Below are positions 1 through 35,650 of a stretch of DNA of 35,650 bases, in pieces; position 1 is the first letter of the stretch, and every line of letters starts with the position of its first letter. Position numbers and translations under genes: made by a program. Under the pieces are notes generated by a model, which worked only from the letters and a program-made list of their open reading frames with translations, did no database searches and had not been told where the DNA came from. The DNA comes from Candidatus Saccharimonadota bacterium (GTDB lineage: Bacteria > Patescibacteriota > Saccharimonadia > Saccharimonadales > Saccharimonadaceae). The stretch lies in contig JAFZQB010000002.1 in NCBI GenBank assembly GCA_017552385.1, forward strand, positions 1 through 35,650, in the 5' to 3' direction.

Positions 1-1
1 T

Positions 2-184
2 CCAACACCGACGCCGACTCCAACACCAACACCGACTCCAACACCGACGCCGACTCCAACACCAACACCGACTCCAACACCGACTCCAACACCGACGCCG
101 ACTCCAACACCAACACCGACTCCAACACCAACACCGACGCCGACACCGACACCGACGCCGACTCCAACACCGACGCCGACACCA
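2..184 (+). repeat. Pro-Thr dipeptide-coding tandem repeat
   Basis: Near-perfect 6-base units (CCAACA, CCGACG, CCGACT) are arranged in higher-order blocks of about 18-36 bases. All encode Pro-Thr in the open frame. Such tracts expand and contract by slippage, so the copy number is likely variable between strains and may be mis-assembled. The repeat runs off the left edge. Confidence 0.9.
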
Positions 185-520
185 AGACCGACAAAAGACC
201 CTGATCAGAGGCCGACGGTATCGGATGCACCAGTAGGAGGCGGAGAAACGGACCCCGATCATTCGACGGACCCGCAGACTACAGACCATACGGAGTCGAC
301 CCCGACGCCGGCTGCGCCTACGCCGACCCCGAAGCCGACACCTTCGCCTACACCAGTGCCAACTGCGGTCGTGAGGCCGACGGAAGAGTGTCAGACGGAG
401 GCGCCTACTCCAATTCGTGAGGATCAGAATACGCCGCCACCGCCAGATCCTGGTCATAACGTTCCTGAGACGGAGACGGAAGGTGAAGCGGACAATTCGT
501 TCGATCCTGACTCGATCTAA
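2..520 (+). CDS. C-terminal part of a Pro/Thr-rich, probably surface-exposed protein (5' end outside window)
   Basis: The frame starting at base 2 is open for 172 codons to a TAA at 518-520. The first 60 or so residues are almost pure Pro-Thr dipeptides. The remainder is rich in P, T, D and E, with a single Cys near the middle and an end in SFDPDSI. No transmembrane helix or sortase-type signal is visible in the tail, so anchoring, if any, must be upstream. Pro-Thr stalks are typical of extracytoplasmic linkers in cell-surface proteins, so a surface role is an inference from composition only. No enzymatic domain is visible. A 9-bp hairpin and a U-run terminator follow the stop. Confidence 0.75.
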   Translation, partial: PTPTPTPTPTPTPTPTPTPTPTPTPTPTPTPTPTPTPTPTPTPTPTPTPTPTPTPTPTPTPRPTKDPDQRPTVSDAPVGGGETDPDHSTDPQTTDHTESTPTPAAPTPTPKPTPSPTPVPTAVVRPTEECQTEAPTPIREDQNTPPPPDPGHNVPETETEGEADNSFDPDSI

Positions 521-556
521 TGGCATGTTCGATTAGATGTTTACGTAGTACTTTAG

Positions 557-578
557 CCCCGGCGGGAAACCGCCGGGG
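557..578 (+). terminator. Strong GC hairpin after the Pro-Thr gene
   Basis: A 9-bp perfect stem (557-565 with 570-578) is closed by a GAAA tetraloop 36 bases after the stop codon. There is no U-run directly after it. It may protect the 3' end or act together with the terminator at 626-646. Confidence 0.55.
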
Positions 579-625
579 TGACTCCATGATTTGTATCTGA
601 GATGATCCTGTTTAATTTAAAAAGG

Positions 626-646
626 CGCGTTTGCAACGCGTTTTTT
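626..646 (+). terminator. Rho-independent terminator
   Basis: Stem 626-631 with 635-640 (CGCGTT/AACGCG) is followed by six T at 641-646. It ends plus-strand transcription from the Pro-Thr gene and lies just past the 3' end of the opposing tRNA-Arg gene. Confidence 0.8.
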
Positions 647-661
647 GTATATCTAAGAATA

Positions 662-738
662 TGGTGACCCGGGCGCGAGTTGAACGCGCAACCTTTTCCT
701 TAGGACGGAACTGCTCTATCCAATTGAGCTACCGGGCC
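662..738 (-). tRNA. tRNA-Arg (CCT)
   Basis: A 77-nt cloverleaf with encoded CCA. The acceptor stem is 7 bp with one G-U pair. The D stem is GCTC/GAGC, the anticodon loop GTCCTAA gives CCT (reads AGG), and the T stem is GCGCG/CGCGC around TTCAACT. The anticodon stem has only four clean pairs (27G-43A mismatch) and position 32 is G, both slightly unusual. It is transcribed from an extended -10 promoter through a long structured 5' leader (749-824). Confidence 0.93.
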
Positions 739-748
739 GCTAATCAAG

Positions 749-824
749 GCAGCTCGAATTCGATTAAAATCTACTTCCGCTCCGGCTTTGTAATCTAAAA
801 GACGAGAAACGGTGGTCGAGCTGC
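749..824 (-). ncRNA. Structured 5' leader of the tRNA-Arg transcript
   Basis: The predicted transcript start is base 824, 7 bases after the TATAAT at 836-831. Its first nine bases GCAGCTCGA pair perfectly with TCGAGCTGC, which ends only 10 bases before the tRNA. Inside lies an extended hairpin around CTTT/AAAG. The whole 76-nt leader is thus closed by a helix starting at the first nucleotide. I do not recognise the family. It does not fold as a second tRNA, because no T arm forms and there is no CCA. It may be a folded leader removed by RNase P, or a separate small RNA. Confidence 0.45.
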
Positions 825-830
825 GAGTAT

Positions 831-836
831 ATTATA
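831..836 (-). promoter_or_regulatory. -10 box of tRNA-Arg
   Basis: TATAAT on the minus strand is preceded by TGC, forming an extended -10 (TGnTATAAT). It is divergent from the -10 at 853-858, so the two promoters share about 40 bases. Confidence 0.75.
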
Positions 837-852
837 GCACATGGTTCTGTGA

Positions 853-858
853 TATAAT
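853..858 (+). promoter_or_regulatory. -10 box of the foldase gene, leaderless
   Basis: TGA-TATAAT ends 7 bases before the ATG at 865, so the predicted +1 is the A of the start codon and no Shine-Dalgarno site can be present. Confidence 0.75.
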
Positions 859-864
859 GAGAAT

Positions 865-1893
865 ATGAGCTTAAAACTGCCGCTGAAAAAGGATAACGAT
901 ATAGCGCACAAGACTGAGAAGGAAAAAGTCGAGGAGCGCAGAGAAGAAGTCTTATCTAGGGGAAGAAAGTTTAAGTATCCGCTTCAATATGCAAAGCATA
1001 GGTTGGTAATTAATACTGTATTCGTGGCTATAATAGGGGTCATTTTATTGGTTGTCGCTGGTTGGGCAGCTCTATATAAATTTCAGGATATGGGCGATAT
1101 CATGTACCGGATTTCTCTGGTTGCGCCTGTACCGGTAGCTACGATAGATGGGAAGAATGTTAGGTTCTCTGATTATCTTATGACTGCACGAAGTACTTTG
1201 ACTGCCCTAGATCAGCAGTCTGCGTTCGATGCTAGAGAAGAAGATCATAAGGCGGTTGAGGATAGTTATAAGAGACAGGCTTTAACTCAAGCGGAAGAAC
1301 TGACTTATGCGATGAAGCTAGGGGAGGAGTTGGGCGTGGATGTATCGAACGATGAAATCCAGAAGGCGTTTGACGAGCACCGAAAGGTGGGGGGTGCAGA
1401 AAGAAGCGAGGAAAGTTTTTTAAAGGTTTTGAACACAAATTTTGGGCTTTCGAAGGGCGAATACGAGAGGATGCTATATCTCTCTTTAATGAAGAGCAAA
1501 GTTGAACAAAAAATTGATACGGAAGCAGGAAAGATTGCAGCACAAATAGAAATGAAGTTGGCAGAAAATGATAACAATTTCGAGAAAGTCAAAGAGGAGA
1601 TGGGCGACAGCGTTGAATATGCAAGCACGGGTGGATTGATTGACAATAAAAATGTAGACGGTGGTCGCGCTGGTAAGGCGATGAGCTTAGAGAAAGGGCA
1701 ATCAAGCGGCAGGTTTTTGTCGAGTAATGGGGATGGATTTTATTTTGTAAAGACAATCGATAAAACAGAAGTGCAAGTGAACTATGTAAGCCTCTATGTG
1801 AAGTTTACGGAATTTGGCAAAAGATTTGAACAAATAAAAGCCGCTGGGCTTATTCAAGAATATATTGATTTGCCAGAGCTTGGCGAAGAATAA
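865..1893 (+). CDS. Membrane-anchored SurA/PrsA-like foldase (peptidyl-prolyl isomerase family)
   Basis: 342 aa. A basic, Lys/Arg-rich cytoplasmic N-terminus (1-45) precedes one transmembrane helix (about 47-70) and an extracytoplasmic body. Residues 90-230 resemble the helical SurA N-terminal chaperone domain, with an ATIDGKNVRFSDYL start and long amphipathic helices. Residues 240-325 resemble a parvulin-like rotamase region (GKAMSLEKGQSSGRF, then FYFVKTID). The parvulin part is short and its catalytic residues cannot be assigned by eye, so chaperone-only activity is possible. It probably folds secreted or pilus proteins outside the membrane. It is a single-gene unit, and the leaderless promoter fixes the ATG. 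Confidence 0.75.
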   Translation: MSLKLPLKKDNDIAHKTEKEKVEERREEVLSRGRKFKYPLQYAKHRLVINTVFVAIIGVILLVVAGWAALYKFQDMGDIMYRISLVAPVPVATIDGKNVRFSDYLMTARSTLTALDQQSAFDAREEDHKAVEDSYKRQALTQAEELTYAMKLGEELGVDVSNDEIQKAFDEHRKVGGAERSEESFLKVLNTNFGLSKGEYERMLYLSLMKSKVEQKIDTEAGKIAAQIEMKLAENDNNFEKVKEEMGDSVEYASTGGLIDNKNVDGGRAGKAMSLEKGQSSGRFLSSNGDGFYFVKTIDKTEVQVNYVSLYVKFTEFGKRFEQIKAAGLIQEYIDLPELGEE

Positions 1894-1931
1894 AAGAATG
1901 GTTTGGGGGGATTATTTCTGAATTAATATGA

Positions 1932-1937
1932 TATAAT
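1932..1937 (+). promoter_or_regulatory. -10 box of the tRNA-Gly/tRNA-Thr operon
   Basis: TGA-TATAAT lies 10 bases before the mature tRNA-Gly 5' end, again an extended -10. Confidence 0.75.
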
Positions 1938-1946
1938 AGGGAAGTT

Positions 1947-2021
1947 GCGGGTATCGTATAACGGCTAGTATGTATCCTTCCCAAGGATGAGACAAGGGTC
2001 CGACTCCCTTTACCCGCACCA
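1947..2021 (+). tRNA. tRNA-Gly (CCC)
   Basis: 75 nt with encoded CCA. The acceptor is GCGGGTA/TACCCGC. The anticodon loop TTCCCAA gives CCC, which reads GGG. The T loop is CCGACTC, which is C-rich but keeps the usual C56. It is the first gene of a two-tRNA transcript with tRNA-Thr. Confidence 0.93.
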
Positions 2022-2031
2022 CATTAAAAAT

Positions 2032-2107
2032 GCCGATGTAGCTCAGTTGGTAGAGCAGCTCATTCGTAACGAGCAGGTCACAGGTTCGAACCCTGCCATC
2101 GGCTCCA
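2032..2107 (+). tRNA. tRNA-Thr (CGT)
   Basis: 76 nt with encoded CCA and discriminator T. The acceptor is GCCGATG/CATCGGC and the anticodon loop TTCGTAA gives CGT, which reads ACG. The T arm is canonical (GGTTCGAACC). It sits 10 bases after tRNA-Gly and is followed by a terminator. Confidence 0.95.
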
Positions 2108-2120
2108 TTATGTAGGGAAC

Positions 2121-2140
2121 GCGCCGTTTGGCGCTTTTTT
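2121..2140 (+). terminator. Rho-independent terminator of the tRNA pair
   Basis: Stem GCGCC/GGCGC (2121-2125 with 2130-2134) with loop GTTT and six T at 2135-2140. Confidence 0.85.
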
Positions 2141-2152
2141 GTTGGATGTAGT

Positions 2153-2929
2153 TTAACGTGTGTTGAATTGGGAGGTATCGATTTCGGCGATGATCATGAA
2201 ATGATCGGAAAGAGAAGAGCTTAATATTTTCGTCGTATAATTAATCTGGTTTGGAAGCAAAATGTTGTCGAAATGCATTCCGTCATCGGTGGTAGGATCA
2301 TTGATAGTTTTGCGGTAGTGTTTGTTGGTATAAGGCGTCATTTTAAGGAAATGCTCGCTGTTAAAGTCGCCGATGATGATATTTGGTTTTAGATTATTGA
2401 CGTAATTATCAAATTCGACAAAGACAGGTACATTTTCTTCGGCTGTGGAGTTAAATCTTCGAAAGGGGAAGTTATGGTTGTTTAAGATGCTGAGTTTTTT
2501 GTTGTCGATTTGGATATTTGTTAAAAGAAAACCTTTGTCATAGGTATAGTATGTGTTGCCATTAGTGGTGGTTTTGGAGAGCATAGGATTCGTAAATAAT
2601 TGTTTGATGCTATCTATGATGGGGTATTTCGAGAGAGTGGCGAGGCCGCAGTTGGCGTTTTCAACAGTATTGCAAGGGCTAAGTTCGAAGATTTCGGCAT
2701 GCTTTAGGTCGGTTCGTTCTATGATACGTGATATGTAATTAATATGGTCGGTAGTAATTATCTCTTGGAAGCAGATAATGTCTAACTTCTCTTGGTTAAT
2801 ATTGTCAACAATATTGTTTAACAACCTCGTGTCAATATCTTCTGATCGTTTTCTATCAAGGTAGTCTGTGGAATCATCGTTCTGATAGATGCTGCCACTA
2901 ATGTTATAGCTGGCTATTCTTAATTTCAT
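2153..2929 (-). CDS. Endonuclease/exonuclease/phosphatase (EEP) superfamily protein
   Basis: 258 aa. The DNase I/sphingomyelinase-like fold motifs appear in order: ASYNIS at the N-terminus (Asn ligand), CFQE near residue 55 (catalytic Glu), NNHNFP around 150, IIGDFN near 190 (Asp/Asn pair) and LSDHF near the C-terminus (catalytic Asp-His). It is a metal-dependent phosphodiesterase or phosphatase. The substrate (DNA, phosphoinositide or other) cannot be read from sequence. No signal peptide is seen, so it is probably cytoplasmic. The ATG lies 7 bases after a TATAAT, so the mRNA is predicted leaderless. Confidence 0.85.
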   Translation of the reverse strand: MKLRIASYNISGSIYQNDDSTDYLDRKRSEDIDTRLLNNIVDNINQEKLDIICFQEIITTDHINYISRIIERTDLKHAEIFELSPCNTVENANCGLATLSKYPIIDSIKQLFTNPMLSKTTTNGNTYYTYDKGFLLTNIQIDNKKLSILNNHNFPFRRFNSTAEENVPVFVEFDNYVNNLKPNIIIGDFNSEHFLKMTPYTNKHYRKTINDPTTDDGMHFDNILLPNQINYTTKILSSSLSDHFMIIAEIDTSQFNTR

Positions 2930-2935
2930 AGTTTA

Positions 2936-2941
2936 ATTATA
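2936..2941 (-). promoter_or_regulatory. -10 box of the EEP gene, leaderless, abutting an upstream terminator
   Basis: TATAAT on the minus strand ends 7 bases before the ATG at 2929. Its -35 region is occupied by the terminator hairpin of the preceding minus-strand gene (2948-2971). The sequence TTATACACA also occurs here by overlap. Confidence 0.7.
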
Positions 2942-2971
2942 CACAAAAATCCCCCAACTGAGTGGGGGATT
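2942..2971 (-). terminator. Rho-independent terminator of the DUF5684-like gene
   Basis: An 8-bp stem (2948-2955 with 2964-2971, AATCCCCC/GGGGGATT) is followed on the minus strand by a T-rich run. It ends transcription immediately upstream of the next promoter. Confidence 0.85.
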
Positions 2972-2988
2972 GAATTTGCGGTGATTAA

Positions 2989-3462
2989 CTAGTTCTTAGC
3001 TGCAGTCTTTTTGCCGACATATTTAGAGTCGCCAAAGGCAAGTATGAGATAGAAGATGCCCGAAAGAAGGACAAGTCCAACCTTGAATCCGGTGCTTTTG
3101 CCAAAGGCATCACCAAGCTTGATGGCGATAAAGATTACGAGGAATAGGGAATAGAGAGCAGCAACGATGGAGAGTGCTGGCACGAGACCCGCGAGAAGGC
3201 CGAGACCAAATGGGATGGCGAGTACATAAATCCAGAAGTTGATATCTATGATTCTACAAAGGATATAGACATTGTAGATTGGAATAAGAGATTTCCAGCC
3301 TTTTTCGCCGGCTTTGGTAAAAATCTTCCACCAAGCGACGATGAAGAGGATGTAAATTGCGATAGCAACTACGCTATAGACTGCAAGCATGCTACCGATA
3401 GCGCCTCCGATAGCAGCAGCATCGCCTTCGGTCAATCCCGTATAAGTTGTTGTTGTGTACAT
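2989..3462 (-). CDS. DUF5684-like small integral membrane protein
   Basis: 157 aa with about four hydrophobic segments (roughly 20-47, 82-100, 100-118, 126-145). Between the first two lies the recognisable motif GWKSLIPIYNVYI, and the C-terminus ends FGDSKYVGKK plus a Lys-rich tail. This pattern matches the DUF5684 family often seen beside or fused to signal peptidase I in other bacteria. The function is unknown. The start is supported by an AAGGAG Shine-Dalgarno site at 3471-3478 (minus), so unlike its neighbours this gene has a normal leader. A TATATT -10 candidate lies near 3495-3500. Confidence 0.75.
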   Translation of the reverse strand: MYTTTTYTGLTEGDAAAIGGAIGSMLAVYSVVAIAIYILFIVAWWKIFTKAGEKGWKSLIPIYNVYILCRIIDINFWIYVLAIPFGLGLLAGLVPALSIVAALYSLFLVIFIAIKLGDAFGKSTGFKVGLVLLSGIFYLILAFGDSKYVGKKTAAKN

Positions 3463-3577
3463 GGATTTCTAACTCCTTATGTTAATTAATTTAAATATAG
3501 CATAAATATGATAAAGAAGTAAAGAGTTTTACAGTACTGAACCGTGTTCGTGTTTTCGGTCGAATTATGGTTAGTAT

Positions 3578-3601
3578 AAAAACAAAGCCCCAAAGGACTT
3601 T
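3578..3601 (-). terminator. Rho-independent terminator of tRNA-Asp
   Basis: On the minus strand a 7-bp stem AAAGTCC/GGGCTTT with loop TTTG (plus 3584-3601) is followed by a T run (plus A run at 3578-3582). Confidence 0.75.
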
Positions 3602-3611
3602 CTTTTTATAC

Positions 3612-3688
3612 TGGCGGATCCGACGAGACTCGAACTCGCGACCTCTGCCGTGACAGGGCAGCGCTCTAACCAACTGAGCTACGAATCC
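3612..3688 (-). tRNA. tRNA-Asp (GTC)
   Basis: 77 nt with encoded CCA and discriminator G. The acceptor is GGATTCG paired with CGGATCC (one wobble). The anticodon stem CTGCC/GGCAG holds the loop CTGTCAC, giving GTC. The T arm is canonical with loop TTCGAGT. Confidence 0.96.
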
Positions 3689-3699
3689 AGTTAGAGGTG

Positions 3700-3728
3700 A
3701 TTATATATTAAAAGCGGTTTTTTTTCAA
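3700..3728 (-). promoter_or_regulatory. Promoter of tRNA-Asp (-35 and -10)
   Basis: On the minus strand TTGAAA (3728-3723), a 17-base spacer and TATAAT (3705-3700). It is one of the few promoters here with a good -35 box, as expected for a stable RNA. Confidence 0.75.
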
Positions 3729-3747
3729 GTCTAAAAAATATGTATGG

Positions 3748-3753
3748 TATAAT
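3748..3753 (+). promoter_or_regulatory. -10 box of the membrane glycosyltransferase unit
   Basis: TGG-TATAAT ends 10 bases before the ATG at 3763, leaving at most a few leader bases. It is divergent from the tRNA-Asp promoter. Confidence 0.7.
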
Positions 3754-3762
3754 ATAAGTATT

Positions 3763-4167
3763 ATGAAGGATATCGGTGCGGGGTTGAAGAAGATTTTTCA
3801 GAAGGATAAAGGGGTGTTTTTGATGATGCTGCTACTATTTGGGATGGGATTACTCCTGGTTCTACATACTCTGTTTCACTTCAAAGCTGGTGGAACAACA
3901 ATGTATATTGGCTATTCCGATATAGGCGGTTTTACGGGTGGAGATTTTTTGTCGCTCTGGAGTTCTGGTGGGTATCGGACAGGTGGTTGGTCCGAAATGG
4001 CCATTTTCCCAATATTGGGTGTAGTTCTCGGTATATTGCACAATTTGTTCGCTGTTCAGGCATACAACCGTCGCGGGAAAGGCTTTGCGATTATAGTCAT
4101 ATTGCTGTCTATCCTAGTTGCGGCTGGGGCATTTATACTACTCATGAGGTTACTTGGAGAGATCTAG
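3763..4167 (+). CDS. Small membrane protein of unknown function, paired with the glycosyltransferase
   Basis: 134 aa. A short basic cytoplasmic start (MKDIGAGLKKIFQKDKG) precedes three predicted transmembrane helices (about 17-38, 78-98, 106-129). An extracytoplasmic Gly-rich loop of about 35 residues lies between the first and second. No family is recognised. Its stop codon directly abuts the ATG of the glycosyltransferase, so they are co-transcribed and probably translationally coupled. A role as accessory subunit or assembly partner of that enzyme is an inference from this arrangement only. Confidence 0.7.
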   Translation: MKDIGAGLKKIFQKDKGVFLMMLLLFGMGLLLVLHTLFHFKAGGTTMYIGYSDIGGFTGGDFLSLWSSGGYRTGGWSEMAIFPILGVVLGILHNLFAVQAYNRRGKGFAIIVILLSILVAAGAFILLMRLLGEI

Positions 4168-5802
4168 ATGAGACGTAGTCTCGAGATACCGCTCGGGAAG
4201 CGGACAGCGAAGTATAGGTTGCTGGAAATATTGCCAGGGACAATTTCTTATATTGGAGTGATACTGTTGTTCTTGCTATCATATTTTAGTCCAATTGCTG
4301 GTGCGATATATCTCATTACGGTAATCTCGATGACGTTGGTAAAGGCGGTAGGTATCGCTTATCGGACTTATAACGGGTTTAACACGATGAAGGCAGCTGA
4401 GAAGGTCGATTGGGGGAAACGATGCGATGATCTAGAGGACACGCATGAGGCTTATGAGAGATTGCATAACAAAGACCTAGCTGAGTATAACTTTGCCGAA
4501 CACGTGCGTAATTTAAAACGAATATCTAGTGATCCAGAAGCAAGACAGAAGTTTTTGCGGCCTAGCGAGATATATCATGCCGTAGTAATGGTGGCATATA
4601 ACGAAGGCATAGAAACGATGAAGCCGAGCATTGAGGCGGTGATGAATACAACCTGGCCTAATGAGCGAATAATATTTGTATTGGGGTATGAGGAGCGTGG
4701 AGGTGCAGAAATTGAGCAGACCGCTAAAGAATTAAAAAAGTTATTCAAAAATACTTTTAAGGATTTCATAGTGGTGAAGCATCCAGATGGTCTCAAGGGC
4801 GAAATAAGAGGTAAGGGCCCGAACCTATGTTATGCGGGCGAAGCTTTGAGCAAATATATTGAACAAAGGCACATTAACAGAGAGAGAGTGATGGTAACGA
4901 CGATCGATAGCGACAATCGTGTAAGCGAGAAGTACTTGGATGCGTTGGCCTATGAATATTGCGTGAGAGACAATGAAACTAGGCAGCATAGAAGTTATCA
5001 GCCGGTTTGCGTGTTTACGAATAATATCTGGGATGCTGCGGCACCTATGCGCGTGATTGCAGTGTCAAATTCTTTCTTTAACGTAATTCAGACGATGCGC
5101 CCGCATGCTTTGCGTAATTTCGCTAGTCATTCGCAGCCTTTGGCGGCGCTTGAAGACATGAATTATTGGAGCAAGAGGACGATTGTCGAAGATGGGCATC
5201 AGTACTGGAGGAGCTATTTCTTCTTTAAGGGTAATTATGATGTAGTCCCAGTGAGAGTGCCAATAGGTCAAGATGCTGTGTTGAACGAAACTATCAGAGA
5301 AACCTTGAAGGCGCAGTTTATTCAACTAAGAAGATGGGACTATGGTGCGAGCGATGTGGCCTATGTAGGTAATTTATTGCTTGATAAGAATAGGGAAGTG
5401 CCATTTTTTAAAACATTACCTAAATTTATTAGACTGCTTGATTCGCATGTAACAGGGGCGATGATAGCGCCGATTGTGGCATTTGGCGGTTGGGTGCCGA
5501 TGATTATGAACCTCTCTGACAGGGGAATGACGGTGTTTAACTTGCCAATGGTGGTTTCTGTGGTGCAGACGATTGCTAGCGTGGGCATTTTCATAACAAT
5601 CTTGATGAGCCTAAGGATGCTTCCAGAGAGACCAGCGAGGTATAAGAAGACGAAGAAGATTATGATGGTATTGCAGTGGATTTTGGCCCCCATAATTGCT
5701 TTGGTGTACTCTTCCGCAGCGGCTTATTACTCTCAAACGAGGCTTCTGATTGGCAAGTATATGGAGAATTTTGACGTTACGAAGAAAGTAGTCAAAAATT
5801 AA
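4168..5802 (+). CDS. Membrane-embedded processive family 2 glycosyltransferase
   Basis: 544 aa. Two N-terminal transmembrane helices (about 20-65) are followed by a cytoplasmic GT-A domain and a C-terminal helix cluster (about 425-530). Processive GT2 hallmarks are visible: AYNEG near 142, a DSD metal/UDP site at 247-249, the ED of the catalytic base at 341-342, and the acceptor motif QLRRW at 386-390. These are shared with cellulose, hyaluronan and chitin synthases, so it probably makes and exports a polymer from a nucleotide sugar. The sugar is not determinable. The start abuts the upstream stop, with GGAGA at 4156-4160 as ribosome site. It may supply a surface glycan. Confidence 0.85.
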   Translation: MRRSLEIPLGKRTAKYRLLEILPGTISYIGVILLFLLSYFSPIAGAIYLITVISMTLVKAVGIAYRTYNGFNTMKAAEKVDWGKRCDDLEDTHEAYERLHNKDLAEYNFAEHVRNLKRISSDPEARQKFLRPSEIYHAVVMVAYNEGIETMKPSIEAVMNTTWPNERIIFVLGYEERGGAEIEQTAKELKKLFKNTFKDFIVVKHPDGLKGEIRGKGPNLCYAGEALSKYIEQRHINRERVMVTTIDSDNRVSEKYLDALAYEYCVRDNETRQHRSYQPVCVFTNNIWDAAAPMRVIAVSNSFFNVIQTMRPHALRNFASHSQPLAALEDMNYWSKRTIVEDGHQYWRSYFFFKGNYDVVPVRVPIGQDAVLNETIRETLKAQFIQLRRWDYGASDVAYVGNLLLDKNREVPFFKTLPKFIRLLDSHVTGAMIAPIVAFGGWVPMIMNLSDRGMTVFNLPMVVSVVQTIASVGIFITILMSLRMLPERPARYKKTKKIMMVLQWILAPIIALVYSSAAAYYSQTRLLIGKYMENFDVTKKVVKN

Positions 5803-5811
5803 CATAAAGTC

Positions 5812-5840
5812 TTTACAAAATTTGGTTTTTGTGGTATAAT
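5812..5840 (+). promoter_or_regulatory. Consensus-like promoter of the orphan gene at 5919
   Basis: TTTACA (5812-5817), a 17-base spacer and TATAAT (5835-5840) preceded by TGG. With both hexamers and the extended -10 it looks like one of the strongest promoters in the window. Confidence 0.85.
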
Positions 5841-5849
5841 AGAACTATA

Positions 5850-5869
5850 GATTGGCTACTGGGCCAGTC
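5850..5869 (+). promoter_or_regulatory. Hairpin at the 5' end of the leader of the gene at 5919
   Basis: GATTGGC (5850-5856) pairs with GCCAGTC (5863-5869) around loop TACTGG, starting about 3 bases after the predicted +1. It may protect the mRNA 5' end. The leader is about 70 bases long, far longer than those of neighbouring genes. Confidence 0.5.
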
Positions 5870-5918
5870 TAGTTCTCTAGTTTTTCTGTGTTTAAAATGA
5901 TCTGAGGGAGGTCTGAGA

Positions 5919-6314
5919 ATGAGTGGCAAAGAAATCAAGGTAGTGTTGGAAAGACTGAAAGAGGATGAAAAAAAAGGAGGAAAGAAGAAAGAAAAAGAGG
6001 AAGTTTTCTACGCTATCAGGTTCCCGGAAGTTGCAGATGGAGACCGCGCTTTGGCCTGCTATGAGTTGGCCAAGTTTGCGATTGACAACGGGAAAAACCC
6101 GGCATATTCTCAGAGCGATATCGGCTACATCAGGGATCTTTTCCTGGGAACATCGTTGAAGCGGTTGAATGAATTCTGGTCTGTGCCCGGAGAAGACACG
6201 ATCTATTTCCGATTCAAGGAGCCGGGAGTCTCTTCGAAGAGCAACGATGTGATCATTGTGCTGAAAATCAAAGCGCTGGAAAATGCAGAGTTTATCATTA
6301 AGGACAAGGACTAA
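5919..6314 (+). CDS. Small soluble protein of unknown function
   Basis: 131 aa. It has a Lys/Glu-rich segment (about 14-28) and then a mixed alpha/beta region with no recognised domain, membrane helix or signal peptide. It is a self-contained unit with a consensus promoter, long leader, strong Shine-Dalgarno site (GGGAGGT, 5906-5912) and a very strong terminator. Codon choice differs from flanking genes: more CTG for Leu and more C-ending codons. That suggests either high expression or different ancestry. No function can be assigned. Confidence 0.8.
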   Translation: MSGKEIKVVLERLKEDEKKGGKKKEKEEVFYAIRFPEVADGDRALACYELAKFAIDNGKNPAYSQSDIGYIRDLFLGTSLKRLNEFWSVPGEDTIYFRFKEPGVSSKSNDVIIVLKIKALENAEFIIKDKD

Positions 6315-6328
6315 TTAGTTAGTCACGA

Positions 6329-6353
6329 GCGGCCCGATGGGCCGCGTTTTTTT
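6329..6353 (+). terminator. Rho-independent terminator
   Basis: Stem GCGGCCC/GGGCCGC (6329-6335 with 6339-6345), loop GAT, then seven T at 6347-6353. Confidence 0.9.
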
Positions 6354-6362
6354 GTTTTATGG

Positions 6363-6368
6363 TATAAT
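6363..6368 (+). promoter_or_regulatory. -10 box of proS
   Basis: TGG-TATAAT lies 10 bases before the ATG at 6378. The preceding terminator T-run occupies its -35 region, so the extended -10 must carry promoter strength. Confidence 0.7.
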
Positions 6369-6377
6369 TTATATATT

Positions 6378-7613
6378 ATGAGGTTATCAAAGACTTTTGT
6401 GAAAACATTGCGTGAGGCGCCAAAGGATGAAACGGCGAAGAACGCTCAACTTTTAATCCGAGCGGGCTATATTCATAAGGAGATGGCGGGAGTTTATGAT
6501 TATCTTCCGATGGGGCTTAGAGTAATTGAGAAAATTAAGCAGGTGATTAGAGAAGAGTTAAATGCGATTGGGGCGGAGGAGATGCAACTGACGGCACTGC
6601 AAAATCCAGAGCCTTGGAAAAAGACAGACAGATGGGATGACCAGAAGATGGACGTATGGTTTAAGACTGAGCTTGCTGCTGGAGGCGAGTTGGGTCTTGC
6701 GCCAACGCACGAAGAGCCTTTGACGAACATGATGCGAGATTATATTTCGAGCTATCGTGACTTACCAGCTTTGGTATATCAGTTCCAGACAAAATTTAGA
6801 AATGAGCTGAGAGCTAAGAGTGGTATTTTGCGTACTCGTGAGTTCTTGATGAAGGATTTGTACTCGTTTGCAGCAGATGAGGAAACGCACAAAAAGATTT
6901 ATGCAGCAGTGGAAGGGGCGTATGCAAAGATATATGAGCGTTTAGGGATCGGTGATGATACTTATGAAACGTTTGCGAGCGGTGGGGTATTTTCTAAGTA
7001 CTCGCATGAGTATCAGACTTTGCTACCCGTAGGCGAGGATACAGTATATTACAACGGAGACAAATCGGTGGTGCTCAATAAAGAGGTGCTTAATGATGAG
7101 ATATTGAGTGATCTTGGCGTGAAGCGAGAAGAGCTTACAGAGGATACTGGGGCTGAGGTAGGAAACATATTTACTTTGAAATATAAATATAGCGAGCCAC
7201 TTGGCTTAAAGTATCAAACCAGAGATGGGGAACAGCAGACTGTGTTTATGGGTTGTTATGGGATAGGAGTCAGTAGAGTATTCGGTGTAATTGTAGAGAA
7301 ATATGCGGATGATAAGGGTTTGGTATGGCCGAAGGAGATTGCCCCTTATCAATATTATATTCTAGCGATGGGTGAGAAGGGGACCGAGAAGGCTGTAGAA
7401 ATATATGATAAGTTTGGCATGAAGGATGAAATGATTCTTGATGATAGAGATGCTAGATTTGGCGAGAAAATGAGCGACGCAGAACTACTTGGTATTCCAT
7501 ACAGAGTGATTATATCTGACCGTACTCTAGAGACTGGAGAAGTTGAAATAACCGAACGAGCTACGGGAAAGACCGAGAGAATTTCTATTGACAAATTTGT
7601 AGAGACTCTGTAG
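6378..7613 (+). CDS. proS: Proline--tRNA ligase, short form without insertion domain
   Basis: 411 aa class II synthetase that charges tRNA-Pro. The N-terminal catalytic start (GYIHKEMAGVYDYLPMG) is followed by motif 2 (FRNELRAKSGILRTREF, about 140-156), the proline-site stretch KDLYSF, motif 3 (GCYGIGVSRVFG near 290) and a C-terminal anticodon-binding domain (about 325-411). Bacterial-type ProRS is about 570 aa with an INS editing domain between motifs 2 and 3. Here that interval is only about 130 residues, so the editing domain is absent and mischarged Ala-tRNA-Pro would need trans editing. The start is set by the near-leaderless promoter. greA follows on the same strand. Confidence 0.93.
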   Translation: MRLSKTFVKTLREAPKDETAKNAQLLIRAGYIHKEMAGVYDYLPMGLRVIEKIKQVIREELNAIGAEEMQLTALQNPEPWKKTDRWDDQKMDVWFKTELAAGGELGLAPTHEEPLTNMMRDYISSYRDLPALVYQFQTKFRNELRAKSGILRTREFLMKDLYSFAADEETHKKIYAAVEGAYAKIYERLGIGDDTYETFASGGVFSKYSHEYQTLLPVGEDTVYYNGDKSVVLNKEVLNDEILSDLGVKREELTEDTGAEVGNIFTLKYKYSEPLGLKYQTRDGEQQTVFMGCYGIGVSRVFGVIVEKYADDKGLVWPKEIAPYQYYILAMGEKGTEKAVEIYDKFGMKDEMILDDRDARFGEKMSDAELLGIPYRVIISDRTLETGEVEITERATGKTERISIDKFVETL

Positions 7614-7665
7614 ACTCTAAGAAGTATTATTGAAAACGATTATACTTCCAGGAGGAGACGCTATT

Positions 7666-8115
7666 ATGCGAAAGAAGACTGTTGATCTGACTAAGGAGGG
7701 GAAAGCTGAACTTGAAAAAGAGCTAAAGAAGCGCATTGCCGAGCGTGAGGCAATCAAAGAGAAGATTGCAACGGCTCGTGCTTTTGGTGATTTATCAGAG
7801 AATGAAGATTATTCTGCAGCGAGAAGCGAGCAGAAGTTGAATGAAGGCCGTATTGCTGAAATCGAAGATATTCTTAAAAATGTTAAGATTATCGCAAATC
7901 GTGGACACGAGAAAGTCGGAATTGGAGCTAAGGTTACCGTTTCGCTTTCTGGCAAGAAGTACACTTATGACATAGTTGGGCCAGTAGAGGCGAATCCGCT
8001 TGAGGGTAAAGTTTCTGACCAAAGTCCAATCGGAAAAGCGCTTCTAGGGAAGCGTGCCGGCGAAGAATACAATCTTCCGAATGGTAATAAAGGTAAAATT
8101 ATTTCAGTAGAATAA
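7666..8115 (+). CDS. greA: Transcription elongation factor GreA
   Basis: 149 aa. The N-terminal coiled coil includes the GreA signature with acidic tip (FGDLSENEDY), followed by a C-terminal FKBP-like domain ending GNKGKIISVE. It stimulates RNA polymerase to cleave backtracked transcripts. A longer reading from a TTG at 7630 is possible, but the ATG at 7666 has an excellent AGGAGGAG site 9-16 bases upstream and matches family length. A possible -10 (TATACT) lies just upstream at about 7642, so it may have its own promoter as well as read-through from proS. Confidence 0.93.
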   Translation: MRKKTVDLTKEGKAELEKELKKRIAEREAIKEKIATARAFGDLSENEDYSAARSEQKLNEGRIAEIEDILKNVKIIANRGHEKVGIGAKVTVSLSGKKYTYDIVGPVEANPLEGKVSDQSPIGKALLGKRAGEEYNLPNGNKGKIISVE

Positions 8116-8164
8116 AGTTCAGTTTTGGTGGGTTGGTTTTTTGTGAGCCGTGATTGGAAAATGC

Positions 8165-8170
8165 TATAAT
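8165..8170 (+). promoter_or_regulatory. -10 box of the CDF transporter gene, leaderless
   Basis: TGC-TATAAT ends exactly 7 bases before ATG 8177. It decides that start over the in-frame GTG at 8150, which would lie upstream of the promoter. Confidence 0.75.
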
Positions 8171-8176
8171 AAGCAT

Positions 8177-9028
8177 ATGGATAATAGACTCGAACGGATA
8201 ACACTTGCAAGTTTTGTGGGGATTGTTTTGAACCTATCTTTGGTTGTGGTGAAGATGGCTTTGGGTATTGTTTCTGGGTCAGTGTCAATTTTAACTGATG
8301 CTGTAAATAATATGACTGACACTATGTCGGCGGTGGTGACGTTGGTGGGTGTGAAATTGGCACGGAAAAAACCGGATAGAAAGCACCCTCATGGCCACGG
8401 TAGGATTGAATATATAGCGGCATTGGTGGTGGGATTGATTATTCTAGGTGTAGGTATTGTGGCGGCCTTTGAAAGCATACCGAAAATCACAAAGCCAGTG
8501 ATCGCAAGCTATTCGGTTTGGACGGTTGTTGTAATCTTCGTTGCTGTCGTAGCGAAGTTGTTATATGGACGCTATTTGATTCGAGTAGGTAAAGCAACTA
8601 AGTCGCGGAGTTTGGAAGGCTCTGGAGTGGACGCGTTGTTTGATGCATTACTTAGCTTTGGAACGCTTGTGGGGGCGGCTATAAGTTTGTTGTTCGGTGT
8701 TTCAGTGGATGGATGGATTGGGCTAATTATTTCGGCGTTTATTGTGAAATCTGCATTCGAGATACTGAGCGAGGGCGTTACAGATATTATTGGGCGGCGT
8801 GCAGACGATAGGTTAGCACGAAGGATTCGTGAGAAGATTCGAAATACTGAGGGTATAAAAGGAATCAAGAGTCTTGTTTTGCATGATTATGGGCCAGAGG
8901 ATGTGAGCGGCATCGCGAGGGTAAAGGTAAACAGACGGCTAAGCGTGAATGAGCTGACGAAAATAAGCGAGAGGCTCGAAAGAGAAATAAAGGAAGAATT
9001 TGGCGTAGATTTGATAGTTGGTGTGTAG
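8177..9028 (+). CDS. Cation diffusion facilitator (CDF) metal efflux transporter
   Basis: 283 aa. Six predicted transmembrane helices (within 8-205) are followed by a cytoplasmic ferredoxin-like C-terminal domain. Diagnostic features are TDAVNNMTD in TM2, the cytoplasmic loop HPHGHGRIEY after TM2, and GVDALFDALLS in TM5. It exports divalent metals (Zn, Fe, Mn, Co class) by proton antiport as a dimer. TM2 has Asp and Asn where zinc-type YiiP has two Asp, so Zn specificity should not be assumed. The start was moved from GTG 8150 to ATG 8177 because the -10 box lies between them. Confidence 0.9.
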   Translation: MDNRLERITLASFVGIVLNLSLVVVKMALGIVSGSVSILTDAVNNMTDTMSAVVTLVGVKLARKKPDRKHPHGHGRIEYIAALVVGLIILGVGIVAAFESIPKITKPVIASYSVWTVVVIFVAVVAKLLYGRYLIRVGKATKSRSLEGSGVDALFDALLSFGTLVGAAISLLFGVSVDGWIGLIISAFIVKSAFEILSEGVTDIIGRRADDRLARRIREKIRNTEGIKGIKSLVLHDYGPEDVSGIARVKVNRRLSVNELTKISERLEREIKEEFGVDLIVGV

Positions 9029-9047
9029 TTTTGTGATTGCTTTGTAA

Positions 9048-9076
9048 TTGACTTGAGACTTTTGAAATAGTATTAT
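9048..9076 (+). promoter_or_regulatory. Promoter of the papain-like protease gene
   Basis: TTGACT (9048-9053), a 17-base spacer and TATTAT (9071-9076). The predicted leader is about 27 bases with a weak AAGG before the ATG. Confidence 0.7.
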
Positions 9077-9109
9077 TATAAGCATAAAGGTTATATAAAA
9101 AGGCAGAAA

Positions 9110-11857
9110 ATGAAAACTCCACACTCTGCATTGCAGATTTCGGCCAAGAAGCGTTTTTTTGCGGGCCTGCAAAAGATTTCTGGTCGGTATAAATATTACC
9201 TAGTTGTTGGATTGATTGTACTAATGGCGCCTGTGGTGGTGGGCCTGACTTTTGCTGAAAGTGACGAGGCCGATGGAACTAAAGAGCTTGATGAAACTGG
9301 TTTAGTGGATGAGGGAGAAGAAGACAATGAGGGAGAGACGGAAGAAGGTAACAAGTATGATGAGGAGGAAATCGGTGATGAAGAGGACGATGAGGAGAAT
9401 GAAAAAGAGAATGACGACGATAAATACAAGGATGAAGAGGAGGACGATGAGAAGAGCGGAGAAGAAGATGATAATGAAGGAGAAGAGGAAATTGATGAAA
9501 GCGAAGGTGGGGACATCTTAGACGAGGATAATGTTGTAGAAACGGACGAAACAGACGAATTACGCGAAGCTTTGTTTGCAGCATCTTCTTTGCATCATGG
9601 GCCAGTAGGGGGCAAGAATATGCGTGCGTCAAGCTCTCTGTTTTCTGGAGATAGTGTTTCGTTGCGAGGGGCTATGAAACGCGGGGATGCGAATTTGCCG
9701 TCTTATTATAACTCACGCGAACAGTCTTTTGGTTCTGGTATTGCTGTAAAGAAACAGAACTCTGAAAGCTTATGTTGGTCATATGCGACCTCATCCACTA
9801 TCGAGTATTACATAGCGAGGGCTGGGCTTGCTGGTACAAGTGCCGATAAAGCAATTTCTCCAAAACATGTTGATTATCAAATGGTTGCTGCTAGCGAGGC
9901 CTATAAGACTAGTAATGGCAAAAATGCGTTATATGAACGTGCTGTGGGCTTGGGCGGCGCTAGAAGTTTAGGCGATGGCGGTACTGATCAGCATATTTTG
10001 CTAGCTTTCTCAAACCCATTGGCGTTAATGAGCGAGACGGATTTCGGGTCGGTAATTAAATCTAACGATAGTAGACTGTCTGCGATTTCTGTGTATGAAG
10101 ATATTTGGCGCACGGGCTTAAATATGACTGTATTGACGAGCCGTGACGACTTGCAGGTCTACAATGTGAAACAGAATTATAGCGATATCAATAATGCTGC
10201 TCGCTCGAAGTATGTGGTGACTGGCGCTAAAATAGTCGCTCTTAGCGATTATGGTGAGAGCACTCAAAAGACCGCTGCGGTCAATACGGTGAAAGCCGCT
10301 GTTAAGGCGTATGGTGCAGTTTCATTTGGCTCTTTCTGGGATGAGGATAATTGTATGCATTCTGACATCATCAAGGATGGTGATGGCAATCCTGTGACTG
10401 ATAGTAATGGCGTTTATCAATTGGGGTATACAATAATTGATCGTGGCATGTCGGTTTGCGATAATAATACTGGTCATCAAATGGCTATCGTTGGCTGGGA
10501 CGATTCATGGGCATATGAGGATAACGGAGTGCAGAAGACAGGGGCATTTATTGTGCAGAATTCTTGGGGAGATGGTGCGTATTCCGTGCCACTTGAAAGT
10601 GGTGGCACTGCTTATGCGCACGATAACTTTTACTTGAGCTATAACTCAGCTTTAGATGTAATATTAATTGATTCAGTTGAATCGTTAAGTAATTATGACC
10701 ATGCTTACTCGGCGAATGATTATGGTGCAGAAACGATAACGCCCGGTAATAAGGAATTGATTTTTGAGTTTACGTCTAGCGGATCGGAGAAGCTGAAAGA
10801 AATTTCGATGGTTGATATGGGATATAATAATGTATCCTATGATGTGTACGTGAGTGCCAACGGGACTAGTGGTGGTTTTGTGAATAAGGGATCATATACT
10901 TCGTATATTGGTATAAATAAATTTACCTTCGATGAGCCAATAGCGGTCAATGGAAAGTTCGCGATAAAACTAGTAAGGAGTGCGGTTGCTTTCAGCAGCT
11001 TAGAGCGTGTAGCAGATGCATTGAACGCTTTTACAATTAACAATTCTGCTCCTGCATCTCATACCTTTACTCTCACGCTGAACGCCAATGGTGGCTCATT
11101 TGCTACTGGTGCCGCTACGACTACTAGCTGCACGACTACTGGAATTAGTTGTGCGGTTACGGTTCCAAGTACTGTACCAACGAATGGCAGTAAAGTATTT
11201 GAAGGTTGGGCTGATTCTAACACTGCTACGGCGAGCACACATGCTTCTGGCAGCTCGATAACACTAAGTGCTGATAAAACGATTTATGCGGTTTATTCTG
11301 AGCCTGAGGAGCCTGAACCGGAGCCGTCTAGCGATGCGTATTTATCGTCGCTTGAAGTTCAATTCAAGATTAATGGGGAAACTATAGTTGCAGATATTGA
11401 CCCTGAGTTCGATAAAGACGTGACTGATTACGAAGTCTTTATCAGAGAGGGGTATGATAGTGATGCCTTCGAAGGCGGCTTGGCTGCCTTAGTGTTGGTG
11501 AGCACGGAAGACAGTGGTGCAACTGTGACGGACGAAACAGTTGTTGTGGATGATAGGGTAGAGTTGATGACAATTACTGTGATTGCCGAAGATGGAACAA
11601 GAATGATTTATAGATTAACTATATACTATCCAGACGACACGCCGGATGTGCCGGATACTGGTGGTTCGGAAGTTGTTCCTGGTGTGCCAAACACTGGGTT
11701 TAAACTGAAAGAATTTAGTAGTGTTAGAAATGCTGGAACACCAGTTTTGATGATTCTGTTGATTATCGCTGGAATAGGTATGGTTGTCATTAGGTTATTT
11801 GCTAGAAGACCTAATGTCGAGAACGAATCGATTATATTTGTTGATAAAGAGATGTAA
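9110..11857 (+). CDS. Large surface-anchored papain-like (C1A) cysteine protease with acidic stalk
   Basis: 915 aa. A signal/anchor helix (about 29-47) is followed by a very acidic low-complexity segment (about 49-152, mostly E and D). A C1A peptidase core follows: oxyanion Gln216, nucleophile Cys222 in QNSESLCW, His456 in GHQMAIVGW and Asn484 in QNSWG. Next come a lectin-like beta domain (about 510-640), an InlB B-repeat-like module (about 648-725), a cadherin-like beta domain (about 735-830), the motif VPNTGF near 853 and a C-terminal transmembrane helix with Arg-rich tail. The active site looks intact, so an active secreted protease bound to the cell surface is expected. A role in host contact fits the epibiont lifestyle but is inference. 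Confidence 0.88.
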   Translation: MKTPHSALQISAKKRFFAGLQKISGRYKYYLVVGLIVLMAPVVVGLTFAESDEADGTKELDETGLVDEGEEDNEGETEEGNKYDEEEIGDEEDDEENEKENDDDKYKDEEEDDEKSGEEDDNEGEEEIDESEGGDILDEDNVVETDETDELREALFAASSLHHGPVGGKNMRASSSLFSGDSVSLRGAMKRGDANLPSYYNSREQSFGSGIAVKKQNSESLCWSYATSSTIEYYIARAGLAGTSADKAISPKHVDYQMVAASEAYKTSNGKNALYERAVGLGGARSLGDGGTDQHILLAFSNPLALMSETDFGSVIKSNDSRLSAISVYEDIWRTGLNMTVLTSRDDLQVYNVKQNYSDINNAARSKYVVTGAKIVALSDYGESTQKTAAVNTVKAAVKAYGAVSFGSFWDEDNCMHSDIIKDGDGNPVTDSNGVYQLGYTIIDRGMSVCDNNTGHQMAIVGWDDSWAYEDNGVQKTGAFIVQNSWGDGAYSVPLESGGTAYAHDNFYLSYNSALDVILIDSVESLSNYDHAYSANDYGAETITPGNKELIFEFTSSGSEKLKEISMVDMGYNNVSYDVYVSANGTSGGFVNKGSYTSYIGINKFTFDEPIAVNGKFAIKLVRSAVAFSSLERVADALNAFTINNSAPASHTFTLTLNANGGSFATGAATTTSCTTTGISCAVTVPSTVPTNGSKVFEGWADSNTATASTHASGSSITLSADKTIYAVYSEPEEPEPEPSSDAYLSSLEVQFKINGETIVADIDPEFDKDVTDYEVFIREGYDSDAFEGGLAALVLVSTEDSGATVTDETVVVDDRVELMTITVIAEDGTRMIYRLTIYYPDDTPDVPDTGGSEVVPGVPNTGFKLKEFSSVRNAGTPVLMILLIIAGIGMVVIRLFARRPNVENESIIFVDKEM

Positions 11858-11869
11858 TTATAGTCAAGT

Positions 11870-11886
11870 AAAGCAGACTGCTTTTT
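11870..11886 (+). terminator. Short Rho-independent terminator
   Basis: Stem AAAGCA/TGCTTT (11870-11875 with 11879-11884), loop GAC, running into T. The stem is short, so termination may be partial. Confidence 0.6.
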
Positions 11887-11917
11887 GTGTCGCATGAAAT
11901 CTTTTTAATAAAAGGTA

Positions 11918-11923
11918 TATAAT
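11918..11923 (+). promoter_or_regulatory. -10 box of the deacetylase gene, leaderless
   Basis: TATAAT ends exactly 7 bases before the GTG at 11930. It lacks the TG of the extended -10. Confidence 0.65.
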
Positions 11924-11929
11924 AAAAGC

Positions 11930-13351
11930 GTGAGCCATAGAAAGATAAGACCATATATAGTGATTTTGCTTGGACTTGTTGTAGCGTTATTGTCGTTGGA
12001 GCTTTTATGGATTTTGACACCGAAGTTTAGATACTTTGGTTTTTTGTGGGAACGTAAGGTTGAGTATATGGATGAGTATGAAGTGCAAAATGGCGAAGTT
12101 TGTTTTGGTACCTTTATAAATTGTGAGCCGATTGAATTTAGTGTTGACGGGAACGTGAATACTGAAGAACTTGGTGAGTATGGGCTAACTTACACTGTGC
12201 AATATGGTGATAAGATGGTCGAGAGGGAAGTGATTGTAAAGGTTGTTGATGAAACGCCGCCAGAGCTTGAACTGACCGAATTTGAGGATGTCGATGAGAA
12301 TGAGGCGAGGGTTTCGGTATGCCCGAACGGTAAAATTCCGTGGATTCGAATGAGCGCTAAAGACATACATGACGGTGATTTAACAGAAGATATTAAAATG
12401 GAGCTGGATGGCAGGGAGTTGGTAAGGATTTCTGTCTCTGACTCAAGCGGGAATGTTGCCGAAAGGATTGTGAAGGGTGTTGTTGAAGACAAAATTGCTC
12501 CAGTAGTTACGATAAACGGTTCAGAAATGATTACGTTGGTTCATGGATCGTCGTATGAAGATGAGGGTGCAGTAGCCGAAGATAACTGTGACGGGACGGT
12601 TGAGGTTGCAATAGATGGCAAAGTAGATGCTGACACGGTAGTTGGAGAATATACAATTAAATACAAAGCACAGGATGAAGCTGGCAACGAAAGCGAGAAA
12701 AGCCGTACTGTGAAGGTCGTAAACCCTGAAGATGGGAATAAGATTGTGTACCTAACATTTGACGATGGACCTGGAGAATATACGGGAAAGTTGCTCGATG
12801 TGCTTGCAAGGTATGGTGTGAAGGCTACTTTCTTTGTGACTGGGAGAGGTGATGATAACCTAATAAAGCGAGAATATGATGAAGGGCATACGGTTGCATT
12901 GCATACTTATTCACATGACTATGCGTATGTATATTCTAGCGTAGGAAATTATTTTGAGGATTTATATGCGATTAGAGATAGAGTGCAGAGAATTACTGGG
13001 TATACCCCAACGCTAATTAGATTTCCTGGAGGGAGTTCAAACACAATTAGCGCGCGCTATAACCGAGGGATTATGAGTGCGCTTGTTGGTGAGGTCGGAA
13101 GAAGAGGGTTTGACTATGCGGATTGGAATTTATCTTCAGGAGATGCGGGCGCTGCTTCGACTGCGGACCAGGTATATTGGAACGTGATCTCGAGATTGGG
13201 GGAAGGAAGGTATGTAGTGTTGCAGCATGATATTAAGGGTTTTTCGGTGGATGCCGTAGAGAGAATAATACAATATGGACGCGCTAACGGATACGTCTTC
13301 TTGCCTATGACGACTGGCTCGTTTCTAGCGAAGCATGGCGTAAATAATTAA
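11930..13351 (+). CDS. Membrane-anchored polysaccharide deacetylase (CE4) with Ig-like domains
   Basis: 473 aa. An N-terminal anchor helix (about 9-30) is followed by two or three Ig-like/DUF5011-type beta domains (about 40-260; ADTVVGEYTIKYKAQDEAGN is typical) and a C-terminal NodB homology domain (about 265-470). CE4 motifs are complete: TFDDGPG (Asp278/279), HTYSHDY (His325, His329 metal ligands), RFPGG, ADWN and LQHD. It removes N-acetyl groups from peptidoglycan or another extracellular GlcNAc polymer in a metal-dependent way. It could give lysozyme resistance or modify the glycan made by the upstream glycosyltransferase. The GTG start is chosen because it sits at the predicted +1. Confidence 0.9.
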   Translation: MSHRKIRPYIVILLGLVVALLSLELLWILTPKFRYFGFLWERKVEYMDEYEVQNGEVCFGTFINCEPIEFSVDGNVNTEELGEYGLTYTVQYGDKMVEREVIVKVVDETPPELELTEFEDVDENEARVSVCPNGKIPWIRMSAKDIHDGDLTEDIKMELDGRELVRISVSDSSGNVAERIVKGVVEDKIAPVVTINGSEMITLVHGSSYEDEGAVAEDNCDGTVEVAIDGKVDADTVVGEYTIKYKAQDEAGNESEKSRTVKVVNPEDGNKIVYLTFDDGPGEYTGKLLDVLARYGVKATFFVTGRGDDNLIKREYDEGHTVALHTYSHDYAYVYSSVGNYFEDLYAIRDRVQRITGYTPTLIRFPGGSSNTISARYNRGIMSALVGEVGRRGFDYADWNLSSGDAGAASTADQVYWNVISRLGEGRYVVLQHDIKGFSVDAVERIIQYGRANGYVFLPMTTGSFLAKHGVNN

Positions 13352-13446
13352 CGGACAACTTAAGCCGGCGCGCTTTAAAGGCTCTTATACTATCAGAGAG
13401 TAGGTTTTGGAATCAAGTGTGTAAAAGAGTTACTCAAGAGATGTGG

Positions 13447-13452
13447 TATAAT
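13447..13452 (+). promoter_or_regulatory. -10 box of the Lys-rich membrane protein gene
   Basis: TGG-TATAAT. The ATG at 13473 is 21 bases on and has GGAGGAG at 13462-13468, so this mRNA carries a conventional leader. Confidence 0.7.
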
Positions 13453-13472
13453 GAAAAAAATGGAGGAGTATT

Positions 13473-14375
13473 ATGGCTGAAAAGAAGACTGAAAAGAAAA
13501 CGACCGCAAAGAAGGCAGTGACAAAAGCGCCGAAAAAAACTGAAGTCAAAAAGAAGCCAAACGTAAAGCGAGCCGAAGCTAAGAAGAGGCCCGAAGCAAA
13601 AGCTGAAGACGTGAAAAAGCCCGAATTGGAGACTAATGAAGAAAAGATACCTGAGAAGAAGGAGAAACAAAAGAAAGACCATAGGGTTGTATGGGCGGTT
13701 ATTTTAACTTTTCTTTTTTCTGCGATGTTGTTTGGAATGGCGTTTTTTATTTTTATGAATTTGGAGGTAATTGCGGATGATGGGTTAGTCAGGATAGAGC
13801 ATGGAAAAATATATGTAGATAATAGAAAAAGAAAGTGTACTGGTAGTGACGTGAAAGATGAGGAGGAAGATGTTGTTGAAGAGATCGAGAAGCAGGAGAG
13901 TAGTTCTAAGGATGATAAGAGGAGCAGTTCTTCAACGGAGTCAGGTGAACTAGTCGAGAATCCAAATGCAAGAGTGGTCGTTAAAGGGGCGCAGTTAGTT
14001 GAGGTTGGGAATTTTGAGTTCTATCTTCCGAAAGATTTTGAAGCTGCAAGGGGGAATGGTAATGGGCGATTCGTGTATAACTTGATGGATGATGATGGTT
14101 GGGCGGATGTGAAAGTCTATGCGGAGAAGACTACAGCTGAGCTTATGAGCTATATGCAAAAGAAGGATTCGTTGCTTAGGCTGACCGATGCAACTTATTA
14201 TATGAATGGGGCTAGTTGGGTGGAGATGCAAAGTGGTTCGAGTGTGGCCTATGGGACGAGGCTTGGAGATACGGTTTATATGGTGGTCTTGAACATTAAG
14301 CTTGAGTCTGATGCGACCGATGAAGCTAGCCAGATGATCCCGAAGACGATTCGTCTAAAGAAGGTTTATAAGTAA
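13473..14375 (+). CDS. Lys-rich single-pass membrane protein of unknown function
   Basis: 300 aa. Residues 1-70 are a disordered Lys/Ala/Glu-rich cytoplasmic region with KK-A and KK-T repeats. One transmembrane helix (about 73-96) leads to an extracytoplasmic part. An acidic and Ser-rich linker (about 125-160) precedes a small folded domain (about 165-300) with alternating beta strands (NFEFYLPKDFEA, MVVLNIKLE). No known family is recognised. The layout suggests a sensor or anchoring protein whose polybasic tail may bind nucleic acid or membrane. The next gene starts 3 bases after its stop, so they form an operon. Confidence 0.7.
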   Translation: MAEKKTEKKTTAKKAVTKAPKKTEVKKKPNVKRAEAKKRPEAKAEDVKKPELETNEEKIPEKKEKQKKDHRVVWAVILTFLFSAMLFGMAFFIFMNLEVIADDGLVRIEHGKIYVDNRKRKCTGSDVKDEEEDVVEEIEKQESSSKDDKRSSSSTESGELVENPNARVVVKGAQLVEVGNFEFYLPKDFEAARGNGNGRFVYNLMDDDGWADVKVYAEKTTAELMSYMQKKDSLLRLTDATYYMNGASWVEMQSGSSVAYGTRLGDTVYMVVLNIKLESDATDEASQMIPKTIRLKKVYK

Positions 14376-14377
14376 TT

Positions 14378-14785
14378 ATGTCGAGAAGGAAAGTGAAGGT
14401 GCACGGGGTGTACCGGCATTTCAAGGGCCATTATTATATTGCAGAGGGCGTCGCAACGCATTCAGAGGATTTGAGTAAATATGTAGTTTATAGGCGACTA
14501 TGTGATGATGGTGAGTTATACGTCGTGCCACTAATAAGGAAGAGAGCCAAGATTCAGGAGTTATATAGAATATCTGAGGATGAATATTATATTGTGGAAG
14601 GTATCGCAACGCATTCGGAGGATTTGAATAAATATATGGTCTGCAAGCGTTTGGATAAAAGTAAGGACCTGCTATATATTCGGCCGCTTAAGATGTTTTT
14701 GAGTGAAGTTGATCACAAAAAGTACCCAAACGTAGAGCAAAGATGGAGGTTTGAAGAAGTAAGAAGCGTGAAGGGTGATAAGTGA
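14378..14785 (+). CDS. Tandem DUF1653 protein
   Basis: 135 aa. Two copies of a DUF1653-like unit lie side by side. Copy 1 (about 8-55) reads GVYRHFKGHYY then ATHSEDL. Copy 2 (about 60-112) reads LYRISEDEYY then ATHSEDL and ends IRPLKMF. DUF1653 proteins are usually single-copy and about 70-90 aa, with unknown function. The repeat of ATHSEDL-NKY in both halves shows internal duplication. Copy 1 lacks the C-terminal RPL-MF part. It ends in TGA, supporting standard stop usage. Confidence 0.8.
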   Translation: MSRRKVKVHGVYRHFKGHYYIAEGVATHSEDLSKYVVYRRLCDDGELYVVPLIRKRAKIQELYRISEDEYYIVEGIATHSEDLNKYMVCKRLDKSKDLLYIRPLKMFLSEVDHKKYPNVEQRWRFEEVRSVKGDK

Positions 14786-14793
14786 CGATGTGA

Positions 14794-14799
14794 TATAAT
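14794..14799 (+). promoter_or_regulatory. -10 box of the phosphatase/S51 operon, leaderless
   Basis: TGA-TATAAT ends exactly 7 bases before the ATG at 14806. Confidence 0.75.
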
Positions 14800-14805
14800 G
14801 GGGCT

Positions 14806-15390
14806 ATGAAATTATATCTTGTAAGACATGGTGAGACCGATTGGAATAAAGAGGGAAGAATGCAGGGTAGAAAGGGTGTTGGCCTGAATGAGGTAGGTCT
14901 GGAACAGGTAAAGATGCTCGGGGAAGAATTAAAAGATAAGGGGCTAGTGTTTGACGTTTGTTATGCTTCTCCTTTGAAGAGAGCCGTAGAGACAGCGGAA
15001 GTTTTAGTAGGGGGAAAATGCGAAATAGTATATGACGAAAGATTGATGGAGCGAGGTTTCGGAGTATTCGAAGGGAGAACTATGGAGGAGTTTTGGGATA
15101 GTGTAGGCGTGAACGATATTATGGACAGACGCTCGAACTATTCGGAAAAAGATTTGGAGCCGATAAAGAATGTACTCGAACGGGCAAAAAGTTTTTTAGA
15201 TGACATAAAAAAAGAATACATTGATGACGAGAGGGTGCTAGTTGTGTCGCATGGAGCTCTGTTGAGAGCGCTCCATTTCGAGATTGTTGGATATAATGAT
15301 GAGACGAATTTTCATGATTTTAGCTTTAAAAATGCCGAGATGAGAGAATACGATATCGACAGTGCTAAGTCATTGAGGAAAGAAAAATGA
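14806..15390 (+). CDS. Histidine phosphatase (phosphoglycerate mutase-like) family protein
   Basis: 194 aa. All branch-1 histidine phosphatase landmarks are present: LVRHGET at 5-11 (phospho-His), SPLKRA near 55 (Arg), ERGFGVFEG near 83 (catalytic Glu) and VSHGALLR near 148 (second His). Likely reactions include cofactor-dependent phosphoglycerate mutase-like phosphatase or alpha-ribazole phosphatase-type activity, but the substrate is not determinable. The next gene overlaps its stop by four bases (ATGA), so translation is coupled. Confidence 0.88.
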   Translation: MKLYLVRHGETDWNKEGRMQGRKGVGLNEVGLEQVKMLGEELKDKGLVFDVCYASPLKRAVETAEVLVGGKCEIVYDERLMERGFGVFEGRTMEEFWDSVGVNDIMDRRSNYSEKDLEPIKNVLERAKSFLDDIKKEYIDDERVLVVSHGALLRALHFEIVGYNDETNFHDFSFKNAEMREYDIDSAKSLRKEK

Positions 15391-16034
15391 GGTTATTTCT
15401 ATCAAGCGAGAACTTTGGTAATTACGAGGAAGTGCTGCTTGAATTGGTAGGCTCGGGCAGAAGGGCATTACTCATAACTAGTGCGCGTGATTATTATTCT
15501 CCTGAAAGGCGTTTAGCTAAAGTATCGGAGAAGATGGCGATACTCAAAAATGCTGGTTTCGAAACGGAAGAGCTGAGTTTGAAAGATTATTTTGGGGGAC
15601 AAGACAAGCTTGCAGAGTACATTAAGGGATATAAGCCTGATCTTATTTTTGCAATTGGCGGTAGCGTCTTTTTGCTTGCGGCGGCGTATAGATTGAGCGG
15701 TTTCGATAAGATTTTGCTGGAAGCGTTGAAAAAAGATGAATACGTCTATGGTGGTTACAGTGCTGGGGCGATGATTGCTGGCAAAACCATAAAGTACTAT
15801 GGGCATGGGCATCTGAACCCTGGACAAGTGCAAGAGAACTATGGGGTAGAGCCAGTATTCGACGGCTTAGGTTTGATTGACCAATATATAGTGGCGCATG
15901 CGGACGTGCCAGAGCATCTTGAAACGACGAAGTTGTATGTGGATCGATTAAAAGACGGTGAAAAAGACGTAATATTGCTGAATCAGTCGGCAGTACTGGT
16001 AGTTGATGGGGAGAAGCAGATACTGTTGCCCTAG
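15387..16034 (+). CDS. Peptidase S51-like protein (class I glutamine amidotransferase-like fold)
   Basis: 215 aa. It has an alpha/beta hydrolase-like GAT fold. IGGSVFLLAAA near 90 corresponds to the conserved GGN region, the nucleophile elbow is GYSAGAMIA near 128 (Ser), and a His occurs in IVAHAD near 170. This is the dipeptidase E / cyanophycinase family, which has a Ser-His-Glu type triad and hydrolyses Asp-containing dipeptides. The exact substrate is unknown. It overlaps the phosphatase gene by 4 bases. It converges on the minus-strand gene ending at 16039 with only four bases between and no visible terminator. Confidence 0.85.
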   Translation: MRLFLSSENFGNYEEVLLELVGSGRRALLITSARDYYSPERRLAKVSEKMAILKNAGFETEELSLKDYFGGQDKLAEYIKGYKPDLIFAIGGSVFLLAAAYRLSGFDKILLEALKKDEYVYGGYSAGAMIAGKTIKYYGHGHLNPGQVQENYGVEPVFDGLGLIDQYIVAHADVPEHLETTKLYVDRLKDGEKDVILLNQSAVLVVDGEKQILLP

Positions 16035-16038
16035 CGGG

Positions 16039-16992
16039 TTATGAATTTAAGACCCTGATTTTTTTGAAGTTTTTCCCAGTTAAGCCTAAGTTTATGTCTT
16101 CCCATCTGAATGAGACGGTATTAAGCTGGCTAGGGGTAAGAATGACTGACTTGTAGCTGCCGCCGTTCGGTTGGAGTGCGCCGATGCCTACCCAAAATTT
16201 GGCGATGGAAGATTTGGTTGTACCGAGCGAGATGGTAGTACCAGAAGGAAGAGGTTGGTTGAAAGCTAAGATCTTGTCAGGGCGATTCTTGTGGTAGCCG
16301 GTATCTCCTTTCATTGAGAGATAGGCATTGTGAATGCGATAGACCTTTTCTTTCCAAACCGGATCTTCGGTTTGGTCTTTGGTTGGGCGAACATTGAGCT
16401 CTACCATTTTGGCTTCGGATTCAGATAAGTTTGGAAGAGGAAGAGCCGTGGTGCGCTTTTCTAATTCGTTGTTAAATTCTTGGCGAGAAGTGAATTGAGT
16501 TCCGACAGGAGTAATAGTCATTCTAAGGTTTGGCGGCTGATAGGGCTTTAAGTAGTTCATAACGGATTGATATGATTGTAGGTAAGCTGAGACTTCTTCT
16601 GGCGTTAGATTGTCTATAATATAAAGAATCCAGTCATCTACAAAGAAGTCAAACCATACGCCTGGTTCATAGATTTCGCAGACAGGTTTAACATAGTTAG
16701 AATAATAGATTAGAGAGAATAACTCGGCCCAATCTGCCTCGGGGGCTTCATCGAGGCGCCACAGCTTGTATGCTCCATGTAAGAAAGTCAGGTTGATAGG
16801 TTGGTTGAGATTGACGTTGTAATGAACAGATTCTTTGATATGCTGGATAAGCTCTGGTTTTGCGGTGTATTTACGAAATTTTTTCGACAATAAGAGACGA
16901 ACAATTTGCGCTTCCAGATCTGCCTCTGCTTTTGCGTTTAGAGGGGTGTGAAGTTTTTCTAATTCAGTTTTGATGTATTGTTCTGCGTTCAT
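16039..16992 (-). CDS. Unrecognised 317-aa protein downstream of a tRNA-Cys-like element
   Basis: 317 aa from ATG 16992. It is helical and aromatic-rich in the first half (LFSLIYYSNYVKPVCEIYEPG, then FDFFVDDW) and more beta in the second half (SGTTISLGTT, then VSFRWEDINLGLTGKNF). No signal peptide, membrane helix or catalytic motif is recognised, and no class I or II synthetase signature is seen. A GTG at 17019 would add nine residues but lies inside the predicted T arm of the tRNA-like element. The ATG sits 8 bases after that element's CCA and has no Shine-Dalgarno site. Processing at the CCA would leave a nearly leaderless mRNA. The reading frame is intact and long, so it is a real gene. 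Confidence 0.75.
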   Translation of the reverse strand: MNAEQYIKTELEKLHTPLNAKAEADLEAQIVRLLLSKKFRKYTAKPELIQHIKESVHYNVNLNQPINLTFLHGAYKLWRLDEAPEADWAELFSLIYYSNYVKPVCEIYEPGVWFDFFVDDWILYIIDNLTPEEVSAYLQSYQSVMNYLKPYQPPNLRMTITPVGTQFTSRQEFNNELEKRTTALPLPNLSESEAKMVELNVRPTKDQTEDPVWKEKVYRIHNAYLSMKGDTGYHKNRPDKILAFNQPLPSGTTISLGTTKSSIAKFWVGIGALQPNGGSYKSVILTPSQLNTVSFRWEDINLGLTGKNFKKIRVLNS

Positions 16993-16999
16993 AGGTAAC

Positions 17000-17071
17000 T
17001 GGAGATGCGAGGTGATCACAACTGCACCGTTGTAGCCTTGCGAGCTACCACCTGTTCTCGGTCATCGCATC
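17000..17071 (-). tRNA. tRNA-Cys (GCA)-like cloverleaf with degenerate D and T loops
   Basis: 72 nt on the minus strand. A perfect 7-bp acceptor GATGCGA/TCGCATC is followed by T73 and encoded CCA. The anticodon arm is a perfect 5 bp (GTAGC/GCTAC) with a 7-nt loop TCGCAAG placing GCA at 17041-17039. T73 and GCA are both tRNA-Cys identity features. The D arm is a 3-bp stem ACC/GGT with loop GAGAACA, lacking G18-G19. The T arm is GGTG/CACC with loop region CAGTTGTGAT, lacking TTC. Position 33 is C, not T. Both sides of the elbow contact are therefore lost. It could be a divergent functional tRNA-Cys, a specialised tRNA-like RNA, or a tRNA-mimic leader of the gene that starts 8 bases later. Confidence 0.6.
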
Positions 17072-17077
17072 CATTAT

Positions 17078-17083
17078 ATTATA
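17078..17083 (-). promoter_or_regulatory. -10 box of the tRNA-Cys-like transcript
   Basis: TGA-TATAAT on the minus strand. The seventh base downstream is 17071, the first base of the acceptor stem, so the RNA may be made without a 5' leader. Confidence 0.7.
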
Positions 17084-17140
17084 TCATGAAGATAATCTGA
17101 TTATAAAAATATCTACTTCTCTTGTCGGATATTGAGACGT

Positions 17141-17163
17141 AAAAAATGGGCGTTAATTCGCCC
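17141..17163 (-). terminator. Rho-independent terminator of tRNA-Val
   Basis: Stem CGGGC-type, 17148-17152 with 17159-17163, loop of six. Six T follow on the minus strand (plus A run 17141-17146). It insulates the downstream tRNA-Cys-like promoter. Confidence 0.8.
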
Positions 17164-17176
17164 GAAAATGCTCTTA

Positions 17177-17253
17177 TGGTGGGTCGCAAGGGGCTCGAAC
17201 CCCTGACCTCCTCGGTGTAAACGAGGCGCTCTAGCCAACTGAGCTAGCGACCC
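17177..17253 (-). tRNA. tRNA-Val (TAC)
   Basis: 77 nt with encoded CCA and discriminator A. The acceptor is GGGTCGC/GCGACCC. The anticodon stem CCTCG/CGAGG holds loop TTTACAC, giving TAC. The T arm is canonical with TTCGAGC. Confidence 0.96.
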
Positions 17254-17270
17254 AAGATGTTAGTGTATCT

Positions 17271-17276
17271 ATTATA
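17271..17276 (-). promoter_or_regulatory. -10 box of tRNA-Val
   Basis: TGT-TATAAT on the minus strand. It lies only 12 bases from the thrS -10 on the opposite strand, so the two divergent promoters physically overlap. Confidence 0.7.
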
Positions 17277-17288
17277 ACACAAATGTGG

Positions 17289-17294
17289 TAAAAT
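17289..17294 (+). promoter_or_regulatory. -10 box of thrS
   Basis: TGG-TAAAAT, an extended -10. The leader contains GGAGG at 17296-17300 and a better placed AAAGGA at 17307-17312 before the ATG at 17319. Confidence 0.65.
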
Positions 17295-17318
17295 AGGAGG
17301 ACAAAGAAAGGATAAAGT

Positions 17319-19085
17319 ATGAACAAAACAGATAACAGTATAGAAACCATGCGTCATACGCTCAGCCATGTTTTGGCTGCTGCGGTAATGGAGCTTTATC
17401 CTACAACAACACTTGGAATTGGGCCAGCAATCGATAACGGTTTTTACTATGATATTGATTTTGGTGATAGTAAAGTTTCCGATACGGATCTAGCAAAGAT
17501 TGAAAAGAAGATGCGCGGTATTATTGCGCAAGGGTGCAAGATGGAACGTAGAGAGGAATCGCGAGAAGATGCGCAGAATTGGGCTAAGAGGAATCATCAG
17601 AAATATAAGATTGAGCTTATTAACGATTTACCGGAAGGCGAGACAATTTCTTTCTATGATATGGTCACCCCTGATGGGAAAGTAATCTTTACGGATCTTT
17701 GTAAGGGCCCGCACGTAAAGTCGATGAAAGAGATTGGTGCGTTTAAGCTGATGCGCGTAGCCGGTGCTTATTGGCGAGGCGACGAGAAGCGCGAAATGTT
17801 AACTCGTATTTATGGCGTTGCTTTTGAGACAAGGGAAGAGCTAGAAGCATATATTAAGCAGCAAGAGGAAGCCAAGGCTAGAGACCACCGTAAATTAGGT
17901 AAAGAAATGGATTTATTCTGTTTCTCGGATTTAGTCGGTGCTGGCTTGCCACTATTTACTCCACGCGGTACTATACTTCGTGATGTATTAAATGATTTTA
18001 CTCAGGGCTATCGTTTGCGTTGTGGGTATAAAAAGGTGTGCATCCCGCATATCGCTAATGTAGATCTCTATAAGGCTTCAGGACACTTTGAAAAGTTCCC
18101 AGAGTTGCTGCGCTTTACTAGCTCGGAATCTGGTGATGAACTTGCAGTAAAACCGGTTAGCTGTCCGCATCATAGCCAGATATTTGCTAGTCTTCCGCGC
18201 TCTTATAAAGAGCTACCAATTAAATATCTTGAGACTACGATGGTTTATCGTGACGAACGCAAAGGTGAGTTAGGGGGGTTGTCACGTGTACGTTCTATTA
18301 CTCAAGACGATTCGCATATCTTTTGTACTGATGAACAGGTTGAAGGGGTGTTTGGTGAGTTGATTGAAGCGGCGAAGGATTTGTACGCAAGAATAGGCAT
18401 GAAGTTGAAGCTGCGCTTGTCGTTCCGCGATGATGGCGATGGCTATATTGGCGATCCGGAAATGTGGGAGAAAGCCCAGAATTCGATTCAGAAGATGGCG
18501 GAAAAGTTTAAGATGGACTATTTCGTAGGAATTGGCGAAGCGGCTATGTATGGGCCTAAGATGGACTTCATGGCGGAAGATGCTTTGGGCCGAGAATGGC
18601 AACTCGCTACTGTACAACTTGACTACGCTATGCCTCAGCGTTTCGGTTTGGAATATACTGCTGCAGATGGCACCAAGAAGACTCCGATTATGATTCATTG
18701 CGCTTTGATTGGTTCGATTGAACGCTTCTTGAGTGTTTATATTGAGCATACGGCTGGCTGGTTTCCATTCTGGATGGCTCCTGAACAAGTAAGGGTGTTG
18801 ACTGTTAATGAAGCAGTTAATGATTACGCTAAAGAAATTGAAGAGATCTTAAAAGGAATAGTTTTAGATGACCCGATTAAGAATAGTGAACTAAGGTACT
18901 CAGTTGATAATTCGGACGATTCTCTAGGCAAGAAAATTAAACGTGCTACTGAATATAAGATACCAATGATTCTGATTGTAGGTGAAAAAGATAAACGGGC
19001 TGGAGAAGTATCGGTAAGATTGAAGGATTCTGAAGATAAGATCAAGTTGAGTAAATTAGCGGAATATATCAAGGGAATTAAATAA
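17319..19085 (+). CDS. thrS: Threonine--tRNA ligase lacking the TGS domain
   Basis: 588 aa (E. coli 642). It starts directly with the N2 editing domain: HTLSHVLAAAV near 12, then DLCKGPH near 127 giving the zinc/editing Cys and His. The class II core contains PVSCPHH (zinc Cys), motif 2 YRDERKGELGGLSRVR, QDDSHIFC and motif 3 IHCALIGSIERF. The C-terminal anticodon-binding domain starts near 485. The N-terminal ubiquitin-like TGS domain is missing, but the editing site is retained. It charges tRNA-Thr, one isoacceptor of which is at 2032. miaA starts at the base after its stop. Confidence 0.95.
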   Translation: MNKTDNSIETMRHTLSHVLAAAVMELYPTTTLGIGPAIDNGFYYDIDFGDSKVSDTDLAKIEKKMRGIIAQGCKMERREESREDAQNWAKRNHQKYKIELINDLPEGETISFYDMVTPDGKVIFTDLCKGPHVKSMKEIGAFKLMRVAGAYWRGDEKREMLTRIYGVAFETREELEAYIKQQEEAKARDHRKLGKEMDLFCFSDLVGAGLPLFTPRGTILRDVLNDFTQGYRLRCGYKKVCIPHIANVDLYKASGHFEKFPELLRFTSSESGDELAVKPVSCPHHSQIFASLPRSYKELPIKYLETTMVYRDERKGELGGLSRVRSITQDDSHIFCTDEQVEGVFGELIEAAKDLYARIGMKLKLRLSFRDDGDGYIGDPEMWEKAQNSIQKMAEKFKMDYFVGIGEAAMYGPKMDFMAEDALGREWQLATVQLDYAMPQRFGLEYTAADGTKKTPIMIHCALIGSIERFLSVYIEHTAGWFPFWMAPEQVRVLTVNEAVNDYAKEIEEILKGIVLDDPIKNSELRYSVDNSDDSLGKKIKRATEYKIPMILIVGEKDKRAGEVSVRLKDSEDKIKLSKLAEYIKGIK

Positions 19086-19892
19086 ATGATACCGGTTATT
19101 GTCGGGCCAACAGGGTCGGGCAAGACGGGTGTAGCTATCGAAATAGCAAAAGAGATTGGTGGGGAAGTTATATCGGCGGATTCAAGAACGATTTATAAAG
19201 GTATGGATATTGGGACGGCGAAGCCGACGGATGAGGAGAGAGATGGTATTTTGCATTATGGTTTTGATCTTGTAGAGCCAAACGAACGGTTCACGGTGGC
19301 GGATTGGAAAGCCTATGCGGAAGAAAAGATACGGGAAATTAGAAAGAAGGGCAAAGTTCCGATGATTGTGGGCGGTACAGGGTTGTATGTCGATGCGCTG
19401 GTGTACGATTATAAATTCGAAACGAGCGGAAAAGGTTATGACAAAAATCGTGGAGCATGTACAAAAAATTTGAACGGGCGAACAGGTAGCCTTGCACAAG
19501 ATGATTACGAGAAATATCCCGATCGGCAGGAAATGTGTGCGGAGTATAAGATATTTGGGATTCTTTGGGAGTCGGAAGAGCTAAGAAAGAGACTGCGTTT
19601 AAGAGCCGAACAAATGTTTTCGGATGAGCTGTATGAAGAAACGAAACGACTGATTGATAAGTACGGTTGGAATAATCAGGCTATGAAGAGTAATATATAT
19701 CAATTTGCTTGGAGATTAATGCAGGGGGAGATAAGTAGAGAAAATGCAATTAGACTGTTTGTGATTGATGATTGGCATTTAGCAAAACGCCAGATGACTT
19801 GGTTTAGGCGTAATGAAAATATTCTTTGGCTTCCGCTTGAAAAAGTGAAAGAGATTGTGATAAAATGTATTCAGAATGAGCAAAGAAAATAG
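19086..19892 (+). CDS. miaA: tRNA dimethylallyltransferase
   Basis: 268 aa. P-loop GPTGSGKT at 7-14, SADSRTIYKGMDIGTAKP near 31 (the DSRxxY substrate-binding motif), GGTGLYV near 97, and a C-terminal QMTWFRR. It transfers a dimethylallyl group to A37 of tRNAs reading U-starting codons. It is shorter than the usual 300 aa because the insert between 115 and 150 is reduced. It directly follows thrS and overlaps the next gene by 17 bases, so the three form one unit with an additional internal promoter. Confidence 0.93.
   Translation: MIPVIVGPTGSGKTGVAIEIAKEIGGEVISADSRTIYKGMDIGTAKPTDEERDGILHYGFDLVEPNERFTVADWKAYAEEKIREIRKKGKVPMIVGGTGLYVDALVYDYKFETSGKGYDKNRGACTKNLNGRTGSLAQDDYEKYPDRQEMCAEYKIFGILWESEELRKRLRLRAEQMFSDELYEETKRLIDKYGWNNQAMKSNIYQFAWRLMQGEISRENAIRLFVIDDWHLAKRQMTWFRRNENILWLPLEKVKEIVIKCIQNEQRK
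19861..19866 (+). promoter_or_regulatory. Internal -10 box for the winged-helix gene
   Basis: TGA-TAAAAT lies inside the 3' end of miaA, 10 bases before the ATG at 19876. It would allow transcription independent of thrS-miaA. Confidence 0.5.
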
Positions 19893-20481
19893 TACTCCAG
19901 TAGAAAAATTGTTCGGCTCGAAGACTCGAGCGAAGCTCCTAAATCTTTTATTTGAGAATATCGACAAATCTTTTTATGTTCGGGAAATTACGCGCGTGAT
20001 TGGTGAGCAGATTAATTCTGTACGACGAGAGCTTCTGAATCTCGAAAGTGTTGGGGTGGTCAAAAATGAAACATTTGATAATAAAGTATACTATTCGGCG
20101 AATATGAAACATCCTTACGCGCATGCTTTAAATGAGATTTTTTCTAAAAAAGTGAGTGCGTCTAAGGATCGCGACGTAAAAGAAAGCAGTTGGGAAGAAT
20201 ATGTGAAGCCAGTTAGCAAGTATCTCTCAGCGATGTTGCTTACAAATAGAGCTCCTGGTCAGGAGGGGGTTGACCTTTTGATTATTGGCGATGATAAAAC
20301 AAAGAAGTTGACGCATTGGGCGGAGCTTGTTGAGAAAAAGATGGGGAAACCATTGAATTATGTAATCTTTTCGATTGAAGATTTCCTATACAGAAAAAGT
20401 GTAAGGGACAGGTTCGTATTAGACATTTTAGAGATGGACGTGTCGGAACTTATAGACCCAGACAAATTAATTAAGGAGTAG
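19876..20481 (+). CDS. Winged-helix DNA-binding protein, probable transcriptional regulator
   Basis: 201 aa. Residues 10-72 form a winged helix-turn-helix: FGSKTRAKLLNLLF, recognition helix region ITRVIGEQINSVRRELLNLE, then a wing with VYYSAN. Residues 85-201 form an alpha/beta domain containing VDLLIIGDD and a following helix, resembling the regulator/nucleotidyltransferase-like fusions found in CPR and archaea. The Asp pattern does not clearly match an active nucleotidyltransferase. The target genes are unknown. It overlaps the miaA end by 17 bases. Confidence 0.75.
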   Translation: MSKENSTPVEKLFGSKTRAKLLNLLFENIDKSFYVREITRVIGEQINSVRRELLNLESVGVVKNETFDNKVYYSANMKHPYAHALNEIFSKKVSASKDRDVKESSWEEYVKPVSKYLSAMLLTNRAPGQEGVDLLIIGDDKTKKLTHWAELVEKKMGKPLNYVIFSIEDFLYRKSVRDRFVLDILEMDVSELIDPDKLIKE

Positions 20482-20487
20482 AAAAAC

Positions 20488-20937
20488 ATGTTTGAGATTG
20501 AGAGCAAAAACCCTGATTCTGTTACGATTGTAACTAAGAAGACTAGCGTAACATTAAACGTAGCTGAAAGTACTATTTCTGGTAATTTGTCAGTGGGGTC
20601 GATTCACGGCCCTGGAGAATTTGAGGTTGGAGATGTAACGATTCGTGGTATCGCTATAAGTGGGAGCAGGGTGATTTATGATGCGGAGATTGGTGGGGTG
20701 CATGTTGGTGTGATTGGCGGAATCGAAGAGGGTTTGGATGAACTTGGTGTATCAGACGTGTTGTGTACATCGTCAGTGAGAGCAATTAGGGAAATTGGCC
20801 CGAAAGCTGTAGTTGCAATGGGCAATGTGGATGGAATGGTGAGCGAATTAAAGGTCACGGCGCGAGCCGAGAAGAAGTACAAAGTTAAGAGCCTAGATTC
20901 ACTTCCGGTAGCATTGGAAGTTGTTGCTCTGAATTAG
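20488..20937 (+). CDS. Short metallo-beta-lactamase-fold-like protein without the metal-binding motif
   Basis: 149 aa. The segment GPGEFEVGDVTIRGI (about 41-55) and the following strands resemble the middle and C-terminal part of the small MBL-fold hydrolases (UPF0173-like, Lactamase_B_3) common in CPR bacteria. The HxHxDH signature and the other metal ligands are absent: only one His-Gly pair near 40 and one His near 72 are seen. It is probably a non-catalytic relative or a truncated copy that has been kept. An AAGGAG site lies within the end of the preceding gene (20474-20479). Confidence 0.6.
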   Translation: MFEIESKNPDSVTIVTKKTSVTLNVAESTISGNLSVGSIHGPGEFEVGDVTIRGIAISGSRVIYDAEIGGVHVGVIGGIEEGLDELGVSDVLCTSSVRAIREIGPKAVVAMGNVDGMVSELKVTARAEKKYKVKSLDSLPVALEVVALN

Positions 20938-20940
20938 TTA

Positions 20941-20946
20941 TATAAT
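20941..20946 (+). promoter_or_regulatory. -10 box of the M50 protease gene
   Basis: TATAAT lies 22 bases before the ATG at 20969, which has a full AAAGGAGGT ribosome site. It is therefore a leadered transcript. Confidence 0.6.
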
Positions 20947-20968
20947 ATATTGTTCGAAAGGAGGTGGT

Positions 20969-21601
20969 ATGAGTATTTTGGGGGCAGTAATCGTGTTTTG
21001 CGTTATTGTTTTTTCAATGATGATGCACGAACTAGCCCATGGCGGCATGGCATTGCTTCTTGGCGATACGACGGCAAAGGACGATGGGCGGTTAACTCTA
21101 AACCCGATAAAGCATCTTGACCCGATAATGTCGGTGGCTTTGCCACTGATATCCTATTTAATGGGCGGAGTAGTGTTTGGTGGAGCAAAGCCTGTGCCGG
21201 TGAATACGGCGAAGCTTAAAGGGGGAGTTTGGGGAATGGCGCTAGTGGCGATTGTGGGCCCTCTAACGAATTTTATACTGGCTTTCACCTGTTTTTTGAT
21301 TTTGACGTTAGGTGGATTAACGGCTGGTGCCGGCATAATTTATGAGATTGCTCTAGATATGATACTTGTTAACTTAGGATTTGGTGTATTCAACTTGATA
21401 CCTATACCTCCACTTGATGGATCGAGGATCTTGTATGCTTTGATGCCGGATAGAGTCAGGGAATATATGGAGAAAATGGAGTCGGTGGGTATATATGTAG
21501 TATATATATTAATATTAGTTGGTGGGGGCATTTTCTCTTCGGTGATGTTGGGGGCGATGAACGGGATTCTCCAAGGATTCTACTGGATTATTGGCCAATA
21601 A
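20969..21601 (+). CDS. Site-2 protease family (M50) intramembrane metalloprotease
   Basis: 210 aa. Six or so hydrophobic segments. The zinc motif HELAH is at 20-24 in the first helix, and the third ligand is in NLIPIPPLDGSRI near 150. This is the compact M50B/rhomboid-scale group without PDZ domain. It cleaves transmembrane substrates, often anti-sigma factors or signal peptides. No partner is evident nearby. The start is fixed by a textbook Shine-Dalgarno site. A strong promoter for a structured RNA begins right after its stop. Confidence 0.92.
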   Translation: MSILGAVIVFCVIVFSMMMHELAHGGMALLLGDTTAKDDGRLTLNPIKHLDPIMSVALPLISYLMGGVVFGGAKPVPVNTAKLKGGVWGMALVAIVGPLTNFILAFTCFLILTLGGLTAGAGIIYEIALDMILVNLGFGVFNLIPIPPLDGSRILYALMPDRVREYMEKMESVGIYVVYILILVGGGIFSSVMLGAMNGILQGFYWIIGQ

Positions 21602-21606
21602 ATTGT

Positions 21607-21612
21607 TATAAT
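21607..21612 (+). promoter_or_regulatory. -10 box of the structured RNA at 21619
   Basis: TGT-TATAAT. The seventh base downstream is 21619, where the RNA's terminal helix begins. Confidence 0.75.
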
Positions 21613-21618
21613 AAAAGC

Positions 21619-21753
21619 GTACCTTCACCGGTAGCATGATTTTCTCTGTATAGTCATGTTTTAGGGATTTCGTGGCAAGTCTCCGTGGAGACTGCGCATA
21701 AGATTTTACCCACCTTGCAAATCAGCAGGGAAAACACAAGGCCGGTGAGGGAC
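21619..21753 (+). ncRNA. Unidentified structured RNA (about 135 nt), free RNA or leader of the Nudix-RNase H gene
   Basis: A 12-bp terminal helix with one bulged A joins 21619-21631 (GTACCTTCACCGG) to 21742-21753 (CCGGTGAGGGAC). Enclosed are CATGA/TCATG, TGTTTT/AAAACA, AGTCTC/GAGACT with loop CGTG and GATTT/AAATC, giving a multi-branched fold. CCTTG/CAAGG is an alternative pairing. The helix starts at the predicted +1. No SRP, T-box or common riboswitch motif is seen. The long closing stem plus open centre is reminiscent of 6S RNA but the sequence does not match one I know. No U-run terminator follows, and the next ATG is 25 bases later. Confidence 0.6.
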
Positions 21754-21778
21754 AAAGTTTTACAGGATATGTGGTGGG

Positions 21779-22639
21779 ATGAAACAACGAGTTAGAGTTG
21801 TCGGTATATTGAAGCAAGAAGGGGAAGTGCTTTTGATGAAACGTAGGACAGGCCGGAGTATTGAGCCTGTTTTTTGGGAATTGCCAACTGGTAAGATAAA
21901 ATATGGTGAGCAACCAGAAGAGGCAATGGCTCGAACAGCATTAGAGTATCTCGGAATAGAGGTAAAAGAAATAAAGCTGAGAGATGTGGTGACATTTCTG
22001 GCTTTTTCAGGGTCTAGTCAGATGGCTAACTTATATATCGTGTATGAATTGGGTATAGCAAATACAGCTAAAATAAAGCCTAATGAAAGGTATTCTGCAT
22101 ATAAATTCTTAAAGAGAGACGAACTTTCCAAAATAAGAGTAGATGAGGCTACGGCTGCAGTGCTGGATTTAGAGAAGGATGAAGCTGTCACAGCAAATAA
22201 TTATCGTGAGGCGGTCAATGGCGCAACGGTGTATGTAGACGGGAGCAGCAGAGGGAATCCTGGGCCATCGGGTATAGGGTATTGTATTGTAGACGAAGAT
22301 GGTCAGGTGATTAAAAAAGGCGGAGAATTCATAGGCTTCGCAACTAGTCGGGTAGCCGAATATTATGCGTTGCGTTCTGGCGTAGAGCAAGCTATAGGGC
22401 TAGGGTTAAAGCGAGTGAGGTTCGTGGGGGATAATCTAATGATGATTAACCAGCTGAATGGGATTTATAAGATAAAGAACAGGGATTTATTACCGATATA
22501 CGCTGATATTCAAAAGAAAGTAGCGGAAAGTTTCGAAGCAGTGTCATTTACGCATGTGAAACGGGATCAAAATACGGTAGCGGATGAAGAGGCCAATCTA
22601 GCGATAGATAGACATTTTGATAGAGATATGTTAAAATAA
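21779..22639 (+). CDS. Nudix hydrolase-like domain fused to RNase HI
   Basis: 286 aa. Residues 1-135 are a Nudix fold. The box starts correctly (G38, E44, R52) but then reads TALEYLGI, so the usual RE and EE glutamates are changed to RT and EY. That makes normal pyrophosphatase activity doubtful. Residues 148-286 are RNase HI with VDGSSRGNPGPSG (Asp154), AEYYAL (Glu194), GDN (Asp217) and NTVADEEAN (Asp near 267), a complete catalytic set. It should cleave RNA in RNA-DNA hybrids. The Nudix part may bind a nucleotide or direct the nuclease. A GGTGGG ribosome site precedes the ATG, and a 160-nt structured leader may control it. Confidence 0.88.
   Translation: MKQRVRVVGILKQEGEVLLMKRRTGRSIEPVFWELPTGKIKYGEQPEEAMARTALEYLGIEVKEIKLRDVVTFLAFSGSSQMANLYIVYELGIANTAKIKPNERYSAYKFLKRDELSKIRVDEATAAVLDLEKDEAVTANNYREAVNGATVYVDGSSRGNPGPSGIGYCIVDEDGQVIKKGGEFIGFATSRVAEYYALRSGVEQAIGLGLKRVRFVGDNLMMINQLNGIYKIKNRDLLPIYADIQKKVAESFEAVSFTHVKRDQNTVADEEANLAIDRHFDRDMLK
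22632..22637 (+). promoter_or_regulatory. -10 box of rnpB inside the preceding ORF
   Basis: TGT-TAAAAT overlaps the last codons and stop of the Nudix-RNase H gene. The seventh base downstream is 22644, the first base of RNase P helix P1. Confidence 0.7.
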
Positions 22640-22643
22640 GCTA

Positions 22644-22996
22644 GAGCTTGAAAGACAATCGCTTGGACTTGTCCAAGAGGAAAGTCCGGACAGCGTAGGA
22701 CGAAGTAGTCGCTAACGGCGACCGCCCGTGAGGGTAGGGAAAGTACCACAGAGACAAAACTACCAAATTTGTTGGAATTTCTAGCGAAAGTGGTAAAGGT
22801 GAAAAGAGTGAGGTAAGAGCTCACAGCGATATATGGTGACATATATCGAAGGCAAACCCTACTTGCTGCAAGGAGTGCTGCTAGCTCTGGTCCGGAGACG
22901 CACGCCCACCGCTCGAGCATTCGGGTAACCGAATGCCTAGATAGATGATTGTCTGTCTTCGTAAGAAGGCTACAAAATCCGGCTTACAGATAGCTC
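22644..22996 (+). ncRNA. rnpB: RNase P RNA, bacterial class A
   Basis: About 353 nt. Terminal helix P1 is GAGCT/AGCTC (22644-22648 with 22992-22996). P2 is AGACAATC paired with GATTGTCT. Conserved landmarks are GAGGAAAGTCCGGAC near 22677, CACAGAGACAAAA near 22748, the AGAGCTCACAGCG region near 22817, GGCAAACCCTACTTG near 22850, ATAGATGATTGTC near 22942 and the 3' TCCGGCTTACAG. It is the catalytic RNA for tRNA 5' maturation. It is transcribed from a promoter within the preceding ORF and ended by a bidirectional terminator. Confidence 0.96.
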
Positions 22997-23000
22997 AAAA

Positions 23001-23023
23001 AACTCCCCGAAAGGGGAGTTTTT
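23001..23023. terminator. Bidirectional terminator between rnpB and rpmB
   Basis: AACTCCCC/GGGGAGTT (23001-23008 with 23013-23020) around GAAA. It is flanked by an A run on the left and a T run on the right, so it works for rnpB on plus and the ribosomal protein operon on minus. Confidence 0.9.
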
Positions 23024-23040
23024 GTTTTGGCAAGATGTAC

Positions 23041-23232
23041 TTATTTAACAAGACCTTTTTTCTTTAGAGTTCGAAGCGCAGACGTTGAGACGTTTGCTTT
23101 AACCTTTTGGCCATTAATAACCAAGGTACGCTTCGAGACATTAGGCTTGAAGACCTTACGAGTCTTTCTTTGGGAGAAAGAAACATTGTGGCCATACATT
23201 TTGCCTTTGCCGGTAATTTCGCAGATAGCCAT
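23041..23232 (-). CDS. rpmB: 50S ribosomal protein L28
   Basis: 63 aa. The N-terminal ICEITGKGKMYGHNVS is the L28 signature, followed by KRTLVINGQKVKANVSTSALRTLKKKG. It is a compact form with a normal bacterial length range. It starts one base after the rplT stop with an AAAGGAG site inside the rplT end. L28 is usually encoded apart from L35-L20, so the linkage here is an unusual extension of the infC operon. Confidence 0.95.
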   Translation of the reverse strand: MAICEITGKGKMYGHNVSFSQRKTRKVFKPNVSKRTLVINGQKVKANVSTSALRTLKKKGLVK

Positions 23233-23233
23233 G

Positions 23234-23581
23234 TTATTTCTCCTTTACGGTGTTAACGATTGCTTTGAAGGCTTCTGGCTGGTTAACGGCAAGGTCAGCG
23301 AGAACCTTGCGATCAAGGTTGATACCTTTCTTTTTCATGCCAGCGATAAGCTGAGAATAGGAAAGGCCAAGCTCGCGAGAAGCGTTGTTGATACGGGTAA
23401 TCCAAAGGGAACGGAAGTCGCGTTTCTTGTTTCTGCGGTCGCGGTATGCGTAGCGGAGGGACTTGATAACGCCCTGCTTGGCTAAGCGATAGCTGCGGGT
23501 GCGATAGTGCTGCATGCCTTTGGCGGCTTGCAGAGTTTTCTTGTGTTTGGCATGGGCGGGAACGCCGCGTTTAACTCTCAT
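23234..23581 (-). CDS. rplT: 50S ribosomal protein L20
   Basis: 115 aa, typical length. The very basic N-terminal extension ([15 protein letters not shown]) and [22 protein letters not shown] are diagnostic. It binds 23S rRNA early in 50S assembly and in several bacteria represses its own operon. It starts two bases after the rpmI stop. Confidence 0.97.
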
Positions 23582-23583
23582 GA

Positions 23584-23778
23584 TTAGACTCCTAGGGCAG
23601 TTTTAACATTTTTCTTAATTTTGCCGTTAATGGCGGCGGCAGTCTTCATGTTGCGTTTCCTAGCCTTCGACTTCTTAGCTAGGATATGGTTGCCATAAGC
23701 ACGCTCACGGATGAGCTTGCCGGAACCGCTAATTTTGATACGTTTGGCAGTACCTTTATGCGTTTTTAGTTTAGGCAT
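23584..23778 (-). CDS. rpmI: 50S ribosomal protein L35
   Basis: 64 aa, typical length and composition ([21 protein letters not shown], then [10 protein letters not shown]). The first of the ribosomal protein genes after infC, separated from it by a 99-base structured gap. An AAAGGAAT ribosome site precedes the ATG. Confidence 0.97.
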
Positions 23779-23877
23779 AAATATTCCTTTAGGTTAGATT
23801 TAGTATTGTTGCGACCAATGGTCGTGAGGCGCCTGTAGCGGCACAAGGTGCGAGCGGGGAACCGTGGAAGTAGGAAA
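23779..23877 (-). promoter_or_regulatory. infC-rpmI intergenic region with hairpins, possible L20 control site
   Basis: On the minus strand the 99 bases hold GCAC/GTGC, a GGCGCC palindrome and CGACC/GGTCG hairpins before an A/T-rich stretch and the rpmI ribosome site. In E. coli L20 represses from a pseudoknot in this same interval. A similar role is an analogy, not shown. Confidence 0.35.
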
Positions 23878-24399
23878 TTACTTCTTCCGAATTCCGACCG
23901 ATAAGTTACGTCCGTTAAATTGCGGCTTGCCTTCGACTATGGCGTCTTCCTCGAGGAGACCAAGGACTCTATTTAAAAGTTCTTGTCCTACTTCTTTGTG
24001 AGCCATTTCGCGGCCACGGAAGACAACCATGATCTTTACGTGATCACCGTCTTCAAGAAAGCCTTTAATCTTGCGGACTTTGATATTAAGGTCGTTATCG
24101 CTAATTTTAAGGCCAATCTTCATCTGCTTGAGCTCGGATTGTTTTTCGCGAGCCTTCTTGCGATTCTTAGCCTCTTCTTTCATCTTTTGGTACTGATATT
24201 TGCCCCAATCGATGATTTTGACGACGGGCGGGTTGGCGTTCGCGGCGATTTCCACGAGATCAACACCGGCGTCTCTAGCGAGAAGTTGGGCGTCACGACT
24301 CGACATTATGCCGAGTTGCTCTCCATTAGATCCAATTACGCGAACTTCTGGGTAACGGATTTCTCCGTTGATTTTGGTGCGTGAGTTGTTTCTACTAAT
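23878..24399 (-). CDS. infC: Translation initiation factor IF-3, AUU start
   Basis: 173 aa when read from the ATT at 24399. The N-terminus ISRNNSRTKINGEIRYPEVR matches IF-3, and the linker and C-terminal domain follow (ANPPVVKIIDWGKYQYQK, then VFRGREMAHKEVG). The first ATG in frame (24306) would delete 31 conserved residues. AUU is the start codon of infC in E. coli too, where IF-3 rejects it and so represses its own synthesis. An AAAGGA site lies about 9 bases upstream. It is the first gene of infC-rpmI-rplT-rpmB, with a TATAAT at 24438-24433. Confidence 0.93.
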   Translation of the reverse strand: MSRNNSRTKINGEIRYPEVRVIGSNGEQLGIMSSRDAQLLARDAGVDLVEIAANANPPVVKIIDWGKYQYQKMKEEAKNRKKAREKQSELKQMKIGLKISDNDLNIKVRKIKGFLEDGDHVKIMVVFRGREMAHKEVGQELLNRVLGLLEEDAIVEGKPQFNGRNLSVGIRKK

Positions 24400-24432
24400 G
24401 GGGATGATCCTTTCTTCTTACCTTATCTGTTC

Positions 24433-24438
24433 ATTATA
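24433..24438 (-). promoter_or_regulatory. -10 box of the infC operon
   Basis: TATAAT on the minus strand, preceded by TAG, gives a leader of about 28 bases with a Shine-Dalgarno site. A leadered mRNA is needed for AUU start control. Confidence 0.7.
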
Positions 24439-24486
24439 CTAGAGTTATATAAAAAAAGCAAGGGGTAGATGAAGGAAAATAATGCG

Positions 24487-26004
24487 CTAACGTTTGCGGT
24501 AGTTGAGAGATTCGGAAAGATGATTAACATCGATAATCTCGGCTCCGTCTAGATCGGCTATGGTTTGAGCAACTTTTATGACTTTGAAGTAGGAACGGGC
24601 GGATAGATTAAGCTTATCTGATGCTGATTCGAGTAATTTCTCTGCGGCTGGAGTAAGGCGCAGAAGAGAGGAAACTTGATGGGAAGAAAGGGAAGAATTG
24701 TAATAGCTATCACAGCCATAGCGGGTGCGTTGACGAGCTAGAGCCTCTGTAATTTTATTTTTTACAACACTGTGTTCTGTTGGCTCTTTTAATATAACAG
24801 GAGTTTTTCGACGCAGGTCTGAATTGTCAACTTTTGAGACAGTAATATTCATATCAATGCGATCGAAAAGCGGGCCAGAGAGCTTTTTCTGATAGTTATT
24901 GATTTGAGTTTGGGTACAGGTGCATTCATGAGTCGGATCGCCAAGATAGCCGCAAGGGCATGGGTTCATGGTAGCAATAAGCATAAAGTCAGCTGGATAT
25001 GTGGTCTTGGAGTTGGCGCGGGAAATTGAGATTTTGCGATCTTCGAGCGGCTGACGGAGAGATTCTAGCACAGAACGAGGGAACTCGGGTATCTCGTCGA
25101 GAAAGAGTACACCGAGATGCGCAAGGGAGATTTCGCCGGGTTCAGCTTTACTTCCGCCACCAATGATGGAAACGGGGGATGCGGTGTGGTGTGGGGCGCG
25201 AAATGGGCGTTCGCGGACGATATTGTCAGTTTCTCCGGCTATGGAATGTATCTTTGTAATGGCAATTTGCTCTTCGGGCGATGGGGGTGGAAGTAGATTC
25301 GCAGCAGCGCGAGCCAGAAGGGTTTTACCTGCGCCCGGTGGGCCGGAGATGAGGAGATTATGGTGTCCGGCAATTGCAATGGCGATAGCGCGCTTGGCAA
25401 AAGCTTGTCCGCGGATATGGTCGAGGATTGGGGGAGTTGAACCTGTTTCTGTTTTTTCTACAACATTATTAAAGGGAGGGTTAGTTATGAGCTTTTCACC
25501 CTTGAGATGAAGGAAAAGTTCGTGAAGGTTTTTGACGCCAATAAGGTTGATGCCGGAAATGAGAGAGGCTTGAGGAATATTGTCTATGGGCAGGTAGACT
25601 TCGGTGATTCCTGCAAACCGAGCGGTTTCTACGATATTAATGATGCCGTGGACTGGGCGAAGCGCTCCGTCAAGTGACAGTTCGCCCACAAAGAGTTTGT
25701 TATCTAGATCGTTTTGAAGAAGCTGGCGTGATAGCGCCATAACGGTAAGGGCGATTGGCAGATCGAGATAAGAGCCATCTTTAAGAAGATCGGCTGGTGC
25801 TAGATTGATAGTTACTTTTTTATCTGGGAAGGAAAATCCAGAGTTAGTTAAGGCGCTTTTAACGCGTTCACGAGCCTCCGTGATGGTTTTATTGGCCATT
25901 CCGACGATGTTGAACACAGGAAGGCCTTTGTTCATATCGCCTTCTACTTCTACGATGCGACCTTCGTAGCCATAAGGGATCGCTGAATGAGTCTTAGCAA
26001 TCAT
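24487..26004 (-). CDS. comM: YifB/ComM family Mg-chelatase-like AAA+ ATPase
   Basis: 505 aa from ATG 26004. An N-terminal Lon-like ChlI domain (1-170; EVEGDMNKGLPVFNIVGM) precedes the AAA+ module with Walker A GPPGAGKT near 218 and Walker B VLFLDEIPEF near 290. The Cys-containing motif MNPCPCGYLGDP and the Mg_chelatase C-terminal domain follow. ComM is a hexameric helicase that promotes branch migration during natural transformation. The open frame extends 45 codons upstream, but conserved sequence begins at 26004, which also lies 7 bases after a TATCCT -10. The upstream extension would run into the tmRNA promoter. Confidence 0.93.
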   Translation of the reverse strand: MIAKTHSAIPYGYEGRIVEVEGDMNKGLPVFNIVGMANKTITEARERVKSALTNSGFSFPDKKVTINLAPADLLKDGSYLDLPIALTVMALSRQLLQNDLDNKLFVGELSLDGALRPVHGIINIVETARFAGITEVYLPIDNIPQASLISGINLIGVKNLHELFLHLKGEKLITNPPFNNVVEKTETGSTPPILDHIRGQAFAKRAIAIAIAGHHNLLISGPPGAGKTLLARAAANLLPPPSPEEQIAITKIHSIAGETDNIVRERPFRAPHHTASPVSIIGGGSKAEPGEISLAHLGVLFLDEIPEFPRSVLESLRQPLEDRKISISRANSKTTYPADFMLIATMNPCPCGYLGDPTHECTCTQTQINNYQKKLSGPLFDRIDMNITVSKVDNSDLRRKTPVILKEPTEHSVVKNKITEALARQRTRYGCDSYYNSSLSSHQVSSLLRLTPAAEKLLESASDKLNLSARSYFKVIKVAQTIADLDGAEIIDVNHLSESLNYRKR

Positions 26005-26010
26005 ATATTT

Positions 26011-26039
26011 AGGATATGGGAAAGGAAAATAGTTTGCAA
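26011..26039 (-). promoter_or_regulatory. Promoter of comM, leaderless
   Basis: On the minus strand TTGCAA (26039-26034), 17 bases, TATCCT (26016-26011). The ATG at 26004 is exactly 7 bases after the -10. Confidence 0.6.
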
Positions 26040-26083
26040 GGAGAAGCGGTTTAGAGAGGATGGACTGATAAAGATAAGTATGA

Positions 26084-26089
26084 TATAAT
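26084..26089 (+). promoter_or_regulatory. -10 box of tmRNA
   Basis: TGA-TATAAT, 11 bases before the mature tmRNA 5' end. Confidence 0.8.
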
Positions 26090-26099
26090 ATAAGGTGTT

Positions 26100-26456
26100 G
26101 GGGCTGACAAAGCTTAGACGAATTATTAACAGATATCAAGCGTGACGATTGAGCACCGTAAGTGTTAAATAAGTGAAAACACTATCAGCAAGCGTGTAGC
26201 TTACATGCCTGCTTATGCCTAAGATTTTTTTATAGGCTGGTCTGTTTCTGAGATTCCGTAGGAAACGGATTATTATATAACGGGGTTAAGGGCGATTTTG
26301 TGACAAAGATTGCTTCGAAAAAAAATTGTCATGGCAGCATGGAGTTTTGTTACTTGTAGCTTCAAGCATTAAGCCAAGATAAAATGAGTAACTATGCACG
26401 TAGAATGATATCCAGTGATTTTTCGGACCCGGAGGCAGTATCCGGCAGCTCCACCA
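26100..26456 (+). ncRNA. ssrA: tmRNA (transfer-messenger RNA)
   Basis: 357 nt. The acceptor GGGGCTG (26100-26106) pairs with CAGCTCC (26446-26452), followed by A and encoded CCA. The tag frame is best read from GAA at 26175 to TAA at 26220-26222, giving ENTISKRVAYMPAYA. This ends in a hydrophobic Ala-rich degron as expected. The resume codon is inferred. The T stem CCGGA/TCCGG (26429-26433 with 26441-26445) encloses the loop GGCAGTA instead of a TTCRANN loop, which is unusual. It rescues ribosomes stalled on truncated mRNAs together with SmpB. Confidence 0.94.
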
Positions 26457-26479
26457 AATCTTTGAGCAAAAAAATTATA

Positions 26480-26506
26480 CACCTCGAATTTTAAGGGGTG
26501 ATTTTT
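26480..26506 (+). terminator. Rho-independent terminator of tmRNA
   Basis: CACCTC (26480-26485) pairs with GGGGTG (26495-26500), followed by ATTTTT. Confidence 0.75.
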
Positions 26507-26531
26507 GTGTATTGACAGAATTAGGTCAAGA

Positions 26532-26566
26532 AAAAGACCGGTAACTGCGAGGAAAACCGGTCTTTT
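26532..26566. terminator. Second, symmetrical terminator hairpin
   Basis: An 11-bp perfect stem AAAAGACCGGT/ACCGGTCTTTT (26532-26542 with 26556-26566) with a 13-base loop. The A and T ends make it able to act on both strands. Confidence 0.75.
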
Positions 26567-26843
26567 CGTGTAGAGTGTGGAGTTATTTTTGGCTAAAAAT
26601 GTTTGTTTTTGGCTTTTGAATAATAAATTTATTCAAAAGCTAATACCATCATACCGCCTAAAAATGCTTGTGTCAATACTTTTTTGCATAATTTTTTATA
26701 ATTTTTTAAGAGTTTTCCACAACATAAAAGTAAGATCGTCAAGTCGCATGTGTCAAAAATACAACATGCGGTATGCTTGGCTATAACAGAGGGATATAAG
26801 CGCATTGTTGTAAGAATTATATTAAAAATCTTATACAAAAGTC
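26567..26843. other. AT-rich gene-free spacer with two inverted repeats
   Basis: No convincing gene. It contains a 12-bp perfect palindrome at 26612-26640, T/A tracts at 26681-26709, one DnaA-box-like TTTTCCACA at 26713-26721, and a 7-bp inverted repeat CGCATGT/ACATGCG (26745-26751 with 26764-26770). A 69-codon minus frame (26629-26838) has only a TTG start and a biased composition, so I do not call it. Confidence 0.5.
26612..26640. repeat. 12-bp perfect inverted repeat
   Basis: GCTTTTGAATAA (26612-26623) and TTATTCAAAAGC (26629-26640) with a 5-base spacer. There is no T run on either side, so it is a poor terminator. A dimeric protein binding site or recombination remnant is possible. Confidence 0.6.
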
Positions 26844-26872
26844 TTGATTTAATGAGGAATATGTGCTAGTAT
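26844..26872 (+). promoter_or_regulatory. Promoter of the structured RNA at about 26880
   Basis: TTGATT (26844-26849), a 17-base spacer and TAGTAT (26867-26872) preceded by TGC. The -35 plus extended -10 resembles the promoters of stable RNAs in this window. Confidence 0.7.
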
Positions 26873-26879
26873 CAAGGTG

Positions 26880-27200
26880 TCGAATGACAAAAATCAAAAT
26901 TTAAAATAAATTGAGAACATTAAAATGAAATATAAATAATCAAGCGCGGTTGGCGGCGCGAAAAGGTAATTTCTAGCCATAAATTACACCATTTAGGAAT
27001 TACCTAGAGCTTCGTCAACGTAATTCGAAGCGCGTTAGGATCTCGATCGTTAGCACATTTAGAAATACCGGAACGTGAAGGGAACTAACAAGGACCTGTG
27101 CTCCACATTCGTGGAGCGGTCAAACGATTTGAAAGCGGGGACAAGGATTGCGGCCTATAGTAAGTTTTAATACGCCGGATAATCCCCCCGCTTGTCAAAT
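26880..27200 (+). ncRNA. Unidentified large structured RNA (about 320 nt)
   Basis: After an A-rich 5' segment, strong nested helices occur. They are GGTAATT/AATTACC (26965-26971 with 26998-27004, inner TAAAT/ATTTA), GCTTCG/CGAAGC (27009-27014 with 27026-27031), and a hairpin GACC-GCTCCAC/GTGGAGC-GGTC (27093-27121). Last is a long-range composite stem: AGCGGGG/CCCCGCT (27134-27140 with 27186-27192), GGATT/AATCC and CGGC/GCCG. GTTAG/CTAAC (27049-27053 with 27085-27089) could close the centre. There is no ORF. No SRP tetraloop motif, intron core or known riboswitch is recognised. The 3' end is uncertain, as no clean terminator is seen. The extent is inferred from promoter and helices. Confidence 0.6.
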
Positions 27201-27250
27201 CAAACTTTTTACTTGGGGGAGAGCCAATGTACACTTAAACATAAGTGTGA

Positions 27251-27256
27251 TACAAT
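27251..27256 (+). promoter_or_regulatory. -10 box of the VirD4-like operon
   Basis: TGA-TACAAT lies 8 bases before ATG 27264. It excludes the in-frame TTG at 27192 as the start. Confidence 0.6.
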
Positions 27257-27263
27257 AGTATGT

Positions 27264-27620
27264 ATGCGTGGCAGAATCATACCGATTTTCAGTTTACTTT
27301 CTCTTTTTGGCATATTATTCATGTTGAACTACACCACTCCTAAAGAAGCAGGAGTTCTAGGTGTTTTAGTTTTTTTTACAATGATTTTTATAGCTTTGTT
27401 TGGGTTAATGGTTGAGCTTGTAAAAGTTTTTCAGAAAATACTAAAAGAGAAGAATGGGAAGGGTGGGGAGATCTCTAAGAATAAGACATATATGTATGCG
27501 ACCGTGGTGGCATTCGGACCGATTATCCTACTAGTGACTAGATCGGTGAATGTTTTGACGCTAGCCTTAGTAGGAATTTTCGTATTTTTAGGTTGTTTTT
27601 TAATACGCAAACGGGCGTAA
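27264..27620 (+). CDS. Small membrane protein of unknown function
   Basis: 118 aa. Four predicted transmembrane helices (about 5-22, 28-53, 76-93, 96-114) are separated by a Lys-rich cytoplasmic loop (about 55-70), with a short basic C-terminus (LIRKRA). No family is recognised. A longer reading from TTG 27192 would begin inside the structured RNA and before the promoter. It precedes the ATPase operon, so a membrane partner role is possible but unproven. Confidence 0.65.
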   Translation: MRGRIIPIFSLLSLFGILFMLNYTTPKEAGVLGVLVFFTMIFIALFGLMVELVKVFQKILKEKNGKGGEISKNKTYMYATVVAFGPIILLVTRSVNVLTLALVGIFVFLGCFLIRKRA

Positions 27621-27626
27621 ATGTGG

Positions 27627-27632
27627 TAAAAT
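27627..27632 (+). promoter_or_regulatory. -10 box before the 66-aa gene, leaderless
   Basis: TGG-TAAAAT ends exactly 7 bases before the ATG at 27639, so the two downstream genes can be transcribed without the membrane gene. Confidence 0.65.
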
Positions 27633-27638
27633 AAGCAT

Positions 27639-27839
27639 ATGTATAATGAGTTTGAGGATGCTTTAGCTAGAGATAACACGTCGCTTAGGAAGGAAATGGG
27701 CGAAGAAGGTCTGAAGGAGATTCAGAAGATAGAGAGAGAATACGCGGATGATCCATATATGTTGAATGTGAAGATACAGGATATGAGTGATACATTGATA
27801 CTTAAGGCATTTGGTCGAGTAAGAGAAGGGAAGAAGTAG
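27639..27839 (+). CDS. 66-aa acidic helical protein coupled to the VirD4-like ATPase
   Basis: Entirely helical, charged (LRKEMGEEGLKEIQKIEREYA), with no membrane segment. Its TAG stop shares the G with the GTG start of the ATPase (TAGTG), indicating tight translational coupling and likely a stable partner. No family is recognised. Its leaderless promoter supports it being a genuine small gene. Confidence 0.7.
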   Translation: MYNEFEDALARDNTSLRKEMGEEGLKEIQKIEREYADDPYMLNVKIQDMSDTLILKAFGRVREGKK

Positions 27840-30766
27840 TGGAAGCGACGGTGGTTTTCTTGATTTTGGGTGGTATAGCTTTGTTGTTGTTCGCTGTAAT
27901 TGTGCGGACGATGAAGGTGAGGCGAATGCGAGAGGTAAAAGAGGCTGAGCGTGGTCTTAAAATGATAGCTATGCTAATACATTTGCCACCAACGACGGAC
28001 GATATTCAAGGTGGTGGAAGAGACGAGCGTGATGTGGTAGATGAGGCGGTGAGCCAGGCGCAAGTGATGTATTCTATTATCGCATCAACTCTAGTGAAGG
28101 GGAGAAATGCGAAAATTTTTGGGCAGAAACATATTTCTTTCGAGATCGTAGCCACAGGTGGGACGATTAAGTATTTCGCTGTGGTGCCGGCAGTCCTGAC
28201 AGAGACAGTAAGACAAGCTATTATTTCGGCATATCCTACGGCGAGAGTGGAGGAGACGGAGAGGGAAAATATTTTTTCTAAAACCGCGAAGCTTAGCGGG
28301 GTGGCGGGTGGCGAGTTGAGCCTAAGAAAGGAGTATGTTTATCCTATAGCAACATATGAAGATACAAAAAGAGATGCTAGCCTGGCTATCCTCAACACGA
28401 TGTCGACTCTCAGAGAGGGCGAAGGTCTGGGCATTCAAGTAATGTTTAGGCCAAAGGATAATGCTTGGACGAAGAACTCTGAAGAATGGGTAAAGGATAT
28501 AAAAGAGGGAAAGAAAAAAACGTCGGGAGGTGGGTTGAATAAATTTTTGGATGGAATTGAACAAGTATTTAAAATGTTATGGAAGCCATTGTCGGCGCAC
28601 GGCGACAATGAGAACCATGAGGAAGTAAACGTATTAACTAATATACAGCAAGAGGAAGTAGGCGCTGTTGAGGAGAAGACTAAATACGCTGCATTTGAGA
28701 CGCTGATCAGGATTGTGGGTAGTAGCGAACAAGGAGCGGCACGAGCGGAGGCGATGGTAGGAGGTGTCGTGACGGCGTTTTCGCAGTTTGATTCACCAAT
28801 ATATAATGGATTTAAATATGAAGCGACAAAGAGTACACGTAAGCTGGCTAGGGATTATATATTTAGGGACTTTCCTCTTTTGACCGTGAATAATGTATTG
28901 AACAGCGTGGAGCTTGCAAGCATCTTTCACCTGCCGGAACAGAATGTAATACCTACGAGTCAGGTAATGAGGCAGATGACTAAACAGGTAGATGGTCCTG
29001 CGAAATTAGTAGAAGATGGTGTACTAATAGGTATAAATGAATTTCGTGGAGAAAAGAAGGAAATAAGGCTATCCGTAGAAGATCGAAGGCGGCATGTGTA
29101 TGTAATTGGTTCTACTGGTATGGGCAAGTCGGTATTTATGCGCAATATCGCGTATCAAGATATGCAGGAAGGCAGAGGGTTTGCGTTTATTGATCCACAT
29201 GGCGATGTGGCAGAAGAGCTCCTATCTATGGTTCCAAAGGAACGGATTGATGATGTGATTTATTTTGATCCTGGGGATATGGACAATCCGATAGGCATGA
29301 ATATGTTTGAGTTTCAAACTGCGGACCAGAAGGACTTTATTATTCAAGAGGGCATTAATATGCTTTATAGCCTTTATGATCCTGGACATACGGGCATTTT
29401 TGGGCCAAGGGGTGAGCATATGTTTAGGAATGCAGCGCTTTTGTTGATGAGCGATCCGAAAGGAGCATCGTTCATAGATATTCCGAGGGTATTTATCGAT
29501 CCGGAATTTGTGAAAGCGAAGCTTAAATACGTAACGGACAGACAGGTATATGATTATTGGACAAAAGAATTTCCGGCCTCACAAAGGAGCAATGATGCTG
29601 GTGAGGTGACGACATGGTTCATTTCGAAATGGGGACCGTTCATTAGCAATACTATGATGAAGAATGTGCTCGGACAGACGAAGAGCGGGTTTAATATTCG
29701 TGAGATTATGGATAACAACAAGATACTGCTCGTAAATCTATCCAAGGGGAAGATGGGAGAACTTAATTCGAAGTTACTGGGCATGATATTTGTGATGAAA
29801 TTTCAGGCAGCAGCGATGAGTAGAGTTGATACGCCGGAGGACGAAAGGAAAGACTTTTGTTTGTTTGTGGACGAGTTTCAGAACTTTTCGACAGAGAGTT
29901 TCGAAAGCATTTTGTCTGAAGCTAGGAAATTCCGGTTAAATTTGATTGTGGCGAACCAGTTTATGACGCAGCTTACAGATAAGGTGCGCGAAGGCGTGCT
30001 TGGGAATGTAGGCACAATTGTGGCTGGGCGCTTAGGTGTGACGGACGCAGAATTAATCGAGAAAGTATTTGCGCCGACGTTCACTGCGGAAGATTTACAT
30101 AAAACTCCAAATCGGAACGCCATAGCAACGGTGATGATGTATGGCATGCCAAGCACACCATTTACGATGACGTGGTCGAAATTAGGAACAGAGAGCCCAG
30201 AGGTGCTGCAGAGTCTAAAGACTTATTCCGCGGCAAAATATGGACGACCACGGGCGGAGGTGAGTAGAGAAATTGACGAGAGACTAGCTGCGAGCAATAA
30301 GGACGGGAAAGCTGCTTCATTTACGACTGGGGGTGAGACTACGGGAAATGACAAAGACGAGCCAAAGGTAGAGCGCGTATTCAGAACTACTGGAAAAGAG
30401 GAGCGAGAGGAGAATTTCCTGGAAGCATGGCTTCGCAAAAAGAGTGAAATAGGGAATGAACCTTCTGGCACTCCTGCGGAGTCTAAACCCGTGGATGTGG
30501 ATACGAGGATAATAAAACATACTGATGTGGTATCAAGTCCAGCAGCGTCGGGCACGGAAACTGGAATAGCTAGAGAGATGGATATGAGAGAAACATCAGC
30601 GGGAGTACAAAGAAGTAAATATAGTTCTGGGCGGGCTAGCGACATTGAAATCGACAGAGATTCTAGTCGAGTGGATGGGGAGAGAAAGACAGAGATGGCA
30701 AAGTCAGCAAAAAAAGAGGATGATGGGTTCTGGAAAGCCGATGACAAAATCAGGTTAAGGTCTTGA
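27839..30766 (+). CDS. VirD4/TraM-like type IV secretion coupling ATPase, CPR type
   Basis: 975 aa. An N-terminal membrane helix (about 3-24) precedes a long CPR-specific region (about 60-400, DUF8128-like). The FtsK/HerA-type ATPase domain has Walker A GSTGMGKSVFM near 424-434, an IDPHGDVAEELL stretch and Walker B FCLFVDEFQNF (Asp678). The C-terminal 150 residues are charged, disordered and rich in E, K, S and T. It is predicted to pump DNA or protein across the membrane, for example in DNA import or conjugation-like secretion. No relaxase or VirB genes are in the window. The GTG start overlaps the previous stop. Confidence 0.85.
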   Translation: MEATVVFLILGGIALLLFAVIVRTMKVRRMREVKEAERGLKMIAMLIHLPPTTDDIQGGGRDERDVVDEAVSQAQVMYSIIASTLVKGRNAKIFGQKHISFEIVATGGTIKYFAVVPAVLTETVRQAIISAYPTARVEETERENIFSKTAKLSGVAGGELSLRKEYVYPIATYEDTKRDASLAILNTMSTLREGEGLGIQVMFRPKDNAWTKNSEEWVKDIKEGKKKTSGGGLNKFLDGIEQVFKMLWKPLSAHGDNENHEEVNVLTNIQQEEVGAVEEKTKYAAFETLIRIVGSSEQGAARAEAMVGGVVTAFSQFDSPIYNGFKYEATKSTRKLARDYIFRDFPLLTVNNVLNSVELASIFHLPEQNVIPTSQVMRQMTKQVDGPAKLVEDGVLIGINEFRGEKKEIRLSVEDRRRHVYVIGSTGMGKSVFMRNIAYQDMQEGRGFAFIDPHGDVAEELLSMVPKERIDDVIYFDPGDMDNPIGMNMFEFQTADQKDFIIQEGINMLYSLYDPGHTGIFGPRGEHMFRNAALLLMSDPKGASFIDIPRVFIDPEFVKAKLKYVTDRQVYDYWTKEFPASQRSNDAGEVTTWFISKWGPFISNTMMKNVLGQTKSGFNIREIMDNNKILLVNLSKGKMGELNSKLLGMIFVMKFQAAAMSRVDTPEDERKDFCLFVDEFQNFSTESFESILSEARKFRLNLIVANQFMTQLTDKVREGVLGNVGTIVAGRLGVTDAELIEKVFAPTFTAEDLHKTPNRNAIATVMMYGMPSTPFTMTWSKLGTESPEVLQSLKTYSAAKYGRPRAEVSREIDERLAASNKDGKAASFTTGGETTGNDKDEPKVERVFRTTGKEEREENFLEAWLRKKSEIGNEPSGTPAESKPVDVDTRIIKHTDVVSSPAASGTETGIAREMDMRETSAGVQRSKYSSGRASDIEIDRDSSRVDGERKTEMAKSAKKEDDGFWKADDKIRLRS

Positions 30767-30785
30767 AAAAATAGGGGAAAACAGA

Positions 30786-30791
30786 TATAAT
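30786..30791 (+). promoter_or_regulatory. -10 box of gyrBA
   Basis: TATAAT. The predicted +1 is near 30798 and the leader is about 29 bases with AGAGGT at 30811-30816. A TAAAAT at 30817-30822, 4 bases before the ATG, is too close to be a promoter. Confidence 0.6.
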
Positions 30792-30826
30792 AGGGGGAGT
30801 TATTTAAAGACAGAGGTAAAATTTCT

Positions 30827-32821
30827 ATGCCAGCAGGAAAAAACGCGGCGGAACAATATGATTCGTCAGAGATTAGAGTTCTGGAGGGTTTGGAGCCAGT
30901 TAGGATTCGACCAGGGATGTATATCGGCTCGACCGGTTATGATGGCTTGCATCACTTAATAAAGGAAATTGCTGATAACTCTATTGACGAAGCGATTGCG
31001 GGATTTGCGAATAAGATTACGATTACGATTCAAAATGATGGAGGTGTAAGAGTAGACGATAATGGGCGCGGTATCCCAGTAGATAAACATCCGAAGACTG
31101 GTCTGTCTACATTAGAGACGGTACTAACAGTCCTACATGCTGGCGGTAAATTTGGTGATGGTGGTTATAAGGTATCCTCTGGCCTTCATGGTGTGGGTTC
31201 TTCTGTGGTAAACGCACTTTCTTCGCGAATGATTGCTGAAGTATATAGAGATGGCAAAACTCACCATGTGGAGTTCGAAATAGGGAAGACGACCAAACCA
31301 TTTACGGTCACACAGGGTAGCCCAAGGCCCAGCGGGACTTCGATTACTTTCTATCCGGATCCGACGATTTTTAAAGAGACAACGACCTTTGATTATGATT
31401 GGGTATCGAACTATGCACGTCATCAAGCGTATCTAACGAAAGGTATTTTGATTGAGGTAAACGACGAGCGAACTGGTGCAAAAGAGTCGTTTTACTTTGA
31501 GGGCGGCATTAAAAGCTATGTAAAAAGGCTAAATAACGGTAAGGAAGTGATTTCGGACGATATTTTCTATGTCGAGAAAAAGATTGCAGATAGTGAAGTA
31601 GAGATTGCGCTTCAGTATAATGACACTTTTGCCGAGATTATGAAGCCATTTGCAAATAACGTTTTAACTCCAGATGGCGGTATGCATGTGGTCGGATTCC
31701 GTACGGGGCTAAACCGGACTATTAATGACTATGCTCGTAAAAACGGGTTATTAAAAGATAAAGAAGACAACTTGACGGGTGATGATATCAAAGAGGGCCT
31801 TACTGCGGTTATTCTCGTAAAGCTTCCAGATCCTCAGTTTGAAGGGCAAACGAAGAATAAGTTAGGCAACCCGGAAGTACGTGGCTACGTAGACAAGGTA
31901 ATGACAGAGTATTTCGGGTATTACTTGGAAGAAAATCCACAGATTGCTAAGAAAATTGTACAGAAGGCGACACTGGCGGCGAGGGCTCGTAAGGCGGCTC
32001 GTGCGGCGAGAGATAATGTTATTCGCAAAGGGGCATTTGATGGTTTAAACTTGCCATCGAAGTTGGCAGATTGTTCATCTAGAAATAGGGATGAGTGTGA
32101 ATTATTTATCGTAGAGGGTAACTCTGCGGCGGGTTCAGCGAAGGAGGGGCGTAACCCGAAGATTCAAGCGGTATTGCCGCTTCGTGGGAAGGTACTCAAT
32201 ACTGAACGCGCGCGCCTGGATAAGATGCTAGCAAATGCTGAGTTGGTATCTCTGATTAAAGGATTGGGAGTAGGGATTGGTGAGCAGTTTGATATAAATG
32301 GACTGCGCTACGACAAAATTGTATTCATGACGGATGCGGATGTAGATGGTCTTCATATCGCTACGCTTTTGATGACATTCTTCTTCCGCTATATGCCTCA
32401 AGTGATAGAGGAAGGGCATGTGTACTTAGCGAAGCCGCCACTGTTTGGATTAATTAAAGGTACGGGCAATTCGAGAAAGATTGACTATCTATATGATGAG
32501 GCTGCTTTGGAGGCTAAGCTCACAGAAAAGATTGAAGAAAAGAAGGCGAATGGCACAAAAATCGATGAAGGTCAAGAGCGATTCAAACAAGCCGGATATA
32601 CTGCGCAACAGAGGTTTAAGGGTCTCGGTGAAATGGATGCAAAGCAGCTATGGGAAACGACGATGGACCCAGAAAATCGTGTACTAGTGCAGGTGCATAT
32701 CGAGGATGCAGAAAAGGCCGATGCGGTGTTTGCAAAGTTGATGGGGGATCAGGTGGATTTAAGGAAAAACTTTATTCAGGCTGGAGCGGCGAAAGTCGAC
32801 CTGGATGACCTGGACTTTTAA
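30827..32821 (+). CDS. gyrB: DNA gyrase subunit B
   Basis: 664 aa. GHKL ATPase: IRVLEGLEPVRIRPGMYIG, ADNSIDEA (Asp/Asn), DDNGRGIPVD, and a SSGLHGVGSSVVNALS lid. The transducer domain is followed by the TOPRIM domain with ELFIVEGNSAAGSAKEGR (catalytic Glu), PLRGKVLN and the DADVDG metal site, and a C-terminal RFKGLGEMDA tail. It lacks the 170-residue TOPRIM insert of E. coli GyrB (804 aa). With GyrA it introduces negative supercoils. gyrA begins 18 bases on, after an AGGAGG site at 32827-32832. Confidence 0.97.
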   Translation: MPAGKNAAEQYDSSEIRVLEGLEPVRIRPGMYIGSTGYDGLHHLIKEIADNSIDEAIAGFANKITITIQNDGGVRVDDNGRGIPVDKHPKTGLSTLETVLTVLHAGGKFGDGGYKVSSGLHGVGSSVVNALSSRMIAEVYRDGKTHHVEFEIGKTTKPFTVTQGSPRPSGTSITFYPDPTIFKETTTFDYDWVSNYARHQAYLTKGILIEVNDERTGAKESFYFEGGIKSYVKRLNNGKEVISDDIFYVEKKIADSEVEIALQYNDTFAEIMKPFANNVLTPDGGMHVVGFRTGLNRTINDYARKNGLLKDKEDNLTGDDIKEGLTAVILVKLPDPQFEGQTKNKLGNPEVRGYVDKVMTEYFGYYLEENPQIAKKIVQKATLAARARKAARAARDNVIRKGAFDGLNLPSKLADCSSRNRDECELFIVEGNSAAGSAKEGRNPKIQAVLPLRGKVLNTERARLDKMLANAELVSLIKGLGVGIGEQFDINGLRYDKIVFMTDADVDGLHIATLLMTFFFRYMPQVIEEGHVYLAKPPLFGLIKGTGNSRKIDYLYDEAALEAKLTEKIEEKKANGTKIDEGQERFKQAGYTAQQRFKGLGEMDAKQLWETTMDPENRVLVQVHIEDAEKADAVFAKLMGDQVDLRKNFIQAGAAKVDLDDLDF

Positions 32822-32839
32822 GGATAGGAGGATAAAGAT

Positions 32840-35422
32840 ATGCCAAGTGACGTAAATAAAGACCGTATGAAGGATGAAAAGCCAGAAGAGCCACAGAATA
32901 GCGACCTAGGCCAGGAATTGCCTGGTAGCGCGCCTGAAGGGACTACAGAGGCTATTCTGAAAGGGATTGAGAATAGAAATGTAGAGAGCACGATGGAAGA
33001 GTACTTTTTAAAGTACTCGATGTCTGTGATTGTTGATCGCGCGCTTCCAGACGTGCGCGATGGTCTCAAACCAGTGAACCGACGTATTCTATATGCGATG
33101 AATAAGAATGGATGGAAAGCTCCACATGCTACGGTGAAGTCTGCGAGAATCGTGGGTGAAGTGATGGGTAAATACCATCCACATGGTGACTCGTCTATTT
33201 ATATGGCTATGGTAAATCTTGCACAACCTTGGAAGATGCGTTATACGCTTATTGAGGGGCAGGGTAATTTCGGATCGGCGGACGGTGATGAGCCAGCTGC
33301 TTCTAGGTATACTGAGGCTAGGATGGATAAGGTGGGAGCAGAACTCCTTGCCGATATTGAGAAGGAAACGGTAGATTTCCGAGATAACTTCGACGGGAGC
33401 GAGAAAGAACCGGTGGTATTACCGGCCGCATTGCCAAACATCCTGCTGAACGGGCAAATGGGTATCGCCGTAGGTATGGCGACGAATATTCCGCCACACA
33501 ATCTTGGCGAGCTTGTCGACGCAACGGTCGCACAGATTGATAATCCAGATATTTCTCTTGAAGAGTTGATGAAACATGTGAAAGGTCCGGATTTCCCAAC
33601 TGGTGCGGAAGTATATGGTGGCGCTCCGATGAAATCCGCCTACGCGACGGGTAAGGGAGCGGTGACGATTCGCGCTGTGACCAATATAGAAGAGCGCAAG
33701 AATGGTCGTTATAATATCGTGATCACCGAAATGCCATATGGGGTGAGCAAAGAGGACTTCATGAACAAGGTTCGCGACCTTGTAAATGATAAAAAACTTG
33801 ATCACATTGCTGATGTTAGAAATGAGTCTGCACGTGGCACGGTACGCGTAGTAGTAGAGTTGAAGAAAGATGCTTTTCCAAAGAAGATATTGAATCAGCT
33901 CTATAAATTGACACCACTCCAAACTTCGTTTCACTATAATATGTTGGCGCTCGTTGATGGATTACAGCCAAGGATTTTGGGGTTGAAGGAAATTCTTGGC
34001 GAATTTATTAAACATCGTCAGATAGTAGTACGTCGTAGAACGGAATTTGATCTTAGAAAGGCAAAAGAGCGCGCACATATCCTTGAAGGTTTAAAGATTG
34101 CCCTCGACAATATTGACGAAGTGATTAAGGTGATTCGGGCGAGCTACGATGACGCAGACCAACAGCTTATGAAAAGATTCGGTTTGTCCGAGATTCAGGC
34201 GGCGGCAATTTTACAAATGCAATTAAGGCGCCTGCAAGGCCTCGAGAGGGATAAGATTGAAGAAGAACTCAAGGAACTTCATGAGCTAATCAAGAAACTG
34301 GAAGAGATTCTAGCCGACGAGATGAAGATTCTTGGAGTAATCAAGGAGGAGCTAATTGCTCTTAAGGAGAAGTATGGTGACAAGCGTAGGAGCAAAATAA
34401 TTAACCATGAAGTTGGCAAGTTTGCCGAAGAAGAACTTATTCCAGAGGAAGAGAGCGTGATTCTTCTGACTGCGCAGAATTATATGAAGCGCGTGTCACA
34501 GAATGACTTTAGAAAGCAGAATCGAGGCGGTAAGGGCAAGCGTGGCATGACGACGAAAGAGGAGGATGTGATTGCTCAAATCATAACGGCAAATTCTCAT
34601 GATTACTTGTTGTTCTTTACAAGCCAAGGACGTATCTTCCGATTAAAAGCGTACGAAGTGCCGCAAGCAACTCTCGCGGCTAAAGGGACAGCTGCAGTAA
34701 ACTTGTTATCGATGCATCCAGAAGAGAAGATTACAGCGATAATTAAGCAGGGAACTGGTTTGGATGAGAACGGCTACCTCTTTATGGCTACTAAGAAGGG
34801 TACTATAAAAAAGACATCAGTTAAAGACTTCTTAAACATTCGTTCGAATGGATTAATTGCAATTAAGCTAGACGCTGGTGATGAGTTGAGATGGGTCCAG
34901 GGAACGACTGGTGAGAATGACGTAGTGATTTCTACTTCGGCTGGGCAAGCAATAAGATTTAACGAAAAAGACGTACGAGCAATGGGCCGAGCCGCTAGGG
35001 GTGTGCGTGGGGCGAGGCTTCGACCGCGTGATGAAGTAGTGGGTATGGATATCATTACGGATCCTAAGCAGAAGATTCTTGCAATTTCTGCGAATGGTTA
35101 TGGTAAAGCAACTTTGGCGTCGAATTTCCCAGCTCACAAGAGAGGCGGTGTAGGTATTAAGGTCGCGGCAGTGACTGCGAAAACTGGCCCGATTGTAGCC
35201 GTTCATACGCTGGATCCAGAGGCCAAAGATGTGATCATGATGTCGAGCAAAGGGCAAACAATTCGCGTGGCGGTGAAAGAGATCCCAACATTGGGTAGGG
35301 CCACACAAGGTGTGAGAATCATGCGTCTTGCCGAGGGTGATACGGTGGCATCGATTGGCATTGTGCTTCCAGAAGATGAGAATGCGGAAGATACTACATC
35401 TTCCGACATCGATAAGCAGTAA
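32840..35422 (+). CDS. gyrA: DNA gyrase subunit A
   Basis: 860 aa. An N-terminal extension of about 45 charged residues precedes the conserved core at SMSVIVDRALPDVRDGLKPV. The catalytic Tyr is in AASRYTEARM. The coiled coil lies near 420-500. The GyrA box QNRGGKG near 560, followed by C-terminal beta-pinwheel repeats, identifies gyrase rather than topoisomerase IV. In the quinolone region HPHGDSSIYM, E. coli Ser83 is conserved (Ser118), but Asp87 is replaced by Met (Met122), which should weaken drug binding. No terminator is seen before the rRNA promoter that follows. Confidence 0.97.
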   Translation: MPSDVNKDRMKDEKPEEPQNSDLGQELPGSAPEGTTEAILKGIENRNVESTMEEYFLKYSMSVIVDRALPDVRDGLKPVNRRILYAMNKNGWKAPHATVKSARIVGEVMGKYHPHGDSSIYMAMVNLAQPWKMRYTLIEGQGNFGSADGDEPAASRYTEARMDKVGAELLADIEKETVDFRDNFDGSEKEPVVLPAALPNILLNGQMGIAVGMATNIPPHNLGELVDATVAQIDNPDISLEELMKHVKGPDFPTGAEVYGGAPMKSAYATGKGAVTIRAVTNIEERKNGRYNIVITEMPYGVSKEDFMNKVRDLVNDKKLDHIADVRNESARGTVRVVVELKKDAFPKKILNQLYKLTPLQTSFHYNMLALVDGLQPRILGLKEILGEFIKHRQIVVRRRTEFDLRKAKERAHILEGLKIALDNIDEVIKVIRASYDDADQQLMKRFGLSEIQAAAILQMQLRRLQGLERDKIEEELKELHELIKKLEEILADEMKILGVIKEELIALKEKYGDKRRSKIINHEVGKFAEEELIPEEESVILLTAQNYMKRVSQNDFRKQNRGGKGKRGMTTKEEDVIAQIITANSHDYLLFFTSQGRIFRLKAYEVPQATLAAKGTAAVNLLSMHPEEKITAIIKQGTGLDENGYLFMATKKGTIKKTSVKDFLNIRSNGLIAIKLDAGDELRWVQGTTGENDVVISTSAGQAIRFNEKDVRAMGRAARGVRGARLRPRDEVVGMDIITDPKQKILAISANGYGKATLASNFPAHKRGGVGIKVAAVTAKTGPIVAVHTLDPEAKDVIMMSSKGQTIRVAVKEIPTLGRATQGVRIMRLAEGDTVASIGIVLPEDENAEDTTSSDIDKQ

Positions 35423-35449
35423 AAAGTCAAAAAATCTTTGAAAAAAGTC

Positions 35450-35478
35450 TTGACATAACCTGTTATTTGGAGTAAACT
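35450..35478 (+). promoter_or_regulatory. rRNA operon promoter
   Basis: TTGACA (35450-35455), 17 bases, TAAACT (35473-35478). It has a perfect -35 box and optimal spacing, with the predicted +1 near 35485 and an A-rich upstream stretch. Confidence 0.88.
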
Positions 35479-35484
35479 TAGGGA

Positions 35485-35621
35485 AGTCTAAGAGAAGCGA
35501 GGATGGTTTCTTTCGGAGTCTCTAGAGTTGGTTAACAATTTAGTTGTGCAATTAAATGTTTTCTTTTTTAGAAAACTATCATCGTCAGTTTATTTTATAT
35601 ATTTGAGTAATCAAATTTTCT
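35485..35621 (+). other. rRNA precursor leader
   Basis: About 137 bases between the promoter and mature 16S. A small hairpin TTTAGTT/AATTAAA with loop GTGC (about 35540-35557) sits in the middle, and A/T-rich sequence precedes the 16S start. The partner half of the processing stem lies beyond the window. Confidence 0.6.
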
Positions 35622-35650
35622 TTAATGGAGAGTTTGATCCTGGCTCAGGA
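35622..35650 (+). rRNA. rrs: 16S ribosomal RNA, first 29 bases
   Basis: AGAGTTTGATCCTGGCTCAG at 35629-35648 is the universal 27F region (E. coli positions 8-27). The gene continues past the right edge, so E. coli position 1 falls near 35622. Confidence 0.95.

Follow-up and report, generated by a model that had tools for sequence, protein, structure and literature searches.

A tRNA-like cloverleaf directly ahead of a PvcA/IsnA-like gene in Saccharibacteria and other CPR bacteria

In the genome of a Candidatus Saccharimonadota bacterium, a tRNA-Cys-like cloverleaf lies just ahead of a gene for a predicted remote relative of PvcA/IsnA, and the same pairing of tRNA and gene, with several amino-acid identities, is found across CPR bacteria, which points to enzymes travelling with their own tRNA. 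We propose, with a probability of roughly 0.45, that the element is a private tRNA that is excluded from translation and used by its enzyme, probably as an amino-acid donor. We are aware of no enzyme family whose genes consistently sit immediately after a dedicated tRNA; a search of one open-access library yielded no report of such a family, and nothing on a tRNA with isonitrile synthases or on tRNA-Cys in Saccharibacteria. If the tRNA is charged, a swappable RNA would set the amino acid, independently of translation, and the PvcA/Dit1 fold would be added to the TyrRS-like enzymes acting on aminoacyl-tRNA; in the regulatory case, a complete tRNA would serve as an mRNA leader across a wide evolutionary range. 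The donor and the regulatory version are both directly testable in vitro, and the cassette provides an entry point to undiscovered metabolites of CPR bacteria.

Layout of the element and its gene

The window, i.e. the whole stretch of DNA that was analysed, comprises 35,650 nt (GCA_017552385.1, contig JAFZQB010000002.1, positions 1-35,650) and contains the following features.

17078-17086, minus strand: extended -10 promoter element TGATATAAT, six bases ahead of G1 of the cloverleaf
17083-17078, minus strand: TATAAT hexamer of the -10 box, followed by six bases and then G1 at 17071
17000-17071, minus strand: tRNA-Cys-like cloverleaf of 72 nt, identified by sequence, covariation and R1 model score
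17041-17039, minus strand: GCA anticodon of the cloverleaf
17003, minus strand: T73 discriminator of the cloverleaf
17002-17000, minus strand: encoded CCA of the cloverleaf
16993-16999, minus strand: CCA-to-ATG spacer of 7 nt without a Shine-Dalgarno sequence, read from the sequence
16039-16992, minus strand: ORF of 317 aa (ATG at 16992, stop codon ending at 16039), predicted remote PvcA/IsnA (DIT1_PvcA) relative

A preliminary description had reported the -10 box, the 72-nt cloverleaf with its T73, CCA and GCA, and the 317-aa ORF downstream, and all of these were confirmed on the minus strand. The ATG indeed lies close behind the CCA, at a distance of 7 and not 8 bases, and "head-on" is a misnomer for an arrangement in which cloverleaf and gene have the same orientation. 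Similarly, the helices had been called perfect, which is correct for the 7-bp acceptor stem (GATGCGA/TCGCATC) and not for the T stem, in which 4/5 pairs form. The anticodon loop is TCGCAAG with C at position 33, where U is usual, the D loop (GAGAACA) lacks GG and the T loop lacks TTC.

The window element thus carries the tRNA-Cys identity marks U73 and GCA, as do most Cys-type relatives, and lacks what characterizes a functional elongator tRNA-Cys, i.e. recognition by standard models, U33, G18G19 and TTC. ARAGORN did not call it, the Rfam tRNA model RF00005 missed it even at E = 10, and C33 replaces the U33 that is present in 19/19 canonical tRNA-Cys compared. By contrast, the R1 model scored it at 90.2 bits vs at most about 58 bits for canonical tRNA-Cys. 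The folding energy of the element alone was no better than that of shuffled sequences (z -0.96) and is uninformative; the proof of the cloverleaf is comparative.

The best -10 hexamer lies 6-7 bases before G1 in 20/24 Saccharibacterial elements, and in the remaining ones, including that of the window, a hexamer is readable at the same spacing, while most canonical tRNAs in the host genome lie 8-12 bases from their -10 box. Given this spacing, the private transcript would start at base 1 of the tRNA, i.e. at its mature 5' end, without a leader for RNase P. At window positions 865, 3763, 6378, 14806 and 19876, a TATAAT-like box precedes an ATG by a few bases without a Shine-Dalgarno sequence, and leaderless mRNAs therefore appear, from these sequences, to be common in the host genome. 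Since these window genes look leaderless, a cut after the CCA would leave a translatable mRNA. The spacing to the gene can be even tighter: in L047 the CCA overlaps the ATG, and in L176 and L177 T73 is followed by CT-ATG.

Conservation, copy number and amino-acid identity

A profile search over CPR genomes detected the gene in 17/393 genomes of the class and 14/380 of the phylum, i.e. its distribution is patchy. In 11/11 relatives found in genome records, the element lies directly ahead of the ATG. We also used a detector for a 7-bp acceptor stem plus NCC close to the start codon, with mononucleotide shuffles as the null; it was positive in 31/36 CPR homologues vs 0.18 expected from shuffles, in counts that take in related sequences. 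The preliminary description had named homologues lacking the element and stems lacking covariation as findings that would refute it, and the first of these two tests thus favoured it. In L032, an insertion of about 200 nt (198 nt) separates the element from the gene.

The second test was favourable as well. In an alignment of 20 elements (A5), 97.8% of base-pair cells were paired and 14/20 pairs had two-sided changes, with 0/500 shuffles as good; sliding the structure along A5 reduced pairing to 32-46%, and RNAalifold independently recovered the cloverleaf. This conservation and covariation rule out a chance cloverleaf. All Cys-type elements have U73, and the Saccharibacterial elements retain the CCA end; the elbow loops of the Saccharibacterial elements are altered and base 33 is mostly non-U. 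Positions 33 and 38 covary (Fisher p 0.0003, uncorrected for relatedness), suggesting from the sequences a GNRA-type loop; because a 32:38 pair accounts for the pattern nearly as well, we do not rely on it.

A covariance model was run over 325 genomes of the class. It separated a high-score group of 76-98 bits, with 14 elements in 13 genomes and 14/14 preceding this PvcA/IsnA-like gene, from a low-score group of 45-58 bits, in which the 17 elements checked were all canonical tRNA-Cys. A 37-bit match (L129:950-1021, G514:C4, minus strand) is truncated, lacks the 3' acceptor strand and is followed by a NUDIX-like ORF with no PvcA-like gene behind it; it is probably a relic after gene loss.

The host genome (G000, 97% complete) contains about 45 tRNAs and, at locus L014, an ordinary tRNA-Cys with the anticodon loop CTGCAAA. 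The window element is therefore an extra copy, and the earlier suggestion of an unusual sole tRNA-Cys is refuted. Canonical tRNA-Cys are also present besides the cassette copy in G201, G177, G613, G027 and the genome of L041, and G135 has another tRNA-Arg(UCU) beside the Arg-type element of its cassette. In this respect, these Cys carriers and the Arg(UCU) type of G135 have the hallmark of non-proteinogenic tRNAs, i.e. an extra copy beside a canonical isoacceptor. Because of these second canonical copies, we reject for the Cys and Arg types that a host tRNA gene happens to lie next to this gene.

The joint loss of both partners of the elbow contact had been taken as a clue; GG and TTC are indeed absent, but the observation carries less weight than was given to it, because several canonical Saccharibacterial tRNA-Cys (L112, L113, L116, L117, L119, L121 and L122) have altered elbow loops as well, with the D loop GAGGAGTTA or GAGTAGTTA and the T loop TGCGA for TTCGA. 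Elbow drift is thus not limited to private copies.

The Cys-type picture given earlier holds at the window; it had not included relatives with other identities or the losses of the anticodon. Outside Saccharibacteria, ARAGORN called Cys-type elements (L046, L047, L050, L176 and L177), an Arg(UCU) element (L052 = L076) and a Met(CAU) element (L053 = L080), and a His(GTG) element with G-1 and C73 (L051) and a Gly(UCC) element with U73 (L057) were read from the sequence. The Met element has A73, the discriminator of Met tRNAs. In the Cys (U73), His (G-1/C73), Gly (U73) and Arg types (G73 with TCT), the discriminator fits the amino acid of the anticodon, as judged by the determinants known for these identities (PMC9976931). 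U73 alone confers Cys identity on minihelices, and the bacterial Cys determinants include G2-C71 and C3-G70 (PMC9976931); at these positions, every aligned Saccharibacterial element has A2-U71 and U3-A70, and so, by sequence, do the other Cys-type elements.

In three Saccharibacterial members (L068, L069 and L072), GGAA or GAAA loops replace GCA, L033 has TTGAAC in place of the anticodon, and L058 has a 67-nt tRNA-like element before the start in which the anticodon arm is a GCC-UUCG-GGC hairpin with no anticodon. Because GCA is swapped for other loops in these members, their anticodon is dispensable and charging by the cognate aminoacyl-tRNA synthetase (aaRS) is doubtful there. A cloverleaf was not found in the 160 bases scanned at L049, L054, L055 and L056, and no tRNA was visible at L178 and L179. 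In a quick tree of the protein, in which L057 sits on a long branch, both of the two deep clades hold tRNA-linked members; therefore, the linkage is probably old.

Predicted fold of the protein

The preliminary description had treated the product of the 317-aa ORF, correctly delimited, as an unknown protein and had not seen its PvcA/IsnA fold. For the window protein alone, Pfam, NCBIfam and PADLOC gave nothing significant. A profile of 25 members matched the isonitrile synthase PIsnA (E 2e-6), and 12/25 members matched PF05141 with E values of 1 or below (the lowest being 2.3e-7); L058 lies above the curated cut-off of PF05141 (31.0 vs 26.4 bits) and the window protein below it. An AlphaFold2 model of the window protein, built from 12 fairly close sequences, had a pLDDT of 73 and was weak at residues 232-268. 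The best Foldseek matches of the model were PIsnA and PvcA (2e-8), with cyclodipeptide synthases (CDPSs) among the weaker ones, and the VIA Z values were 14.2 for PvcA and 13.6 for PIsnA, well above all other entries, of which TyrRS came next with up to 7.6. Altogether, the model has the PvcA/DIT1 (PF05141) fold, and the window protein is, by this prediction, a remote PvcA/IsnA relative with a TyrRS/CDPS-like core.

The predicted fold is shared with PvcA/IsnA/Dit1 over 250+ residues, as is a K...DxAE...Y-PG...SD stretch; by contrast, identity is about 15% or less, and the window family differs in its N-terminal basic region, which has a conserved SKKFRK motif, and in the divergence of its C-terminal half. 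The substrates of the PvcA/IsnA enzymes known so far are free Tyr or Trp and ribulose-5-phosphate, not aminoacyl-tRNA, and we know of no dedicated tRNA gene for PvcA/IsnA/Dit1. With CDPSs and other aminoacyl-tRNA-dependent natural-product enzymes, the protein shares the TyrRS-like Rossmann core and, as proposed here, the use of aminoacyl-tRNA, although its structural similarity to CDPSs is weak. CDPSs draw their aminoacyl-tRNA from the translational pool and, as far as we know, carry no dedicated tRNA.

A homologue on a Rhizobium leguminosarum plasmid (L184:1571-6924) is 24.5% identical to the window protein and directly follows genes for a diaminobutyrate transaminase, a methyltransferase, metK and an MFS transporter; from its gene content, the locus looks like a small-molecule operon. 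The plasmid search returned Rhizobium relatives only. No tRNA was found beside this homologue; together with the six family members in which none was visible, it shows that a tRNA does not accompany every gene of the family.

Candidate functions of the pairing

We propose that the cassette has two parts, a private tRNA that would be transcribed from its own first base and a PvcA/IsnA-like gene a few bases behind it. Cutting of the transcript after the CCA would yield the tRNA and a nearly leaderless mRNA. A cellular aaRS would charge the released tRNA, with Cys in the window and with His, Arg, Met or Gly in relatives; the charged tRNA would be poorly used by EF-Tu and the ribosome, and the enzyme would bind it and take the aminoacyl group for small-molecule synthesis, possibly through a reaction at the amino group like that of isonitrile synthases. 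Charging is suggested by the kept CCA end, by U73 in the Cys types and by the agreement of discriminators with the anticodon elsewhere. Exclusion from translation is suggested by the changes at positions 18-19, at position 33 and in the T loop. A precedent is the non-proteinogenic tRNA-Gly of S. aureus, an extra tRNA in which G18G19 is replaced and which is diverted from translation (PMC4052509). The cassette element is likewise an extra tRNA without G18G19; by contrast, its T loop is rebuilt too, its base 33 is mostly changed and it is fused to an enzyme gene, while the S. aureus tRNA serves the cell-wall Fem ligases and has no such fusion. These signs of charging and exclusion, combined with the TyrRS/CDPS-like fold, make aminoacyl-tRNA donation the leading idea. 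More tentatively, the idea can be extended to a family of enzymes with the isonitrile-synthase fold: each mRNA would begin with a dedicated tRNA, excluded from translation, that supplies the enzyme with its amino acid, and a change of tRNA would give a lineage another substrate (Cys, His, Arg, Met or Gly). The earlier proposal was that the downstream protein uses or senses a non-canonical Cys-tRNA; of this, the Cys type and the linkage hold, and use or sensing is plausible.

The donor model is weakened by the members without an anticodon and the lack of G2-C71 and C3-G70, which lend some weight to readings in which the RNA is not charged; the free substrates of known PvcA/IsnA enzymes and the homologues with no visible tRNA beside them also speak against it. 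In the main rival reading, the cloverleaf would be a folded 5' leader, bound by the enzyme or an aaRS that blocks translation, as ThrRS does on the thrS operator of E. coli; the RNA would then need to be neither released nor charged. We consider this rather unlikely, despite a promoter position that makes the element the 5' end of the transcript, a distance to the start codon of roughly twelve bases or fewer in most members, tRNA ends that overlap or abut the ATG in L047, L176 and L177, and a tolerance of GGAA, GAAA and UUCG loops that befits a structural ligand. An operator needs neither a conserved CCA nor U73, degenerate elements of the His, Met and Gly types would have no use for anticodon-matched discriminators, and the L032 element is about 200 nt from its gene. 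Moreover, while the thrS operator also resembles a tRNA in structure and immediately precedes a coding region, it has no equivalent of the acceptor arm (PMC9976931), whereas the acceptor end with its CCA is among the most conserved parts of the cassette element, and the downstream gene does not encode an aaRS.

It is less probable still that the RNA is an uncharged partner which the protein binds as a scaffold, cofactor or inhibitor; one example would be an RNA that, like an RNA antitoxin, keeps a harmful enzyme in check. The tight linkage of one RNA with one protein, the patchy distribution, the conserved unusual elbow and GNRA-type loops and the basic SKKFRK motif would all suit such a partner; PADLOC had no match, however, tandem-repeat RNA is absent, the CCA is conserved, and the Rhizobium homologue lies in a biosynthesis-like operon without a tRNA. 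An ordinary gene behind a tRNA, whether a mobile element inserted at the tRNA or a gene with the tRNA as a removable leader, is disfavoured as a very improbable reading. It would fit the apparently common leaderless genes of the host and, through transfer, the patchy distribution, but the tRNAs in question are not host tRNA genes but additional copies whose features do not suit translation, and no conserved neighbours were found. We rejected a mobile element or phage, since no phage record matched the protein, no relatives occurred in viral contigs and no defence family matched. Around the cassette, no neighbouring gene or operon recurred widely.

A homologue outside the class (L048/L059, G054:C28) has the Saccharibacterial type of element and a gene split by a frameshift, possibly as the result of transfer and decay or of a sequencing error. 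A contig labelled Clostridiaceae (L040, DUPE01000005.1) carries a Saccharibacterial-type cassette and is probably misbinned. Finally, a tRNA-Cys-like gene (L183:2140-2211, minus strand) lies about 67 nt upstream of a more distant PvcA-like ORF and may represent a further branch of the same tRNA/PvcA-like association.
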